Below, piece after piece: positions 1 to 64,000 of a DNA stretch of 64,000 nucleotides; position 1 is the first letter of the stretch; every line of letters begins with the position of its first letter. The translations under genes were made by a program, and so were the position numbers. Source of the DNA: an uncultured Pelagibacteraceae bacterium (lineage in GTDB: Bacteria; Pseudomonadota; Alphaproteobacteria; Pelagibacterales; Pelagibacteraceae); the NCBI GenBank assembly GCA_902542235.1, contig CACBTT010000004.1, positions 1 to 64,000 on the forward strand. The letters run 5' to 3'. The notes below the pieces were generated by a model, which worked only from the letters and a program-made list of their open reading frames with translations, was not told the origin of the DNA and did not search any database.

Positions 1-315
1 TTTATTTTGATAAACAAATTTAATTTTTTTTTTAAAAAAAAGGATTTTTTTATACTCTTTAATTATTCTGGGATCTTTTTTTTTTTTTATAATTGACTTG
101 TAAAAATTATCATTATTGAAATATTTCTTTATCATATCTTTTTTTTTTGAAATAATAAAAATTATTTCACTTACACCAGCGTCAATACATTCATCTAAAA
201 TATACTCAATTCCTGGTTTTCCATTTATTGGGAGCAGTTCTTTAGGAAAAACACTCGTCAAAGGTAACAAACGTGTGCCCAGACCAGCGAGAGGAATAAT
301 AGCTTGTTTAATCAT
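1..315 (-). CDS. galU: UTP--glucose-1-phosphate uridylyltransferase, N-terminal part (partial)
   Basis: The first 105 codons of a nucleotidyltransferase that makes UDP-glucose from UTP and glucose-1-phosphate; the rest lies beyond the left edge. The reading frame starts at the ATG whose complement is at 313-315 and stays open to base 1. Visible motifs are the nucleotide-binding loop GLGTRLLPLT near residues 11-20 and PKELLPI near 24-30, followed by PGIEYILDE, as in the GalU family. It is divergent from panC with a 34-bp gap. Family assignment is by motif. A related glucose-1-phosphate thymidylyltransferase is less likely, because PKELLPI and the PGIEYILDE context are GalU-like. Confidence 0.85.
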   Translation of the reverse strand, partial: MIKQAIIPLAGLGTRLLPLTSVFPKELLPINGKPGIEYILDECIDAGVSEIIFIISKKKDMIKKYFNNDNFYKSIIKKKKDPRIIKEYKKILFFKKKIKFVYQNK

Positions 316-349
316 TAAGATGTTTTACTTATAATCATATTTATTAAAA

Positions 350-1153
350 ATGAAAATTTTAAAAAATGTTTTTGAACTAAATAAGGCAGTAAAAAATTAC
401 AAAAATGTTGGATTTGTACCTACAATGGGTGGAATTCATAAAGGCCACGTATCTTTAATAAAAAATTCACAAAAAAATAATAAAGAAACAATAGTGAGTA
501 TTTTTGTCAATCCAACACAATTTGACCAAAAAAAGGATTTTAAGAATTATCCTAGGAATATAAGAAAGGATATTTCAATATTAAAAAAACTCAAAGTTAA
601 TTATTTGTTTTTACCAGAGGTCAATGAAATATATAAAAATAAAATAAAAAATTTTAAACTTAATAAATCTGATAAAATTTTATGTGCTAAATATAGAATA
701 GGTCATTTTGAGGGTGTATTAAACGTGATGAATAGATTGTTATCTATTGTTAAATCTAAGCATGTTTATATGGGTGAAAAAGATTTTCAACAATACATGT
801 TAATTAAAAGAATATTAGGAAAAAAATATAAAATAAATATTGTTGGTTGTCCTACCATTCGAGAAAATAATAAAATTGCTTTATCAACAAGAAACAAATT
901 GTTAAATAAATCATCCATAAAAAAAGCATCAAAAATAGCCATCAAATTGGATAAGATTAAAAAACTATCACAAACTAATAAATTTGTGGATTTGTCAAAA
1001 TACAAATATGAGCTTGAAAATAAATTTAAAATTAAAATTGATTATCTTGAATTTAGAGATGAAAAAAAAATGAAATTAAATAATTTTAAATCTAAATTTA
1101 GACTATTTATTGCCTACCATATTAATGGAATAAGATTGATTGATAATTTTTGA
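350..1153 (+). CDS. panC: pantoate--beta-alanine ligase
   Basis: Last step of pantothenate (vitamin B5) synthesis: ATP-dependent joining of pantoate and beta-alanine, in the cytoplasm. The ATP-site motif PTMGGIHKGH is at residues 24-33 (family consensus PTMGALHxGH), FVNPTQF at 52-58, GEKDFQQ at 142-148, and STRN at 179-182 stands where MSSRN is usual. At 267 residues it is slightly shorter than the roughly 280 typical of the family, with a reduced C-terminal domain. Its stop codon directly abuts the convergent mgtE stop at 1154. The neighbours give no pathway context, so the call rests on the motifs. Confidence 0.95.
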   Translation: MKILKNVFELNKAVKNYKNVGFVPTMGGIHKGHVSLIKNSQKNNKETIVSIFVNPTQFDQKKDFKNYPRNIRKDISILKKLKVNYLFLPEVNEIYKNKIKNFKLNKSDKILCAKYRIGHFEGVLNVMNRLLSIVKSKHVYMGEKDFQQYMLIKRILGKKYKINIVGCPTIRENNKIALSTRNKLLNKSSIKKASKIAIKLDKIKKLSQTNKFVDLSKYKYELENKFKIKIDYLEFRDEKKMKLNNFKSKFRLFIAYHINGIRLIDNF

Positions 1154-2527
1154 TTATAAAAAATAAGCTCCTACACCTAAGAAAGATACAAATCCAATTA
1201 CATCTGTAATTGTTGTAACAAATACACTAGAAGAAATAGCAGGGTCAATTTTCATTTTATTTAATGTCACAGGCACTAAGATACCAAAAAGACCAGCAAC
1301 TATCATAGTTAAAACCATTGAAATTGAAATTATTAGGGAGAGCTGAATATCATTAAACCATAGTTGAACTATCAAAGAACTTATAATTGCAAAAATAACT
1401 CCATTTAAAACTCCAATATTAAATTCTTTAATAATATTATTCGTAAAATTATTTTTTGTTAAATCTTGTGTTGCTAAAGATCTTACTGTGACAGCTAAAG
1501 TTTGCATGCCAGCGTTACCGCCCATTGATGCTACAATTGGCATTAAAAAAGCCAATACCACCATTTGCTCTATAGTAGCACCAAATAAACTAATGCAATA
1601 AGTTGCTAGAAAAGCAGTAAACAAGTTTAATAACAACCAATTAAATCTTCTCTTAGTTTTTGTTATTACTCCATCAGTTATTTCTTCATCACCTACTCCA
1701 GCTAATCTAAGTGCGTCTTCTTCAGCTTCCTCTTTTAATACTGTTAGAACATCATCATAAGCTATCATCCCAACTAATTTTTCAGACTTATCCACTACAG
1801 CTGCTGAACTCAAATTATAATTTTCAAATAAATTACCGACTTCCTCTCTATCCATATCAACCGGTATTAATGTTTGTGATTCAGCCATTATAGACATCAT
1901 TTTTGTCTCTCTTGGGGTTCTTAATACTCTTGATGAAGGAACCGTACCAATTGGTTTGAATTCTTGATCAACTATAAATATTTCGAGAAATTCTTCAGGA
2001 AGTTCCTTATTTTCTCTTAGGTAGTCAATCGTTTGTCCAACAGACCAGTTACTTGGAATAGCTGTAAATTCACGCTGCATTAATCTAGCAGCAGAGTCTT
2101 CTGGATAACTTAAACTTTCAAGTAATGCAAATCGGTCTTTTGGAGGTAATGAGCTAAGAATTGTATTTTTATCTTTTTCATCTACATTTTCTAAAATCTT
2201 AATTGCATCATCTGACTCTAAATTTTTAAGTATGTTTACTATTGAATCAGATGATAAATAAGCAATCATCTCGGACTGAATTGACTCATTTAATTCAACA
2301 AAAACTTCAGGATCAACTTTGAAACTATTTAATTTTATTAAATTTTCTCTATCATTTTGACTTAAATGTTCAATTATGTCTGCAGCATCTGCTGGATGCA
2401 TAGCATTGAACGAATTTGTAATAAATCCAGCATCATTTGAGGCAATTTTATCTGTGACAACTTTGATAAATTCTTTGTTAAATTCAAAGTTAACTTTTTT
2501 ATCTTTTATTTTTTTCACTATAGTCAT
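1154..2527 (-). CDS. mgtE: MgtE-family magnesium transporter
   Basis: Inner-membrane Mg2+ channel gated by cytoplasmic Mg2+. Domain order is a superhelical MgtE N-domain (about residues 30-140), paired CBS domains (about 150-270), and a membrane domain with about five hydrophobic helices (about 295-457). The membrane part has the conserved run FLMPIVASMGGNAGMQ near 328-343. The length of 457 residues is normal for MgtE. The N-domain is rich in acidic residues, as expected for the Mg2+-sensing interface. The start is an ATG 61 bp from the divergent lipB start. Magnesium is the family substrate; cobalt is also moved by some members. Confidence 0.95.
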   Translation of the reverse strand: MTIVKKIKDKKVNFEFNKEFIKVVTDKIASNDAGFITNSFNAMHPADAADIIEHLSQNDRENLIKLNSFKVDPEVFVELNESIQSEMIAYLSSDSIVNILKNLESDDAIKILENVDEKDKNTILSSLPPKDRFALLESLSYPEDSAARLMQREFTAIPSNWSVGQTIDYLRENKELPEEFLEIFIVDQEFKPIGTVPSSRVLRTPRETKMMSIMAESQTLIPVDMDREEVGNLFENYNLSSAAVVDKSEKLVGMIAYDDVLTVLKEEAEEDALRLAGVGDEEITDGVITKTKRRFNWLLLNLFTAFLATYCISLFGATIEQMVVLAFLMPIVASMGGNAGMQTLAVTVRSLATQDLTKNNFTNNIIKEFNIGVLNGVIFAIISSLIVQLWFNDIQLSLIISISMVLTMIVAGLFGILVPVTLNKMKIDPAISSSVFVTTITDVIGFVSFLGVGAYFL

Positions 2528-2588
2528 AAAATTTACCTATAATTTAGTTGGCACTATTAATACAAAATAGAAATAATACAAATTTATA

Positions 2589-3212
2589 ATGACAATAGAG
2601 ATAAAAAAGTCAGTAAAACCTATAAAATATAAATCGGCGATAGATTTACTTGAAGATAGATTGGAGCAAATCAAAGGAAATAGAAATAGAGAACTTATTT
2701 GGATACTTGAGCATCAAGAGATTTATACTGGTGGAACAAGTTTTAATGATAATGAGATTTTAGATAAATCTATAAACTTTATTAGAACGAATAGAGGTGG
2801 AAAAATAACATATCATGGTCCTGGTCAATTAGTTTTTTATTTTGTGATTGACCTAAACAAAAGAGGTAAAAATATAAAAAAAATTATAACTGCAATCGAA
2901 AAGACAATTATAGATACTTTAAAAAATTACAATATAAAGTGTTTTGCTGATAGAAAAAATATTGGAATTTGGTTTGAGCAAAAATCTGGTAAAATAGATA
3001 AAATTGCAGCAATAGGTATAAAAGTAAAGAAGTGGATTGCTTATCATGGCTTTGCATTGAATATTTCTAATGATCTTAATGTATATAAAAAGATAGTTCC
3101 TTGTGGAATAAGAGATAGAGGGGTTTCAAATTTAAATAAGATTAAAAAACAAAATTATCAAAATATTGAAAATGATTTGATAAAAAATTTTTTATCGAAT
3201 ATTAAAAATTAA
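2589..3212 (+). CDS. lipB: octanoyltransferase (lipoate biosynthesis)
   Basis: Moves an octanoyl group from acyl carrier protein to the lipoyl domains of 2-oxoacid dehydrogenases and GcvH, before sulfur insertion by LipA. Seen in the sequence: the substrate-site motif [11 protein letters not shown] near residues 75-85, the catalytic lysine in AAIGIKV near 138-144, and the catalytic cysteine in [13 protein letters not shown] near 174-186. The length of 207 residues is normal. The 3' end overlaps the convergent rluC-type gene by 11 bp. No lipA is in view. Confidence 0.95.
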
Positions 3213-4110
3213 GTCTTTTAGTTTTTAACATATTTCTAAAATAATCTGGAGGAGTGGCTCTAAAAGTGTATTTTTTTTCATTTATTTTAAATTTTATTTC
3301 ATAAGAATGTAACATTAGATTTTTATTATTTAATTTTGAGTTATTTGTTGAATTATATTTTTTATCACCAATAATGGAGTTTCCTAAATTAAATAATTGT
3401 TTTCTTAATTGATGTTTTCTTCCTGTAATTGGATTTAATTGAATGAAGGTCGCATTATTATTTTTATCTAAAATTTCATATTTTGTTTCAGCTTTTTCAA
3501 TAATTTTTTTTTTATTTTCAAATCTTATTAAATCATCTTTTAAAACACCTTTATCGATTAAAATTAACTCACCATTACATATTGCTAAATAGGTTTTATA
3601 AACCTTTCTTAATCTAAAAAGTGAAGTGAGTAGTTGAGCTGTTTCCCTATCCTTTGCAATTATAAATACGCCAGAAGTATCTTTATCTAATCTGTGTACA
3701 GAGTAAGGCTTCTCATCTCTAAATAAATTACTTTTTGCAAATATATCAATTATATTCTTTTTAGATTTTGTACCACCCTGCACTGAAATTCCTGATTGTT
3801 TATTTAGAACAACAAAATTTTCATTATTTTCAATAATCAAATCTTCATTTTCTTTTATAATTTCATTACTAGGATTATATTTTTTTTTGTCTTGCTCAAT
3901 TTTTTCCTCAAAATTTAAATTATAAATATTAAGTTTGTCACCAGTTTTAACTTTTTGAGAGCTTTTTACTTTTTTTTGATTTAATTTTAATTTTCCATTT
4001 CTTAGATTTTTTTCAATTAGTCCTTGCGGAATCTTTCCTAAATGATTTCGAATAAATCTGTCAATACGCATGTCATTAAAAGATTTATCTACGTTAATTG
4101 ATTTTTTCAT
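3202..4110 (-). CDS. RluC/RluD-family 23S rRNA pseudouridine synthase
   Basis: Converts uridine to pseudouridine in structured RNA, most likely 23S rRNA. An S4 RNA-binding domain occupies about residues 14-65. It is followed by the catalytic core with the family motif HRLDKDTSG near residues 137-145, whose aspartate is the catalytic residue, and by TGRKHQLR in the C-terminal part. The domain order S4 then RsuA/RluA fits RluC or RluD. Which uridines are modified cannot be read from the sequence, so no symbol is given. It overlaps lipB tail-to-tail by 11 bp and lies 2 bp downstream of the next gene in the same direction. Confidence 0.9.
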
Positions 4111-4112
4111 TT

Positions 4113-5030
4113 TTATTTTAATTTATTGCAACTATTATTTTCATTGCCTAGCTTAAGGTCTTTGCACTTTTTACCTATAGCTATAGAGTCATAATATACA
4201 ACTGTATCAGCTCTTTTTGGAGGATTGCCTTTATGCATTATATTAAACCTATTAATATTACTTTTGTATATTCCAAACTTCATATACGGCTGTTTGCTTA
4301 TATTATTATTAGTAAATCCGGTGTAATTAACTACAAGTTCGTTATTAGCCCAAATCTTAATAAAATTTTTTTTTGGCCAATCAACAAATTCTATATTAAT
4401 AACAAAATCATTCCATTTACCTTTTACATTATTTGCTTCTAAAATTTTATAAGTGTCAAAACCTCCGAAACTATGATTTACAAAATCTGTCCATTGTAAA
4501 TCTCCATTTGGAGCAATTCTAAACATAAAATTTACGGGACCTGCTTTAGAATGTATTTGCCATATAGTATTACTTATAGGAATAGTAAATTCACTATCAT
4601 CAGGGATATAAATACTAAATTTAAACCAAGTATTTTTAGACTTTAATCCTAACATACTGACTTCAGATCTTTCTCTAAAGGTATTGCACTCATCCGATTT
4701 TCTTTGTTGACCACAATCACCATCACCATTTTTAAATTTCCAAGCAATTTTGCCAGACCTAACAATTTTATTTTGAATTAATAGTCCATCTTTAGGAAAG
4801 TTATATAAAGGTGACAAGTGCATTCTGCATTTAGTTTTTTTTCCATGACTCCATTGGCAGTCAATATTTGATAAGTCTATTAAATCTTTTTCATTATCTA
4901 AATTAAACCAAGGCATGTTATCGTCGCCTAACGTATAAAATTTTAAACCATCAATTTTTAATGGATTTGCTTTTAAAATATTAGACGTAAAAAAAAATAT
5001 TATAATTAATTGAAAAATTATATTTTTCAT
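4113..5030 (-). CDS. secreted polysaccharide-lyase-like protein (jelly-roll)
   Basis: A secreted protein of 305 residues with a hydrophobic signal peptide at about residues 1-21, ending near LKANP. The mature part shows the jelly-roll signature of the Polysacc_lyase (PF14099)-like group: a GDCG run, FRERSEVS, a conserved WQIHSK-type strand, W-N-D-F-V, FGIYKSN and a C-terminal YYDSIAIGKKC. Cysteine pairs suggest disulfides in the periplasm. It is a clear paralogue of the 41579-42538 gene in the mobile island (same GDCG, FGIY and D-x-I-x-x-x-x-C positions), but here it sits at the end of the ribosomal cluster. The substrate is unknown, and lyase activity is inferred from the family only. Confidence 0.7.
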   Translation of the reverse strand: MKNIIFQLIIIFFFTSNILKANPLKIDGLKFYTLGDDNMPWFNLDNEKDLIDLSNIDCQWSHGKKTKCRMHLSPLYNFPKDGLLIQNKIVRSGKIAWKFKNGDGDCGQQRKSDECNTFRERSEVSMLGLKSKNTWFKFSIYIPDDSEFTIPISNTIWQIHSKAGPVNFMFRIAPNGDLQWTDFVNHSFGGFDTYKILEANNVKGKWNDFVINIEFVDWPKKNFIKIWANNELVVNYTGFTNNNISKQPYMKFGIYKSNINRFNIMHKGNPPKRADTVVYYDSIAIGKKCKDLKLGNENNSCNKLK

Positions 5031-5095
5031 TTCGATAATATAAAATATTAGATAATTGTTTTACAACTTCAATTTAATAAAATATGAATTAAAGA

Positions 5096-5539
5096 CTAGG
5101 CTGTAACTTGCTTTTTATCTTCTACTTTTGGTGTATCTTTAGCTGGGTTCTTTTTCTTTTTATCAATTCTTTTTGCTTCAACATCCCGATCTACAAACTC
5201 TATTACTGCCATTGGTGCATTGTCACCATATCTAAATCCTGCCTTTATAATTCTTGTATATCCACCTTTTCTATTTTCATATCTCTTAGAAAGAGTTTTT
5301 TTAACTTTATTCGTAGATTTAATATCTTGTAGTTTTGAGATTAAAGTCTTGGTATTAGATAATGTATCTTTCTTGCCAAGTGTAATAATTTTATCTGCTT
5401 GAGGCTTCAAAACTTTTGCTTTTGGTAAAGTAGTAGTAATTTGCTCATACTTTATCAATGAATTAAGCATATTTTTAATTAGAGCTTTTCTATGTTCTGA
5501 AGTTCTGTTGAGCTTTTTATAGCCCATTTTATGTCTCAT
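5096..5539 (-). CDS. rplQ: 50S ribosomal protein L17
   Basis: Large-subunit protein near the exit-tunnel side. It starts [12 protein letters not shown] with the L17 signature [11 protein letters not shown], followed by [14 protein letters not shown]. At 147 residues it is about 20 longer than the E. coli protein because of a charged Lys/Asp-rich C-terminal tail, as in other alphaproteobacteria. Its start shares one base with the rpoA stop. It is the last gene of the ribosomal supercluster; I see no hairpin with a U-run after its stop. Confidence 0.97.
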
Positions 5540-6567
5540 TAAATAGCTTCCTCTAGTTTTTTAGATAATTCAGCAATGTTATCTGGTGGCCAGTTTGGAA
5601 TTTCCATTCCGAGGTATAATGACATTCCTGTTAACACTTCTTTAATTTCATTTAATGATTTTCTCCCAAAATTAGGTGTTCTTAACATTTCACCTTCTGA
5701 TTTTTGAACTAAATCTCCAATATAAATAATATTATCATTTTTAAGACAATTCATTGATCTTACAGAAAGTTCTAATTCGTCGACTTTTCTTAATAGGTTT
5801 TTGTTAAATTCTGGCTCTGAAGGTTGCTCTTTTACAATAACTTCTTGTGGCTCATCAAAGTTAACGAACATTCCTAGTTGATCTTGGAATATTCTAGCAG
5901 AGTATGCAACTGCATCTTCCGCTGAGATTGACCCATTTGTCTCAACTTCCATAGTTAGTTTATCATAGTCCAATGCTTTTCCCTCTCTTGCTGTGCTAAC
6001 TGAATAAGAAACTTTTTTGACTGGACTAAATAACGAGTCTATTGGAATTAAGCCTAGTGGTGGTTCTTCAGGTTTATTCATATCGGCAGATACATATCCT
6101 TTTCCTGTTCCGACTGTCATTTCCATATGAAACTTAGTATTTTCATCTAAATTACAAATAACTAAATCTGGATTTAAGATTTCAATATCAGCAACAGACG
6201 TTATATCAGAAGCTTTTATTTCTCCCGGACCTTTTGCATCAAGTATTAATTTTTTTGGTTCATCAGACGTGCTTTTTAAAGCTAAAGATTTTACATTTAA
6301 TACTATATCAGTGACATCTTCTCTAACACCTTTAATAGACGTAAATTCATGTAATACACCATCTATCTGAATAGAGGTTACAGCAGTACCTCTAATAGAA
6401 GATAAAAGTATTCTTCTTAATGAATTGCCAAGAGTTAATCCATATCCTTTTTCTAATGGTTCAGCAGTGATCTTTGCAAATGCTTTATCATCACTTAATT
6501 GAACATCTAGTTTTGCTGGTTTAATTAATGATTTCCAATTTTTTGAATTTACTTCAGTTTGCTCCAT
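5539..6567 (-). CDS. rpoA: DNA-directed RNA polymerase subunit alpha
   Basis: The alpha subunit dimer is the scaffold for core RNA polymerase assembly. The N-terminal assembly domain (about residues 15-240) contains [17 protein letters not shown] near 41-57. A linker near 245-260 leads to the C-terminal domain with RSMNCLKND and [12 protein letters not shown], which contacts UP elements and activators. The 342 residues are normal for alphaproteobacteria. It shares one base with both rpsK upstream and rplQ downstream, which suggests translational coupling inside the alpha operon block. Confidence 0.98.
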
Positions 6568-7004
6568 TAAACTCTCCTTTTTTTAGGTGGTCTTGTACCA
6601 TTGTGTGGCATTGGTGTTGTATCTTTAATTGATATAATTTTAAATCCTCTAGCCTGTAAAGCTCTCAAAGCGGTTTCTCTTCCGGATCCAGGACCCTTAA
6701 CTTCAACAGATAAAATTTTCATACCAACTTCTAAGGCTTTTGCTGCAGCCGCATCAGCAGCAACTTGAGCTGCATACGGTGTAGATTTACGAGATCCTTT
6801 AAAACCTTTTTGGCCAGCAGATGCCCAAGATACTACATTACCATTGGTGTCAGCTATAGATACAATAGTATTATTGAATGTAGACTGGACATAAGCTATT
6901 CCATTTAAAATATTCTTTTTTCCTTTTTTTTTCTTTGAATAAGAACTTTTTTTTGACTTAGTTTCTATTTTTTGTTCTTTATTTTCAGTTGCTTCTTTTT
7001 TCAT
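6567..7004 (-). CDS. rpsK: 30S ribosomal protein S11
   Basis: Platform protein of the small subunit, next to the mRNA exit. The conserved core [16 protein letters not shown] starts near residue 35, and the C-terminus has the S11 ending [14 protein letters not shown] lysine-rich N-terminal extension of about 25 residues makes it 145 long, against about 129 in E. coli. Its start shares one base with the rpsM stop. Confidence 0.97.
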
Positions 7005-7387
7005 TATTTTTTAAGTGGAGTTAATTTCTTACCTGCAATCGCAATTGCTTTTCCTTTTCTAGTTCTAGAATTACATCTTGTTCTTTGACCTCTGACAGGA
7101 AGTTTTTTTCTATGCCTAGATCCTCTATAAGTTGCAAGATCAATTAGTCTTTTTATACTCAATGATGTTTCTCTTCTTAGATCACCTTCAACAGTAAATT
7201 TTTGATCAATATACTCTCTAATTTTTAAAATTTGATCATCAGTTAATTCATTAACTCTCTTAGATTTTGGTATTTCTAATTCAGTACAAATTTGTTGAGA
7301 AAATTTATTTCCAATTCCATAAATATAAGTAAGTCCAACATGAACTAATTTATTTTGTGGTATGTTTACACCTGCAATACGAGCCAT
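7004..7387 (-). CDS. rpsM: 30S ribosomal protein S13
   Basis: Head protein of the small subunit that contacts P-site tRNA and bridges to the large subunit. It starts [13 protein letters not shown] and carries the helix-turn-helix-like [13 protein letters not shown] near residues 23-35. The C-terminal basic tail [15 protein letters not shown] contacts tRNA. The 127 residues are near normal. It is separated from adk by 55 bp, the largest gap in the spc-alpha part of the cluster, in which I see no clear promoter or terminator. Confidence 0.97.
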
Positions 7388-7442
7388 AATTTTAGTGATA
7401 AATTGTGCCTTTTATATAAGAAGATTACTCAAAGTCAACGCC

Positions 7443-8006
7443 TTAAACATTCAAAAAAGCCTCTATTTTGCTGGTTATTTGATCAATTTCCTTTGTACCA
7501 TCAATCTCATGAAAATTTAAATTTTTTGAATAATAATCCAATACTGGTCTAGTGGTTTCAATATAAGTATCATATCTCTTTAAAATAGTATCTACATCAT
7601 CATCAGTTCTTTTTTCTAAAATTTTTCTTTTTTTTATTCTTTCTATTATTGTTTCTTTATTCACATTTAAGAAAAAAATATGATCTATCTTCTGATTTGA
7701 ATTATTTAATAATAAGTCTAGATTTTTTGCTTGGCTTATGGATCTGGGATAACCATCAAAAATCAATTTTTTTTTCTTATCAGGATCAAAAACATGGTTT
7801 TTTAAAAGAGTATTTACAATCTCATCACTAACAAATTTTCCTTCATTCATATTATTAATTATTTTTTTTCCTATATCTGTGTCTTTTTTAATTTCTTCTC
7901 TTAAAATATCTCCAGTAGAAATTTGATAACCATTTAATTTTTTTACAAGATATTTGGCTTGAGTACCTTTTCCAGCTCCTGGAGGACCAAACAATATTAT
8001 GTTCAC
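7443..8006 (-). CDS. adk: adenylate kinase (short form)
   Basis: Interconverts ATP + AMP and 2 ADP. The P-loop GPPGAGKGTQ is at residues 7-16, the AMP-site STGDILREE near 31-39 and FDGYPRS near 84-90. At 187 residues it lacks the long LID insert with zinc cysteines, so it is the short form found in many alphaproteobacteria. The position between secY and rpsM is the usual bacterial one. The stop-to-start junction with secY has no spare base. Confidence 0.96.
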   Translation of the reverse strand: MNIILFGPPGAGKGTQAKYLVKKLNGYQISTGDILREEIKKDTDIGKKIINNMNEGKFVSDEIVNTLLKNHVFDPDKKKKLIFDGYPRSISQAKNLDLLLNNSNQKIDHIFFLNVNKETIIERIKKRKILEKRTDDDVDTILKRYDTYIETTRPVLDYYSKNLNFHEIDGTKEIDQITSKIEAFLNV

Positions 8007-9287
8007 CTATCTACCAAATTTTGTTTTTTTTATAAGTTGCTCATATTGAGAACTCATCATCCTTGTTTGAATTTGAGTAACAGTGTCAATCGCAACAACA
8101 ACTACGATTAAAACTGAGGCACCACCTAGATAAAAAGGAATAGGATAATTTGCAATTAGGAATTCTGGCATTAAACAAACTAGTGCAAGATATAATGCAC
8201 CTATTGTTGTTAATCTTGTCAATATTGTATCAATATAAAGTGCAGTACTTTCTCCAGGTCTTATTCCTGGAATAAATCCACCATATTTTCTTAAATTTTC
8301 AGCTGTTTCAGTTGGGTTAAAAGTTATTGAGGTATAAAAAAAAGTAAAAAATATTATACCTGATGCATATAGTAACATATATAGAGGTTGTCCTTGAGAA
8401 AAATAAGATGAAATGTTTAAAAATGTTTCATTTTGTGAAACATTAAAATTTGAAAAAGTTACTGGCAATAATAATAAAGCTGAAGCAAAAATTGCTGGTA
8501 TTACACCTGCTGAATTAATTTTTAAAGGCAGATGTGAAGAATCTCCTCCATACATTTTGTTTCCCATTTGTCTCTTCGGGTAATTTATAAGAATTTTTCT
8601 TAATGCTCTCTCCATAAAAACAATAAACATTATAGTTGCAACGAGTAATAAAAAAATAAAAATTATCATTACAGTTGATATTGCACCAGTTCTTCCTAAT
8701 TCAAAAGTTGTTACTAAAGCTCTTGGAATTTCGGCAACAATACCTGAAAAAATAATTAATGAAATACCATTGCCAATTCCTCTTTGTGTAATTTGCTCAC
8801 CAAGCCACATTAAAAAAATTGTTCCAGCAACAATAGTTGTAACTGTTGAAATTTTAAAAAATATTCCAGGATTAATAACTAAATCTGCTGACGATTCTAA
8901 TCCAACTGCCAATCCATATCCTTGTATAGTTGCCAATAAAACAGTTCCATATCTTGTTATCTGAGTAATTTTTTGTCTTCCAATTTCACCTTGGGCCTTT
9001 AGATTTTTAAAATATTCTGAAACACCAGTGAGTAACTGGACAATAATTGAAGATGATATATATGGCATTATTCCAAGAGCAAATATTGCCATTCTGCTTA
9101 CAGCGCCGCCTGCAAAAACGTTAAACATACCTAACAAACCTTTTTGATTCCCCTCCATCATTATTTGAAGTTGTTCTGGGTCAATCCCTGGCAGAGGAAC
9201 AAAAGTACCTAATCGATAAACAGCAAGGATAAAAAGTGTGAATAGTATTCTATTTCTTAAATCGTTAGATTGTGTTGAGGCACTCAT
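8007..9287 (-). CDS. secY: protein translocase subunit SecY
   Basis: Channel subunit of the SecYEG translocon in the inner membrane. It is 426 residues with about ten hydrophobic helices. The plug-region motif PLPGIDPEQL is near residues 31-40, the conserved QLLTGVSEYF is near 84-93, and GIGNGISLIIF is in the middle. Partner SecE is encoded at 31891-32082; SecG is not in the window. It lies between rplO and adk with one shared base and zero spare bases respectively. Confidence 0.98.
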   Translation of the reverse strand: MSASTQSNDLRNRILFTLFILAVYRLGTFVPLPGIDPEQLQIMMEGNQKGLLGMFNVFAGGAVSRMAIFALGIMPYISSSIIVQLLTGVSEYFKNLKAQGEIGRQKITQITRYGTVLLATIQGYGLAVGLESSADLVINPGIFFKISTVTTIVAGTIFLMWLGEQITQRGIGNGISLIIFSGIVAEIPRALVTTFELGRTGAISTVMIIFIFLLLVATIMFIVFMERALRKILINYPKRQMGNKMYGGDSSHLPLKINSAGVIPAIFASALLLLPVTFSNFNVSQNETFLNISSYFSQGQPLYMLLYASGIIFFTFFYTSITFNPTETAENLRKYGGFIPGIRPGESTALYIDTILTRLTTIGALYLALVCLMPEFLIANYPIPFYLGGASVLIVVVVAIDTVTQIQTRMMSSQYEQLIKKTKFGR

Positions 9288-9748
9288 TATTTAGATTGAT
9301 TTTTAAAAGTAATTTGTCCACCAGCTTTTTCAATTTTCTCTTTAGCAGTTTTAGAGGAGTAATCTGCTTCTATATCAATTTTCGATTTAAAATTACCATT
9401 TGATAGAACTTTAAATTTATTAATTGATTTTCTGAATAATTTTGACTTTTTAAATGTATTAATATTTATTTTTTCATCTGCTTTAATTTTTTTATTATCT
9501 ATAAGGTTTTGTAAATCGCCTAAGTTTATTACTGCTATATCATTTTTGTTTACGGGGTTGAAACCTCTTTTAGGTAGTCTTCTATATAATGGCATTTGGC
9601 CACCTTCAAAACTTTTTATAGCTACTCCAGATCTTGATTTTTGACCTTTTATACCTCTACCAGAGGTTTTACCTTTACCAGATCCTATCCCTCTTCCTAC
9701 TCGAATTTTTTTTGTTTTAATATTATTTAATGTATTTAAAGATGTCAT
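9287..9748 (-). CDS. rplO: 50S ribosomal protein L15
   Basis: Large-subunit assembly protein. The N-terminal Gly/Arg-rich extension [20 protein letters not shown], near residues 16-35, reaches into 23S rRNA. It is followed by the conserved [15 protein letters not shown]. It is 153 residues long. Its ATG overlaps the rpsE stop as TAATG, so no rpmD (L30) gene lies between S5 and L15, unlike in E. coli. Confidence 0.97.
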
Positions 9749-10248
9749 TATCCTCTTTTCTCAATTATCTCAGATATTTTCTTATTTCTTAAATTAGAAA
9801 TATTTTTTGGTGAATTTTGTTTTGATAAAGCTTTTATACATGCTCTAATTACATTATGTGGATTTGCAGTACCCAAAGATTTAGCTACTATATCCTTTAT
9901 ACCAAGCACCTCACAGACCGCTCTAACTGGTCCGCCAGCAATTATGCCTGTTCCCTTAGGTGCAGATCTTAATTTAATTTTTCCAGCACCATCTTTGCCG
10001 TAAATATCATGATGAATTGTACGTCCATCTCTTAAAGGTATTTGTATCAATTTTCTTCTAGCCAACTCGTTTGCTTTTTTGATTGCATCAGGAACCTGTT
10101 TTGCTTTTGCATGCGCAATTCCAATTTTCCCATTCTGATTACCAACTACAACTAAGGCTGAAAAACCAAATCTTCTTCCACCTTTCACAACTTTAGTTAT
10201 TCTGTTTATGTGAACTAGTTTTTCTACAAATTCTGTATTTTTTTCCAT
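9748..10248 (-). CDS. rpsE: 30S ribosomal protein S5
   Basis: Small-subunit protein involved in decoding accuracy and mRNA unwinding. The N-terminal double-stranded-RNA-like domain carries [20 protein letters not shown] near residues 12-31, and the C-terminal domain includes [19 protein letters not shown] near 100-118. The 166 residues are normal. The neighbours are rplR upstream (3-bp gap) and rplO downstream (one-base overlap). Confidence 0.97.
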
Positions 10249-10251
10249 ATT

Positions 10252-10602
10252 TTAAAATTCCATTCCATTTTTTCTTAGTGTTTCAGCAAAAATTTTAATT
10301 CTTCCATGATATTTGTAAATTCCTCTGTCAAAGTAAATTTTCTTGATATTTTTTTCATTTGCTTTTTTCGCCAGAATTTCAGCAACAATAGTGGATAATT
10401 CTGATTTGTTTTTTTTTTGTCCTTTAATGTCTTTATCTATTGATGAAGCAGAGACTAATGTAATATTTTTTAAATCATCTATTATTTGCGCACTTATATT
10501 TTTTGTAGATCTTGAAACACTTAATCTATATCTGTCTTTAGAAACATTTTTAAGTTTTTTTCTTACTCTAAATCTTTTTCTTTCGATTGTGGTTAGTCTC
10601 AT
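10252..10602 (-). CDS. rplR: 50S ribosomal protein L18
   Basis: Binds 5S rRNA together with L5 in the central protuberance. The RNA-binding beta strand [18 protein letters not shown] is near residues 26-43, and the protein ends with [20 protein letters not shown], matching the L18 signature FDRGxxxYHGR. It is 116 residues long. It shares one base with the rplF stop. Confidence 0.97.
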
Positions 10603-11141
10603 TATTTTTTCTTACCCTCTTTTCTTAAAATATATTGACCTTTTTCTTTTATGCCTTTTCCTTTATAAGGTTCGGGTGGTCTAATACTTTTGATTTGTGA
10701 AGCAACCATACCAACTTGTTGTTTATTTGATCCACTGATTTTTAATGTTGTTTGTTTTTCCACAGTTATTTTAATACCTTCTGGAATATCGTAATTAATA
10801 TCATGACTAAATCCTAGTTGCATATTTAAAACATTACTTTTTAAAGCAGCTCTGAAACCTACGCCTGTAAGTTCAAGTATTTTCTCATAACCGCTGCTTG
10901 CACCAATAATGGCATTATTAAGTAAACTTCTATTCATGCCCCATAATCTTTTAGATGTAACATCTAGTTTTTTTGGTTTTATCGATACGTCTTTACCTTC
11001 CGTAATATTAAGTTCAAACATATCTAAATCTAATTTGATTGCTTGTTTGCCAAGTGGGCCCTCTACATTTACCGTGTTACCAGATAATAAAACTTTTACT
11101 TTTTCCGGAATTGGTATGTTTATTTTTCCTATTTTAGACAT
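10602..11141 (-). CDS. rplF: 50S ribosomal protein L6
   Basis: Two repeated alpha/beta domains near the sarcin-ricin loop and factor-binding site. It starts [15 protein letters not shown], with [10 protein letters not shown] near residues 28-37. The C-terminal signature [20 protein letters not shown] is near 155-174. The length of 179 is normal. One base is shared with both rpsH and rplR. Confidence 0.97.
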
Positions 11142-11533
11142 TAAAAAACCTTACAAATAATTTCACCACCCAGTTTTTTTTTTCTCGCATCAACATCTGT
11201 CATAACACCTTGGGGTGTTGATACAATTGCTATGCCAAGGCCATTATTAATCTTTGGAAGACTACTTGCGCTAGAAAAAATTCTTCTTCCTGGTTTGGAA
11301 ATTCTTTCAATAGTATTTATAACTGGACTTCCTGAGTTATATTTTAAATTAATTTCAATTGAAGGTTTTTTGTCATCATTGATTTTATAATCTATAATAT
11401 AACCCTCTGCTTTTAGCACATCTGCAATTTTAGATTTAAATTTTGATGATGGTAAAGAAACCTTACTATGATTTCTCACTTGAGCATTTTTAATTCTTGC
11501 TAACATATCGCCTATTGGATCACTTAAACTCAT
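11141..11533 (-). CDS. rpsH: 30S ribosomal protein S8
   Basis: Primary 16S-binding protein of the platform. In E. coli it is also the translational repressor of the spc operon; here that role is only inferred. It starts MSLSDPIGDMLARIKNAQ and ends with GLGIAIVSTPQGVMTDVDAR, the S8 signature region. It is 130 residues long. A 10-bp gap separates it from rpsN, one of the few real gaps in this block. Confidence 0.97.
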   Translation of the reverse strand: MSLSDPIGDMLARIKNAQVRNHSKVSLPSSKFKSKIADVLKAEGYIIDYKINDDKKPSIEINLKYNSGSPVINTIERISKPGRRIFSSASSLPKINNGLGIAIVSTPQGVMTDVDARKKKLGGEIICKVF

Positions 11534-11543
11534 ATTTTCCTTT

Positions 11544-11849
11544 CTACCAACTCGATTTTACCATTCCAGGAATCTTACCCTCTAAACCAAGTTGTCGAAG
11601 GGCTATTCTTGAAATTTTTAATTTTCGATAAACACCATGAGGTCTACCTGTAATTTGACACCTATTCATAACTCTGACCTTTGAAGAATTACGAGGTAAT
11701 TTTGATAACTTTTGTTGTGCTTTAAATCTTTCTTCTAATGATAATTTTTTATCCATTATTATTTTTTTTAGTTTCAATCTTTTTTTATAAAATTTATCTG
11801 ATAATTTTATTCTTTTATTATTCTTGTTAATTGCACTCATTTTAGCCAT
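11544..11849 (-). CDS. rpsN: 30S ribosomal protein S14 (zinc-free type)
   Basis: Small-subunit head protein. At 101 residues with no CxxC pairs it is the long, zinc-independent form. The signature RNRCQxTGRPRG appears here as [20 protein letters not shown] near residues 61-80, followed by [19 protein letters not shown] at the C-terminus. Its start overlaps the rplE stop by one base. Confidence 0.97.
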
Positions 11850-12403
11850 TAATTACTCCTTGTTTCTCTAAATGGAAAATTTAAATGTTTTAATAATTCG
11901 AAACTATGTTCAACCTTTTGAGATTTAATAACTATTGTAATGTCTAAACCTCTAATTTTGTCAACTTTATCAAAATTTACTTCTGGAAATATGATATGCT
12001 CTTTAACACCAAAGGTATAATTTCCAAATTTATCAAAACCATTGGGACTTAATCCTCTAAAATCTTTTATTCTTGGTAATGCTATATTTGTTAATCTATC
12101 TATAAATTCATACATTTTATTTTTTCTTAATGTAACCTTCAAGCCTGAATTTGTATTTTTTCTAGTTTTAAAATTTGCTATAGATTTTTTAAATTTAGTT
12201 ATTACCGGCATTTGACCAGTGATGTTCGCCATATCTTCTTGGCACGATTTTAAAATTTTCTGGTCATTTCCGTCAAGACCTAAACCCATATTTAAAACTA
12301 TTTTTTGTATTCTTGGTCCCATATATAAATTTTTATAGCCAAATTTTTTTTTCAATGTTGGCTCAATTTCTTTTGATATGGTCTGTTTTAATCTAGGTGT
12401 CAT
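11849..12403 (-). CDS. rplE: 50S ribosomal protein L5
   Basis: 5S rRNA-binding protein of the central protuberance that also contacts P-site tRNA. Seen: KIVLNMGLG near residues 34-42, the signature [18 protein letters not shown] near 59-76, and [20 protein letters not shown] near 117-136. The length of 184 is normal. It overlaps rplX and rpsN by one base each. Confidence 0.97.
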
Positions 12404-12642
12404 TATTTTTTAGCCTCGCTTTTATTTTTTGTATCAAAGATTGCTAAATTTGAGAGATGTATAAAGTTTTCTTTTGAAACTATTCCACCTTTCTTTTCTT
12501 TTGTAGTTTTCACATGTTTTTTTACCATGTTAATACCTTTAACTTTTGCCCTATTATTTTTTCTATCAATTTCAATGACATCACCATCTTTGTTTTTATC
12601 CTTACCGGTTAATATTTTTACTTTAATACCTTTTTTAATCAT
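12403..12642 (-). CDS. rplX: 50S ribosomal protein L24 (shortened)
   Basis: Assembly initiator protein near the exit tunnel. The KOW motif [20 protein letters not shown] spans residues 7-26, followed by [12 protein letters not shown]. At 79 residues it is clearly shorter than the roughly 100-105 usual in proteobacteria; the loss is in the C-terminal region. This fits genome streamlining, and no frameshift is needed to explain it because the ends overlap rplN and rplE by one base each. Confidence 0.95.
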
Positions 12643-13010
12643 TATAATACCTCTGGAGCCAACGAAATTATTTTCATTTGCCCTCTATTTCTTAACTCTC
12701 TAGTAACTGGCCCAAAAATCCTGGTACCTATTGGCTCCCCTTTATCATCTGTCAGAACAGCTGCATTATTATCAAATCTTACTTTTGATCCGTCATTCCT
12801 ATGAATTCCTTTTTTAACTCTAACAACAACAGCTTTATGAACCGCACCCTTTTTAACTTTTCCTTTTGGAATGGCTTCTTTAACTGCTACAACGATAGTA
12901 TCACCAATACTTGCGTATCTTCTTTTAGATCCACCTAATACTTTTATGCATTCAATTTTTTTTGCACCAGTATTATCGGCTACAAATAATTCTGTCTGAA
13001 CTTGTATCAT
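12642..13010 (-). CDS. rplN: 50S ribosomal protein L14
   Basis: Large-subunit interface protein that contacts 16S rRNA in an intersubunit bridge. It starts [18 protein letters not shown] and has the signature region [20 protein letters not shown] near residues 37-56. The 122 residues match the family exactly. Its ATG overlaps the rpsQ stop by four bases (ATGA), and its stop shares one base with the rplX start. Confidence 0.98.
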
Positions 13011-13243
13011 TTGGAAACTCCTATTACCTTAAATTTTTTCGACTTTGAGTAAGGTTTGCACTCTTGTATCGATACTTTATCACCATTTTTATATTCATTC
13101 CCTTCGTCGTGAACACTATATTTTTTTCTAGCTTTAATTACTTTTTTAAATACTGGATGTTGGTATTTTCTCTCAACTAAAACCGTTATAGTTTTATTTG
13201 GCTTATCGCTAACAACTATTCCATTTAATACTTTTTTAGGCAT
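13007..13243 (-). CDS. rpsQ: 30S ribosomal protein S17
   Basis: Primary 16S-binding protein with an OB fold. It starts [19 protein letters not shown]; the family signature appears as [18 protein letters not shown] near residues 57-74. It is 78 residues long. It overlaps rpmC by 8 bp at its start and rplN by 4 bp at its end. Confidence 0.97.
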
Positions 13244-13424
13244 CTTTTCTCACTACTAAGGTTTTTAATCTCGCAATATTCTTCTTTGTTTCACTTATTT
13301 TTGATGGACTTTTTATCTGACCATTAATTTTTTGAAATCTAAAGTTAAAAAGATCTTTTTTTAATTTTTCAATATCTTTCAAAGCTTGTTCTTTAGTCAT
13401 TTTCTTTATCTCACTTTTTTTCAT
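13236..13424 (-). CDS. rpmC: 50S ribosomal protein L29
   Basis: A small helical hairpin protein at the exit tunnel, part of the docking site for trigger factor and SRP. It is 62 residues, with LKKDLFNFRFQKINGQIKSP (consensus LRxELFNLRFQ..TGQL) near residues 21-40. It abuts the rplP stop with no spare base and overlaps rpsQ by 8 bp. Confidence 0.96.
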   Translation of the reverse strand: MKKSEIKKMTKEQALKDIEKLKKDLFNFRFQKINGQIKSPSKISETKKNIARLKTLVVRKDA

Positions 13425-13832
13425 TTAAATTCTCTTAATAAATTTACATTTAATTGGAAGTTTTGCCGATGCCTTGTATAAAGCCTCTCTAGCAATTTCT
13501 TCTGTTACACCGTCAACTTCAAATAAAATTCTTCCTGGTTTAACTCTGCATGCCCAAAATTCAGGTGACCCTTTTCCTTTACCCATTCTTACCTCTGTAG
13601 GTTTTTTTGATACAGGTATATTTGGAAACATTCTTGTCCAAACTCTACCTTGTCTTTTCATATGTCTAGTTAAAGCAACTCTGGCTGCCTCAATTTGTCT
13701 TGATATAATTCTTTCTGGCTGAATAGCTTTCAAACCAAAAGATCCATAATTCATCGCATTACATCTGGAAGCGTTGCCGTGAATTCTTCCTTTGTGTGCT
13801 TTTCTAAACTTTGTCCTAGTTGGTTGTAACAT
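13425..13832 (-). CDS. rplP: 50S ribosomal protein L16
   Basis: Sits between the central protuberance and the L7/L12 stalk and helps position A- and P-site tRNA. It starts [19 protein letters not shown] and has the signatures [20 protein letters not shown] near residues 63-82 and [20 protein letters not shown] near 85-104. It is 135 residues long. A 2-bp gap separates it from rpsC. Confidence 0.98.
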
Positions 13833-13834
13833 TA

Positions 13835-14494
13835 TTATGCTTTGTTCCTTTCTTGGCTGAATTCTTTTGTAAAAATTTCTCCTTTATATATCCAAACTTT
13901 TATTCCAATTATTCCATAAGTGGTCAAAGCTTCTGCTTCAGCGTAATCAATATCTGCTCTTAATGTATGGGATGGAATGCTTCCATCTCTTAACCATTCT
14001 GTTCTTGCAATCTCGTTTCCACCAAGTCTTCCACTGCAAGAAACTTTAATTCCTTTTGCCCCTAATCTTAATGCTGATTGCATTGCTCTCTTCATTGCTC
14101 TCCTATAAGAAACACGTTTGACTAACTGTTGAGCAATGTTCTCGGCAACTAAAAATGAATTTGTCTCTGGTTTTTTAACTTCTTTAATATTTAGTACTAT
14201 TTCATTTGCGCTCAATCGTGATAATTTCCCTTTAATTTTTTCTATATCACTACCCTTTTTTCCAATTACAAATCCAGGTCTTGAAGTATAAATTGTTACA
14301 AAACATTTTTTTGCTGATCTCTCTATCATTACTTTTGAAACACCTGAATTGATAACATTTTTTTTAATGAATTCTCTAATTTTAAAATCTTCAATTAAAT
14401 AATTTCCAAAATCTTGTTTCTTTGCATACCAAACTGAATCCCATCCTCTATTGATTCCTAGTCTTAAACCTACTGGATTAACCTTTTGTCCCAT
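13835..14494 (-). CDS. rpsC: 30S ribosomal protein S3
   Basis: Lines the mRNA entry channel. It starts [20 protein letters not shown]. The KH domain carries [17 protein letters not shown] near residues 72-88, and the C-terminal domain carries [20 protein letters not shown] near 156-175. The 219 residues are typical. It overlaps rplV by 17 bp, one of the largest overlaps in the cluster. Confidence 0.98.
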
Positions 14495-14873
14495 GTTCCT
14501 TCTCTTTTTGTTTCATTTGTTCACTCAAAACTATTGTTACATTTGAGTATGGTTTCATTATTTCTGCAGCTCTACCTTTAGCTCTAGCTCTAAATCTTTT
14601 CATTATTACCTGTTTTCCACAGAAAGCTTCTTTAACTACTAAATTATCAATATCGTATTGAAAATTATTTTCTGCATTAGCAACTGCAGATGAAATTGTT
14701 TTTTTAACATCTTTAGAAATTCTTTTTTCTGAGAAAGATAAATCTCTAATCGCAATTTCTACTTTTTTACCAACTATTGATTTAAGTATTGGTTTTAATT
14801 TTCTGACACTAGATCTTACGTTCTTATTTATTGATCTAACTTGTTTTAAATCTATGTCTTTTTTTGTACTCAT
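14478..14873 (-). CDS. rplV: 50S ribosomal protein L22
   Basis: Globular body on the surface with a beta hairpin lining the exit tunnel, where macrolide-resistance changes occur in other bacteria. Seen: [26 protein letters not shown] helix near residues 16-37, and the hairpin [20 protein letters not shown] near 91-110. It is 131 residues long, about 20 more than in E. coli. Its 3' end overlaps rpsC by 17 bp. Confidence 0.97.
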
Positions 14874-14875
14874 GT

Positions 14876-15184
14876 TTATTTCTTATCAGCTCCCTTAGCA
14901 CCACCCTCTACTTTTGCTTTTTTATCAGCTGGTGTATGACCAAAAAACTGCCTTGTTGGAGCAAATTCTCCAAATTTGTGTCCCACCATGTCTTCAGATA
15001 CAGTTATTGGTATAAATTTTTTACCGTTATAAATTAAAAAACTAAATCCTACGAAGTCAGGTATTATTGTAGACTTTCTAGACCAAGTTTTAATTGGTTT
15101 TTTATTAGGATCATTTTTGATCTTTTCAACTTTTTTTATTAAGCTTTCTTCAACAAACGGTCCTTTCCAAACAGATCTTGCCAT
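14876..15184 (-). CDS. rpsS: 30S ribosomal protein S19
   Basis: Head protein that forms a complex with S13 next to the A site. It starts [18 protein letters not shown] and has the signature [20 protein letters not shown] near residues 53-72, followed by [12 protein letters not shown]. It is 102 residues with a charged Lys-rich C-terminal tail, about 10 longer than in E. coli. The gaps to rplB (3 bp) and rplV (2 bp) are minimal. Confidence 0.97.
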
Positions 15185-15187
15185 AAA

Positions 15188-16021
15188 TTAAGCTCTCTTC
15201 TTCTTTCTTCTTCTTATTATAAATTTATCAGTTCTTTTATTGTCTCTTGTTTTTAATCCTTTAGCAGATTGTCCAGTAGGAGAAACAGGATGTCTACCAC
15301 CTGCAGATTTTCCTTCACCGCCACCATGAGGGTGATCCACTGGATTTTTAACAACTCCTCTTGTATGTGGTCTTCTTCCCAACCATCTTGATCGACCAGC
15401 TTTACCAATTTTAATGTTTTTTTGATCTGGATTAGATAATACTCCAATTGTAGCCAACGCTCTTGAGTCTATTTTTCTAACTTCACCTGAAGTCATTTTT
15501 ATAATTGAGTAATTTCCATCAATACCAGATATTGTTACAGAAGAACCGGCTGCTCTTGCTATTTTTCCACCCGCACCTGGCTGGATTTCAACATTATGTA
15601 TATCAATACCTACTGGAATATCTTGTAATGGTAAACAATTTCCTATTTTAATTTCTGAAGAAGAACCATTTTGAATATGATCACCAACTTTTATTTTTTG
15701 TGGAGCAAGATAATAGAATTTCTGATTATCCTCAAATTTGACCAACATTATGTGACATGACCTGTTTGGGTCATACTCAATTCTTTCAACAATTGCCTTC
15801 ATATCGTTCTTTTTTCTATAAAAATCTATTTTTCTATATTTATGTTTATGTCCACCGCCATGATTTCGTGAAGTTATTCGACCATAATTATTTCTTCCTT
15901 TTGAAGAATAATTCGCACTTGTTAATGGCTTATAGGGTTTACCTTTCCAAAGACCCTCTCTACTTGTTAAAATAGTTCCTCTGGAAGATTTCGTATAAGG
16001 TTTGTAAGTTTTTAAAGCCAT
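15188..16021 (-). CDS. rplB: 50S ribosomal protein L2
   Basis: One of the most conserved large-subunit proteins, close to the peptidyl-transferase centre. It starts MALKTYKPYTKSSRGTI and carries the C-terminal signature NPVDHPHGGGEGKSAGGRHP near residues 222-241, whose histidine is essential for peptidyl transfer in other bacteria. The length of 277 is normal. A 3-bp gap separates it from rplW. Confidence 0.98.
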   Translation of the reverse strand: MALKTYKPYTKSSRGTILTSREGLWKGKPYKPLTSANYSSKGRNNYGRITSRNHGGGHKHKYRKIDFYRKKNDMKAIVERIEYDPNRSCHIMLVKFEDNQKFYYLAPQKIKVGDHIQNGSSSEIKIGNCLPLQDIPVGIDIHNVEIQPGAGGKIARAAGSSVTISGIDGNYSIIKMTSGEVRKIDSRALATIGVLSNPDQKNIKIGKAGRSRWLGRRPHTRGVVKNPVDHPHGGGEGKSAGGRHPVSPTGQSAKGLKTRDNKRTDKFIIRRRKKKRA

Positions 16022-16024
16022 AAT

Positions 16025-16318
16025 TTAAATACCTGTTGTTAAGTCAATATTTTGACCTTTTTTAAGAGTAATAATTGCCTTTTTAAAACCCTTTTTTTTA
16101 ACTTTTTTTCCTCTAGTGGATTTAATAAGTGTTTTTTTATTAATAATGTTAATTTTTGTTACGTTTACTTTAAAAATTTTTTCGATTGACCCTTTTAAGG
16201 TTTTTTTATTAGCACTATGAGGTACTTTAAAAACAATTTTATTTTGTTCTGACAAATTTGTTGATTTTTCAGTTACAACAGGAAATAAGATTTTATCGTA
16301 CAAGCTTAGTTTATCCAT
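16025..16318 (-). CDS. rplW: 50S ribosomal protein L23
   Basis: Exit-tunnel protein that is the main docking point for trigger factor and SRP. Seen: LYDKILFPVVTEKSTNLSEQ near residues 5-24 (consensus ...PxxTEKS), FKVPHSANKKTLKGSIEKIF near 30-49, and VTKINIINKKT. The 97 residues are normal. Its start shares one base with the rplD stop. Confidence 0.97.
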   Translation of the reverse strand: MDKLSLYDKILFPVVTEKSTNLSEQNKIVFKVPHSANKKTLKGSIEKIFKVNVTKINIINKKTLIKSTRGKKVKKKGFKKAIITLKKGQNIDLTTGI

Positions 16319-16941
16319 TATAGGTACCTTTTTTCCAATTCTTTAACTGAGCTCTCAGTAAAAATAATTTTTTTGTATTTAACTAAATCAAAAGCACTAA
16401 AATGATTTGCATCGGTTAATTTGACATTAGGGATATTTTTAGTTGACCTTAAGATATTATCTTTTGATTTTGCATCCACGATTAATAATGAGTTATTTGC
16501 ATCAAACTTTTTTAAAAGTTCAAACATTTCTTTTGTTTTTTCAATTTTTTTTCCAAAATCATCAAAAATAATTATGTTATTTAATTTATTTTTTTCAGTA
16601 ATGATTGAAGCTATACCCATTTTTTTTTCACTCTTATTCAACTTTCTAGTTTTATAATTATCCTGACCTTTTGGTCCATGAGCTATTCCTCCACCTACAA
16701 ATATTGGAGCCTTTTTACTAGAGTGTCTTGCATTACCAGTACCTTTTTGTGAGTAAATTTTGGACGTTGATCCAGTTATTTCATTTCTTTGCTTTGTCTT
16801 TGCTTTTCTACCTTTAAGGTTTGCGTTTAATTTATAGATAACACCACTCACTAATTGATTGTTAACTTTAGCACTAAAGATTTTATCTAGCACTTCTATG
16901 CTTTGTTTTTTTCCATCAATGCTTAATTTGTCTATTTTCAT
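16318..16941 (-). CDS. rplD: 50S ribosomal protein L4
   Basis: Extended loop in the exit tunnel. In E. coli L4 also represses the S10 operon; that role is only a possibility here. The loop shows KQRNEITGSTSKIYSQKGTG near residues 55-74 and ARHSSKKAPIFVGGGIAHGP near 76-95. The length of 207 is normal. The start abuts the rplC stop with no spare base. Confidence 0.97.
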   Translation of the reverse strand: MKIDKLSIDGKKQSIEVLDKIFSAKVNNQLVSGVIYKLNANLKGRKAKTKQRNEITGSTSKIYSQKGTGNARHSSKKAPIFVGGGIAHGPKGQDNYKTRKLNKSEKKMGIASIITEKNKLNNIIIFDDFGKKIEKTKEMFELLKKFDANNSLLIVDAKSKDNILRSTKNIPNVKLTDANHFSAFDLVKYKKIIFTESSVKELEKRYL

Positions 16942-17652
16942 TTATTTTTTCTTTTTATCTGCTGATTTTTTTTGTTTTTCAATTTGCTCAATTTTTTCTT
17001 CAATTGACATTCGGTTAATATTTTTGACTGATTTTCTAATTAAAACTTCTGTATTTTTTGATCCAGGAATAGAACCTTTCAAATATAGCAAATTATTTTC
17101 TTTGTCAGCTTTTATAACTTCTATGTTTTGTATTGTTCTAATTTTATCTCCCATGTGACCAGCCATTTTTTTTCCTTTGAAAACTTTACCTGGATCCTGC
17201 CTTTGTCCTGTTGAACCATGAGATCTATGAGAAATTGAAACGCCATGAGTAGCTCTTAATCCTCCAAAATTATGCCTTTTCATTGCACCTGCAAATCCTT
17301 TACCAATTGTCTTAGATTTAACATCAACAAATTTAACATTCTCAAATATTTCTAATCCAATTTCATTTCCTTCTTTGAAATTTTCAGTGCTTTTTAACCT
17401 AAACTCTTTAAGTGTTTTTTTTGGCTCTGTATTTTTTTTAGCAAAATAACCTTTCATCGCTTTAGTTAACTTTGAGTTTTTTATTTTTCCAAATCCTATT
17501 TGGACGGCGTTATATCCTCTGTTTTCTTTGTTAATAACGTTTATTACTCTTCCAGTTTCCATCTTTAACACGGTAACTGGAACAGATTGACCAGTTTTAA
17601 AAAACTCTCTAGACATACCTATTTTTTTTCCAATTAAAGCTAAATTATCCAT
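16942..17652 (-). CDS. rplC: 50S ribosomal protein L3
   Basis: An early assembly protein whose extension reaches the peptidyl-transferase centre. Seen: LIGKKIGMSREF near residues 6-17, GKGFAGAMKRHNFGGLRATH near 117-136, and STGQRQDPGKVFKGKKMAGH near 147-166. At 236 residues it is longer than the E. coli protein (about 209) because of a lysine-rich C-terminal tail (EKIEQIEKQKKSADKKKK). One base is shared with the rpsJ stop. Confidence 0.97.
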   Translation of the reverse strand: MDNLALIGKKIGMSREFFKTGQSVPVTVLKMETGRVINVINKENRGYNAVQIGFGKIKNSKLTKAMKGYFAKKNTEPKKTLKEFRLKSTENFKEGNEIGLEIFENVKFVDVKSKTIGKGFAGAMKRHNFGGLRATHGVSISHRSHGSTGQRQDPGKVFKGKKMAGHMGDKIRTIQNIEVIKADKENNLLYLKGSIPGSKNTEVLIRKSVKNINRMSIEEKIEQIEKQKKSADKKKK

Positions 17653-17960
17653 TATATTTTAATCTCCACATCTACCCCTGATGCTAAATCAAGTTTCATT
17701 AGTGCTTCAACAGTTGCAGGTGTAGGTTCAATAATATCAATTAATCTTTTGTGAGTTCTGGTTTCAAATTGTTCTCTACTTTTTTTATCAATATGTGGAG
17801 ATCTTAAAACAGTATATCTCTCTATTTTTGTTGGTAGAGGAATTGGACCTTTAATATTAGCTCCTGTTCTTTTAACAGTATTTACGATCTCTTCAGTGGA
17901 CTGATCTAAAACCTTGTTATCGTATGCTCTTAATTTTATTCTAATATTTTGTTTATCCAT
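17652..17960 (-). CDS. rpsJ: 30S ribosomal protein S10 / NusE
   Basis: Head protein of the 30S subunit and, as NusE, a partner of NusB and NusG in transcription antitermination and coupling. It starts [20 protein letters not shown] and has the signature [20 protein letters not shown] near residues 38-57. The 102 residues are normal. It follows fusA by 2 bp, so the str and S10 blocks are continuous here, with no tuf gene between them. Confidence 0.98.
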
Positions 17961-17962
17961 AA

Positions 17963-20038
17963 TTAACCTGTTTTTTTGGTTACCTCATCTTGAACATTTT
18001 GTGGAACCTTGTCGTAATGATCAAAAAACATTGAATACTGAGCTCTTCCTTGTGACATAGATCTTAAACTGTTTATATAACCAAACATATTTGCTAGTGG
18101 CACCATAGCTGTTATTACTGTTGCATTGCCTCTTTGTTCCTGTGTGCTTATCTGGCCTCTCCTACTATTTAAATCACCAATCACATCTCCCATGTAATCT
18201 TCTGGAGTTACAACTTCTACTCTCATAACTGGTTCTAAAAGTTTTAAAGTCCCACGAGTACATGCTTCTTTAAAGCATTGTCTTGATGCAAGCTCGAAAG
18301 CCAATACACTAGAGTCAACATCGTGGTGTAAACCATCTAATATTGTAACTCTATAATCTATTAAAGGAAATCCAGCTAGAATTCCACCATCAGCTATTGT
18401 CTCAACACCTTTTTCTACACCAGGAATAAATTCTTTTGGTATTGCTCCACCTTTAATCTTACTTTCAATTTCTCTACCTTTGCCAGGTTCTAATGGTTCA
18501 ACTGACAATTTAACTCTAGCAAACTGTCCAGCTCCACCACTCTGTTTTTTATGTGTATAATCAAACTCGGCAGCACTGAGTATTGTTTCTCTATAAGCAA
18601 CTTGAGGAGCCCCTACATTTGCTTCAACTTTGAATTCTCTTTTCATTCTATCCACAATAATATCTAAGTGTAACTCACCCATACCTTTTATAATTGTTTG
18701 TCCCGACTCTTCATCCGACGAGACTCTAAAAGATGGATCTTCTTTAGCTAATCTTCCTAATGCTTCACCCATTTTTTCTTGATCTGCTTTTGATTTTGGC
18801 TCTACTGCTATTTCTATAACAGGATCTGGAAATTCCATTGGTTCAAGTAATACTGGTGCATCTTTGTTCGCCAATGTGTGTCCTGTTATTGTATTTTTTA
18901 ATCCAGCAAGTGCAACAATATCGCCTGCACTTGCTTCTTTAATGTCTTCTCTAGAATTAGCATGCATTAAAAGCATTCTTCCAACTCTTTCTTCTTTATC
19001 TGAAGATGTATTATAAACTCCAGTACCTGACTTGACTGTACCGGAATAAATTCTAATAAATGTGAGGCTTCCTACGAACGGATCAGTTGCTACTTTAAAT
19101 GCTAAAGCTGAAAAAGGAGCATTATCTTCAAATTTCATTTCAATTTCCTCATCAGATCCTGGTTTTGTACCCATAATAGATCCAAGATCCTCGGGACTTG
19201 GTAAATAATCTACAACGGCATCTAATAATGGTTGAACACCTTTATTTTTAAAAGCAGAACCTGTTAAAACTGGCACAAACTCAAAATTTAAACATCCTTT
19301 TCTTACACATTTAATCAAATCTTCTTGTTTTATTTCCTCTCCACCTAAATAGGCTTCCATTAGTTTTTCATCTTGTTCAACAGCTGTCTCGACTAATTCT
19401 TGTCGGTATTTATCACATGTCTCTTTAAGGTCATCTGGAATATCTTTTTCTTCCCATTCAGCACCAAGATCTTCATTTTTCCAAACAATTGCTTTCATTT
19501 TAACTAAGTCAACAACGCCTTTTAATGAAGCTTCAATTCCTATTGGTATTTGCATAACCAAAGGTTTTGCTCCAAGTCTATCCTTAATCATATCTACACA
19601 TCTGAAGAAATCTGCACCAGTTCTATCAAGTTTATTAACAAAACAAATCCTAGGAACTTTATATTTGTCAGCTTGTCTCCAAACTGTTTCAGATTGTGGT
19701 TCAACACCAGCAACACCATCAAATACTGCAACAGCACCATCTAATACTTTTAAAGACCTTTCAACCTCAATTGTAAAATCAACATGACCAGGGGTATCGA
19801 TAATATTAATTCTATGTTCTCTCCAAAAACATGTGGTTGCAGCTGATGTTATTGTAATTCCTCTTTCCTGCTCTTGCTCCATCCAATCCATTGTAGCAGC
19901 GCCATCATGCACTTCTCCGATTTTATGACTTTTACCGGTGTAATATAAAATTCTTTCTGTAGTTGTAGTTTTACCAGCATCTATATGCGCCATGATACCA
20001 ATATTTCTGTATTTGCTAAGTGTATGAGTTTTTGCCAT
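17963..20038 (-). CDS. fusA: elongation factor G
   Basis: Translocation GTPase. The G domain carries [19 protein letters not shown] near residues 17-35, DTPGHVDFT near 83-91 and NKLDRTGAD. Domains II-V follow, giving 691 residues. I start at the ATG at 20038, giving [12 protein letters not shown] as in other EF-G proteins. An upstream in-frame ATG at 20050 would add MVID but overlaps rpsG by 7 bp, and neither start has a clear Shine-Dalgarno sequence. The position after rpsL-rpsG is the standard str order. Confidence 0.97.
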
Positions 20039-20043
20039 ATCAA

Positions 20044-20514
20044 TTACCATCTAAAATGTGCAAAAGCTTTATTGGACTCCGCCATTTTATGTGTATCTTC
20101 CTTTTTTTTAATTGCTGATCCTCTATTTTGATATGCATCAAAAATTTCATTAAATAATTTGTCAGACATTTTTTTGTCTTTTCTTTTTCTAGAAGCATCT
20201 ATAATCCATCTTAAAGCTAAAGCTTGAGATCTTTTAGCCTTTACTTCTACAGGTACTTGATATGTTGCGCCACCTACTCTCCTTGATCTAACTTCAACTG
20301 TTGGTCTAACATTGTTTATAGCATCATTAAATATTGTTAAAGGTTCATCTTTTGATTTTGATTTAATTTTATCAATGGCGTCATAAACTATTTTCTCAGC
20401 TGTAGTTTTTTTGCCATCTAACATTATTGAATTGATTAATTTTGGAATTATTACTGATTTATATTTAGGATCTACAATTGGAATTTTTTTAGGAGCTTTT
20501 CTTTTTCGAGACAT
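20044..20514 (-). CDS. rpsG: 30S ribosomal protein S7
   Basis: Assembly-initiating protein of the 30S head, at the E site. It starts [20 protein letters not shown] and has the signature [20 protein letters not shown] near residues 33-52, then [20 protein letters not shown] near 75-94. It ends [12 protein letters not shown]. The 156 residues are normal. It lies 2 bp after rpsL. Confidence 0.98.
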
Positions 20515-20516
20515 TT

Positions 20517-20888
20517 TTATTTCCCTTTTTTCGTTCCATATAAAGAACGTCTCTGTTTTCTGTTTGCAACTCCTTGGGTATCTAAATTTCCACGAAGTAT
20601 ATGATATCTAACACCAGGTAAGTCTTTAACACGTCCACCTCTTATTAATACTACTGAGTGCTCTTGTAAATTATGTCCCTCTCCAGGAATATATGCAGTA
20701 ACTTCAAATCCATTTGATAATCTAACTCTTGCAACTTTTCTTAATGCTGAGTTTGGTTTCTTTGGTGTAGTTGTATAAACTTTTACACAAACACCTCTTT
20801 TCAAAGGTTGTTTTTGTAATGCTGGAACTTTGTTCCTAGCAATTTGTTTTTCACGTCCTTTTCTTAACAACTGGTTAATTGTTGGCAT
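20517..20888 (-). CDS. rpsL: 30S ribosomal protein S12
   Basis: Decoding-centre protein, the classic streptomycin target. It starts [14 protein letters not shown] and has [20 protein letters not shown] near residues 39-58, where the lysine of KKPNS is E. coli K42, and [13 protein letters not shown] near 91-103. It is 123 residues long. It is the first gene of the 30-gene str-S10-spc-alpha run; the promoter and leader lie at 20889-21045. Confidence 0.98.
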
Positions 20889-20918
20889 AAAATTTTTATA
20901 TAAGTTTGATTTTAGATG

Positions 20919-20938
20919 AAATAACTGTCAGGTTATTT
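20919..20938 (-). promoter_or_regulatory. hairpin in the rpsL leader
   Basis: A perfect 7-bp inverted repeat (AAATAAC / GTTATTT) with a 6-base loop, 31 bp upstream of the rpsL start in the transcript. It is not followed by a U-run in the minus direction, so it does not look like a strong intrinsic terminator for the upstream rpoC. A leader structure or weak attenuator is possible. The rest of 20889-21045 shows nothing else apart from the promoter at 20989-21016. Confidence 0.35.
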
Positions 20939-20988
20939 GTGGCAGCGTTTAGTGCACAAGTCACTACATTCCAACCAAAAACACGCAC

Positions 20989-21016
20989 AAAATACTATAG
21001 AAATTCCATTTGTCAA
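20989..21016 (-). promoter_or_regulatory. putative promoter of the str-S10-spc-alpha run
   Basis: On the minus strand a consensus -35 TTGACA (21011-21016) is followed after 16 bp by TATTTT (20989-20994). It lies in the 157-bp gap between rpoC and rpsL, about 100 bp before the rpsL start. It is the only good sigma70-like pair I see in the gap, and this is the only sizeable gap before a 15.8-kb run of co-oriented ribosomal genes. Confidence 0.6.
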
Positions 21017-21045
21017 ATTAAAAGACAGGGAAAAATGACGAATTT

Positions 21046-24000
21046 TTATTGATTTACAGGGCTTTCTGCTTGTTCAATCTTCTCGTTCTCAGCAATGAAT
21101 TTTTCATCATCTAAACGAGCTTTCTTGTTCCACAAATTTTTAACAGATCCAGTTCCGGCAGGAACTAATCTGCCAACAATAACATTCTCTTTTAATCCTG
21201 ATAGTTTATCTACTTTACCTTTAATAGCAGCGTCTGTTAAAACTCTTGTTGTTTCTTGGAAAGAAGCAGCTGAAATAAATGATTCTGTTTGAAGTGAGGC
21301 TTTAGTTATTCCCATTAAAACTCTTTCACCAACAGCAGGATTTTTACCATCTTTAACAAGTTGTTCGTTAGTATTTTCAAATTTAATTCTATCAACAATT
21401 TCGCCAGGTAAATATGTACTATCTCCTTGAACTTTTACTTCAATTTTTTTCAACATTTGTCTTAAAATTACCTCAATGTGCTTATCATTGATAATTACAC
21501 CTTGCAGTCTATAAACATCTTGAACTTGGTTAACAAAATATTCAGTTAATTCTTCTATACCTAATATTCTTAGAATATCATGAGGTAATGGTTGACCATC
21601 TAACAGGTACTCACCTTTTTTTATTTTTTCTCCTTGATTAAAATTAATATGTTTTCCTTTTGGAATTAAATAACTTGAAGTATCACCATTTTCCGATTCA
21701 ATTGTTACTCTTTGCTTACCTCTTACCTCTTTACCAAATATTACTTTACCATCATTCTCAGCAATAATTGCACTATCTTTTGCTTTTCTTGCTTCGAATA
21801 ATTCAGCAACTCTCGGCAGACCTCCTGTTATATCTTTAGTCTTTGTAGTCTCTTTAGGCAATCTAGCTATTACATCACCCGCCGAAATTTTTTGTCCGTC
21901 TTTAACAGATAAAATTGAGTCTGGAACTAAGTAATATCTTGCTTCATTATCATCAGCTTTTTTAACAACATTTCCTTTTGAATCTCTTAAAGTAATTCTT
22001 GGTTTTAAATCTGTATTTTTAGATTGAGTTTTCCAATCTACAACTGCTTTAGTAGAAATCCCAGTTGCATCATCGGTTGTTTCAGCAATAGATACACCAT
22101 CTATTAAATCTACATAGTTTGCTATTCCATCTTTTTCAGCAATAACTGGTGTTGTGTATGGATCCCACTCACATATTTTAGAACCCTTTTTGACTTTATC
22201 TCCATTCTCAAAGAAAAGTTTTGATCCATACGGCACTTTATATGATGCTACTTGAAGTCCGTTGTCGTCCTCGATAGAAAGTTCAGTATTTCTTCCCATT
22301 ACAATTAAATTCTTTTTTGAATCAATTAATAAATTTGTATTAACAATCTTAAGTGTACCATCGTTGTTTGATACTATTTGAGAGTCTTGTTTTACAGAAG
22401 CTGTTCCTCCAACGTGGAAAGTTCTCATTGTAAGTTGAGTTCCTGGTTCACCAATTGATTGTGCTGAGATCATTCCAATTGCCTCTCCAACGTGAACCAT
22501 TTTTCCTCTTGATAGATCTCTTCCGTATGATGTGGCGCAAACACCTTCTTTCATTCCACATGTCATTACTGAATAGACATTTAAGCTTTTTACACCTGCA
22601 GAATCTATTTTTTCACATCCTGCTTCGTCGATCATTTGATCTTTTTTGATTAATACTTCTCCAGTTAATGGATTTTTTACATCTTTTGCAACAACTCTTC
22701 CGAGAGCTCTTTCTGACAAACTAACCATTATGTTACCACCTTCTAAAACTTCCGTAAGTTTTATGGAACCACATTTTTTTGTGCATTTAGGTGCAGTAAT
22801 TGTTAAATCTTGAGCAACATCACAAAGTCTTCTAGTTAAGTATCCTGAGCTTGCAGTCTTCAAAGCAGTATCAGCTAGTCCTTTTCTTGCACCGTGAGTA
22901 GAGTTAAAATATTCTAACGCTGTTAAACCTTCTTTAAAGTTTGATGTAATTGGAGACTCAATAATTTCTCCAGATGGTTTTGCAATTAAACCTCTCATAC
23001 CAGCTAATTGCTTCATTTGAGCTGCAGAACCTCTTGCGCCACTGTCTGCCATCATAAATACTGAATTAATTTTTAGACCATCTTCTGTCATCTCTGTAGC
23101 AGAAATTCTTTTCATCATTTCAGATGCAACTTTATCTGTACATTTTGACCAAGCATCAATAACTTTATTATATTTTTCACCTCTAGTTATTAATCCTTCT
23201 GCGTATTGGTTTTCATAATCCGATATTAATTTTTTTGTCTCATCAATTAATTGCTGTTTGTTATCTGGAATTACTAGATCATCTTTACCAAATGATATTC
23301 CAGCTTTAAATGCATGTTTAAATCCCAGGTCTTTTAATTTGTCACAAAATATTACTGTACTTTTCTGTCCAGAAAATCGGAAAACATGATCAATAACCTC
23401 AGAAACTACTTTCTTAGGCAATAATCTGTCAACTAAAGCAAATTTATTATTTATATTTTTTGGAATTAAGCTTGCTAATAAAAATCTTCCAGCTGTACTA
23501 ATATGTTTTTCATATTTAGTATTACCTTTTTCATCAATTGTTGCAAATCTTGAGACAATTCTTGAATGAACTTTAATTTGACCGATTTCTAGAGCATGTT
23601 CTATCTCTGAGGTATTTACAAAATATCCTTCGACTCTATCAGTTTGATATGGTGGTTGAGAAAGATAATATATACCTAAAATCATATCCTGACTTGGGAC
23701 AATTATAGGTTTTCCATTTGATGGGCTCAAAATATTGTTTGTAGACATCATTAAAACTCTTGCTTCTAATTGTGCCTCTAAACTTAATGGTACGTGAACT
23801 GCCATTTGATCACCATCAAAGTCTGCGTTGAATGCAGCACAGGTTAGTGGATGTAATTCAATTGCATTTCCTTCAATTAATTTTGGTTCAAATGCCTGAA
23901 CACCTAGTCTATGTAGTGTTGGTGCTCTATTCAATATAACTGGATGTTCTCTAACGATTAATTCTAAGGCATCCCAAACTTCATTTCTCTCTCTTTCAAC

Positions 24001-25212
24001 AAGTTTTTTAGCTTGCTTGATTGTAGATGCTAATCCGAGTTTATTTAATCTTGCATATAAAAATGGTTTAAATAATTCTAAAGCCATTTTTTTTGGCAAA
24101 CCGCATTCATGTAATTTTAAGTCTGGTCCAACTACTATTACTGATCTTCCAGAATAATCGACCCTTTTACCCAATAAATTTTGTCTAAATCGTCCTTGCT
24201 TACCTTTTAACATCTCTGCTAAAGATTTTAGAGGTCTTTTACCTGTTCCTGTGATTACTCTTCCTCTTCTACCATTATCAAATAATGCATCTACGGATTC
24301 TTGAAGCATTCTCTTTTCATTTCTCACAATTATATCTGGAGCTTTAAGGTCCATTAATCTTTTTAAACGGTTATTTCTATTTATAACTCTTCTATATAAA
24401 TCATTTAAATCAGAAGTAGCAAATCTACCTCCATCTAATGGTACTAATGGTCTTAACTCAGGAGGAATTACTGGTATCGTGGTTAAAATCATCCATTCTG
24501 GTTTGTTTCCTGTCTCTATAAAAGACTCAATTAGTTTTAATCTTTTAATTGATCTTTCTTCTGAAACTTTAGATTTTGTCTCTTTAATTAATTTAATTAA
24601 GGACTCTTTTTCTTGCTCTAAATCTATTGATTTTAAAATTTCTAAGATTGCTTCAGCACCTATGCCTGCTGTGAATGATTCTTCTCCGTATTCGTCCTGA
24701 TATTTTATGAGCTCCTCTTCACCAAGTAATTGGTTTTTCTTTAAACTTGTTAGTCCCGGTTCAATAACAATAAAATTTTCGAAATAAAGGACTCTCTCTA
24801 CTTCTTTTAATTTCATATCTATAGCAAGAGATATTCTGCTTGGTAGTGACTTTAAAAACCAAATATGAGCCACAGGAGTGGCTAAATTTATGTGACCCAT
24901 TCTTTCACGTCTTACATTTGATTTTGTAACTTCAACACCACATTTCTCACAGATTATTCCTCTAAACTTCATTCTTTTATACTTACCGCATAAACACTCG
25001 TAATCCTTTATAGGTCCAAATATTCTTGCACAAAACAATCCATCTTTTTCAGGTCTAAAAGTTCTATAATTTATTGTCTCTGGCTTCTTTATTTCACCAT
25101 AGGTCCAGGATTTTATTTTTTCAGGGCTTGCTAAGGTAATTTTAATGCTATTAAAATTTTGTGCTTCTGAAATTTCAGATGATTTAAATAAATCTGTTAA
25201 TTCTTTACTCAT
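21046..25212 (-). CDS. rpoC: DNA-directed RNA polymerase subunit beta'
   Basis: Catalytic subunit of RNA polymerase. The zinc-binding domain [20 protein letters not shown] lies near residues 70-89. The active-site motif NADFDGDQM, with the Mg2+-binding aspartates, lies near 465. A second cysteine cluster is near 800-890, and the trigger-loop region HVGGTAS is near 930. The 1388 residues are typical of alphaproteobacteria. It starts one base after the rpoB stop and is the last gene before the 157-bp gap that precedes rpsL. Confidence 0.99.
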
Positions 25213-25213
25213 G

Positions 25214-28200
25214 TTAATTTAGCTCCACATTTAGTGCTAAAGATTTAATTTCTTTAACTAAAACATTAAATGATTCAGGTATACCAGATTCAAAATTTTC
25301 CTCACCTTTAACTATAGTTTCATAAACTTTAACTCTACCAGCGACATCGTCTGACTTAACAGTAAGAATTTCTTGTAATGTATACGAAGCTCCATAGGCC
25401 TCTAATGCCCAAACTTCCATTTCACCAAATCGCTGACCACCTAATTGTGCTTTACCACCAAGAGGTTGTTGTGTTACTAAACTGTAAGGACCAGTAGATC
25501 TAGCATGAATTTTATCTTCAACTAGATGATGAAGTTTTAACATATAAATTGTTCCAACTGTAACAGGTCTATCAAATTTCTCACCGGTTCTTCCATCCCA
25601 AAGTGTAGTTTGACCTGAATTTGGTAATTCAGCTAATTCTAACATTTTGGTAACATCGTTTTCTTTAGCGCCATCAAAAACTGGTGTAGCTATTGGAACA
25701 CCGTGTCTTATATTTGAACATAAATCCTCAAATTCTGATTGATTTAATTTTTCAATATCTTCGTCGTATATTTCTTTACCATACACATTCTTCAAAAATG
25801 ATTTAATCTTTTCTGTCTTTTCAATTTTCTTTTGGTTTTCATTTACTAACTGATTTAACTTTTCACCTAACTCTGTACAGGACCAACCTAAGTGTGTCTC
25901 TAATATTTGACCAACGTTCATCCTACTCGGAACACCTAATGGATTAAGGACTATATCAACTGGTTTACCATTTTCTCTATAGGGCATATCTTCAACTGGA
26001 ACTATTTTACTTACAACACCCTTATTTCCATGTCTTCCAGACATTTTATCTCCTGGTCTTAGTCTTCTTTTTATAGCAACAAAAACTTTAACCATTTTCA
26101 TAACACTAGGTAATAAATCGTCACCTTGTCTAATTTTTAAAACTTTATCCTCAAATCTTTCTTGAATATCTTGTTTAGCACTATTGTATTGATCTTTAAT
26201 CTGAAGAAGTGAAGATTGTTTAGATTGATCTTCGACTGATATTTTGAAGAGATCAGAAACTGGCAAATTATTAACTAATTCATCTGTTAAAACAGTATTA
26301 GCTTCTACATCTTTAATTTTTTTATTTGTCTTTGTTCCATTTAATATTGATGAAAGTCTTTGCTTAATGCTTCTTTCTAGTATCTCTTCCTCAACTTTTT
26401 TATCTTCTTGTACGCTTTCGATTTCAGCTCTTTCAATTGTTATTGACCTTTCATCTTTATCAATACCATGTCTATTAAATACTCTTACATCAACTACAAT
26501 ACCACCACTTCCGCTAGGCATTTTTAAAGATGTATCAGTTACATCTATTGCCTTTTCTCCAAATATTGACCTTAATAATTTTTCTTCAGGTCCAGATGCT
26601 GTGTCACCTTTAGGTGTTACTTTTCCAACCAAAATGTCTCCTGGTTTTACCTCTGCGCCAATATAAACTATTCCAGACTCATCGAGGTTTTTTAAAGACT
26701 CTTCATTAACATTAGGTATATCTCTAGTGATATCTTCTTCGCCCAGCTTTGTATCTCTCGCCATCACTTCATATTCTTCAATATGAATAGATGTAAATAC
26801 GTCATCTGTCACACATCTTTCTGAAATTAAGATCGAATCTTCAAAATTATAGCCTTGCCATGGCATAAATGCTACGGTTACATTCTTTCCTAGAGCTAGT
26901 TCACCAACTTTAGTTGAAGGACCATCAGCAATAATATCTCCAGATTTAACTTTATCTCCAACCCTGACTAATGGTTTTTGATTTATACATGTGTTCTGAT
27001 TTGATCTTTTAAATTTTTGCAAGTTGTAAATATCTACCCCGGATTTAGAATAATCTTTTTCACTAGAGGCTTTAATAACAATTCTTTTACCATCAATTTT
27101 ATCAACAACACCGTCTCTTTTTGCAACAATTGTAACACCAGAATCTAAGGCAACATCACTTTCTATTCCAGTTCCTACAAGTGGAGCTTCGGGTTTTAGC
27201 AATGGAACTGCTTGTCTCATCATATTTGAACCCATTAATGCTCTATTAGCATCATCATTTTCTAGAAAAGGTATAAGAGAAGCAGCAACCGATACAAGTT
27301 GTTTTGGAGATACATCTATATAATCAATACTTTCAGGTTTGGCTAAAATAAAATTCAAATTTTGTCTGCATGATACTAGTTCCTCAGTGAATTTACCTTT
27401 TTCATCTATCAAAGAATTAGCTTGAGCAATGGTGAATTTAGTTTCCTCCATGGCTGAGAGATATTCAATATTATTTTGAACTATTCCATCTTTAACTTTT
27501 TTGTAAGGGCTCTCTATAAAACCATACTTATTAATTTTAGAATATGTTGACAAACTATTTATCAGACCAATATTTGGTCCTTCTGGAGTTTCTATGGGAC
27601 AGATCCTTCCATAATGAGTTGGGTGAACATCTCTTACCTCAAATCCTGCTCTTTCTCTGGTTAAGCCTCCTGGACCCAATGCTGAAACTCTTCTTTTGTG
27701 TGTAATTTCTGATAGCGGGTTTGTTTGATCCATAAACTGAGATAATTGTGATGTTGCAAAAAAATCTTTTAGAGAGATCGTCAAAGGTTTTGCGTTTATT
27801 AAATCTTGAGGCATGGCAGACTCAACATCTAAAGTCGTCATTTTTTCTTTTATAGCTCTCTCCATTCTATAAACACCAATACGAGCTTGATTTTCAACAA
27901 GTTCTCCCACAGATCTAACTCTTCTATTTCCGAGATGATCAATATCATCTACATCATCTTTACCATCTCTTAAATCTAGCATTTTCTGTATAATAGCGAG
28001 AATATCATCGTTTCTCAAAATTGTGATTTTATCAGAACAAGAAAGTTCTAATCTTGAGTTCATTTTAACTCTGCCAACATCAGATAAATCATATCTGTCT
28101 GAACTGAAGAACAAGTTGTTAAAAATTTGAGTGGCTATTTCAATTGTTGGTGGCTCACCAGGTCTTAAAACTTTATAAATTTCTGTAATTGCATCATTTT

Positions 28201-29296
28201 TATTTTCATTTTTATCATTAAAGATGCTCAACAATAAATATGGGCCTTTATTTATTGAATTTGTTTTAGAAATATCTAGAGATTTAATATCACTTTCTAT
28301 AATTTTTGTTATGATAGTTTCGTTTAATTCTGTTCCTATTTTAAATATATCTTCTCCTACAGTAATATCTCTATGTAAAAATTTTCCATATAGAGATTCA
28401 CTTGATACAAAAATTTCTTTTAAACCATCATTTGAAAGTTTTTTTGCTGTTAAGAAATTAATTTTCTCACCAAGTTTAACAACTACTTTATTATTTTTTG
28501 CATTTACGACTTCCTCTGAAAAATTTTTAGCTTTATAATTTTCAGGATCAAACTTAGTTTTCCACTTATTTAAGTTTTTATCATATGTTAATGTTTCTTT
28601 TTGATAAAACTCATCAACAATATCATTTTTTGAGTAACCTAGAGCTTGCAATAAAGTTGAGACTAATATTTTTTTTTTTCTGTCTATTCTAAAGTATAGT
28701 AAATCCTTTACATCAAATTCAAAATCTAACCAAGAACCACGATTAGGTATAACTCTACAATTAAAAAGTAATTTACCACTAGCATGAGACTTTCCTTTAT
28801 CGTGATCGAAAAAAACACCAGGGCTTCTGTGCATCTGATTAACAACTACTCTTTGAACTCCATTTGTTATAAAAGTTCCACTATTTGTCATCATAGGCAC
28901 TTCACCCATATAGACTTCTTGTTCTTTTGCTGATAAAATATCTTTTGTATTATTCTCTTGATCTATTTCATAAACTACTAATCTGAGAGTACATTTAAGA
29001 GCTGCAGAATAAGTTAGGCCCCTAGCTATGCACTCTTCAACATCAAATTTAGGTTTTTCTAATTTATAAGAAACGTATTCTAAAGTTGCTTTATCATTTA
29101 AATCTTCTATCGGGAAAATACTTTTAAAGACCCTATCAAATCCTTTTACAAGATGTTGCTCCACATCATGCCTAAATTCTGTTAACTCTTTATAGGAATT
29201 TTTTTGGACCTCTATAAGATTAGGTATAGATAAGCTCTCTTTGAGTTTACCAAAGTTTTTTCTTATATTTTTCTTTTCTGTAAAAGATAATTGCAT
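25214..29296 (-). CDS. rpoB: DNA-directed RNA polymerase subunit beta
   Basis: Core RNA polymerase subunit, 1360 residues. The rifampicin-binding region reads [20 protein letters not shown] followed by [20 protein letters not shown], the rifampicin-sensitive form at the positions usually mutated. The C-terminal part shows [19 protein letters not shown] and [18 protein letters not shown], as in all beta subunits. It follows rplL after a 46-bp gap that contains a hairpin (29303-29326). Confidence 0.99.
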
Positions 29297-29302
29297 CTTA
29301 AC

Positions 29303-29326
29303 TACTGATTAAAAAATTAACCAGTA
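29303..29326 (-). promoter_or_regulatory. hairpin between rplL and rpoB
   Basis: A 10-bp stem (TACTGGTTAA paired with TTAATCAGTA in the RNA, one G-U pair) closes a 4-base loop of U in the transcript. It occupies most of the 46-bp rplL-rpoB gap and ends 6 bp before the rpoB ATG. No U-run follows. In E. coli the same interval holds an attenuator and an RNase III processing site, so a role in setting the L7/L12 to polymerase ratio is plausible. Confidence 0.5.
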
Positions 29327-29342
29327 AAAAATCCTATCTAAT

Positions 29343-29714
29343 TTATTTTAGTTCTACTTTTGCGCCAGCTGCTTCGAGTTTTTGTTTTATCTCTTCAGCC
29401 TCTTTTTTATTAACACCTGCTTTGACTTCTTTTGGTGCTCCTTCAACTAAATCTTTTGCCTCTTTAAGACCTAATGCAGTAATTGCTCTAACCTCTTTTA
29501 TAACATTAATTTTTTTATCACCTGCAGCAGTTAGCATAATTGTGAATTCGTCTTTTTCTTCCGCTGGAGCTGCTCCACCTGCCGCTGCTGGTGCTGCTGC
29601 TACAGCTGTCGCTGCAGTCACTCCCCATTTTTCTTCAAGTTGTTTTGAAAGTTCAGCTGCCTCTACAACAGTTAAACTTGATAAGTCTTCTATAATTTTA
29701 TTTAAGTCAGCCAT
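29343..29714 (-). CDS. rplL: 50S ribosomal protein L7/L12
   Basis: Multicopy stalk protein that recruits translational GTPases. The N-terminal dimerization domain (about 1-32, [20 protein letters not shown]) is followed by an alanine-rich flexible hinge near residues 33-52. The globular C-terminal domain has [20 protein letters not shown] near 75-94. The 123 residues are normal. It is 17 bp after rplJ, within the L10-L12 operon. Confidence 0.98.
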
Positions 29715-29731
29715 AGTAAATCTTGTCCTGG

Positions 29732-30241
29732 TTATTTTTTTGATTTTTCGAGCGCTAAAATAGCGATTTTTGACGCCGGCGCAAGTAAAATACTTGCTAT
29801 TTTTTGTGCTGGAGACCTCAATATTCCTACTATTTTAGCCCTTGCTTCATCCAATGAAGGTAAGGTAGCTACATTTTTGACGCCAGCAACGTCTAAAATG
29901 TCGGAACCCATGATTCCGCCTAGAATCTTTAAATTTTCATTTTCTTTCGAGAAATTTGTTAATATTTTTGCTGAAGTTATTGCATCTTCAGATAATGCTA
30001 CGGCTGTAGGACCTGAAAACAAATTTGATAATTCTTTACATCTAGTTTTTTCTAATGCTAGTTTTGTTATTCTATTATTTGTAATTTTAAATTTTATTCC
30101 GTGTTTTCTCATTTTGGCCCTTAAGTCGTCAAGCTGGTTCATTGTTAAACCTTGGTAATGAGCAACAATTACAGCTTCAGACTTTTCGAACTGATTTGTC
30201 ATATCTGATATATACTGTTTCTTTTGTTCTTTATTCATCAT
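29732..30241 (-). CDS. rplJ: 50S ribosomal protein L10
   Basis: Stalk base protein that anchors L7/L12 dimers. Seen: [20 protein letters not shown] near residues 19-38, the [20 protein letters not shown] region near 44-63, and a C-terminal helix ending [15 protein letters not shown] that binds L12. The length of 169 is normal. Two adjacent ATG codons form the start, 2 bp after the rplA stop. L10 autoregulates its operon in E. coli; no leader is available here for that. Confidence 0.97.
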
Positions 30242-30243
30242 AA

Positions 30244-30933
30244 CTAAATACTTTTACCTAATTTGATTTTGTATGAAACGCCCATTGTAGAAGTTATAAA
30301 GGCTTGTTTAATCAGATCACCTTTAATTGTATTATTCGATTTTTCCTTTTCTAATGCATCAATTACTGCATTAAAATTCATTATTAATTTTTCGTCACCA
30401 AAAGATTTGTTTCCTATACTTACTCCTATATTTCCATCTTTATCATTTCTTATTTCAACTTGTCCAGATTTTGCGTCTATAACTGCTTTTTTTACATCGT
30501 TAGTTACTGATCCTAATTTAGGATTTGGCATTAATCCTTTTGGACCCAATACTTTTCCTAGTTTTGAGAGTTTTACCATCATTCCAGGTGTACATATTAA
30601 TTTTTCAAAGTTTATTTTCCCAGCTTTTATTTCTTCTATTAGTTCATCTCCTCCTATAACCTCTGCTCCAGCATCTTTTGCATCTTGTGACTTGTTTTCT
30701 TCACAAACCACTCCTACTTTGACTTTTTTTGAAGTTCCACCTGGTAAATTAATAACTGTTCTAATGCTAATTTCATTTTTCTTTTGTTTGTTATTAATTT
30801 GTAAACTTAAATCCAAAGACTCATCAAATTTACTTGTACAATTTTGTTTTATTACAGATATTAACTTATCAACTGACTCAGCAGCTAATTCTCTTGTATT
30901 TTCAGGTAATTTTTTAAATCTTTTCGAAGGCAT
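30244..30933 (-). CDS. rplA: 50S ribosomal protein L1
   Basis: Mobile L1 stalk protein that guides deacylated tRNA out of the E site; in E. coli it represses the L11 operon. Seen: GTSKKVKVGVVC near residues 66-77, and the signature LSKLGKVLGPKGLMPNPKLG near 122-141. It is 229 residues long. It shares one base with rplK. Confidence 0.98.
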   Translation of the reverse strand: MPSKRFKKLPENTRELAAESVDKLISVIKQNCTSKFDESLDLSLQINNKQKKNEISIRTVINLPGGTSKKVKVGVVCEENKSQDAKDAGAEVIGGDELIEEIKAGKINFEKLICTPGMMVKLSKLGKVLGPKGLMPNPKLGSVTNDVKKAVIDAKSGQVEIRNDKDGNIGVSIGNKSFGDEKLIMNFNAVIDALEKEKSNNTIKGDLIKQAFITSTMGVSYKIKLGKSI

Positions 30934-31361
30934 TATTCTACCACCTCAATTCCCATAGATCTTGCAGATCCAGCAATTATTTTTGCTGCTTCATCTACAT
31001 CATGTGCATTTAGATCAGCCATTTTTTTTTCGGCTATCTCTTTTAATTGTTTCTTTGAAATTTTTGCAACGATATTCCTGCCTGGCTCTTTCGAACCACT
31101 TTTTAATTTTACAGCCTCTTTAATAAAATGAGATGCAGGTGGAGATTTTATTATAAAGTCAAACTTTTTGTCTTTATAAACAGTGATTATTACTGGAACC
31201 GGTTTACCTGCAAAAGATTTTGTCTTTTCATTAAAAGCTTTACAAAAGTCCATAATATTTATTCCTCTTTGACCTAAGGCTGGACCTACAGGTGGAGCTG
31301 GATTGGCTTGTCCACCATTTATTTGTAATTTTATATATCCTGCTATCTCTTTCTTTGCCAT
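30933..31361 (-). CDS. rplK: 50S ribosomal protein L11
   Basis: GTPase-centre protein that binds the 1050-1100 region of 23S rRNA and is needed for RelA activation in other bacteria. It starts [19 protein letters not shown], followed by the proline-rich [20 protein letters not shown] near residues 21-40. The C-terminal signature [13 protein letters not shown] is near 128-140. The length of 142 is normal. It shares one base with nusG upstream. Confidence 0.98.
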
Positions 31362-31891
31362 TAGCTTGCCTTTTCTACCTGACTATACTCTAAATCTACT
31401 GGTGTTGGTCGTCCAAATATTGATACAGAAACTTTTAATCTTAATTTTTCTTCGTCAATATCTTCTACTAGACCACTAAATGATGCAAATGGACCGTCTA
31501 TAACTTGCACCTTTTCACCGACATTATATTCTACACCTGATTTTGGTTGAACGACACCATCTTTAATTTGACCAAGTATTTTTTCTATCTCTTTCTCTGA
31601 GACCGGTATTGGAGTACCTTTGGTTCCCAGAAAACCACTAACTTTTTTTAAATTTTTTATCATATGGTAAATTGTGTTATCCATTTCACTTTTTAACAAA
31701 ACATATCCGGGAAAATATTTTTTCTTTCTCTGAACTCGTTTTCCTCTTTTTACCTCTGTAATATCATGGGTAGGAACAATAATTTCCTCAATTTTATCAG
31801 ATAGATTTGCTTTTAAAGCCTCATCTTTTATTTCCTGAGCAACCTTATTCTCAAAACTAGAGTGTGATTGAACAATATACCAATTTTTCAT
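31361..31891 (-). CDS. nusG: transcription termination/antitermination protein NusG
   Basis: Binds the polymerase clamp and links it to Rho or to the ribosome through S10. The N-terminal NGN domain (about 1-115) starts [18 protein letters not shown] and has [13 protein letters not shown] near 56-68. The C-terminal KOW domain carries [20 protein letters not shown] near 125-144. The 176 residues are normal. One base is shared with secE upstream and with rplK downstream. Confidence 0.98.
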
Positions 31892-32082
31892 TACAAATTA
31901 ACCTTTAAAACTAATTCTAAAAAGAATTGAAGAACTTGATCTAATAAAAGAAAAAATAAAGCAGCAACGATAGCCATAGCAACTACCATTAGTGAACCTT
32001 GGATAACCTCTTTACCTGTCGGCCAAGTAACTTTGAAGGCTTCTTGCTTTACATCCTGAATAAATTTTAATGGGTTTTTCAT
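31891..32082 (-). CDS. secE: protein translocase subunit SecE
   Basis: Small clamp subunit of the SecYEG translocon. It is 63 residues with a single membrane helix (about residues 31-56). The conserved amphipathic stretch is KFIQDVKQEAFKVTWPTGKE near 6-25, including the family's V-x-WPT motif. This is the short one-helix form usual outside the enteric bacteria. It lies 18 bp after tRNA-Trp and shares one base with nusG. Confidence 0.97.
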   Translation of the reverse strand: MKNPLKFIQDVKQEAFKVTWPTGKEVIQGSLMVVAMAIVAALFFLLLDQVLQFFLELVLKVNL

Positions 32083-32100
32083 AATAAAATACTATTTACT

Positions 32101-32176
32101 TGGCAGGAGCGGAGGGAATCGAACCCCCAACCTCCGGTTTTGGAGACCGGCGCTCTACCAATTGAGCTACACTCCT
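32101..32176 (-). tRNA. tRNA-Trp (CCA)
   Basis: A 76-nt cloverleaf with a 7-bp acceptor stem (AGGAGTG pairing with CGCTCCT, one G-U), anticodon CCA in the loop CTCCAAAA, T-loop GGTTCGATTC and encoded 3' CCA. It lies between tuf and secE in the same direction, the usual alphaproteobacterial place, and is probably processed from the same transcript (gaps of 7 and 18 bp). Confidence 0.97.
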
Positions 32177-32183
32177 ATGGAGT

Positions 32184-33374
32184 TTACTCTATAATTTTAG
32201 TTACTACTCCAGCTCCTACTGTTCTTCCACCTTCTCTAATAGCAAAATTTAACTTCTCAGCCATTGCGATAGGTGTAATTAATTTTACTGTAAATTTTGC
32301 ATCATCACCAGGCATCACCATTTCTGTTCCGGCTGGTAACTCAACTTCACCTGTAACATCAGTTGTTCTGAAATAAAACTGAGGTCTATATTTTGTAAAG
32401 AATGGAGTGTGTCTTCCACCTTCTTCTTTTTTTAATACATAAGCTTGGGCTTCAAACTTAGTGTGTGGAGTGATTGAAGCAGGTTTACATAATACCTGGC
32501 CTCTCTCTACGTCAGTTCTTTCAACACCTCGTAAAAGAGCTCCAATATTATCTCCGGCTTCACCTGAGTCTAATAATTTTCTAAACATTTCTACTCCAGT
32601 ACATACTGTTTTTTTTGTTTCTCTTATTCCAACGATTTCTATTTCATCTCCAGTTTTAATAATACCAGATTCTACTCTTCCAGTTACAACAGTACCTCTT
32701 CCTGAAATTGAAAAAACATCTTCAACAGGCATCAAGAAGTCTTTATCTTTTGGTCTGTCTGGTTGTGGTATAAATTCATCAACTGATTTCATAAGTTCCA
32801 TTATTGAATTCTTTCCGATTTCATCATCTCTACCTTCAACTGCAGCAAGGGCTGATCCTTTTATAATTGGAGTTTTATCACCTGGAAATTTATATGATGT
32901 TAACAAATCTTTTATTTCTTCTTCAACAAGCTCGATCATTTCTTTATCATCAACTTGATCAACTTTATTTAAATAAACAACTATAGCTGGAACACCAACT
33001 TGTCTAGCTAAAAGAATGTGCTCTCTAGTTTGAGGCATAGGACCATCAGCTGCGTTAACAACTAAAATTGCACCATCCATTTGTGCTGCACCTGTAATCA
33101 TATTTTTTACATAATCGGCGTGACCAGGACAATCTACGTGCGCATAGTGTCTTTTTTCAGTCTCATACTCAACGTGAGCAGTTGAAATAGTAATTCCTCT
33201 CTCTTTTTCTTCTGGAGCTTTATCAATTTGATCATAAGCAGTAAATTGTGCACCACCAGACTCTGCTAATACTTTTGTAATCGCAGCAGTTAATGTTGTT
33301 TTACCATGATCAACATGACCTATAGTTCCAATATTACAGTGCGGTTTATTTCTTACGAACTTTTCTTTTGACAT
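32184..33374 (-). CDS. tuf: elongation factor Tu
   Basis: Delivers aminoacyl-tRNA to the ribosome. The P-loop [15 protein letters not shown] is near residues 19-33, followed by [20 protein letters not shown] and NKVD. Domains II and III follow to a total of 396 residues, the standard length. It is the only tuf gene in the window; the second copy that many bacteria have after fusA is absent. It lies between tRNA-Gly and tRNA-Trp. Confidence 0.99.
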
Positions 33375-33415
33375 TACTTGTTTACCTCTTTTATTTTTTT
33401 TCTTAATTTAATTTC

Positions 33416-33489
33416 TGGAGCGGGTAAAGGGAATCGAACCCTTACATCCAGCTTGGAAGGCTAGCGTTCTACCATTGAACTACACCCGC
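33416..33489 (-). tRNA. tRNA-Gly (UCC)
   Basis: A 74-nt cloverleaf: acceptor GCGGGTG pairs with TACCCGC, the anticodon loop CTTCCAA holds TCC, the T-loop is GGTTCGATTC and the 3' CCA is encoded. It sits 41 bp upstream of tuf and 41 bp downstream of tRNA-Tyr, all on the minus strand and probably co-transcribed. Confidence 0.97.
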
Positions 33490-33530
33490 GACACCCAAGT
33501 ACACTCCAAGTTATAAAAAAAATTATTGAA

Positions 33531-33616
<86 letters not shown>

Positions 33617-33624
33617 TTAATAAA

Positions 33625-33652
33625 ATTTTAGGGGGAAGCACCCCATGTTCAA
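33625..33652 (-). promoter_or_regulatory. putative promoter of the tRNA-Tyr/tuf/secE run
   Basis: On the minus strand TTGAAC (33647-33652) and TAAAAT (33625-33630) are spaced by 16 bp. The TAAAAT box ends 8 bp before the tRNA-Tyr 5' end, so the transcript would have almost no leader. A GC-rich GGGG/CCCC inverted repeat falls inside the spacer. Confidence 0.6.
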
Positions 33653-33755
33653 TAAAGCTTTAAACAACATGCGTTTTATATATTTTTATTGTACAAATGC
33701 AATACGTGAAATAAAGGAAAATAGGTCAAAAAATAGTGTAAATTCAACAATTATT

Positions 33756-34499
33756 ATGAACAAGTCGTCTTTTTTTATAGTTGGAAAACATGCAGTTATA
33801 GAAGCATTAAAAAATCCTAGAAGAAAAGTTTTGAAAATTTTTCTTACTGAAGAAAGTAAAAAAAACATTCACAGAGTAAGTTCAAGAAAAAATCTTCTTA
33901 AAGATTTAAAAATTTATTACAAAACACGGAAAGAACTTGATAAATATTGTTCAAAAGACGGAATTACACATCAAGGATATGTCGCTGAAATAGAGCATTT
34001 TGAAAAAAATAATTTAAAAGATTTTATTAAAATAAATAACGATTTAACCTTTGCTTGTTTAGACGAAGTAACAGATCCTAGAAATATAGGCTCTATAATT
34101 AGAAGTGCTGCATCATTTAATATAGATGGAATAATTATTAAAGAAAGACATTTTCCATCAGAAAGTAAACTGATGTATAAATCTGCAAGCGGATGTATGG
34201 AACACATAAATATATTTGAGGTATCAAATATAAATACAACTCTTAAATTCCTGAGGGAAAAAAATTTTTGGATTTATGGTTTTGAAGCAAGTTCTGAAAA
34301 AAACTTTAACGAAATGAAATGGGATGGAAATAATATTTTATTATTTGGTTCTGAAGGATTTGGTATGCGAGAACATACAAAAAAATATACAGATTTTTCT
34401 GTAAAAATAGATATAAACAAAAATATTGAGAGTTTGAATATTTCTAATAGTGCTGCAATAGTTTTTCATCATATAAATCAATATAAAAATAAAACTTGA
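33756..34499 (+). CDS. rlmB: TrmH/RlmB-type SPOUT RNA 2'-O-methyltransferase
   Basis: S-adenosylmethionine-dependent 2'-O-ribose methyltransferase, probably acting on 23S rRNA. The substrate-binding N-domain starts FIVGKHAVIEALKNPRRKVL near residues 6-25. The SPOUT knot motifs are DEVTDPRNIGSIIRSA near 99-114, LLFGSEGFGM near 193-202 and LNISNSAAIVFHH near 226-238. I use the ATG at 33756 (247 residues). An in-frame ATG at 33645 would add 37 residues with no family similarity. The RlmB assignment over other TrmH members rests on the N-domain and is less certain than the fold. Confidence 0.85.
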   Translation: MNKSSFFIVGKHAVIEALKNPRRKVLKIFLTEESKKNIHRVSSRKNLLKDLKIYYKTRKELDKYCSKDGITHQGYVAEIEHFEKNNLKDFIKINNDLTFACLDEVTDPRNIGSIIRSAASFNIDGIIIKERHFPSESKLMYKSASGCMEHINIFEVSNINTTLKFLREKNFWIYGFEASSEKNFNEMKWDGNNILLFGSEGFGMREHTKKYTDFSVKIDINKNIESLNISNSAAIVFHHINQYKNKT

Positions 34500-34532
34500 T
34501 AATATTAAAAATCGTAATACAAAACCATCAAT

Positions 34533-34608
34533 GCCCTTGTAGCTCAGCTGGTAGAGCAATTGATTTGTAATCAATAGGTCCGCGGTTCGAGTCCGTGCGG
34601 GGGCACCA
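34533..34608 (+). tRNA. tRNA-Thr (UGU)
   Basis: A 76-nt cloverleaf: acceptor GCCCTTG pairs with GCGGGGGC allowing G-U, the anticodon loop is TTTGTAA (TGT), the T-loop is GGTTCGAGTC and the 3' CCA is encoded. Its 3' end directly abuts the complement of the nadK stop codon at 34609 on the opposite strand. Confidence 0.96.
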
Positions 34609-35379
34609 TTAATTAGTTTCGTTTCTTAACTGTTCAATTTTAATTTTTTTTTGAAGACTTCTGTTTTTATCAAATATTAAATTAAATTTAATTTTTTTGT
34701 TAGTTTTAATAGATATTGATTTTGCATTTCTTACCTCGATATTATCAGCGACAGCACTTATGGGTCTTTTTATATGATTTAAATTCTTAATTGTGATTTT
34801 AGATTTGTCACTAACTATTTTTCCTTTCCATCTCCTGGGTCTAAAAGCACTTATAGGACTTATAGATAACTTATTAGAATCTATACTTAGAATAGGGCCA
34901 TGAACAGAAAGGTTATAAGCTGTACTACCAGCAGGTGTTGATACCAAAACACCATCTGAAATTAAATGTTTTATAATTTGTTTTTTACCATTTGAGATAG
35001 TTAATGATGCAGTTTGTCTACTTTGTCTAAGAATTGAAATTTCGTTAATCGCTATACATTTTTTAATAATATTTGATTTATTTTTCACACTCATTTCTAA
35101 TGGAGATATAGAGACCAATCTTCCTTTAATTAACTTGTTATAGTTTGTTTTGTTAGAAAATTTATTCATGAGGAAACCATAGTTTCCTGAATTTATTCCA
35201 TAAAACGGTTTTTTATATTTATTATATTTTTTTAATGTTTCGAGCATAAAGCCGTCACCACCTATAACAATTATTAAATTAGATCTTGATAAAGAATGAG
35301 TCTTTATTCTTTTTAAAACTGCATTTTTAATTTTAGATGATTTAGAATTTTTATCTGAAACTATAAAAGGATTAACCAT
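34609..35379 (-). CDS. nadK: NAD kinase
   Basis: Phosphorylates NAD to NADP. The conserved GGDGFMLETLKKY lies near residues 41-53, NSGNYGFLMNKF near 62-73 and the NAD-site STPAGSTAYNLSVHGPIL near 144-161, as in the NadK family. I start at the ATG at 35379 (256 residues), which lies 3 nt after the 3' end of tRNA-Leu. A longer TTG start at 35418 would read through the tRNA gene. nadK is therefore probably co-transcribed with tRNA-Leu and released as a nearly leaderless mRNA by tRNA 3' processing. Confidence 0.93.
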   Translation of the reverse strand: MVNPFIVSDKNSKSSKIKNAVLKRIKTHSLSRSNLIIVIGGDGFMLETLKKYNKYKKPFYGINSGNYGFLMNKFSNKTNYNKLIKGRLVSISPLEMSVKNKSNIIKKCIAINEISILRQSRQTASLTISNGKKQIIKHLISDGVLVSTPAGSTAYNLSVHGPILSIDSNKLSISPISAFRPRRWKGKIVSDKSKITIKNLNHIKRPISAVADNIEVRNAKSISIKTNKKIKFNLIFDKNRSLQKKIKIEQLRNETN

Positions 35380-35382
35380 TAG

Positions 35383-35468
35383 TGGTGCCCTCGGCCAGAC
35401 TCGAACTGGCACTCCCAAAAGGGCAAGGATTTTAAGTCCTTTGTGTCTACCAATTTCACCACGAGGGC
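35383..35468 (-). tRNA. tRNA-Leu (UAA), integration target
   Basis: An 86-nt class II tRNA with an intact cloverleaf: acceptor GCCCTCG pairs with CGAGGGC, the anticodon loop is CTTAAAA (TAA), a long variable arm is present, the T-loop is AGTTCGAGTC and the 3' CCA is encoded. The first 39 nt, up to the end of the anticodon loop, are repeated exactly at 38793-38831 and 44119-44157. The functional gene is therefore probably a hybrid: a chromosomal 3' half and a 5' half brought by element 1. Confidence 0.97.
35430..35468 (-). repeat. att core copy A (tRNA-Leu 5' half, within the intact tRNA)
   Basis: A 39-bp direct repeat, identical in all three copies. It starts TTTTAAGTCC on the plus strand and ends CACGAGGGC. 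It covers tRNA positions 1-39, so the crossover probably lies in the anticodon loop. To the left, similarity to copies B and C stops inside the loop. To the right, a further 85 bp or so resembles what follows copy B but not copy C. Confidence 0.9.
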
Positions 35469-35488
35469 ATTAATGAATTTCATGAGTG

Positions 35489-35515
35489 TTTATGCCAATA
35501 TTTATAATTGAACAA
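35489..35515 (-). promoter_or_regulatory. putative tRNA-Leu promoter carried by element 1
   Basis: Minus strand: TTGTTC (35510-35515), a 15-bp spacer and CATAAA (35489-35494), ending 20 bp before the tRNA 5' end. The same boxes and the sequence between them recur behind copy B (38852-38878) with one change, but not behind copy C. That supports a promoter carried by the element. The spacer is a little short, so the exact boxes are uncertain. Confidence 0.5.
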
Positions 35516-35552
35516 GAGGAATAAGTAAATTTTTTTTATTTTATCTCTCTAT

Positions 35553-35574
35553 GCTCTGGTCTTGCTCTGGTTAT
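35553..35574. repeat. X-type phased repeat, left end of element 1
   Basis: Two adjacent 11-bp direct repeats, GCTCTGGTCTT and GCTCTGGTTAT, preceded by TATCTCTC and followed by TCCTACAAAATCC. The same pair, with GCTCTTG for GCTCTGG in the first unit, recurs in direct orientation at 38648-38669 at the other end of the element. The 11-bp pitch places both units on the same DNA face, as in recombinase arm-type sites. Confidence 0.7.
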
Positions 35575-35615
35575 CCTACAAAATCCAATAATAAATTTGA
35601 TTAATTAGTATATTG

Positions 35616-37730
35616 TCAAAAATTTTCTTTTGTATATTTAACTATTTCTTCAGGATCTAAAGCTTTGGATGCGTTTCCACTTCTAATAAAAGCTTGCTTT
35701 ATTTTTTTTCCACTCTTATCCAAAAGATCTATAAAAACAAGTTGATTACTTTTTTTTATCTCAACTTTGCAAATTTCCTTATCATTAATCTCATAAAATT
35801 CTATTTTAATTAGCCTAGAAGCAAAAGTCATATCAAATGCATTTGAAATTGAATTTCTTAAAGTTAATTCAAATGCATCTTTATCTTGAGATTTACCAAA
35901 ACTTTTATAATCATGCTCTAATCCAATTATATTGCCATTATTTGCAACTCCGATCAATAAAGTTCCTCCATCAGAATTTGTAAATGCAGAAATTGTTTTT
36001 AGTATGGCTCCTTCTAAAACTTTGTCAGTTTGATGTTTATCTAAACTCCATCTAAAAGTTGATTTGAATTCTAGCTGGTCACTTTCACCTTTATCAATTA
36101 ATGTTTCTATTGATATTGTTGAAGTTGTTTTTTCAGTTTTTGAAAAACCATCTAAAAATTCATTTAATTGTTTTGCTAAAATTTTTCTTCTTTCAACTAA
36201 AAAATCCTGAAAATTTTCTATCTTCCAAAGATTAGGGTCTGTTGGAATTGATTGAAGTAAAAGTGATTTATTATCTATTGAGTTTAAATAGTTTTCAGCA
36301 GATTTTGCAGATTTATCTCTATTTGCAATTTTTGTTAGCAATGCTCTATTAGTGAATTCTTGTGCCAATCTATAATTTTGTTCACCCATACCATAACCAA
36401 GTTTTTTTAAGACAGAATATGGAAAAATATGATCGCGTTCCAATTGATACATTTTACCCATAGTTTGGTGAATTGGTACGTTAGTAGTCAAACAAACAGC
36501 ATTTTTGCTTTTGAAATAAAATATGCATAATTTAAATAAAGGATGAGAAACATTTCTTCCTTCGAATTCGTTTTCTGTTATTTTTAAAGATCTCTCCTCT
36601 TCAATTAGCAAAAGAAGTTCATCAAAAGGATTTTCAGACTCCCATGCAATTTTACTATCTTTAGATAATTTTTGAGGCAATTGACTAATATATCTATTTC
36701 TGATTTGAGAATAATAGAACCATCTAATAATCTTATTTGTTTCTTCATCAGAAAAATGTTTTTCACCACTTTCAAATTTTTTGAAATAATAAACAATTAT
36801 TGGAATTAAAGCATAATAGGAATTAATCTCTTCAGTATGGTCAACAAATGCTTTATTTTTTAAAATATTAATTACATAATCCAAGACATATTTATCTAAA
36901 ATTTCCCATGTCTTAATAATTTTTTCTTTATTTTCAGGGCTGTGAAGTTTTTTCATTTCATCACCAGACTGGTACATAACTGCAAGTAATGAGTAAACGA
37001 TAAAATCTAACCTAAATTCGAAACCTTTGTCAGATAATTCAAAAATTTTTTTCTTAAAAAGGTCTCTAGCCTCCTCCCAATAACCTGAAATTTGAGCTAA
37101 AGCTAATTCTGCATCTGTTAAAGTAATTCCTCCAGAGTTAACTGTATAAAATATATCAATTGCTTCCCTTATTTTTGCTTCAATAGGTATTACTTGTTCA
37201 ATAAAATCTCTTTGCAATATTGATTTTATTTTTCCATGTGTAGATAAAATTTTATCACTTCTGTTTTTGTAATCATCTTTTTCTAATATATTCATTAATA
37301 TCTTATTATTATCTGCAAAAACGTCTGTAAGATTTACCCATAAAGGATCCTTTTCCATTATTGTTTTTTTATAATATTGTAAATCGCCACTTTCTAAATT
37401 TACGTAGAGGCCTCTTGTATCTACTGTAATTTCTTTATCCTCATAATAGGGAGGTATTTTTCCAGTGATATTTAGATAGAGTGAAGTTATTCTTTGTTGA
37501 CCATCTAAAATTAATTTAATTGCACCCATTTTGTTGTCATAAAGAATATTGCCCTTCATTTTTGGAGGATTGTTTGTCGACCATGTCAACATTGTGCCGA
37601 ATGGATAACCTTTGATTAAAGAGTCAAATAAACTTTTAACATTTTCTCTTTTCCAAACATATTCTCTTTGAAATACAGGAACAAACAATTGGTTATTATC
37701 TATTGAAGAAATTATTTCAGATATTTTCAT
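35616..37730 (-). CDS. DUF262-DUF1524-AlbA_2 fusion, putative defence protein
   Basis: A 704-residue protein with three recognisable parts. The N-terminal DUF262 (GmrS-like, ParB/sulfiredoxin-type nucleotidase) has FQREYVWKRENVKSLFDSLI at residues 20-39 and LDGQQRITSLY at 75-85. The middle part has an HNH-like DUF1524 motif, ERDHIFPYSVLKKLGYG at 431-447, with NRALLTKIANRDKS at 461-474. The C-terminal Schlafen-type AlbA_2 domain has GESDQLEFKST at 548-558 and DGGTLLIGVANNGNIIGLEH at 587-606. DUF262/DUF1524 proteins include type IV restriction enzymes that cut modified phage DNA. A fused AlbA_2 domain suggests nucleic-acid sensing. The function is inferred; the domains are clear. It lies within tRNA-Leu element 1. 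Confidence 0.8.
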   Translation of the reverse strand: MKISEIISSIDNNQLFVPVFQREYVWKRENVKSLFDSLIKGYPFGTMLTWSTNNPPKMKGNILYDNKMGAIKLILDGQQRITSLYLNITGKIPPYYEDKEITVDTRGLYVNLESGDLQYYKKTIMEKDPLWVNLTDVFADNNKILMNILEKDDYKNRSDKILSTHGKIKSILQRDFIEQVIPIEAKIREAIDIFYTVNSGGITLTDAELALAQISGYWEEARDLFKKKIFELSDKGFEFRLDFIVYSLLAVMYQSGDEMKKLHSPENKEKIIKTWEILDKYVLDYVINILKNKAFVDHTEEINSYYALIPIIVYYFKKFESGEKHFSDEETNKIIRWFYYSQIRNRYISQLPQKLSKDSKIAWESENPFDELLLLIEEERSLKITENEFEGRNVSHPLFKLCIFYFKSKNAVCLTTNVPIHQTMGKMYQLERDHIFPYSVLKKLGYGMGEQNYRLAQEFTNRALLTKIANRDKSAKSAENYLNSIDNKSLLLQSIPTDPNLWKIENFQDFLVERRKILAKQLNEFLDGFSKTEKTTSTISIETLIDKGESDQLEFKSTFRWSLDKHQTDKVLEGAILKTISAFTNSDGGTLLIGVANNGNIIGLEHDYKSFGKSQDKDAFELTLRNSISNAFDMTFASRLIKIEFYEINDKEICKVEIKKSNQLVFIDLLDKSGKKIKQAFIRSGNASKALDPEEIVKYTKENF

Positions 37731-37822
37731 AAGTTACAAATATCAAATCCTTAATACAGTGTCTAACCATCTATTCATGAAGTATAATAGAATTTAGCAA
37801 TCATTTAAGGTTTATTTGAAAG

Positions 37823-38623
37823 CTAAATTAAGTCTTTTCCTGCATCTAAGAACATGCATTTTTCACAGCTCTTATTTATTTCAGGAACATTATCTAGATC
37901 TAAAGTTTTTTTCATATCATTAATTTTATCTTGTACCCAAGATGTATCTGTAACATACGGAACTAAAGTTATAGTAAAATTCAATTTTCCTTCAAAATTA
38001 TCAAAGCTTTTTTCACCATTGCATACATAAAAATATGAGGTATCTGAAACTTTAAATCCCATTTTTCTTAAAATATGAACATATATATCCATCTGTATTT
38101 TATAACCTTGATGATACATACTTTCTAAATATGCTTTAGTTTCAACTTTAGTATTACTTGATTGAGCCTTATAATCTACCACAACCAATTCCTCTTTATC
38201 TAAATCATACCAAATATCATCTACCCCACCATGAATTTCTATATTGGTTTCTTTATCTAAATACGAAATTCCACCAGTTAAAGAGTTTCTCCAATGATCT
38301 AATTCTTCATGCTGGAAAGGAATAAAATTAAGATTATGTTTCTTAAATATTGGATGTGGTTTTTTTTGGCTTCTCAGTAAATCAAATTCCTTTTTAAGTA
38401 GCTCATCAACTGCAACATTTAACGACCAGCCAGGCATTCCAGGCTCTTTTAATCCCTTAACCCTATCTAGATAAAAACATCTTCTGCAATCTAAAAAATT
38501 ACTAAATTTTGATCGGCTTATTTTAAAAGGCTCATTGTTTCCTTTTTTATAAATACTTCCTTTTCGACTTCTCAAAGGATTTACCTCAACTAAATTACCT
38601 TTGCTATCTCTTTTTAAACCCAT
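37823..38623 (-). CDS. PD-(D/E)XK nuclease, Cas4/RecB-like, with four cysteines
   Basis: 266 residues. The nuclease core shows GGVDDIWYD at 132-140, VVVDYKAQ at 147-154 (the D-x-K of the fold: D150, K152) and a RecB-type QxxxY motif, QMDIY, at 177-181. Two CxxC-type pairs, CRRC at 46-49 and CEKC at 253-256, flank the core and could hold a 4Fe-4S cluster, as in Cas4 and AddB-like enzymes. No cas genes or CRISPR repeats are nearby. It lies 92 bp upstream of the DUF262 fusion gene in the same direction, and 24 bp from the X repeat that marks the right end of the element. A joint role in defence or element maintenance is inferred. Confidence 0.75.
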   Translation of the reverse strand: MGLKRDSKGNLVEVNPLRSRKGSIYKKGNNEPFKISRSKFSNFLDCRRCFYLDRVKGLKEPGMPGWSLNVAVDELLKKEFDLLRSQKKPHPIFKKHNLNFIPFQHEELDHWRNSLTGGISYLDKETNIEIHGGVDDIWYDLDKEELVVVDYKAQSSNTKVETKAYLESMYHQGYKIQMDIYVHILRKMGFKVSDTSYFYVCNGEKSFDNFEGKLNFTITLVPYVTDTSWVQDKINDMKKTLDLDNVPEINKSCEKCMFLDAGKDLI

Positions 38624-38647
38624 AAATTTATCTTACTATCTCTCCAT

Positions 38648-38669
38648 GCTCTTGTCTTGCTCTGGTTTT
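38648..38669. repeat. X-type phased repeat, right end of element 1
   Basis: Adjacent 11-bp units GCTCTTGTCTT and GCTCTGGTTTT, preceded by TATCTCTCCAT as at the left end (35553-35574). It begins 24 bp upstream of the nuclease start codon, so an operator or promoter role is an alternative to an arm site. From here to the Y trio at 38745 there are 75 bp of A+T-rich sequence. Confidence 0.7.
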
Positions 38670-38744
38670 GACAAACAAAATACGCCTTAATTTTAAATCT
38701 TAATAAAAAGTTAAATTAAATTTAAGAGATTTTAACTGATTTTT

Positions 38745-38774
38745 AGACTACCTTGGACTACTATGGACTAACTT
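38745..38774. repeat. Y-type phased repeat, right end of element 1
   Basis: Three units with a 10-bp pitch sharing the hexamer (A/G)GACTA, at 38745, 38755 and 38765. The first unit starts 48 bp before core B. The spacing from Y start to core start is also exactly 48 bp in element 2. By position this could be the binding site of an excision factor (Xis/RDF); that is inference. Confidence 0.7.
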
Positions 38775-38792
38775 TAACTTCTATCCCTCGTC

Positions 38793-38831
38793 TTTTAAGT
38801 CCTTTGTGTCTACCAATTTCACCACGAGGGC
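38793..38831 (-). repeat. att core copy B (displaced tRNA-Leu 5' half)
   Basis: The 39-bp repeat identical to tRNA-Leu positions 1-39, without a 3' half after it. The 83 bp to its right match about nine bases in ten (by eye) of those behind copy A, including the tRNA promoter. It is the attachment junction between elements 1 and 2. The 38624-38970 interval holds only this junction, its X and Y repeats and promoter. Confidence 0.9.
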
Positions 38832-38851
38832 ATGAGTTATTTTCATGAGTG

Positions 38852-38878
38852 TTTATGCTAATATTTATAATTGAACAA
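38852..38878 (-). promoter_or_regulatory. displaced tRNA-Leu promoter behind copy B
   Basis: Minus strand: TTGTTC (38873-38878), a 15-bp spacer and CATAAA (38852-38857), matching the element 1 copy. It now points through the 5' tRNA fragment towards the nuclease gene starting at 38623, so it could drive element 1 cargo. Confidence 0.45.
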
Positions 38879-38914
38879 GTCTAATAAGTAAATTTTTTTT
38901 ATTTTATCTCTCTA

Positions 38915-38936
38915 GTTTCTAGTTTGTTTCTAGTTG
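38915..38936. repeat. X-type phased repeat, left end of element 2
   Basis: Adjacent 11-bp units GTTTCTAGTTT and GTTTCTAGTTG, preceded by TATCTCTCTA and followed by TCCTATAAAATCC. Position relative to core B matches the element 1 left end (83 versus 84 bp from the core). The unit sequence differs from element 1 but matches the far right end of element 2. Confidence 0.7.
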
Positions 38937-38970
38937 TCCTATAAAATCCTATTTTAATTTTAGCTAATTA

Positions 38971-41466
38971 TTATTTAACATTGGCTTGTAAATAATTTAA
39001 AATGGAATCTGTCCCACCTAAAACGCTCTCAAACAATTCAATAGCCTCAACGTCGTCTGTTTCTTTAAAGTAATCATAGTGACACTGTTGGTTTTTTGCA
39101 ATTTTCTCATTTTTAGTCATACTTATGAAGCTCATCCAGCCCCATTGATTTAACAATCTAGAACCACATTTACTTTGAATATTTTCGCTGTGTCTAAAGA
39201 AAGGTATAATAGCATCTTCTCCTGGTTCTTCTCCAATATTAATCACTAAAATTTGATCATCAGTATCAAGTTTTCTCTTATAAACTAAAGCTTCTTCAAG
39301 TTTAACTTTCTTATCAACTTCATTTATTAAATTTCCTTTAATAATTGATTTATATAATTGATCTTCTTTTTGCCTTTTTGGTTTAATTGGATTTGTATTA
39401 GATGAGAAGTTTACATTATTTGATTTAAGTTTAAATATTCCATTTTCATAATTAAATATTGTAAAAATATCTTTCATTGGTTCTGCAATTTCCTCGGTTA
39501 TTTTCGCTTTAGCTATTTTTTTTATATCATTTGGTAAAGTTCTTAAATTTTCATTATCTTTTAAATATTTTAATATAGAATTTGTCCCAGCTAAAATAGC
39601 TTCAAATAATTCCAAAGACTCAGCATCATTAGACTCAGAAAAATAATTATGAATACATTGTTGGTTTTCTGCAAAATTTACATTATTAGTTTCACTTACA
39701 AAATTCATCCAACCGCCCTCAATGAAATTTAACTCCATAAATAACATGCCACATTTATTTATAATATTTTCACGGTGTCTAAACAAAGGCATGATTGTAT
39801 CTTCATCTGCCTTCCTTCCTATATAAACAGCTAAAATTTGATCCTTCATTTCATCTGTTAATTTATCCTGGTAAACCAATGCTCCAACAAATTTAATATT
39901 TTTATCATCTTCAGATATCAAATTTCCTTTGATAAATGCTTTATATAATTCATGATCTTTTTGTTTATTTGGCTTAATAGGATTTGTGTTTGATGCAAAT
40001 TTTACATCATTTGATTTAAGCTTAAATATTCCTCCAACATTATTATTAAAAATTTTAAATTCGTAATATCTAAATTTTTTTTCATAATCAGTTGGTTTTT
40101 CAGATAGTTTTTTTGTCCAGAGATTGCTCCCCTCTGACATTATATTTGCATTGAATATCTCAATTGGTTGGATATGATAATATGCGCTATGAAACGGTTT
40201 TACTTTAACTTCATGAGGTGAAAATTTACCTTCAAACCACTCCGGATGTTTTTCTGTCACAAATCTCATTGACCAATTAATATAAAATTGTTTATCTGGG
40301 ATTCTTCCCATTTTCAAATCACGCTGGTAATTTTCAAGACCACCTCGTTCATAAATAACGTGTTCCATATGTGTTTTAAAAGGTTTTGTTCCACATGATG
40401 CTGCGCCAACTCCTTTTTTTGCTATATGTTTTATTAAAGTAATATCATCATATATTTTGAAAAGTTGCTCGTACGCTTCAGCTAAAGTTTTTCCATGTCT
40501 TGTTTTATAATCAAGAAGATTAAATTTTGCTAAATTCAATAACTCCACATTAGTAGAAAATAATTGGCTTGTAGAGTATGAATATCCAATTGCTTTACAA
40601 CCTTTTGCTGCTGTTGGAATAAAATATCCTTCGTCACCAATCATGCTTAAAACATAGTCTAAATCCCACAACCCTTTAGACCAAAGTTCTTTATCTTGCA
40701 TAACTATAGCCAACGCTAATTCAGCTGAAGCAAATCTCAATCTTACAGTTCCACAATTATTAACTTTATATTTTTTTCTATTCAGCTTCATAGGATTTTT
40801 AATTGGACAAAGTTTTGTTCTACTACGATTGCCATCTCTATCAAGTCGTTCAATCATTGCTTTATCTTTAAAATAATTTTGGATAGTTTTATGCTGATCT
40901 TCTGTAAAATTGAATTGATCATAATTAACTGCATAAAATGTTACTAGTGGAGAAAGAACACCCCATAATTGATAATCTCTTGGATTAAAATTATCCTTAC
41001 CTGAATTTTTATAGACCCAATTATCTTTTTCGGCGGTTGCAATATTTAATATTATTTCCCCATGCAAATCTATTCCTCCCTCAAAATCTATTGTGGCATA
41101 ACTCATTAAAGCTCTTTGACATCTTTTGAAAATTTCATCTTCAATTGTAGGAGTACTTGGAACTTTAAATTCACTAATTACTTTTGTGCACAATTCTTTG
41201 GTTAAAATTTTTCCACCTATATCTTCTTTCCAAAGATACTTTTGACTATGCCAATTATTGGCCAGTATATTTTTTCTATAAAATTTATATCTTTTATAAT
41301 CTTTTATAATTCTATCTGTTTTGGGAAGTGGAACCTTTAGAAGCTCACTTGATTTAACATGATCATCCATCATTTCTTTTGCTTCATCTGAATAAATTTG
41401 TTCTGCTAATATTGGATTTGTAAAAGTAAAAATTGAAAATAATAAAAATATTAAAAATTTTTTCAT
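38971..41466 (-). CDS. large secreted protein, possible alginate-lyase-like helical domain plus duplicated C-terminal domain
   Basis: 831 residues with a signal peptide (about 1-21, ending PILAEQ). Residues of about 60-470 are rich in helix and Trp/Tyr (for example LRFASAELALAIVMQDKELW, GYSYSTSQLFSTNVELL), which resembles the alpha/alpha-toroid lyase folds such as alginate lyase; I could not find a decisive catalytic motif. Residues 478-640 and 675-831 are two copies of one domain, sharing GIFKLKSN, SNTNPIKP, IKGNLI, FRH-x-ENI-x-x-KCG, GGT/GT-x-SIL and one cysteine near NQQC. The function is unknown. Its upstream region is nearly identical to that of the 41579-42538 gene. It lies within composite element 2. 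Confidence 0.6.
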   Translation of the reverse strand: MKKFLIFLLFSIFTFTNPILAEQIYSDEAKEMMDDHVKSSELLKVPLPKTDRIIKDYKRYKFYRKNILANNWHSQKYLWKEDIGGKILTKELCTKVISEFKVPSTPTIEDEIFKRCQRALMSYATIDFEGGIDLHGEIILNIATAEKDNWVYKNSGKDNFNPRDYQLWGVLSPLVTFYAVNYDQFNFTEDQHKTIQNYFKDKAMIERLDRDGNRSRTKLCPIKNPMKLNRKKYKVNNCGTVRLRFASAELALAIVMQDKELWSKGLWDLDYVLSMIGDEGYFIPTAAKGCKAIGYSYSTSQLFSTNVELLNLAKFNLLDYKTRHGKTLAEAYEQLFKIYDDITLIKHIAKKGVGAASCGTKPFKTHMEHVIYERGGLENYQRDLKMGRIPDKQFYINWSMRFVTEKHPEWFEGKFSPHEVKVKPFHSAYYHIQPIEIFNANIMSEGSNLWTKKLSEKPTDYEKKFRYYEFKIFNNNVGGIFKLKSNDVKFASNTNPIKPNKQKDHELYKAFIKGNLISEDDKNIKFVGALVYQDKLTDEMKDQILAVYIGRKADEDTIMPLFRHRENIINKCGMLFMELNFIEGGWMNFVSETNNVNFAENQQCIHNYFSESNDAESLELFEAILAGTNSILKYLKDNENLRTLPNDIKKIAKAKITEEIAEPMKDIFTIFNYENGIFKLKSNNVNFSSNTNPIKPKRQKEDQLYKSIIKGNLINEVDKKVKLEEALVYKRKLDTDDQILVINIGEEPGEDAIIPFFRHSENIQSKCGSRLLNQWGWMSFISMTKNEKIAKNQQCHYDYFKETDDVEAIELFESVLGGTDSILNYLQANVK

Positions 41467-41496
41467 ATATATTAATAATAATATTCTATCTCTTTA

Positions 41497-41518
41497 ACGT
41501 CTAGTCTACGTCTAGTTA
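41497..41518. repeat. inner X-type phased repeat 1 of element 2
   Basis: Adjacent 11-bp units ACGTCTAGTCT and ACGTCTAGTTA. The left flank (TATCTCTTTA after an ATTAATAATAATATTC run) matches the flank of inner X2. The right flank (TCCTATAATATCC) matches the left-end type seen at 35575 and 38937. It therefore looks like a hybrid of a right-end and a left-end site, as expected if recombination fused two elements here. It lies between the 831- and 319-residue genes. Confidence 0.65.
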
Positions 41519-41578
41519 TCCTATAATATCCTATTTAATACCTGATTTTTTTCTAACATTGTTTAAAATCAATTTATA

Positions 41579-42538
41579 TTAAAGTTTGTTACAATTATAA
41601 CCTAAATTTATTAAGTTTAATTGATTGCATTGATCTGCAAATCTTATTTCATCTATATACAAAATTTGAACTGTTGAAGCTTCCTCATAATTCCATTTAG
41701 TTTTCACTTTTTTTCCTTTAGCTTTTATTTGATTTGCTCTTGGCTGATAAATACCAAAATTTGTTGATGAGAATGATGAGTTTCCTGGCATTTTATTTTC
41801 CATATTAATAATTTTTTTTCCGTTAACCCACATGAGTAAACTTTTCTTATTAGGTGTATGCACTATTACATCTATCCACTTTCCCAAGTGATTAGAAAAA
41901 TGTTTTAAATCAAAAAAAGGTGGATCGTGATATTTTTCACTTATTTTTCTACAAATATTTTTTCCTAGAAGTTTTTTACTAATTTTAACGCACTTATTGT
42001 CGTGAAGAAAACTTCTTAACTCTACATTTACAATTCCTTCAGGTGAGATACCCATTCTATAATGTGCACCTTTGCTTTTTCTATGTATTTGATTGAATAT
42101 AAGTGGCGTATTTGAATGAATATAATTTTTAGGGATTAATACAGAAAATGAAAGCCATTTACTTCCCCAATCTCGATACTTAGTTCCTATAAAAACTCGT
42201 CGTGCTCCCTCATAGCAATTGTTAAAGTTGTTTTTGCTATCATTAGATTTCTTGTATATCCCACAATCACCTGGATGACTTTCAAATTTAATAGAGATAT
42301 TATCTTCTCTTGAAATCTCATCTGTGATTTTCAAACAGTGATCAGGTCCTTTACCTTTCTGCCAGCAAGCATCCCAATGGTTCATTCTCAATTGTTTTCC
42401 ATCAAGAACACTTTCAGGTAAATTAATTAAACGCGAATTACCACTACTTTTACCTCCAGATAATTCTTTCCACACTACTGGATCTGCATATGAATAATTT
42501 AAAAAGAGAAAAAATAATAAAAATAAAAATTTTTTCAT
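41579..42538 (-). CDS. secreted polysaccharide-lyase-like protein (island paralogue)
   Basis: 319 residues with a signal peptide (about 1-18, ending NYSYA). The mature part has the jelly-roll pattern of the PF14099-like lyases: HPGDCG near 91-96, a CYEGARR run in the position of the paralogue's FRERSE, WLSFSVLIPK, FNQIHRKSKG, LGKWIDVIVH, LLMWVNGKK, FGIYQPR and a C-terminal ILYIDEIRFADQC. It is clearly related to the 4113-5030 gene but quite diverged. The substrate is not readable from the sequence. It is bracketed by the ACGTCTAG-type X repeats, so it may have been the sole cargo of a small ancestral element. Confidence 0.7.
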   Translation of the reverse strand: MKKFLFLLFFLFLNYSYADPVVWKELSGGKSSGNSRLINLPESVLDGKQLRMNHWDACWQKGKGPDHCLKITDEISREDNISIKFESHPGDCGIYKKSNDSKNNFNNCYEGARRVFIGTKYRDWGSKWLSFSVLIPKNYIHSNTPLIFNQIHRKSKGAHYRMGISPEGIVNVELRSFLHDNKCVKISKKLLGKNICRKISEKYHDPPFFDLKHFSNHLGKWIDVIVHTPNKKSLLMWVNGKKIINMENKMPGNSSFSSTNFGIYQPRANQIKAKGKKVKTKWNYEEASTVQILYIDEIRFADQCNQLNLINLGYNCNKL

Positions 42539-42566
42539 ATATTAATAATAATATTCTATCTATCTA

Positions 42567-42599
42567 ACGTCTAGTTTACGTCTAGTTTACGTCTAGTTT
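42567..42599. repeat. inner X-type phased repeat 2 of element 2
   Basis: Three perfect tandem copies of the 11-bp unit ACGTCTAGTTT, 28 bp upstream of the 319-residue gene start. The right flank (AAGAAAATTTATT) matches the right-end type seen after 43997. The 76 bp from here to the inner Y pair match the equivalent interval at the element's right end (73 bp). It also overlaps the 3' end of the truncated 64-codon reading frame. Confidence 0.75.
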
Positions 42600-42776
42600 A
42601 AGAAAATTTATTATACATATTTTCAAATAATAATAGGTTAAGGTTTTATTAAAATTTAGGATTTGATGGGATTTAAGACTGTATGAGACTGGAAAAGATA
42701 TATCTTTAGATTTAACTTTTGCTTCAGCAGATAAACATAAAAATATGCTAAATAAAGTTAAAAGAATTTTTTTCAT
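42582..42776 (-). pseudogene. truncated secreted-protein gene (signal peptide remnant)
   Basis: A 64-codon frame that starts 3 bp after the amidohydrolase stop. Residues 1-20 form a good signal peptide (MKKILLTLFSIFLCLSAEAK). From about residue 28 on, the frame simply reads through the Y pair (PVSYSLKS) and the X repeats in reverse, ending by chance. It looks like the 5' end of a second gene of the amidohydrolase operon whose remainder was lost when the neighbouring module joined here. A functional 64-residue product is unlikely. Confidence 0.65.
42676..42695. repeat. inner Y-type phased repeat of element 2
   Basis: Two units with a 10-bp pitch, AGACTGTATG and AGACTGGAAA, preceded by ATGGGATTTA exactly as at the right end of element 2 (44061-44070). 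The expected third unit and the tRNA half 48 bp on are missing; coding sequence of the truncated gene begins here instead. This marks a deletion scar. Confidence 0.65.
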
Positions 42777-42779
42777 TTT

Positions 42780-43946
42780 TTATTGTTTGCCAACAATTAA
42801 AGGTTGATTAAGATTAATTTTAAAAAGTTTAGCTGCATTTTTATATGCAATCTTTTCTTGTACATCTGGGCTTAAAGATCCAATCATCAAACGAACATGC
42901 TTCATATAGTGTTCAACAAAAACATCATGTGCTGGGCTTTTACCTAATTTATGATCAGAACCAAAAAAATATCTATCGGAATATTTTTCCATCGATTTTG
43001 CCCAAACCTCATGTAATTTAAATCTATAATCATTTGGGATGTGCAAATCCTCAAAGCCCCAAAGAGAAGACCAATGAAATGCTATTTTCCAGTCAGTATA
43101 TGTATTAGGACAATAATCAAAAATTTCTTCAAGGTCTTTTGTTGGCATCATTCCTGTATGAGCTATCACAATTTTTGCGTTGGGGTATTTTTCACATTTT
43201 TTTTTATAAAAATTTTTAAACTCTGTTAATCTATCTATCCCATCTATTTCATGAAAAGGCTCCAGGTGTAAATTAATCGGCATACGGTGTTCATTGACAA
43301 ATTCGAACGCCTTATCAATAATTGGGTGCTTAAGATCTAAATCTAATTGCGGTTGATACCCACCATAAGGGGGATTTTTTTTCTTTTTATTATAGTGAAC
43401 TAGTCCAGCTTCTCCCAATCCATAACATTGTCCTTTTTTAAATCTTTTAATAGTTTCTTTAAACTCTTTATTAACTTCTGAGTTCTTATATTTTTTTTTA
43501 TTTGCTGACATTCCAATAAAATTGGAATGACAATTAGTTAAAACATTCTGATGCTCTGCAGCAAAATCATAATAATAATTCCAATTATCTTCTGATTTGT
43601 AAGTATTTGGAGTTCCCATAATTACAGACATAAAAACATTTGCCTTATTTGTTAACATTGGCAAATCTTCTATAAAATACTCAGTACCTATATCTAAAGC
43701 TCTTCCGGTGGATTTTCTAGGATGTGCATGACCATCTATTATAGCTCCTAAATAAGGTTTATTTGTATCTCTTACCTCAAGATTATTAAGTTTATAACTG
43801 TCTAAAAGTTTTTTTGCTTCTTCACGACTTTCAGTTTTTCCAAACATAATTCTTTCATAAGCCCAGTGATCGAATCTATAGTGTTCGTCAAAACTGTTGG
43901 CAAACGTTGGTAAAATTAAAAAAATAAATAACAAAATTTTTTTCAT
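42780..43946 (-). CDS. secreted amidohydrolase-family (TIM-barrel) protein
   Basis: 388 residues with a signal peptide (about 1-18, ending FANS). The metal-dependent amidohydrolase (PF04909-like) pattern is visible: DGHAHPRK at 71-78 (H73 and H75 as metal ligands), GLGEAGLVHY, INLHLEPFHE (third His), KIVIAHTGMM (fourth His) and FFGSDHKLG (catalytic Asp). It is therefore likely an active hydrolase or decarboxylase acting in the periplasm, but the substrate is unknown. It is the first gene of element 2 as read from the displaced native tRNA promoter at 44174-44201. X repeats begin 30 bp upstream of its start. Confidence 0.72.
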   Translation of the reverse strand: MKKILLFIFLILPTFANSFDEHYRFDHWAYERIMFGKTESREEAKKLLDSYKLNNLEVRDTNKPYLGAIIDGHAHPRKSTGRALDIGTEYFIEDLPMLTNKANVFMSVIMGTPNTYKSEDNWNYYYDFAAEHQNVLTNCHSNFIGMSANKKKYKNSEVNKEFKETIKRFKKGQCYGLGEAGLVHYNKKKKNPPYGGYQPQLDLDLKHPIIDKAFEFVNEHRMPINLHLEPFHEIDGIDRLTEFKNFYKKKCEKYPNAKIVIAHTGMMPTKDLEEIFDYCPNTYTDWKIAFHWSSLWGFEDLHIPNDYRFKLHEVWAKSMEKYSDRYFFGSDHKLGKSPAHDVFVEHYMKHVRLMIGSLSPDVQEKIAYKNAAKLFKINLNQPLIVGKQ

Positions 43947-43975
43947 TATTAAAATTATATTATTTCATCTCTTTA

Positions 43976-43997
43976 GTTTCTAGTTAATTTCTAGTTT
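43976..43997. repeat. X-type phased repeat, right end of element 2
   Basis: Adjacent 11-bp units GTTTCTAGTTA and ATTTCTAGTTT, preceded by CATCTCTTTA. It matches the left-end unit of the same element (38915-38936) better than the inner sites. The interval to the Y trio at 44071 is 73 bp, against 75 bp in element 1. Confidence 0.7.
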
Positions 43998-44070
43998 GGT
44001 AGAATTTATAATTCATATTGCAATAAAAATAATTAAAGTTTTTTTAAAATTTAGAATTTAATGGGATTTA

Positions 44071-44100
44071 AGACTATATGAGACTGTGTGAGACTATAAA
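44071..44100. repeat. Y-type phased repeat, right end of element 2
   Basis: Three units with an exact 10-bp pitch, AGACTATATG, AGACTGTGTG and AGACTATAAA. The first starts 48 bp before core C, the same distance as in element 1. Confidence 0.75.
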
Positions 44101-44118
44101 TTTACTCTACCCTATGTT

Positions 44119-44157
44119 TTTTAAGTCCTTTGTGTCTACCAATTTCACCACGAGGGC
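44119..44157 (-). repeat. att core copy C (original chromosomal tRNA-Leu 5' half)
   Basis: The 39-bp repeat identical to copies A and B. What follows on the right differs from the element-type segment and holds a better promoter, ending at the stop of the 44202-45494 gene. I read this as the original 5' half of tRNA-Leu, displaced 8.7 kb from its 3' half by the insertions. Confidence 0.88.
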
Positions 44158-44173
44158 TTTTATAAAGTTCATC

Positions 44174-44201
44174 GTTATATATATTAAAATTTATATCTCA
44201 A
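44174..44201 (-). promoter_or_regulatory. native tRNA-Leu promoter, now facing element 2
   Basis: Minus strand: TTGAGA (44196-44201), a 16-bp spacer and TATAAC (44174-44179), ending 16 bp before the tRNA 5' half. It is a better match to consensus than the element-borne version. It now reads through the tRNA fragment into element 2, whose first gene starts at 43946. Confidence 0.55.
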
Positions 44202-45494
44202 CTATATTAAATTGTATTGATATTCTCTAGCTTCAATTATTTCTTTTTGTAAATTTAGCTCAACATCGTCTAATCTTATAAATTGATCTTTCATTATATC
44301 ATTCTTTAAGATTGCATTTTCAGTGTATCCCATAGGTAAAATTCTTTCTTGTTTAGATCTTTTGGATGAAATCAACCTTCCCCTTGCACAATAACCCCCT
44401 TCTCCATCAAGTTTTTGACCTACTTTTAAATCTTTTTTTGCGACACTAGCTATTTCAGCATTAAAATTTTTTGTGTGACCTGTAGCCTTATTATCAAGCA
44501 CTATGGAATAAATTGATTGAGCTAATTCTAATCCAATATAATGATAAGGTCTCCATATAGCTGAATAACTTCCGGAGGAGTCTGTTACCATTCCGTAATC
44601 TTTGAAACAGTTTTTTACATACTCATTTTGAGCTTTAATAACAATATACACTCCCCATCTAAGATCATTGGGTATATCTTTTTTATCTAAATCAATGCTT
44701 GAGATAACTTCAACTTGACCAGAGTGGTCTAATAGACCACCTTCAGACTTTGGAATTAATTTTTTGGCAATTTCATAAACTCCAATTGGAGGATATGTTA
44801 ATCCACTATTTGGGCATTTTAAGTCTGTAGCATTACTAACAGCACACATTTCTATTGATGATTTATCCCCACATAAAAAACTATTAAACATTTTAGGATT
44901 CATCCCAGATTCATTTTCAGCTCTTTCTTTAGTTAAACCATAGTGTCCCCAAACAGTTTCTGGTGTCGAATATTCAAATGATGGATGATATTTTGTTCCT
45001 TTACCTGCGCATACAACTTCAAAACCATTCAATTTTGCCCATTCAATTTGTTCTAATATTAATGATGGTTGATCACCATAAGCCATTGAACAGATAACAT
45101 TATTTTTTTTGGCTAAATCAGATAAGTATTTTCCACACAAAACATCTGCCTCGACATTTACCATTATTACATGTTTTTTATTTTCTATTATTTTTTTTGC
45201 GTGAATGGTGCCAGAAATAGGATTCCCTGTAGCCTCGATATATACATCGATTTCTCTATCTAAAACTTTGTCTAAATTATCTGCAAAATTAATCTTTTGT
45301 ATAGTTTCACTAGATAATCCACTATTTAAACAATTTTTTTTTGCTCTCTCAATATCAAGCTCTATGATTGAATCTAAAATGATTTTGTTTAATTGATTAT
45401 ATTGAGCGAGAAACATTGAAACAAATTTCCCACAACCAACAAAAGCAACTCTAATTGGTTTTTTTAAATTTTGAAGTTTAGTATATAAATACAC
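44202..45494 (-). CDS. homoserine-dehydrogenase-like oxidoreductase with SAF domain
   Basis: 430 residues. The N-terminal Rossmann fold has VAFVGCGKFVSMF near residues 17-29 and EATGNPISG near 88-96, as in the NAD-binding part of homoserine dehydrogenases. The C-terminal part (about 370-395) has the SAF-type strand KDLKVGQKLDGEGGYCARGR. The combination is known in alphaproteobacteria but the substrate is not settled; classical homoserine dehydrogenase lacks the SAF part. The start codon is GTG, and no in-frame ATG lies before the Rossmann motif. It is the last gene of the co-oriented set from 47659, 4 bp after azlD. Confidence 0.7.
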   Translation of the reverse strand: MYLYTKLQNLKKPIRVAFVGCGKFVSMFLAQYNQLNKIILDSIIELDIERAKKNCLNSGLSSETIQKINFADNLDKVLDREIDVYIEATGNPISGTIHAKKIIENKKHVIMVNVEADVLCGKYLSDLAKKNNVICSMAYGDQPSLILEQIEWAKLNGFEVVCAGKGTKYHPSFEYSTPETVWGHYGLTKERAENESGMNPKMFNSFLCGDKSSIEMCAVSNATDLKCPNSGLTYPPIGVYEIAKKLIPKSEGGLLDHSGQVEVISSIDLDKKDIPNDLRWGVYIVIKAQNEYVKNCFKDYGMVTDSSGSYSAIWRPYHYIGLELAQSIYSIVLDNKATGHTKNFNAEIASVAKKDLKVGQKLDGEGGYCARGRLISSKRSKQERILPMGYTENAILKNDIMKDQFIRLDDVELNLQKEIIEAREYQYNLI

Positions 45495-45498
45495 AGGT

Positions 45499-45816
45499 CT
45501 ATCTTAATAAGAAAAAAATAATAAACCAATAAGATAATAATCCTGAAACAATAGTGGCGATTACACTCCTTGAGTAAAATCCAACAACCAAAGCAACAAT
45601 TGCACCATAAATTTTTGGATCTGTGATTTCTACAAACGAACCAAAATCATTAAAAAAAATACCAGGAAATATTATTGCTGGAAATACAGCTGCTGGAACA
45701 TAATTAAGAACTTCTTTAACTTTTGTTCCAAGCATTTCTCTATCAATTAAAGCGACCATGGCCATCCTTGAAAAATAAGTAACAATTCCAGAAATAATAA
45801 TTGATAACCAGGTCAT
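45499..45816 (-). CDS. azlD: AzlD-family membrane protein (branched-chain amino acid export partner)
   Basis: 105 residues with about three to four hydrophobic helices. The family pattern YVPAAVFPAIIFPGIFF is near residues 39-55, and WLSIIISGIVTYFSRM is at the N-terminus. It overlaps azlC by 4 bp, the standard AzlC-AzlD pair (as in YgaZ/YgaH), which together form an exporter for branched-chain or related amino acids. Substrate is inferred from the family only. Confidence 0.87.
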   Translation of the reverse strand: MTWLSIIISGIVTYFSRMAMVALIDREMLGTKVKEVLNYVPAAVFPAIIFPGIFFNDFGSFVEITDPKIYGAIVALVVGFYSRSVIATIVSGLLSYWFIIFFLLR

Positions 45817-46499
45817 TTTTTAAACCTCAACATTATAAAAGCGGCAATTAGAGCAACTATAGGAGATAATATTATGTAAGATTTAAATGGAGCATTAAAT
45901 AAAATTAATGATGCAAATCCAGATACCAACATCACAAAAACATGATCTAATTTTCTTAAGTCATTTACAATAATCGCTAAAAAAGTAAGAGGGATCGCAA
46001 ATTTTAAACCCAATTCATCAGGAATAAATGATCCCAATATAATTCCACTAATTGTGGATAACTGCCAACAAAACCAAAGTGTTATTCCTGTACCAAGGAC
46101 ATAATAGTGTGGATTAGATAAATTTTTATTCTGTTTTATGTATTTGTTAGACTCTGCAAAACCTTGGTCTACAATAAAATACGATATAAATAATTTTTTA
46201 ATAAAGCTCAGTTTTTCTAAATACTCAGATAAAACTGCCCCATATAATAAATGTCTAGAGTTTATTACTCCAACTGATGTAATAGCCACCAATGAGGAGG
46301 CTCCACCAGACAAAAGTTGCATAAATATTATCTGTGAAGCACCACCAAAAATGATCAAAGAAGTTGCATAAACTAAAATTGGATCAAAACCTAATTCAAC
46401 GCCTATAGCTCCGGTTATAATTCCAAAAGGAATTACTGATAACATATGAGGTAAAACAGCAACTATACCTTTAAAAAATATTTTTGATTTTGAAAGCAT
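45813..46499 (-). CDS. azlC: AzlC-family branched-chain amino acid exporter subunit
   Basis: 228 residues with about five to six membrane helices. Family motifs seen: LPHMLSVIPFGIITGAIGVE near residues 16-35, FGGASQIIFMQLLSGGAS near 51-68, and NSRHLLYGAVLSEYL near 80-94. It lies 3 bp downstream of the gamma-glutamylcyclotransferase-like gene and overlaps azlD by 4 bp. Confidence 0.9.
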   Translation of the reverse strand: MLSKSKIFFKGIVAVLPHMLSVIPFGIITGAIGVELGFDPILVYATSLIIFGGASQIIFMQLLSGGASSLVAITSVGVINSRHLLYGAVLSEYLEKLSFIKKLFISYFIVDQGFAESNKYIKQNKNLSNPHYYVLGTGITLWFCWQLSTISGIILGSFIPDELGLKFAIPLTFLAIIVNDLRKLDHVFVMLVSGFASLILFNAPFKSYIILSPIVALIAAFIMLRFKK

Positions 46500-46502
46500 T
46501 AA

Positions 46503-46907
46503 TTAAAAATTCACTAAAGCTTTTTTGAGAAATTTTTTATCTAATTTACAATCTTTATAGCCCTGCTTAACAACGTTTAGATATCTTTCTGTGGGATATC
46601 TAAAAATTGTTTTTTTAGGCATGATATAAGTCATCACAGTATTGTTGTAATACTTAAAATACATTTTTTTATAAAGAATTGGATAATCTTCATAAATATC
46701 AAGTTTTTTTTCATCACTTTTTGATATCTCGTACAAACCACCAGGGACAATGGAATTTTTTTTCTTTTCTATATCTGCTGCACGATACTTGCTTCTAAAA
46801 TTAAGTGTATATCCTTTTAAATTTATCTTTTTAATAAATTTGGAATCTTTACATCTTCTTTTCATTTGAAAATGATTTAGATTACTTCCGTAAGCAAAAT
46901 AAAGCAT
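46503..46907 (-). CDS. gamma-glutamylcyclotransferase-like protein
   Basis: 134 residues. The GGCT/AIG2 fold motif YFAYGSNL is at residues 3-10, with the expected acidic residue in GGLYEISKSDEKKLDIYEDY near 56-75. Such enzymes release 5-oxoproline from gamma-glutamyl peptides. The specific substrate is unknown. It lies between the CinA-type gene (2-bp gap) and azlC (3-bp gap), so it is probably in one operon with them. Confidence 0.8.
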   Translation of the reverse strand: MLYFAYGSNLNHFQMKRRCKDSKFIKKINLKGYTLNFRSKYRAADIEKKKNSIVPGGLYEISKSDEKKLDIYEDYPILYKKMYFKYYNNTVMTYIMPKKTIFRYPTERYLNVVKQGYKDCKLDKKFLKKALVNF

Positions 46908-46909
46908 AA

Positions 46910-47659
46910 TTATCTCTCGACTATTTCAATTTCTTTATCTTTAACAAACTTAAGTATTTCTGAATTACATTTATCAATTTTTGTTTTATCTACTGATCTG
47001 ACAACAATTGATACCCCTAATTTTCCAGCTTTAAAAAAAGGATAACTTCCAATTTCAACTTCAGTATTATTATTTTGGACCTCTGTTAAAGATTTAGCTA
47101 TTTCACTCTCAACGGTTCTTAAATTAATTGTTTCACTCAATATTGGCTCCCCTCCAACCAAAAGGTTATTTAAACTTCCAAGCATAGCTTTCATAATTGA
47201 TGGAACTCCTGGAAGACAAAATACATTTTCAACATAAAAGCCAGGCGCACCACTTGATGGATTTAAAATTAAATTAGCGCTAACAGGCATTTTAGCCATC
47301 TTTTGTCTACCTTCATTAAATTCTCCTGGCTTATAATAATTTTCTAGTATTGAAAAAGCATCTTTATGAAAGCCGTATTCAATATTAAATGCTTTAGAAA
47401 CAGATTCTGCTGTAATATCATCATGAGTGGGCCCTATTCCTCCTGTAGTAAATATATATGAATATTTTTTTCTCAGTTCATTAACTGTATTTATTATAAT
47501 ACTTTCATCATCAGGAATTACTCTAACTTCTGCAACAGGTATGCCTAATGAATTTAACCAAATTGCCAATGTGCTTGTATTAACGTCTTGTGTTCTTCCA
47601 GAAAGAACTTCATTACCGATAATTAAAATACCAGCATTTATCTCTTTTTTATTTTGCAT
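46910..47659 (-). CDS. CinA/MoaB-type molybdopterin-binding domain protein
   Basis: 249 residues. It consists of the MoCF-biosynthesis (COG1058) domain, with IGNEVLSGRTQDVNTS near residues 13-28, TTGGIGPTHDDITAESVSKA near 71-90 and VFCLPGVPSIMKAM near 146-159. It lacks the C-terminal nicotinamide-nucleotide amidase domain of full-length CinA, so the standalone N-domain is probably a pyrophosphatase or of unknown role. It is divergent from sfsA with 22 bp between. Confidence 0.82.
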   Translation of the reverse strand: MQNKKEINAGILIIGNEVLSGRTQDVNTSTLAIWLNSLGIPVAEVRVIPDDESIIINTVNELRKKYSYIFTTGGIGPTHDDITAESVSKAFNIEYGFHKDAFSILENYYKPGEFNEGRQKMAKMPVSANLILNPSSGAPGFYVENVFCLPGVPSIMKAMLGSLNNLLVGGEPILSETINLRTVESEIAKSLTEVQNNNTEVEIGSYPFFKAGKLGVSIVVRSVDKTKIDKCNSEILKFVKDKEIEIVER

Positions 47660-47681
47660 ATGTAAATATAAGTAAATTTAT

Positions 47682-48368
47682 ATGAAATTTACAAATAGCC
47701 TTATTAAAGGAAAATTACTAAAAAGATATAAAAGATTTTTCGCCGATATAAAAGTAAATAACAAGATTATAACGGCACATTGTCCTAACACAGGATCTAT
47801 GCAGGGTCTCTTGGATGAAGGAAATGAAGTATTAGTGACAGAACACGATGATCCAAAAAGAAAACTAAAATTTACATTAGAAATTATTAAAGCAAAAAAA
47901 AGATACGTTGGGGTAAATACTCATAGAGCAAACAAAATCGTTAATCATGGATTAGAAAATAAATTAATATCAGAATTTAAAAATATCAAAAATATTAAAC
48001 CAGAATTTAAATTCAGTGATGATACAAGATTTGATTTTTTATGTGACAACAATTTAATAGAAGTAAAGAATGTTACATTATTTAGAGAAAATGATATTGC
48101 AGAATTTCCTGATGCTATTACATCAAGAGGAACAAAACACCTAAATATGTTAATTAAATCAATTAAAAAAGGATATAAGCCATATGTCTTATTTTTAACG
48201 CAAATTCAAAATATAAATAATTTTAGAATTGCAAAAGATATTGATCATATTTATTTTGAAAATTACAAAAAAGCAAAAAAAGCAGGAGTAAAATTTCTCG
48301 CTTATAGATGCAAACTGAGTTCTAAAGAGATAAAAATTGAAAAAAAAATTAATATTTTAGATGATTGA
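47682..48368 (+). CDS. sfsA: SfsA family DNA/RNA-nuclease-fold protein
   Basis: 228 residues. The family pattern is clear: KRYKRFFADIKVNNK, HCPNTGSMQGLLDEGNEVLV near residues 34-53, and the PD-(D/E)XK-like FDFLCDNNLIEVKNVTLFRE near 117-136. SfsA was described as a sugar-fermentation stimulator; its biochemical role remains unclear. It overlaps map by 8 bp. Confidence 0.9.
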   Translation: MKFTNSLIKGKLLKRYKRFFADIKVNNKIITAHCPNTGSMQGLLDEGNEVLVTEHDDPKRKLKFTLEIIKAKKRYVGVNTHRANKIVNHGLENKLISEFKNIKNIKPEFKFSDDTRFDFLCDNNLIEVKNVTLFRENDIAEFPDAITSRGTKHLNMLIKSIKKGYKPYVLFLTQIQNINNFRIAKDIDHIYFENYKKAKKAGVKFLAYRCKLSSKEIKIEKKINILDD

Positions 48369-49131
48369 TTATAAAGAAAAATTTGAAAAGATGAGAGTTG
48401 CTGGAAAGCTTGCATCTAAAACTTTAGACATGCTTACAGATTATATTAAACCAGGAGTATCAACAGATAAGATCGATAAATTAGGTTATGAATTTATAAA
48501 AGATAATGGTGGCTATTCAGCTCCATTATTTTATAGAGGTTTTGAAAAATCACTCTGCACATCATTAAATCATGTAGTTTGTCATGGAATACCATCAGAG
48601 AGAATTTTAGAAGATGGCGATGCGGTTAATGTTGATGTAACAGCAGTCGTTGATAATTATTATGGGGATACAAGTAGAATGTATGAAATTGGAAATGTTC
48701 CAGTTAAGGCAAAAAATTTAATCGAAGCAACCTATGGCTCATTAATGAAAGCAATATCAATTTTACAACCAGGTAAAAAACTTGGTGATATAGGATTTGA
48801 AATTCAATCTTATGTTGAAAGCAAAGGTTATTCAGTTGTAAGAGATTTTTGTGGACATGGAATAAGCAATGTATTTCATGAACCTCCCAATATTCTTCAT
48901 TATGGATCTAAAAATACCGGCAAAGAACTATTGCCTGGCATGACGTTTACTATTGAACCAATGATAAATTATGGAAAATATGACACAAAAGTTTTAAATG
49001 ATGGGTGGACAGCAGTAACTAAAGATAAATCGTTATCAGCACAATTTGAGCATACTGTTGGTATCACAGAAGATTCGTATGAAATTTTCACAGAATCTGT
49101 TAAAGGTTATACGAGGCCCCCATATAATTAA
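48361..49131 (+). CDS. map: methionine aminopeptidase, type I
   Basis: Removes N-terminal methionine from new proteins. The metal ligands of the pita-bread fold are seen in VNVDVTAVVDNYYGDTSRMY (the two aspartates), CGHGISNVFHEPPNIL (histidine), TIEPMINYG (glutamate) and QFEHTVGITEDSYEI. The 256 residues fit type Ia. It overlaps sfsA by 8 bp and shares one base with purB. Confidence 0.97.
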   Translation: MIDYKEKFEKMRVAGKLASKTLDMLTDYIKPGVSTDKIDKLGYEFIKDNGGYSAPLFYRGFEKSLCTSLNHVVCHGIPSERILEDGDAVNVDVTAVVDNYYGDTSRMYEIGNVPVKAKNLIEATYGSLMKAISILQPGKKLGDIGFEIQSYVESKGYSVVRDFCGHGISNVFHEPPNILHYGSKNTGKELLPGMTFTIEPMINYGKYDTKVLNDGWTAVTKDKSLSAQFEHTVGITEDSYEIFTESVKGYTRPPYN

Positions 49132-50423
49132 TGATATCAAGATATTCTAGAAAAGAACTTGTCAGTATTTGGTCTGAAGAAAACAAATATAAAATTTGGC
49201 TAGATGTAGAAATTGCTGCTGCTGAGGCAATGGAAAAATATAAAATTATTCCTAAAGGAGTTGCGTCATTAGTTAAAAAAAAAGGTAAAATCAAAGTCAA
49301 AAGAATTCATGATATAGAAGCAAAAGTTAAGCATGATGTAATTGCTTTTTTGACATCAATTACAGAACAAGCCGGTCTTAAAGCAAGATATCTTCATCAA
49401 GGTATGACCTCATCTGATGTTTTAGATACAACTTTAAATGTTCAATTGGTTCAATCAGGAAACATCTTATTAAGAGATATTGATAAAATTTTATCTGTTC
49501 TAAAAAAACAGGCTAAAAAATATAAATTAACTCCGTGTATTGGAAGAAGTCATGGAATTCATGCGGAACCTATTACTTTTGGACTAAAATTAGCTTCATT
49601 TTATCAAGAATTTAAAAGAAATAAATTAAGACTAAAAGATGCAATAGAAAATGTATCAACATGTGCAATTTCAGGAGCTGTTGGAACGTTTGCAAATATA
49701 AATCCTAAAGTAGAAACTTATGTTGCAAAAAAATTAAAATTGAAAGCTGAGCCCGTTTCAACTCAAATTATACCAAGAGATAGACATGCACATTATTTTG
49801 CAGTTCTTGGTATTATTGCTGGATCTGTTGAAAGAGTTGCAACAGAAATAAGGCATTTGCAAAGATCTGAAGTTTATGAATTACAAGAATACTTTTCAAA
49901 AGATCAAAAAGGCTCATCTGCTATGCCTCATAAAAAAAATCCAATATTAAGTGAAAATCTTACAGGACTTGCAAGAATGGTGAGAAGCTATGTAGTTCCA
50001 GCTTTAGAAAATATTTCTTTATGGCATGAAAGAGATATTTCTCATTCTAGTGTTGAAAGAAATATTGGTCCAGATGCAAATATAACTTTAGATTTTGCTT
50101 TAGTTAGACTGTCAGGAATTTTAGAGAAAATGATTGTTTATCCAAAAACGATGATAAAAAATTTAAACTTAACAAGAGGTCTTGTTTTTTCTCAAGAGGT
50201 AATGTTAGAACTTACTAAATCAGGTATCGCTAGAGAGAAAGCGTATAGATTGGTTCAGTCTCATGCAAAAGCTAGTTTTGCAAAAAATACAAACCTATTA
50301 ACACTTTTAAAAAGTGATAAATCAATCACTAGCAAAATAAGTGAAAAAAGATTAGATAAAATCTTTACATATGACAAACATTTAAAAAATGTAAATTATA
50401 TATTTAAAAGAGTATTCAAATAA
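49131..50423 (+). CDS. purB: adenylosuccinate lyase
   Basis: Catalyses two steps of purine synthesis (SAICAR to AICAR, and adenylosuccinate to AMP). The fumarase-superfamily signature GSSAMPHKKNPILSENLTGL is near residues 262-281, with TSSDVLDTTLNVQL near 93-106 and GRSHGIHAEPITFGLKLA near 138-155. The 430 residues are normal. One base is shared with map and with purC. Confidence 0.97.
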   Translation: MISRYSRKELVSIWSEENKYKIWLDVEIAAAEAMEKYKIIPKGVASLVKKKGKIKVKRIHDIEAKVKHDVIAFLTSITEQAGLKARYLHQGMTSSDVLDTTLNVQLVQSGNILLRDIDKILSVLKKQAKKYKLTPCIGRSHGIHAEPITFGLKLASFYQEFKRNKLRLKDAIENVSTCAISGAVGTFANINPKVETYVAKKLKLKAEPVSTQIIPRDRHAHYFAVLGIIAGSVERVATEIRHLQRSEVYELQEYFSKDQKGSSAMPHKKNPILSENLTGLARMVRSYVVPALENISLWHERDISHSSVERNIGPDANITLDFALVRLSGILEKMIVYPKTMIKNLNLTRGLVFSQEVMLELTKSGIAREKAYRLVQSHAKASFAKNTNLLTLLKSDKSITSKISEKRLDKIFTYDKHLKNVNYIFKRVFK

Positions 50424-51208
50424 TGAAAAAAGGAAAAAAATTATACGAAGGTAAAGCAAAAATAATTTTTGCAAGTAATGATAAAAAATATGTTATCCAA
50501 CATTTTAAGGATGATGCAACCGCATTTAATAATCAAAAAAAAGCAGTGATGGATGGTAAAGGAATTTTAAATAATAGGATTTCTGAACATATATTAACTC
50601 AGTTGAATAATGTTGGTATCAAAAATCATTTAGTAAAACGTTTAAATATGAGAGAACAACTCGTTCAGCATGTTGAAATTATACCTATTGAATTTATTGT
50701 AAGAAATATTGCAACTGGATCATTAACTAAAAGATTAGGCATTGAAGATGGGACAGTCTTAGATAATCCATTAATAGAGTATTGCTTAAAAGATGATGAT
50801 TTAGGAGATCCCTTAGTAAGCACTGAACACATCTTAGCTTTTAAATGGATGGAAAAAGATGAATTAAACTTAATTAATAAAGAATTAAATAGAATTAATG
50901 ACTTTCTACAAGGCATGTTTAGAGGTGTTGGAATTAAACTTGTAGATTTTAAGGTAGAATTTGGAAGATATGAAAAAAATGGAAAAAAAGAGATCATGCT
51001 CGCAGATGAAATAAGTCCAGATACCTGCAGACTATGGGATGTAAATAGTGATAAAAAATTAGATAAAGATAGATTTAGAAAAGGCCTTGGTAATCTAATT
51101 GAGGCTTATCAAGAAGTTGCAAGAAGACTAGATATACTTCATGAACAGTCAAATATTAGACCATTAAAATACACCAAACCACAAGCAGTGAAAATTAAAA
51201 AGAAGTAA
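50423..51208 (+). CDS. purC: phosphoribosylaminoimidazole-succinocarboxamide synthase
   Basis: Joins aspartate to CAIR to give SAICAR, ATP-dependent. It starts MKKGKKLYEGKAKIIFAS, and the family signatures are VEIIPIEFIVRNIATGSLTK near residues 91-110 and LVDFKVEFGR near 173-182. DEISPDTCRLWD is near 196-207. The 261 residues are slightly longer than the E. coli enzyme (237). One base is shared with both purB and purS. Confidence 0.97.
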   Translation: MKKGKKLYEGKAKIIFASNDKKYVIQHFKDDATAFNNQKKAVMDGKGILNNRISEHILTQLNNVGIKNHLVKRLNMREQLVQHVEIIPIEFIVRNIATGSLTKRLGIEDGTVLDNPLIEYCLKDDDLGDPLVSTEHILAFKWMEKDELNLINKELNRINDFLQGMFRGVGIKLVDFKVEFGRYEKNGKKEIMLADEISPDTCRLWDVNSDKKLDKDRFRKGLGNLIEAYQEVARRLDILHEQSNIRPLKYTKPQAVKIKKK

Positions 51209-51441
51209 TGAAAATTAAAGTAATTGTAACTCTAAAAAATGGAGTTTTAGATCCTCAAGGTAAGGCTATTCAACAAACTCTTAATGGAATGAACTTTGGA
51301 AATGTAGAGGATGTGAGACAAGGTAAATATTTTGAAATTGAAGTTAAAGAGAAAGATGAAAAGAAAGCAAAGTCTTTAGTAGATGATATGTGTAAAAAGC
51401 TATTGGCTAATCTTGTTATTGAGGATTACAAAATAGTTTAA
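51208..51441 (+). CDS. purS: phosphoribosylformylglycinamidine synthase, PurS subunit
   Basis: Small subunit that bridges PurL and PurQ in the three-part FGAM synthase. The 77-residue protein has VTLKNGVLDPQGKAIQQTLN near residues 7-26 and KYFEIEVKEKDEKKAKSLVD near 45-64, as in the PurS family. It shares one base with purC and lies 3 bp before purQ. Confidence 0.95.
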   Translation: MKIKVIVTLKNGVLDPQGKAIQQTLNGMNFGNVEDVRQGKYFEIEVKEKDEKKAKSLVDDMCKKLLANLVIEDYKIV

Positions 51442-51444
51442 TAA

Positions 51445-52128
51445 ATGAGATCATCAGTCATTATTTTTCCAGGATCAAATTGTGATAGAGACATGGATGT
51501 GGCTCTAAAAAAATTTGGTTTTAAGAATCAAATGGTTTGGCACAATGATCAATCTATTCCAAAATCAGATTTAATAGTATTGCCAGGTGGCTTTTCTTAC
51601 GGTGATTACTTAAGGTGTGGAAGCATTGCTTCTAAATCAAAAATTATAAAATCAGTAATTGATTTTGCTAATTCAGGGGGATTAGTTCTGGGAATTTGTA
51701 ATGGATTTCAAATCTTAACAGAAACAGGCTTACTTAATGGAATACTACAACAAAATAAGTTTCTTAATTTTATATGCTGCAATGTTTTTGTAAAAGTTAA
51801 AGATAAACAAAATAAATATTTCAAAGATTTAAAAAAAGATGTTTTAGAACTTCATATTGCCCATAATGAAGGCAATTACTTTTGTAGTGATGATGAATTA
51901 AAATCATTGGAAGATAATAATCAAATAGCTGTAACGTATTGTGGAAAAGATGGATCAGAAAATGAAACAACCAATCCAAACGGAGCTATTAAAAATATAG
52001 CTGGAATATTTAATAAAAATAAAAATGTTCTGGGAATGATGCCACATCCTGAGAGAATGATTGATAAATATTTATCAGGTGAAGATGGTTCATTATTTTT
52101 CAAAAACATCTTAGATAATTTTAAATAA
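51445..52128 (+). CDS. purQ: phosphoribosylformylglycinamidine synthase, PurQ (glutaminase) subunit
   Basis: Class I glutamine amidotransferase that feeds ammonia to PurL. The catalytic cysteine lies in LVLGICNGFQILTETGLL near residues 79-96, and the His/Glu pair is in MMPHPERM near 203-210. PGGFSYGDYLRCG is near 47-59. The 227 residues are normal. It shares one base with purL. Confidence 0.97.
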   Translation: MRSSVIIFPGSNCDRDMDVALKKFGFKNQMVWHNDQSIPKSDLIVLPGGFSYGDYLRCGSIASKSKIIKSVIDFANSGGLVLGICNGFQILTETGLLNGILQQNKFLNFICCNVFVKVKDKQNKYFKDLKKDVLELHIAHNEGNYFCSDDELKSLEDNNQIAVTYCGKDGSENETTNPNGAIKNIAGIFNKNKNVLGMMPHPERMIDKYLSGEDGSLFFKNILDNFK

Positions 52129-54320
52129 TGGAAGTCACAGAAGCAGTTGCGATAGATCACGGATTAAAAAAAGAGGAGTTTTCTAAAATATGTGAACTTC
52201 TTAAGAGAACACCTAATTTAACCGAGCTTGCGATATTTTCTGCAATGTGGAATGAACATTGCTCCTATAAGTCCTCAAGAAAACATTTAAAAAAAATGCA
52301 CACCAAAGGAAAACAGGTTATTCAAGGACCAGGGGAAAATGCTGGTGTTATTGACATTGGAGATGATGATGCAATTGTATTTAAAATTGAAAGCCACAAT
52401 CATCCCTCGTTTATTGAACCTTATCAAGGTGCAGCAACTGGAGTTGGTGGAATTATGAGGGATGTGTTCACAATGGGAGCAAGACCAATAGCAAATCTAA
52501 ATTCAATTCATTTTGGCTCACCTCAACATAAAAAAACAAGAAACTTATTAAGAGGAGTTGTTAAAGGTATTGGGGGTTATGGTAATTGTATAGGAGTTCC
52601 AACCATTGCTGGCCAAACTACTTTTGATGAATCTTACAATGGAAATATATTAGTAAATGCCATGACTCTTGGCTTAGTAAATAAAAATAAGATTTTTTAT
52701 TCAAAAGCAGCTGGATTAAATAAACCAGTAATATACGTAGGTTCAAAAACTGGAAGAGATGGAATTCATGGTGCCAGTATGGCTTCGGCAACTTTCGATG
52801 ACAAAATTGAAGAAAAAAAGCCAACGGTTCAGGTCGGAGACCCTTTCACTGAAAAATTATTACTTGAAGCTTGTCTAGAATTGATGGCTGATAATTCAAT
52901 TATTGCAATTCAAGATATGGGTGCAGCAGGATTAACATCTTCGAGTGTGGAAATGGCATCAAAAGGAAATCTTGGAATTGAATTAAATCTAAATAAAGTT
53001 CCTTGTAGAGAAGAAAAAATGACACCATACGAAATAATGTTGTCTGAAAGCCAAGAGAGAATGCTTATTGTTCTTGAAAAAGGAAAAGAAGAACACGCTA
53101 AGAAAATATTTGACAAATGGAATCTAGATTTTGCAATTATAGGTAAAACAACAAACTCGAAAAAAATAGAATTAATATTTAATAATAAAAAAGTTGCGGA
53201 AATACCGATTGATCTTCTTGCTGAAAATGCTCCAATATATGATCGTCCTTGGAAAAAAACTAAATTACCGCAAAAATTAAAATTTGATAAAGATGAATTT
53301 AAATCATTAAAATTATCAGATTGTCTAAAGAAGATTTTAAGTAATTCAAATGTTTCAGATAAAAAATGGATATGGGATCAATATGACCATACAGTAATGG
53401 GTGATACAATTCAAAAACCTGGTGGTGATGCTGGTGTTGTAAGGGTACATGGGACCAATAAAGCGGTAGCAGCATCAGTAGATTCATCCGCATTATATTG
53501 TTTCTCGCATCCATTAACTGGAGGAAAACAAATAGTTTGTGAGAGCTATAGAAATCTTATTTCGGTAGGAGCCAAACCTATTGCTATTACAAATTGTTTA
53601 AACTTCGGAAACCCAGAAAAAGAAAAAAATATGGGTGAATTTGTAGAATGTGTTGAAGGTATTACAGAAGCAAGCAAGTATCTAGATTTTCCAGTCGTAT
53701 CTGGAAATGTATCATTTTATAACGAAACAAAAGATAAAGGTATCAAACCTACGCCGACAATTGGAGGTGTTGGACTAATCCCTGACTATCAACAAATGCT
53801 TACTATGGATTTTAAAACTGAAGGAAACTTAGTATATGTAATTGGTAAAACTGATGGGCATTTAGATCAAAGTATTTTTGCAAGAGAGCTTTTAAATGAA
53901 AAAAAAGGTCCACCACCAACTGTTAATTTATTTAATGAAAAAAACATCGGTGAAACTGTATTAGATTTATCTAGAAAAAAACTTATTGTAAGTTGCCATG
54001 ATGTATCAATAGGTGGAATTTTAACAGCGGTATCAAAAATGTGTATTAAAGGAAAAAAAGGAATAAAAATTAATTCACTTAAAGGTTTAATAAATAAATA
54101 TGAATATTTCTTTGGTGAAGATCAGGCTAGATATATTGTAGAAATACCTGAAGTTAGCTTGAAGAGAGTAAAAGAGATTTTAAACAAATATTCAGTGCAT
54201 TTTGATGAATTGGGGACAGTTAATGGACAATCAATCGCATATAAAGATGATATCAATTTATCTATTGAAGAATTGGAAGATGCATATAAATATTGGTTAA
54301 AGAAGTACATGGATAGCTAA
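52128..54320 (+). CDS. purL: phosphoribosylformylglycinamidine synthase, PurL (synthetase) subunit
   Basis: 730-residue small-type PurL, which needs PurS and PurQ, both encoded just upstream. It shows the ATP-binding and signature regions WNEHCSYKSSRKHLKK near residues 42-57, FKIESHNHPSFIEPYQGAAT near 85-104, GGDAGVVRVHGTNKAVAASV, and ISVGAKPIAITNCLNFGNPE. It makes FGAM from FGAR. One base is shared with purQ and bolA. Confidence 0.98.
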   Translation: MEVTEAVAIDHGLKKEEFSKICELLKRTPNLTELAIFSAMWNEHCSYKSSRKHLKKMHTKGKQVIQGPGENAGVIDIGDDDAIVFKIESHNHPSFIEPYQGAATGVGGIMRDVFTMGARPIANLNSIHFGSPQHKKTRNLLRGVVKGIGGYGNCIGVPTIAGQTTFDESYNGNILVNAMTLGLVNKNKIFYSKAAGLNKPVIYVGSKTGRDGIHGASMASATFDDKIEEKKPTVQVGDPFTEKLLLEACLELMADNSIIAIQDMGAAGLTSSSVEMASKGNLGIELNLNKVPCREEKMTPYEIMLSESQERMLIVLEKGKEEHAKKIFDKWNLDFAIIGKTTNSKKIELIFNNKKVAEIPIDLLAENAPIYDRPWKKTKLPQKLKFDKDEFKSLKLSDCLKKILSNSNVSDKKWIWDQYDHTVMGDTIQKPGGDAGVVRVHGTNKAVAASVDSSALYCFSHPLTGGKQIVCESYRNLISVGAKPIAITNCLNFGNPEKEKNMGEFVECVEGITEASKYLDFPVVSGNVSFYNETKDKGIKPTPTIGGVGLIPDYQQMLTMDFKTEGNLVYVIGKTDGHLDQSIFARELLNEKKGPPPTVNLFNEKNIGETVLDLSRKKLIVSCHDVSIGGILTAVSKMCIKGKKGIKINSLKGLINKYEYFFGEDQARYIVEIPEVSLKRVKEILNKYSVHFDELGTVNGQSIAYKDDINLSIEELEDAYKYWLKKYMDS

Positions 54321-54550
54321 TGGCAATGGATTTAAAAGAAATTGAGAGTTTAATTAAAGATGGATTACCTGACGCAAAAGTTGAAATTCAAGATTTAGCT
54401 GGTGATGGCAATCACTATTCTGCTACAGTGACATCTTCTCTGTTTTCTGGTAAAAGTAAAATAGAACAACACAAAATGGTATATAATTCTTTAAAAGGAA
54501 AAATGGGAAACGAGTTACATGCATTAGCAATTAAAACAAAGGAAATTTAA
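54320..54550 (+). CDS. bolA: BolA-family protein
   Basis: 76 residues with the class II KH-like BolA fold: AKVEIQDLAGDGNHYSATVT near residues 19-38, the metal-binding H near 32, and KIEQHKMVYNSLKGKMGNEL near 50-69. BolA proteins pair with monothiol glutaredoxins to handle [2Fe-2S] clusters, and the next gene, starting without a spare base, is that partner. The link to the end of the purine operon is common in alphaproteobacteria. Confidence 0.93.
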   Translation: MAMDLKEIESLIKDGLPDAKVEIQDLAGDGNHYSATVTSSLFSGKSKIEQHKMVYNSLKGKMGNELHALAIKTKEI

Positions 54551-54889
54551 ATGGAACAAGATACAAATGATTTAATAAAAAGTGAAATTGAAAATAACGA
54601 TGTATGCTTATTTATGAAAGGTACACCGGATGCTCCACAATGTGGTTTTTCAATGGCAACTTCAAATATTTTAAAAGTTCTCGAAGTTAAATTTAAAGGT
54701 GTAAATGTTTTAGCAGATCAAAAGCTAAGGGAAGGCATAAAAGTATTTAGCGAATGGCCAACAATACCACAATTGTATGTCAAAAACGAATTTATTGGTG
54801 GATGTGATATTGTAAAAGAAATGTATGAGAGTGGAGAGTTAGCTAAACTTTTTGAATCAAAGGGTATAAATTTTAAACCTAAAAATTAA
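54551..54889 (+). CDS. grxD: monothiol glutaredoxin, Grx4 family
   Basis: 112 residues with the monothiol active site CGFS at residues 35-38, inside GTPDAPQCGFSMATSNIL. The GSH-binding WPTIPQLYVKNEFIGGCDIV is near 73-92. It binds a bridging [2Fe-2S] cluster, alone or with BolA encoded immediately upstream. The stop abuts the convergent rpsD stop at 54890. Confidence 0.96.
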   Translation: MEQDTNDLIKSEIENNDVCLFMKGTPDAPQCGFSMATSNILKVLEVKFKGVNVLADQKLREGIKVFSEWPTIPQLYVKNEFIGGCDIVKEMYESGELAKLFESKGINFKPKN

Positions 54890-55507
54890 TTATCTAGAAT
54901 AATATTCAATTACTAAGTTTGGCTCCATTACAACTGGATAAGGCACTTCTTCAAAAGTAGGGATTCTGACGAATTTAACTTTTTTGTTCTTTTCATCTAA
55001 TTGTAAATATTCTGGAACGTCTCTTTCTTTGTTTGCAAGAGCAATGTCAATTAAAGCAAGTTGTTTAGATTTATCTCTAATTTCAATTGTATCTTCTTCT
55101 TTAACTTGGAAGCTTGCTATATTAACTTTTTTTCCATTTACTTTAACATGACCGTGGTTAATCAATTGTCTTGATGAAAAAATAGTGTTTGATAACTTTG
55201 ATCTATAAATTACAGCATCTAATCTTCGTTCTAATAATCCAATTAAATTTTCAGCTGTATCGCCTTTTTTCATGATCGCTTTTTTATAAACATTTCTAAA
55301 CTGTCTTTCATTCATGTTTCCATAATAAGATTTTAATTTTTGTTTAGCCTGAAGTTGAATTCCATAGTCTGAAGGTTTACCAGCTTTTGTTTGTCCATGT
55401 TGTCCTGGAGGATAAGCTCTTGTATTAAAAGGACTTTTGGGTCTGCCCCATAAGTTTACTTTTAACCTTCTATCTACTTTATGTTTAGAGTTTAATCTTT
55501 TTGTCAT
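54890..55507 (-). CDS. rpsD: 30S ribosomal protein S4
   Basis: Primary 16S-binding protein that nucleates the 5' domain. It starts [20 protein letters not shown] and has the S4 domain with [20 protein letters not shown] near residues 91-110 and [15 protein letters not shown] near 115-129. It is 205 residues with no zinc cysteines. It lies apart from the alpha operon, as in many alphaproteobacteria. A hairpin covers the leader just upstream. Confidence 0.97.
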
Positions 55508-55514
55508 TAATAGG

Positions 55515-55529
55515 AGGCTTTATAAGCCT
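55515..55529 (-). promoter_or_regulatory. hairpin upstream of rpsD
   Basis: A perfect 6-bp inverted repeat, AGGCTT and AAGCCT with a 3-base loop, ending 7 bp before the rpsD ATG. It would occupy the ribosome-binding region and may be a target for S4 autoregulation, or the terminator of trmJ without a U-run. Position is seen; the role is inference. Confidence 0.4.
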
Positions 55530-55542
55530 AAGTTATGTTTTG

Positions 55543-56262
55543 TCAATCAACCTTTTCTTTGCTTAAACCAGCAAATACACTCGATAAAATACGAGTTTCT
55601 TTTTCTGAAAGATTGAGTTTATAGAAAATACTTCTTAAATTTTCCATCATGATTGGTTTTTTTTCAGGTGGGTGAAAAAAATTCTTATTCTCTAAATTGT
55701 TAATACATAAATTTAACATTTTTTGAATATCAGTTTTATTTGCACTTTTAATTTTTTTTGATTTTTCAAAAATAAATTTTTTATTTGAAATTAGTCCACT
55801 TACTATTTGTGCTACTATAATTAAACTGTGAGACAAATTTAAGGATCTAAAATTCTTATTACTTGGGATTTGCAAAGTATAATCAGCATAACTAACTTCA
55901 TTATTTGATAACCCAGATGCTTCTGATCCAAAAAGAAAACCAACTTTTTTTTTGTAATTAATCTTATTAAGATCAGCTATTGATATATGTTTAATATTTT
56001 TATTTCTAAATCTTGCAGATGTTGCAACCAATACATCCAAATTGCTTAATGATGTTTCTAAATTTTCATATACTTTTGCTTTTTTAATAACATCTTTTGC
56101 TCCAACAGAAGTTGCAATAATTTTGTCATTTGGAAATGATGGTTTGGGATTAACAACCGATAGATTGGTGAAATTAAAGTTTTTTAAAGCTCTAGCACAG
56201 GCTCCTATATTTTCCGACAACTGAGGCTTATGTAAAATGAAAGTTATATTTCTTAATGACAT
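55543..56262 (-). CDS. trmJ: TrmJ-type tRNA/rRNA 2'-O-methyltransferase (SPOUT)
   Basis: 239 residues. The SPOUT knot is seen as ITFILHKPQLSENIGACARA near residues 6-25, VGFLFGSEASGLSNNEVSYA near 107-126 and LQIPSNKNFRSLNLSHSLII near 130-149. TrmJ methylates position 32 of several tRNAs. I use the ATG at 56262, which overlaps the cimA stop as TGATG; a TTG one codon earlier is possible. The C-terminal extension (HPPEKKPIMMENLRSIFYKL) is TrmJ-like. Confidence 0.88.
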   Translation of the reverse strand: MSLRNITFILHKPQLSENIGACARALKNFNFTNLSVVNPKPSFPNDKIIATSVGAKDVIKKAKVYENLETSLSNLDVLVATSARFRNKNIKHISIADLNKINYKKKVGFLFGSEASGLSNNEVSYADYTLQIPSNKNFRSLNLSHSLIIVAQIVSGLISNKKFIFEKSKKIKSANKTDIQKMLNLCINNLENKNFFHPPEKKPIMMENLRSIFYKLNLSEKETRILSSVFAGLSKEKVD

Positions 56263-57863
56263 CAAGTACTTGCAGGAGCATTATCCTTGAAAAGCTTATA
56301 ATCCAAACTATCAACTAAAGCTTTAAAAGATGCATCAATAATATTTGGAGAAACTCCTATTGTGAACCAATTAACATGTTTTGAGTCCGCACTTTCTATA
56401 GAAACTCTAGTAACAGCTCCGGTTCCTGTATTTAAAATTCTAACTTTGTAATCAACTAGCTTTAAATCTTTTAAATATTCTGAATATTTTTCAAGTTTAT
56501 TTACATTTTTTCTGATTGCATTATCCAAAGCATTAACAGGTCCATTACCTTCACCCTCACATAATATTTCATGACCATCCACTTCAAGTTTTGCTTTTGC
56601 AAATGATATTACTTCTCCAGTAGAATCTTTCTTAACGGAAACATCATATTCGTTAATTGAAATATATCTTGGTATTTCCCCCATCAATCTTCTAGCTAAA
56701 AGTTCAAAAGATGCATCAGCACCATCGTAACTATATCCTATAAATTCTCTATCTTTTACCTCGTGAAGAAGTTTTTTAATTTTTGGATCGTCTTTTTTAA
56801 TATTAATGCCAATTGCATTTAACCTAGACATTATATTAGATTGTCCTGATTGATCAGAAATAACAATATTCCTAGCATTACCTACTTCATCAGGATTAAT
56901 ATGTTCATAAGTTTTTGGATCTTTTTGTACAGCTGATACATGCATCCCACCCTTATGAGAAAATGCAGAAGCACCTACATAAGGTAAATGTTTGTTTGGT
57001 TTTCTATTCAGTATTTCATCTAATAATCTTGAACATTGTGTTAAATTTTTAATATTTTCTGGTTTGATATTAATTTCATATTTGTCTGAAAAGTCTTTTT
57101 TTAAAAAAAAAGTTGGGATCAAAGACATCAAATTTGCATTACCACATCTTTCTCCAAGTCCATTTATTGTACCCTGAACCTGTCTAACTCCTGCTTGAAC
57201 AGCTACTAAACTATTAGCAACTGCATTTTCTGTATCATTGTGGGCATGTATTCCAAGGTTTTTACCTGGTATATGCTTTGTTACTTCTTCAACAATTTTA
57301 GAAATTTCATGAGGCAATGTCCCTCCATTAGTATCACATAATACAATCCATCTTGCACCATTATCAAACGCTGCTTTTAAACATGATATTGCATATTCAG
57401 GATTTGATTTATAACCATCAAAGAAGTGTTCAGCATCAAACATAAATTCTTTACCTGAACTAACTATATGCTTTGCGCTCTCACTTATATTTTCTAAATT
57501 TTGATCGTTTGAAATTCCTAAAGCAACATCCACATGAAAATCCCAACTTTTACCAAATAAACAAACAGATGAACTCTTTGAATTAATCAAAGATGACAAC
57601 ATAGGATCATTTTTTGCACTATGCTCAGATTTTTTAGTCATGCCAAAAGCAGTAAGATTAGCGTTTTTAAAGTTTTGATCCTTGTTAAAAAATTCTGTAT
57701 CAGTTGGATTTGCTCCTGGCCAACCACCTTCTATATAATCAACTCCCAAATTATCCAAAGATTTGGCAATTTTTTCTTTTTCATTTAATGAAAAATCTAC
57801 TCCTTGAGTTTGTGCCCCATCTCTAAGTGTAGTATCAAATATATAGATTTTTTCTTTACTCAT
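56262..57863 (-). CDS. cimA: (R)-citramalate synthase
   Basis: Condenses pyruvate and acetyl-CoA to citramalate, the pyruvate route to 2-oxobutyrate and isoleucine. The DRE-TIM barrel has DTTLRDGAQTQGVDFSLNEK near residues 10-29 and GIHAHNDTENAVANSLVAVQ near 203-222. The C-terminal LeuA-type regulatory domain follows to 533 residues. I use the ATG at 57863, which overlaps the cysS stop as ATGA; an upstream GTG at 57875 would overlap more. The overall length and DTTLRDGAQ sequence fit CimA rather than LeuA or homocitrate synthase. Confidence 0.9.
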   Translation of the reverse strand: MSKEKIYIFDTTLRDGAQTQGVDFSLNEKEKIAKSLDNLGVDYIEGGWPGANPTDTEFFNKDQNFKNANLTAFGMTKKSEHSAKNDPMLSSLINSKSSSVCLFGKSWDFHVDVALGISNDQNLENISESAKHIVSSGKEFMFDAEHFFDGYKSNPEYAISCLKAAFDNGARWIVLCDTNGGTLPHEISKIVEEVTKHIPGKNLGIHAHNDTENAVANSLVAVQAGVRQVQGTINGLGERCGNANLMSLIPTFFLKKDFSDKYEINIKPENIKNLTQCSRLLDEILNRKPNKHLPYVGASAFSHKGGMHVSAVQKDPKTYEHINPDEVGNARNIVISDQSGQSNIMSRLNAIGINIKKDDPKIKKLLHEVKDREFIGYSYDGADASFELLARRLMGEIPRYISINEYDVSVKKDSTGEVISFAKAKLEVDGHEILCEGEGNGPVNALDNAIRKNVNKLEKYSEYLKDLKLVDYKVRILNTGTGAVTRVSIESADSKHVNWFTIGVSPNIIDASFKALVDSLDYKLFKDNAPAST

Positions 57864-59221
57864 TTTAATTTCCACGAGGTTGTACCATCTTTATCTTCAA
57901 TTAAAATACCCTTGTCTAAAAGATCTTTCCTTATTTTGTCAGCTAATTCATAATTTTTTTCATCTCTTGCTTTATTTCTCTCAGTTATTTTTGAATTAAT
58001 TTCATCCTCTGAAAGAGAAATTGTATTTTTTTTTGTTTGTAGCCACTCTTCTGAAGTATCAGTTAATAAACCTATAAAATTACAAGCTTTTACAAAAGTT
58101 GCTTTATCCTCGTTCGTTCCATTTGAAGCTCTACTATATAAAGAATGTAAATTTGCAATATAACCAGGAGTATTTAAATCGTCATATAAAGGGTCTAATA
58201 ATTCATCTGGTAATATTTTACTTTTATCAACATCAGAATAGATTGAATACCATTTGTTTAAAGTCTTTTCACATTCTATTATTAATTTTTCATTCCAATC
58301 TAATCCTTGTCTATAGTGAGCACTAATTAATGCTAATCTTAAAACTTGACCATTATATTTATTTTTAAAATCTTTTATTTTAAATATATTTCCCTTAGAT
58401 TTTGCCATTTTTTCATTAGAAAGAGTTATAAATCCGTTATGAACCCAATAATTTGCAAATGAATTTGTTTCATTTGCACACCTTGATTGAGCAATCTCAT
58501 TTTCATGATGAGGAAAAATCAAGTCTCTACCGCCCCCATGAATATCAAATTCTTCACCCAAATATCTTTTAGACATAACCGAACATTCTAAATGCCAACC
58601 TGGTCTACCTTTGCCCCAAGGAGATTCCCATGAAGGCTCTTTATCTGTTGATGGTTTCCATAATACAAAATCTTCAGGATTTTTTTTTATTTCTGAAACC
58701 TCTACTCGTGAACCAGCTATTAATTCATCTAACTTTTTATTAGATAGTTTTCCATAATCACTAAATTTTTTAACTTCAAAATAAACATGCTTATCCTTTG
58801 AATATGCAAACCCTTTTTTCTCTAGTTCTGTGATCATTTCAATCATTTGTTTTATATTTTCTGTTGCCTTTGGTTCGCTGTTTGGTGTTTCACATTTTAA
58901 GTACTTACAGTCTTCATGAAAGTTTTCAGTAATTTTTGAAGTTAAGTCGTTTATAGAAATATTTTGATCATTAGATGCTTTGATTATTTTGTCATCTATG
59001 TCTGTTATATTTCTGATATATTTTACAGATGTTGATCCATATTTATTTTTTAGAATTTTATATAGAATATCAAAAACAACTAATGGTCTGGCATTACCAA
59101 TATGTGGATCATCATAAACAGTAGGACCACAAACATACATGCCTATGGATTTTTCATTTTTGGGAGTAAATTTTTCTTTCTTACCACCTAGACTATTAGT
59201 TAAAAATATATCTTTAGCCAT
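57860..59221 (-). CDS. cysS: cysteine--tRNA ligase
   Basis: Class I aminoacyl-tRNA synthetase. The HIGH-like motif is in PTVYDDPHIGNARPLVVFDI near residues 33-52. The KMSKS-like motif is KMAKSKGN near 270-277, and the zinc-binding residues include HGGGRDLIFPHHENEIAQS. The 453 residues are normal. It overlaps cimA by 4 bp (57860-57863) and lies 45 bp after nadE. Confidence 0.97.
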   Translation of the reverse strand: MAKDIFLTNSLGGKKEKFTPKNEKSIGMYVCGPTVYDDPHIGNARPLVVFDILYKILKNKYGSTSVKYIRNITDIDDKIIKASNDQNISINDLTSKITENFHEDCKYLKCETPNSEPKATENIKQMIEMITELEKKGFAYSKDKHVYFEVKKFSDYGKLSNKKLDELIAGSRVEVSEIKKNPEDFVLWKPSTDKEPSWESPWGKGRPGWHLECSVMSKRYLGEEFDIHGGGRDLIFPHHENEIAQSRCANETNSFANYWVHNGFITLSNEKMAKSKGNIFKIKDFKNKYNGQVLRLALISAHYRQGLDWNEKLIIECEKTLNKWYSIYSDVDKSKILPDELLDPLYDDLNTPGYIANLHSLYSRASNGTNEDKATFVKACNFIGLLTDTSEEWLQTKKNTISLSEDEINSKITERNKARDEKNYELADKIRKDLLDKGILIEDKDGTTSWKLK

Positions 59222-59266
59222 ACAACTAGGAATATACTTAAATTATAGATTTGTGAATCTATTTGA

Positions 59267-60004
59267 TTAATTGGGAATTTTGCATACTGGAATTGGTTCC
59301 ATTTTATGCAAATTTGCACTTCGAATTGAATTATATTTATCTCTATTTACAGAATTTTCATTATCCATTGCTTCTTCTAATTCTTTATATGACAAACCAA
59401 GCTGTCCCTCATCAGTACGACCATCATCCCATAAACCATCTGTCGGAGGAGCATCAATAATCTCTTTTAAAATTCCAAGTTCTTTACCAAGTTCCCATAC
59501 CTCAGTTTTATTACAATCTGCTATTGGAGAAATATCTACTCCACCATCACCATATTTTGTATAAAAACCAACTCCAAAATCTTCTACTTTATTTCCTGTT
59601 CCAACAACTATCCCATTGTTTGCTGCAGCTACTTGATAAAGCGTTGTCATTCTTAATCTTGCTCTAGAATTTGCCATTCCGTGTTCACTACCAAAATTGT
59701 TTAGTGTTCCTTCAAATGTTTTAAATAAACTATCTAATTCTAATGTGTGTCCCTCTACATTGCTAAAATTCTTCTTTAACCACTCTTGATGTGCCAAACT
59801 TAGATCATGTTGTGCAGATTTTTGTTTAATTGGCATTGATAAAACAATTGTTTTTAAACCAGTCATTGCACTTAATGTACTTGAGACAGAAGAGTCTATT
59901 CCACCAGAAATACCAATCACTAAAGATTGAGCTTTTTTTGGCATAGAATTCACGTAATCTGAAATCCAGTTTTTAATGTGATTCACTTTATCTTTAGGTG
60001 TCAT
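59267..60004 (-). CDS. nadE: NAD(+) synthase, ammonia-dependent
   Basis: Amidates deamido-NAD in the last step of NAD synthesis. The ATP-pyrophosphatase loop SGGIDSSVSSTLSAMTGL is near residues 30-47, and GTGNKVEDFGVGFYTKYGDG near 135-154. At 245 residues it has only the synthase domain and no glutaminase domain, so it depends on free ammonia or another enzyme. nadK, the next step, is also in the window. Confidence 0.95.
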   Translation of the reverse strand: MTPKDKVNHIKNWISDYVNSMPKKAQSLVIGISGGIDSSVSSTLSAMTGLKTIVLSMPIKQKSAQHDLSLAHQEWLKKNFSNVEGHTLELDSLFKTFEGTLNNFGSEHGMANSRARLRMTTLYQVAAANNGIVVGTGNKVEDFGVGFYTKYGDGGVDISPIADCNKTEVWELGKELGILKEIIDAPPTDGLWDDGRTDEGQLGLSYKELEEAMDNENSVNRDKYNSIRSANLHKMEPIPVCKIPN

Positions 60005-60041
60005 AATTTATATATAAGAAAAAAAATTTATTTTTAAACTG

Positions 60042-61421
60042 TTAAGATGCCGCTTTAATTGCAGATTTAGAATACAAACTATTCTTTTTTATCTCATCTG
60101 AAATTAAAAACGCTAATTCTATAGCTTGATCCGAATTCAATCTTGGATCACAGTGCGTATGATATCTGCTTGATAAGTCTGCATCAGATATTTTCTTTGC
60201 TCCACCAGTACACTCTGTCACATCTTGTCCTGTCATTTCAACATGAAGACCTCCTGCATAAGAACCTTCTGCTTGATGAACTGCAAATACATTTTTAACT
60301 TCACTTACAACATCATTAAACGGTCTTGTTTTAAAACCAGTAGTTGATTTAATTGTATTGCCATGCATTGGATCACATGACCAAACAACATTTAAACCTT
60401 CCTTTTTAATTCCTCTAATTAATTTTGGTAAGAATTTTTCAACGTTCTGATGACCAAATCTTGAAATTAGAGTTATTTTTCCTTTTTCATTTTTAGGATT
60501 TATAACCTCACATATTTTTGCAATCTCATCTGGTTTAGAAGTTGGGCCACATTTGATACCAATTGGATTTTCTATTCCTTTACAAAACTCGACATGTCCT
60601 CCATCTAATTGTCTTGTTCTATCCCCTATCCAAACAAAGTGAGCTGAAGTATCATGATATTCACCTGTTGTTGAGTCTACTCGAGTCATACTTTCCTCAA
60701 AGGGCAAGTGTAAGGCTTCATGAGAAGTCCAAAAGTTAACTGTGTATAATCTATTATTAAAATCGGATGTAATTCCGCAAGCATCCATAAATGCTAATGC
60801 ATCTGCTATTTTATCTTCTAATTCTTTAAATTTCTTAGCTTGAGGACTTTTCTTAATATAATCTAAATTCCATAAGTGAACCTTATTTAAGTCAGCAAAA
60901 CCACCTTTTGAAAATGCTCTTAAAAGGTTTAAAGTTGATGCAGATTGAGAATAAGCCTTAAACATTCTTTTTGGATCAGGTCTTCTAGCTTTTTCATTAA
61001 AATCTATCGCATTTATATTGTCTCCTAAATAACTTGGTAATTCTTTATCACCTTGTTTTTCAGTTGGTGCGCTTCTTGGTTTTGAAAATTGTCCAGCAAT
61101 TCTTCCAAGTTTTACAATAGGTAAAGATGCCGAATAAGTCATCACCAAAGCCATTTGAAGAATAACTTTAAAGGTATCTCTTATATTGTCAGGATGAAAT
61201 TCTGCAAAACTTTCCGCACAATCACCGCCTTGTAATAGAAATGCTTTTCCATCATTGACCATTGCCAACTGATCTTTCAAATGTCTTGTTTCACCCGCAA
61301 AAACTAGTGGAGGAAAGGTTTTTAATTTATTTAAAACCATCTCCAATTCTTTCTCATCTTCATATTGAGGAATATGTTTGACGGGATATTTTCTCCAGCT
61401 ATTTATTTTCCAATTTTTCAT
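60042..61421 (-). CDS. class II 3-deoxy-7-phosphoheptulonate synthase
   Basis: First step of the shikimate pathway (phosphoenolpyruvate plus erythrose-4-phosphate). The 459 residues are typical of the plant-like class II DAHP synthase. Diagnostic runs are LLQGGDCAESFAEFHPDN near residues 68-85, PSYLGDNINA near 128-137, HLWNLDYIKKSP near 181-192, GIKCGPTSKPDEIAKI near 292-307 and THCDPRLNSDQAIELAF near 426-442. It lies between nadE and glmS with gaps of about 35 bp. The gene symbol used varies (aroG, aroH), so I leave it empty. Confidence 0.94.
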   Translation of the reverse strand: MKNWKINSWRKYPVKHIPQYEDEKELEMVLNKLKTFPPLVFAGETRHLKDQLAMVNDGKAFLLQGGDCAESFAEFHPDNIRDTFKVILQMALVMTYSASLPIVKLGRIAGQFSKPRSAPTEKQGDKELPSYLGDNINAIDFNEKARRPDPKRMFKAYSQSASTLNLLRAFSKGGFADLNKVHLWNLDYIKKSPQAKKFKELEDKIADALAFMDACGITSDFNNRLYTVNFWTSHEALHLPFEESMTRVDSTTGEYHDTSAHFVWIGDRTRQLDGGHVEFCKGIENPIGIKCGPTSKPDEIAKICEVINPKNEKGKITLISRFGHQNVEKFLPKLIRGIKKEGLNVVWSCDPMHGNTIKSTTGFKTRPFNDVVSEVKNVFAVHQAEGSYAGGLHVEMTGQDVTECTGGAKKISDADLSSRYHTHCDPRLNSDQAIELAFLISDEIKKNSLYSKSAIKAAS

Positions 61422-61455
61422 TTCAACTCAGAATTGTTTTAACAGACTTTATTAT

Positions 61456-63276
61456 TTATTCAACAGTGACAGATTTAGCTAAGTTTCTTGGTTTATCTAT
61501 ATCGTATCCTTTATCTAATGCAGAGTAATAAGCTAACTTTTGCAAAGGTATAGTGGTCAAAAAAGGAATGAGTTCATCAGATATGGCATCAACCTCTATT
61601 TGCTCCCAAATATTTTCTGAATAAATTTCATCAGTACTTTTATTTGTTATTAGTAAAACTTTTGCACCTCTAGATATAACTTCCTGCATATTTGAAATAG
61701 TTTTTTTGTAATGCTCGTCTCTTGGAGCAATTACTACTACTGGCATACCATCTTCAATGAGTGCAAGAGGTCCATGTTTCATTTCCCCTGCTGGGTAACC
61801 TTCAGCATGAACATAAGCAAGCTCTTTTAGTTTTAAAGCACCTTCAAGTGCAATTGGATATGAATAGCCTCTACCTAGAAACATTGATCCTTTAGAATTA
61901 GCAAAATCTTTTCCAAGTGTTTGAATTTTATCTTCAATATTCAATGTATTTTTTGCAGATTTAGATAAAGACAGTAAATCTTTTATTTTCTTTTGATAGT
62001 CTTTTTTATTAATTGATTTTTGTTCATAAGAAAGCTTAGTACATAATAAATAAAGGACTAACATTTGTCCCAAGAAAGCCTTTGTCGATGCAACACCTAC
62101 TTCTGGGCCACAATGAATAGGCAAAACTAGATCTGCTTCTCTTGCAATTGAACTTTCAACAACATTTACAACAGCACAAGTTTTAACATTATTCTTTTTA
62201 CACAAATCTAATGCAGCAAATGTATCCGCAGTCTCTCCAGATTGAGAAACAAAAACATAAAGACAATCTTTTTTAAATTTAATTTTTCGATATCTAAATT
62301 CAGAAGCTATATCAACACTCACATCTAAACTTGTATTTTGCTCAAACCAATACTTTGCAACGAGACATGAGTGATATGCTGTTCCACATCCAATTAAAAT
62401 TACTGATGAAATTTCATTGATTTTCCAAGGAAAATTATAAATATTTATCTCTTTATTATGTTTGTCGATGTACTCATTGATACAATTTTTTAAGGTAATC
62501 GGCTGCTCATCTATTTCTTTAGCCATATAATATTTGTAATCTCCTTTTTCATAATTTTGATCATCTTTAGAAAGATTTAAAATTTTTTTGTTAACTTTAG
62601 TTCCATCTGAATCAAAAAATTCGACTTGATCTTTTTTTAATATGCAAAATTCTCCATCATTTAAATATGAAATCTTATTAGTCATTGACTTTAATGCATA
62701 AGAATCTGAACCAAGATAGTGTTCATTTGGACCATAACCAACTGCAAGAGGAGATCCTCTTCTTGCCCCAACTATTAAGTCTGGTTGGTCTTTAAATATT
62801 ATTCCTAGCGCAAAACTGCCGTGTAATTTTTTTAAAACTTTTATAATTGTATTTTTAAGGTTATTTTTTTTTAAATAATCAGTTACCAAATGAACTATTA
62901 CTTCTGTGTCTGTTTGAGATTTAAACTTATAACCTTTATTTTCTAATAACTTTTTTAGAATAGTTGAATTTTCAATTATACCATTATGAACTACAGATAC
63001 ATCTTCTGATGAATGAGGATGTGCATTTATTGAGCTAGGTTTTCCATGAGTTGCCCACCTAACATGTCCGATACCAATAGAGCCAGATATTTTAGTTTGT
63101 ATAATGTTTTTCTCTAAAGCGTCTACTCTACCCTCACATTTTACCTCATTTATATTTCCATTTGAAAGAGTTGCTAAACCTGCAGAGTCATAACCTCTAT
63201 ACTCAAGTTTTTTTAATGAACTTATAATTCTAGGAGTAACCTCTTTAGAGCTAGTAATTCCAACTATTCCACACAT
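61456..63276 (-). CDS. glmS: glutamine--fructose-6-phosphate aminotransferase (isomerizing)
   Basis: Makes glucosamine-6-phosphate for peptidoglycan and lipopolysaccharide. The N-terminal glutaminase starts with catalytic Cys2 in CGIVGITSSKE and has HVRWATHGKPS near residues 75-85 and VHNGIIENS. Two SIS sugar-isomerase domains follow, with GCGTAYHSCL near 297-306 and SQSGETADTFAALDLC near 343-358. The 606 residues are normal. No glmS ribozyme is expected or seen. It lies 6 bp after a gene for a later step of UDP-GlcNAc synthesis. Confidence 0.98.
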   Translation of the reverse strand: MCGIVGITSSKEVTPRIISSLKKLEYRGYDSAGLATLSNGNINEVKCEGRVDALEKNIIQTKISGSIGIGHVRWATHGKPSSINAHPHSSEDVSVVHNGIIENSTILKKLLENKGYKFKSQTDTEVIVHLVTDYLKKNNLKNTIIKVLKKLHGSFALGIIFKDQPDLIVGARRGSPLAVGYGPNEHYLGSDSYALKSMTNKISYLNDGEFCILKKDQVEFFDSDGTKVNKKILNLSKDDQNYEKGDYKYYMAKEIDEQPITLKNCINEYIDKHNKEINIYNFPWKINEISSVILIGCGTAYHSCLVAKYWFEQNTSLDVSVDIASEFRYRKIKFKKDCLYVFVSQSGETADTFAALDLCKKNNVKTCAVVNVVESSIAREADLVLPIHCGPEVGVASTKAFLGQMLVLYLLCTKLSYEQKSINKKDYQKKIKDLLSLSKSAKNTLNIEDKIQTLGKDFANSKGSMFLGRGYSYPIALEGALKLKELAYVHAEGYPAGEMKHGPLALIEDGMPVVVIAPRDEHYKKTISNMQEVISRGAKVLLITNKSTDEIYSENIWEQIEVDAISDELIPFLTTIPLQKLAYYSALDKGYDIDKPRNLAKSVTVE

Positions 63277-63282
63277 TAATTT

Positions 63283-63891
63283 TTATTTCCTTTTATAATT
63301 TTTTTTTTCTTGCTGTTTTGATCTTGTTAATGCTAGTGATCCTTTAGCCACATTTTTTGTGATTACTGATCCTGCACCTATAACACTTTTTTCACTTAAA
63401 GTAACTGGTGCCACTAAAGATGTATTTGAACCTACGAACACTTTATCTTTAATGTTTGTTTTACTTTTTTTTCTTCCATCGTAGTTACAAGTTATTGTGC
63501 CTGCTCCAATATTAACATTTCTTCCTACTTGAGCATCACCAATATATGATAAATGATTGATTTTAGAACTTCTATTTATCGTACTTTTTTTTACTTCAAC
63601 AAAATTTCCTATTTTTGAACCCGACTTTATTTTTGTTCCAGGTCTTAAACGTGCATATGGACCTACACTTACGTTATTATCTATACTAACACCCTCAAGA
63701 TGAGAGAAAGATAAAATTTTTACATTGTTTCCTATTTTCACTTTATCGGCAAACACAACATAAGGTTCTATCTCTACGTTTTTTCCAATTTTAGTGTCTT
63801 TAGAAAAAAAAACTGTCTCAGGCCCCTTCATTTTGACACCTTTTTTTAAAAATTTATCTCTAAGTTTATTTTGTAAATTTTGACTATTCAT
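63283..63891 (-). CDS. glmU: GlmU acetyltransferase domain protein, lacking the uridyltransferase domain
   Basis: 202 residues that align only to the C-terminal left-handed beta helix of GlmU (glucosamine-1-phosphate N-acetyltransferase). Seen: [35 protein letters not shown] with the catalytic histidine near residue 120, [19 protein letters not shown], and [12 protein letters not shown]. The N-terminal uridyltransferase domain with its GTRM loop is missing; the upstream 69 bp are intergenic, then a divergent gene. It is either a true single-domain enzyme whose partner domain is encoded elsewhere, or a related acyltransferase. It is probably in one operon with glmS. Confidence 0.8.
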
Positions 63892-63960
63892 TAGATAGTT
63901 GTATATAACTGGGTATTAATTTAATTAATTCACAATTTATTTCTTATTAATACTTTTTAA

Positions 63961-64000
63961 ATGACACAAAAATTCACAGTTCTTTTTGATTTAGATGGTA
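63961..64000 (+). CDS. HAD-family phosphatase, start only (partial)
   Basis: Only 13 codons are in view: MTQKFTVLFDLDG. The DxD-type motif I of HAD phosphatases (FDLDG) is complete, so a phosphoglycolate phosphatase or similar enzyme is likely. The gene continues past the right edge and is divergent from the glmU-like gene. The 63892-63960 interval is A+T-rich and shows nothing else I can support. Confidence 0.6.
   Translation, partial: MTQKFTVLFDLDG

Follow-up and report, generated by a model that had tools for sequence, protein, structure and literature searches.

Integrase-free gene cassettes at tRNA-Leu(UAA) of SAR11 bacteria bear matched end iterons and are likely mobilised in trans by satellite integrases

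Our analysis of a 64,000-nucleotide (nt) stretch of DNA from an uncultured Pelagibacteraceae bacterium (GCA_902542235.1, contig CACBTT010000004.1, positions 1 to 64,000; here, the window) revealed two gene blocks at the tRNA-Leu(UAA) gene that, like the blocks at this gene in relatives, likely constitute non-autonomous cassettes mobilised in trans by satellite integrases and addressed by a barcode of arm-type sites. We put the probability of this reading at roughly 0.75, and the mobilisation itself is inferred.

Pattern search located the exact 39-mer of the tRNA-Leu(UAA) 5′ half three times in the window, always on the minus strand, and the 39-mer was absent from all 100 dinucleotide shuffles of the window; among the three core copies, only copy A belongs to a complete tRNA gene according to ARAGORN (Table 1). 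The cores delimit two blocks of 3,324 and 5,287 bp, inside which all six non-overlapping open reading frames (ORFs) of at least 60 amino acids (aa) share the tRNA direction. Pattern search and ORF directions thus upheld the claim of a first-pass annotation that three identical direct 39-bp copies bracket two co-oriented gene blocks. The core-proximal end of each block is a near-identical 73-bp promoter-like stretch, and in the window's genus the blocks terminate in a copy of the tRNA promoter region, whose promoter activity is inferred. These stretches fit the further claim of insertion into the tRNA 5′ half with an element-supplied promoter, a mode described as rarely encountered in bacteria (PMC8371274). 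The 44-bp sequence beside copy C is unlike them, and the reading of this copy as the original 5′ half next to an unrelated promoter also held, given that the same native sequence lies at the empty sites of two relatives, L062 and L068, whose flanks are 92.7–94.1% identical to those of the window. Both sites read as predicted, with the gene at 44202, the native upstream sequence, a single intact tRNA-Leu and nadK in uninterrupted succession. The annotation had also called for variation in size and gene content at the locus, and both vary widely between genomes. Its reading of tandem elements inserted through the anticodon loop is supported; the insertion order, which it had offered as inference, cannot be shown. 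It had missed the absence of integrase from the blocks, the matched end iterons and the fused nature of block 2.

Table 1. Features of the tRNA-Leu(UAA) locus in the window
Feature	Position	Strand	Remarks
Intact tRNA-Leu(UAA)	35383..35468	-	Nucleotides 1-39 form core copy A (35430-35468); ARAGORN, pattern search
Promoter-like stretch, 3′ end of cassette 1	35469..35541	-	
Cassette 1	35469..38792	-	PD-(D/E)XK nuclease and GmrSD-N/AlbA_2 protein; no integrase
Cassette 1 3′ iteron pair	35551..35571	-	ACCAGAGCAAG ACCAGAGCAT
Cassette 1 5′ iteron pair	38646..38666	-	ACCAGAGCAAG ACAAGAGCAT
Type-1 iterons near core B	38745..38769	-	AGTC..., 11-bp period
Core copy B	38793..38831	-	tRNA 5′ half ending with the anticodon loop; pattern search
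Promoter-like stretch, 3′ end of cassette 2	38832..38904	-	
Cassette 2, fused unit	38832..44118	-	No integrase; encodes an amidohydrolase, a polysaccharide-lyase-like protein and an 831-aa protein
Cassette 2 3′ iteron pair	38914..38934	-	ACTAGAAACAA ACTAGAAACT
Internal iteron pair	41496..41516	-	Other barcode (CTAGACGT); fusion junction preceding the 831-aa gene
Internal iterons	42566..42597	-	CTAGACGT, three units; preceding the 319-aa gene
Cassette 2 5′ iteron pair	43975..43996	-	ACTAGAAATTA ACTAGAAACT
Type-1 iterons near core C	44070..44096	-	
Core copy C	44119..44157	-	Orphan 5′ half adjoining native upstream sequence; pattern search
Native upstream region of the tRNA	44158..44201	-	Present too at the empty sites of L062 and L068

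At least two core copies were present in 33 of 100 same-genus relatives; the multi-copy genome G132 was located but left out of the comparison. With variable cassettes at one tRNA gene, partial tRNA repeats and an empty site in close relatives (L062, L068), the locus meets the criterion of an additive tRNA island. The tRNA-Tyr and tRNA-Cys halves never exceeded one copy per genome in the 40 genomes examined, nor was an array found at tRNA-Cys in 40 genomes. The tRNA-Cys half is itself occupied by two satellites. Our block set comprised 82 blocks, one of which (L072) is a viral contig and not a chromosomal insertion, leaving 81 chromosomal blocks; the cargo scan covered 101 of 142 representatives, with the shorter ones as well as satellite int and primase excluded.

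The blocks almost never carry an integrase. An integrase profile search identified the satellite-type enzyme in one of the 81 chromosomal blocks (L045), with one further match behind the last listed core of L037. Among 40 + 33 relatives searched with PF00589, the sole match inside an array was the satellite-type integrase of G248, and the integron criterion, an integron integrase beside the array, was not met in any of these 73. The window's own genome holds a single PF00589 match, on another contig. It should be noted that both searches would overlook unrelated recombinases. Three genes near cores were considered as integrase candidates: the 507-aa and 508-aa genes matched neither Pfam integrase models nor the profile and were rejected, and a 531-aa gene had no Pfam integrase match, yet proved by profile to be a divergent satellite integrase. 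Having no integrase of their own, the window's two blocks fail the phage-satellite criterion, and they also fail that of tycheposons, which combines a tRNA border with a tyrosine recombinase within the element (PMC10872708). The cassettes do fit the criterion of CIMEs and trans-mobilised elements, being att-flanked and, for the tyrosine integrase families searched, without recombinase.

Both ends of the blocks are marked by short repeats. In 53 of 82 blocks, a pair of 11-bp iterons sits at fixed distances from both cores, approximately 127 bp into the block from one end and 102 bp from the other; the remaining 29 lacked a pair at one or both expected places (14 with the 3′ pair only, 2 with the 5′ pair only and 13 with neither) and were excluded from the comparison of ends. 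The iteron sequence differs between blocks, whereas the two ends of one block agree in 48 of 53 cases and are mismatched in 5. After the 53 blocks had been reduced by identical iterons to 34 non-redundant elements, the ends differed at a mean of 1.5 of 12 variable positions, compared with 6.29 (sd 0.36) for permuted ends. That adjacent cassettes have different barcodes (8/8 pairs) proved uninformative, since random pairs differ equally in 84% and 74% of cases in two genera. The iterons are likely the arm-type sites of the satellite integrase, a conclusion inferred from sequence alone, with no binding data.

As for the genes enclosed by these ends, the cargo of cassette 1 likely serves defence. 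At two places inside block 2 lie iterons of a different type, and the junction sequences mark it as a fusion product. This claim rests on the junction sequences because an automatic scan for internal iterons gave no excess over chromosomal flanks: it returned 3 in 82 blocks, compared with 1 on their reverse strand (295 kb) and 3 in the downstream flanks (172 kb).

A cassette-like layout recurs in circular-looking satellites of 7.7–8.9 kb that encode a tyrosine integrase with an inferred arm-binding function. Satellites L072, L087, L091 and L093 and the G248 element share the core with the cassettes and have type-1 iterons and type-2 units at similar distances. Terminal repeats, as expected of circles, occur in L072, L087 and L091; the single-core circular form envisaged by the first-pass annotation is hence apparent in these integrase-bearing relatives, whereas neither block of the window gave evidence of it. 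Profile or Pfam matches identified an integrase in L072, L091 and L045, and a PHROGs scan covering part of their genes identified a primase in each, for L045 from a slice of the primase gene. The satellite 5′ units lie inside the int coding sequence, 12 bp apart, and match the 3′ barcode only partially; in L091, the third unit alone equals it.

As the iteron changes, so does the arm domain in three integrase families, whereas the remainder of the protein is conserved. The arm region was less conserved in all nine different-iteron pairs that are at least 75% identical outside it (p at most 1.6 × 10−5), although these pairs, drawn from three families, are not independent. The sole same-iteron pair revealed no contrast between arm and rest, and distant pairs little. 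L091 and G248 have different iterons, yet their arm regions are more alike than the rest. A structure model of modest quality predicts a three-stranded sheet in the N-terminal region. Most cassette barcodes are without a known integrase partner.

Some cassettes are near-identical in diverged hosts: L134 and L135 have flanks that are only 76.8% identical, yet share a 4,987-bp cassette without a single difference. This does not extend to the window's own cassettes; in the series with the 831-aa protein, cassette divergence is about equal to flank divergence. The data contain no direct observation of transfer, excision or binding by an integrase, and both mobilisation and the route between cells are inferred.

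In the mechanism we propose, a tyrosine integrase acting across the tRNA-Leu(UAA) anticodon loop (CTTAAAA) would insert each block, the crossover point being inferred. The arriving 39-bp copy would restore the tRNA 5′ half, and the cassette would provide a replacement promoter, should the stretch be active. The enzyme would act in trans and come from a related satellite with the same core, encoding integrase, small genes, primase and a RusA-like protein. The lineage-specific iteron would be the address that must suit the integrase arm-binding domain, and because of this requirement both ends of one cassette would stay alike. Arrays would enlarge through repeated insertion, with neighbouring cassettes at times fusing by recombination at iterons.

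The blocks could instead be dead remnants, namely satellites or phages that lost their integrase and left att-flanked pieces, whose only means of spread is now homologous recombination in the adjoining DNA. L055, L071, L113 and L142 do retain iterons on the upstream side of the outermost core, and mismatched ends (5/53) and fused units exist. However, matched arm sites in 48 of 53 blocks would not be expected without selection, the ends are intact at fixed distances, and near-identical integrase-less cassettes lie beside diverged flanks, so that we consider this explanation unlikely. Even less probable is capture by a chromosomal host recombinase of 317–325 aa in the manner of an integron integrase. 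This protein is the sole PF00589 protein in most of these genomes, but it matches Xer models far below cut-offs, is too short in the window's genome (317 aa) for an arm-binding domain of the satellite kind, and leaves unexplained why the iterons track the arm region of the satellite integrase.

T7-like pelagiphages with the same 39-bp core might mobilise the cassettes by their own integrase, given that the exact core lies directly 3′ of a 297-aa integrase gene in HTVC105P and S35C6. This too is unlikely: no cassette-type paired 11-bp iterons were found around the phage core (L095 by repeat search; L095 and L096 by eye), and the HTVC105P integrase has only SAM-like and catalytic domains. The pelagiphage attP was also rejected as the origin of the cassette ends; the core is the same and the flanks differ. 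That phages package cassettes remains possible. Finally, the iterons might be promoters or operators of the cargo unrelated to integration, as they precede the first gene and, inside block 2, two genes as well. We regard this as very improbable, since an equal pair lies approximately 102 bp ahead of the next core and the satellite 5′ units fall inside int.

The trans-mobilised cassettes we favour resemble several known systems in part. In the additive islands of Actinomarinales (PMC7771536) and Methylopumilus (PMC10872708), cassettes likewise pile up at tRNA genes and leave partial-tRNA direct repeats; in Methylopumilus, the repeated piece is the final 20 nt of tRNA-Lys, whereas in SAR11 it is the 5′ half, with a carried promoter-like stretch. 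The matched arm iterons and integrase-bearing relative seen in SAR11 were not found in the relevant sections of either paper. PICMIs (PMC10803314, which also names VEIMEs and tycheposons) are, like the SAR11 satellites, small and equipped with integrase and primase; they lie beside fis in Vibrionaceae and retain int, alpA and primase, whereas SAR11 cassettes retain no integrase. CALIN integron arrays (PMC11389934) likewise consist of helper-dependent units without integrase. CIMEs, too, are units without integrase that depend on a helper, as SAR11 cassettes would. In contrast to both, helper choice in SAR11 is apparently coded in variable arm sites. The T7-like pelagiphages with a tRNA-Leu attP (PMC3861242) share the tRNA gene half, as HTVC105P and S35C6 show, but differ in integrase and attP flanks. 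Archaeal pTN3-like elements (PMC8371274) also use a tRNA 5′ half and supply the promoter, and differ in being archaeal and integrase-bearing (PMC8371274). We found no account of this cassette system in the open-access literature searched, which is weak evidence of novelty, as most subscription papers lay outside the search.

SAR11 bacteria are abundant and streamlined. How they gain genes is an open question. This locus is a defined point of entry that occurs widely: its ends can be recognised, a partner with an integrase exists, and sequence comparison gives evidence of transfer between diverged hosts. On a bolder reading, to which we give slightly less than even credence, SAR11 would share a cassette economy at one tRNA gene, in which the arm domains of satellite integrases diversify against a constant target and create many private recombination channels, and integrase-less cassettes would be tuned by their end barcodes, switch channel by barcode exchange and fuse at the barcode to form larger units. 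Arm domain and arm site vary together in nature, which supplies a ready data set on integrase partner choice and, if the barcode reading is true, one could predict by barcode matching of sequences which helper pairs with which cassette.

The window carried one complete tRNA-Leu(UAA) gene and two further sequences identical to its first 39 nt (the core), separating blocks of 3,324 and 5,287 bp, as the first-pass annotation had claimed in describing three 39-bp copies that bracket two blocks. In the direction of the tRNA, a 430-aa oxidoreductase gene was followed by native upstream sequence, core C, block 2, core B, block 1, the intact tRNA and nadK. Block 1 encoded a PD-(D/E)XK nuclease and a GmrSD-N/AlbA_2 protein that matched the PADLOC HEC-05 model (2.3e-54), and block 2 an amidohydrolase, a protein resembling polysaccharide lyases and one of 831 aa that matched no Pfam family; no integrase was present among the genes of either block. 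An internal duplication was seen in the DNA of the 831-aa protein gene (window 38971-41466). The annotation's prediction that an empty site would show a single tRNA-Leu, the same flanks and the native upstream sequence also held: in the relatives L062 and L068, which were 92.7-94.1% identical to the window at this site, only one intact tRNA-Leu and the window's native upstream sequence lay between these flanking genes. Both window blocks are therefore insertions, or were cleanly lost in L062 and L068.

The 39-mer was searched for, with at most 3 mismatches, in 297 genomes of the family, including the window's own. At least two copies were found in 33 of 100 same-genus relatives (one in 52, none in 15), in 28 of 102 genomes of a second genus, g4 (one in 54, none in 20), and in 1 of 94 other family relatives (G060, with copies on two contigs). 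Copies were tallied per genome, in a few cases (such as G132 and G281) over different contigs, and some may have been missed because draft genomes can hide them. In a control set of 40 genomes, 26 of them picked for multiple core copies, the tRNA-Tyr half was single in 38 and absent in 2, the tRNA-Cys half was single in 37 and absent in 3, and neither ever occurred twice.

The ends were analyzed in 82 core-to-core blocks (81 chromosomal and one from a viral contig). In most, the core was followed by type-1 iterons (AGTC..., period 11) and, beyond these, by a pair of 11-bp type-2 iterons at +124 to +129, often succeeded by a GAGATA-like motif and then the first gene. A second type-2 pair lay at about -102 at the opposite end, and from there to the core, 23 non-redundant blocks from the window's genus shared a conserved promoter-like stretch. 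Both type-2 pairs were where expected in 53 of the 82 blocks. These iterons were variable (26 distinct 8-mers at the 3' end) and matched between the ends of one block, with at most 3 of 12 variable positions differing in 48/53; the mean mismatch in 34 non-redundant blocks was 1.5, versus 6.29 (sd 0.36; minimum 4.41) in 20,000 permutations of the ends. The five blocks with mismatched ends (L036, L040, L112, L114 and L122) may be fusions that followed loss of an internal core, a suspicion that has not been shown. The same core was also occupied by a second cassette family, whose iterons are CTAGTGTAG and whose promoter-like end differs.

Cassettes of the second family at the tRNA-Leu(UAA) core
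Feature	Locus	Position	Orientation
Second-family cassette	L049	4569-6066	tRNA orientation
Second-family cassette	L053	8269-9772	tRNA orientation
Second-family cassette	L055	1816-3271	tRNA orientation
Second-family cassette	L056	5217-7200	tRNA orientation

Cassette modules were found both alone and joined: c5-c4 (L124, L127) and c1-c2-c3 (L123) occurred together in L118 and L133 and, with additions, in L129 and L131. The junctions before c1 in L118, L119, L131 and L132 held one iteron of each type, adjacent to each other; iterons were absent from other junctions (L130, and c5-c15 in L131). Window block 2 fits a series running from the 831-aa gene alone (L056, L106) through 319+831 (L107) to 388+319+831 (the window). 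Its 319-831 junction was an intact CTAGACGT pair and its outer iterons were CTAGAAAC, and the 388-319 join was not at iterons. Among 251 block genes of at least 100 aa, which formed 142 clusters, 220 were co-directional with the tRNA; the families recognized in a scan of 101 representatives included restriction-modification, helicase, Hsp70, transporter and hydrolase proteins.

In 32 pairs of blocks, similarity covered more than 70% of the longer partner; for many of these pairs the flanks gave no alignment. L134 and L135 shared an integrase-less cassette of 4,987 bp at 100% identity, versus 76.8% in their downstream flanks. L118 shared 98.4-99.4% identity over 70-82% of the longer unit with the cassettes of L123, L129, L131, L134 and L135, versus 67.8-69.8% in the flanks. 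In the window series, cassettes (87-93%) and flanks (90-95%) were about equally diverged; L056-L107 was the only pair there with the cassette slightly closer than the flanks, and in L032-L035 the divergences were equal. Chimeric assembly could conceivably produce a contrast between cassette and flank in draft genomes, yet flank and cassette lay on one contig.

Most genomes returned a single PF00589 match, to a chromosomal protein roughly 320 aa long, and among 40+33 relatives the only match within an array was in G248. The window genome's sole PF00589 protein (L001 1456-2409) matched the XerD and XerC models far under their cut-offs. The G248 integrase (P0001, 545 aa) starts directly after a core, and its relatives were found on viral contigs L072, L087, L091 and L093, all with the same exact core. 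A divergent integrase after a core in relative G182 had no Pfam match, and PF00589 alone therefore overlooks some integrases. On G182 contig C16 (22188-32429; L037 end and L137), the distance from the core before a satellite-type integrase to a degenerate core copy is about 10 kb, and this stretch may be a larger autonomous element.

Among the satellites, L072 carried int together with genes for a primase-like protein of 781 aa and a RusA-like protein; L091 also had a primase-like protein, and in the G248 element (L045) a slice of the large gene matched primases. ACTAG units lay inside the first codons of satellite int, at the core distance of the cassette 5' pair, with the first two spaced 12 bp, not 11. 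Not all equalled the 3' barcode; at least one exact barcode unit was among the first two in L072, L087, L093 and G248, and in L091 only the third matched. Coding constraint may account for these looser 5' iterons. As satellites and cassettes share core and iteron layout, cassettes keep satellite-like attachment ends without satellite genes. The contigs bore terminal repeats of 99 (L072), 123 (L087) and 99 nt (L091), such as circles or concatemers would have; L087 was permuted, with a single core mid-contig. Viral contigs L074 and L085 showed an apparent complete tRNA-Leu continuing from the core, either a phage-borne tRNA or host flank. Satellites with related integrases also lay in the 5' half of an apparent tRNA-Cys (L146, L149), and in L149 the iterons on the two sides match. 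None of the 40 genomes held that tRNA half twice.

For the L072 integrase, structure modelling (mean pLDDT 72, pTM 0.41) predicted an N-terminal three-stranded sheet plus helix, and the best solved-structure matches of the model included the Tn1549, XerH, XerA, integron and lambda recombinases. We compared identity over L072 residues 40-125 (the arm region) with that from residue 150 onward. Between integrases with different iterons, the arm region was 51% versus 97% identical in L088-L090, 77% versus 96% in L087-L102, 42% versus 79% in L072-L091 and 57-66% versus 86-89% among L147, L148 and L155; with equal iterons (L072-L102), the values were 97% versus 94%. L102 and L093 are the same contig, the L146-L155 iterons were read by eye, and L147, L148 and L155 lack a tRNA-Leu core. 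Because only three families supply the contrasts, the number of independent cases is about three. Against them stands L091-G248, with different iterons and 76% in the arm region versus 60% from residue 150 onward, and for the eight other, more distant pairs the contrast was weak or missing (p 0.03 to 0.62).

The 39-bp identity stops after the 7-nt anticodon loop CTTAAAA, between stem AAGGA/TCCTT, and from the general crossover rule for tyrosine integrases (PMC8371274), crossover would fall within this loop. Because the identity reaches to the 5' side, an element must bring a tRNA promoter, and the conserved promoter-like stretch was found where one is needed. That the satellite integrase would act on cassettes in trans is our central inference; that phage particles may carry them into the cell is a guess by analogy with PICMI (PMC10803314). 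Collectively, we regard the system as real, widespread and unusually legible, and as a new form of additive tRNA island joined to small satellites.
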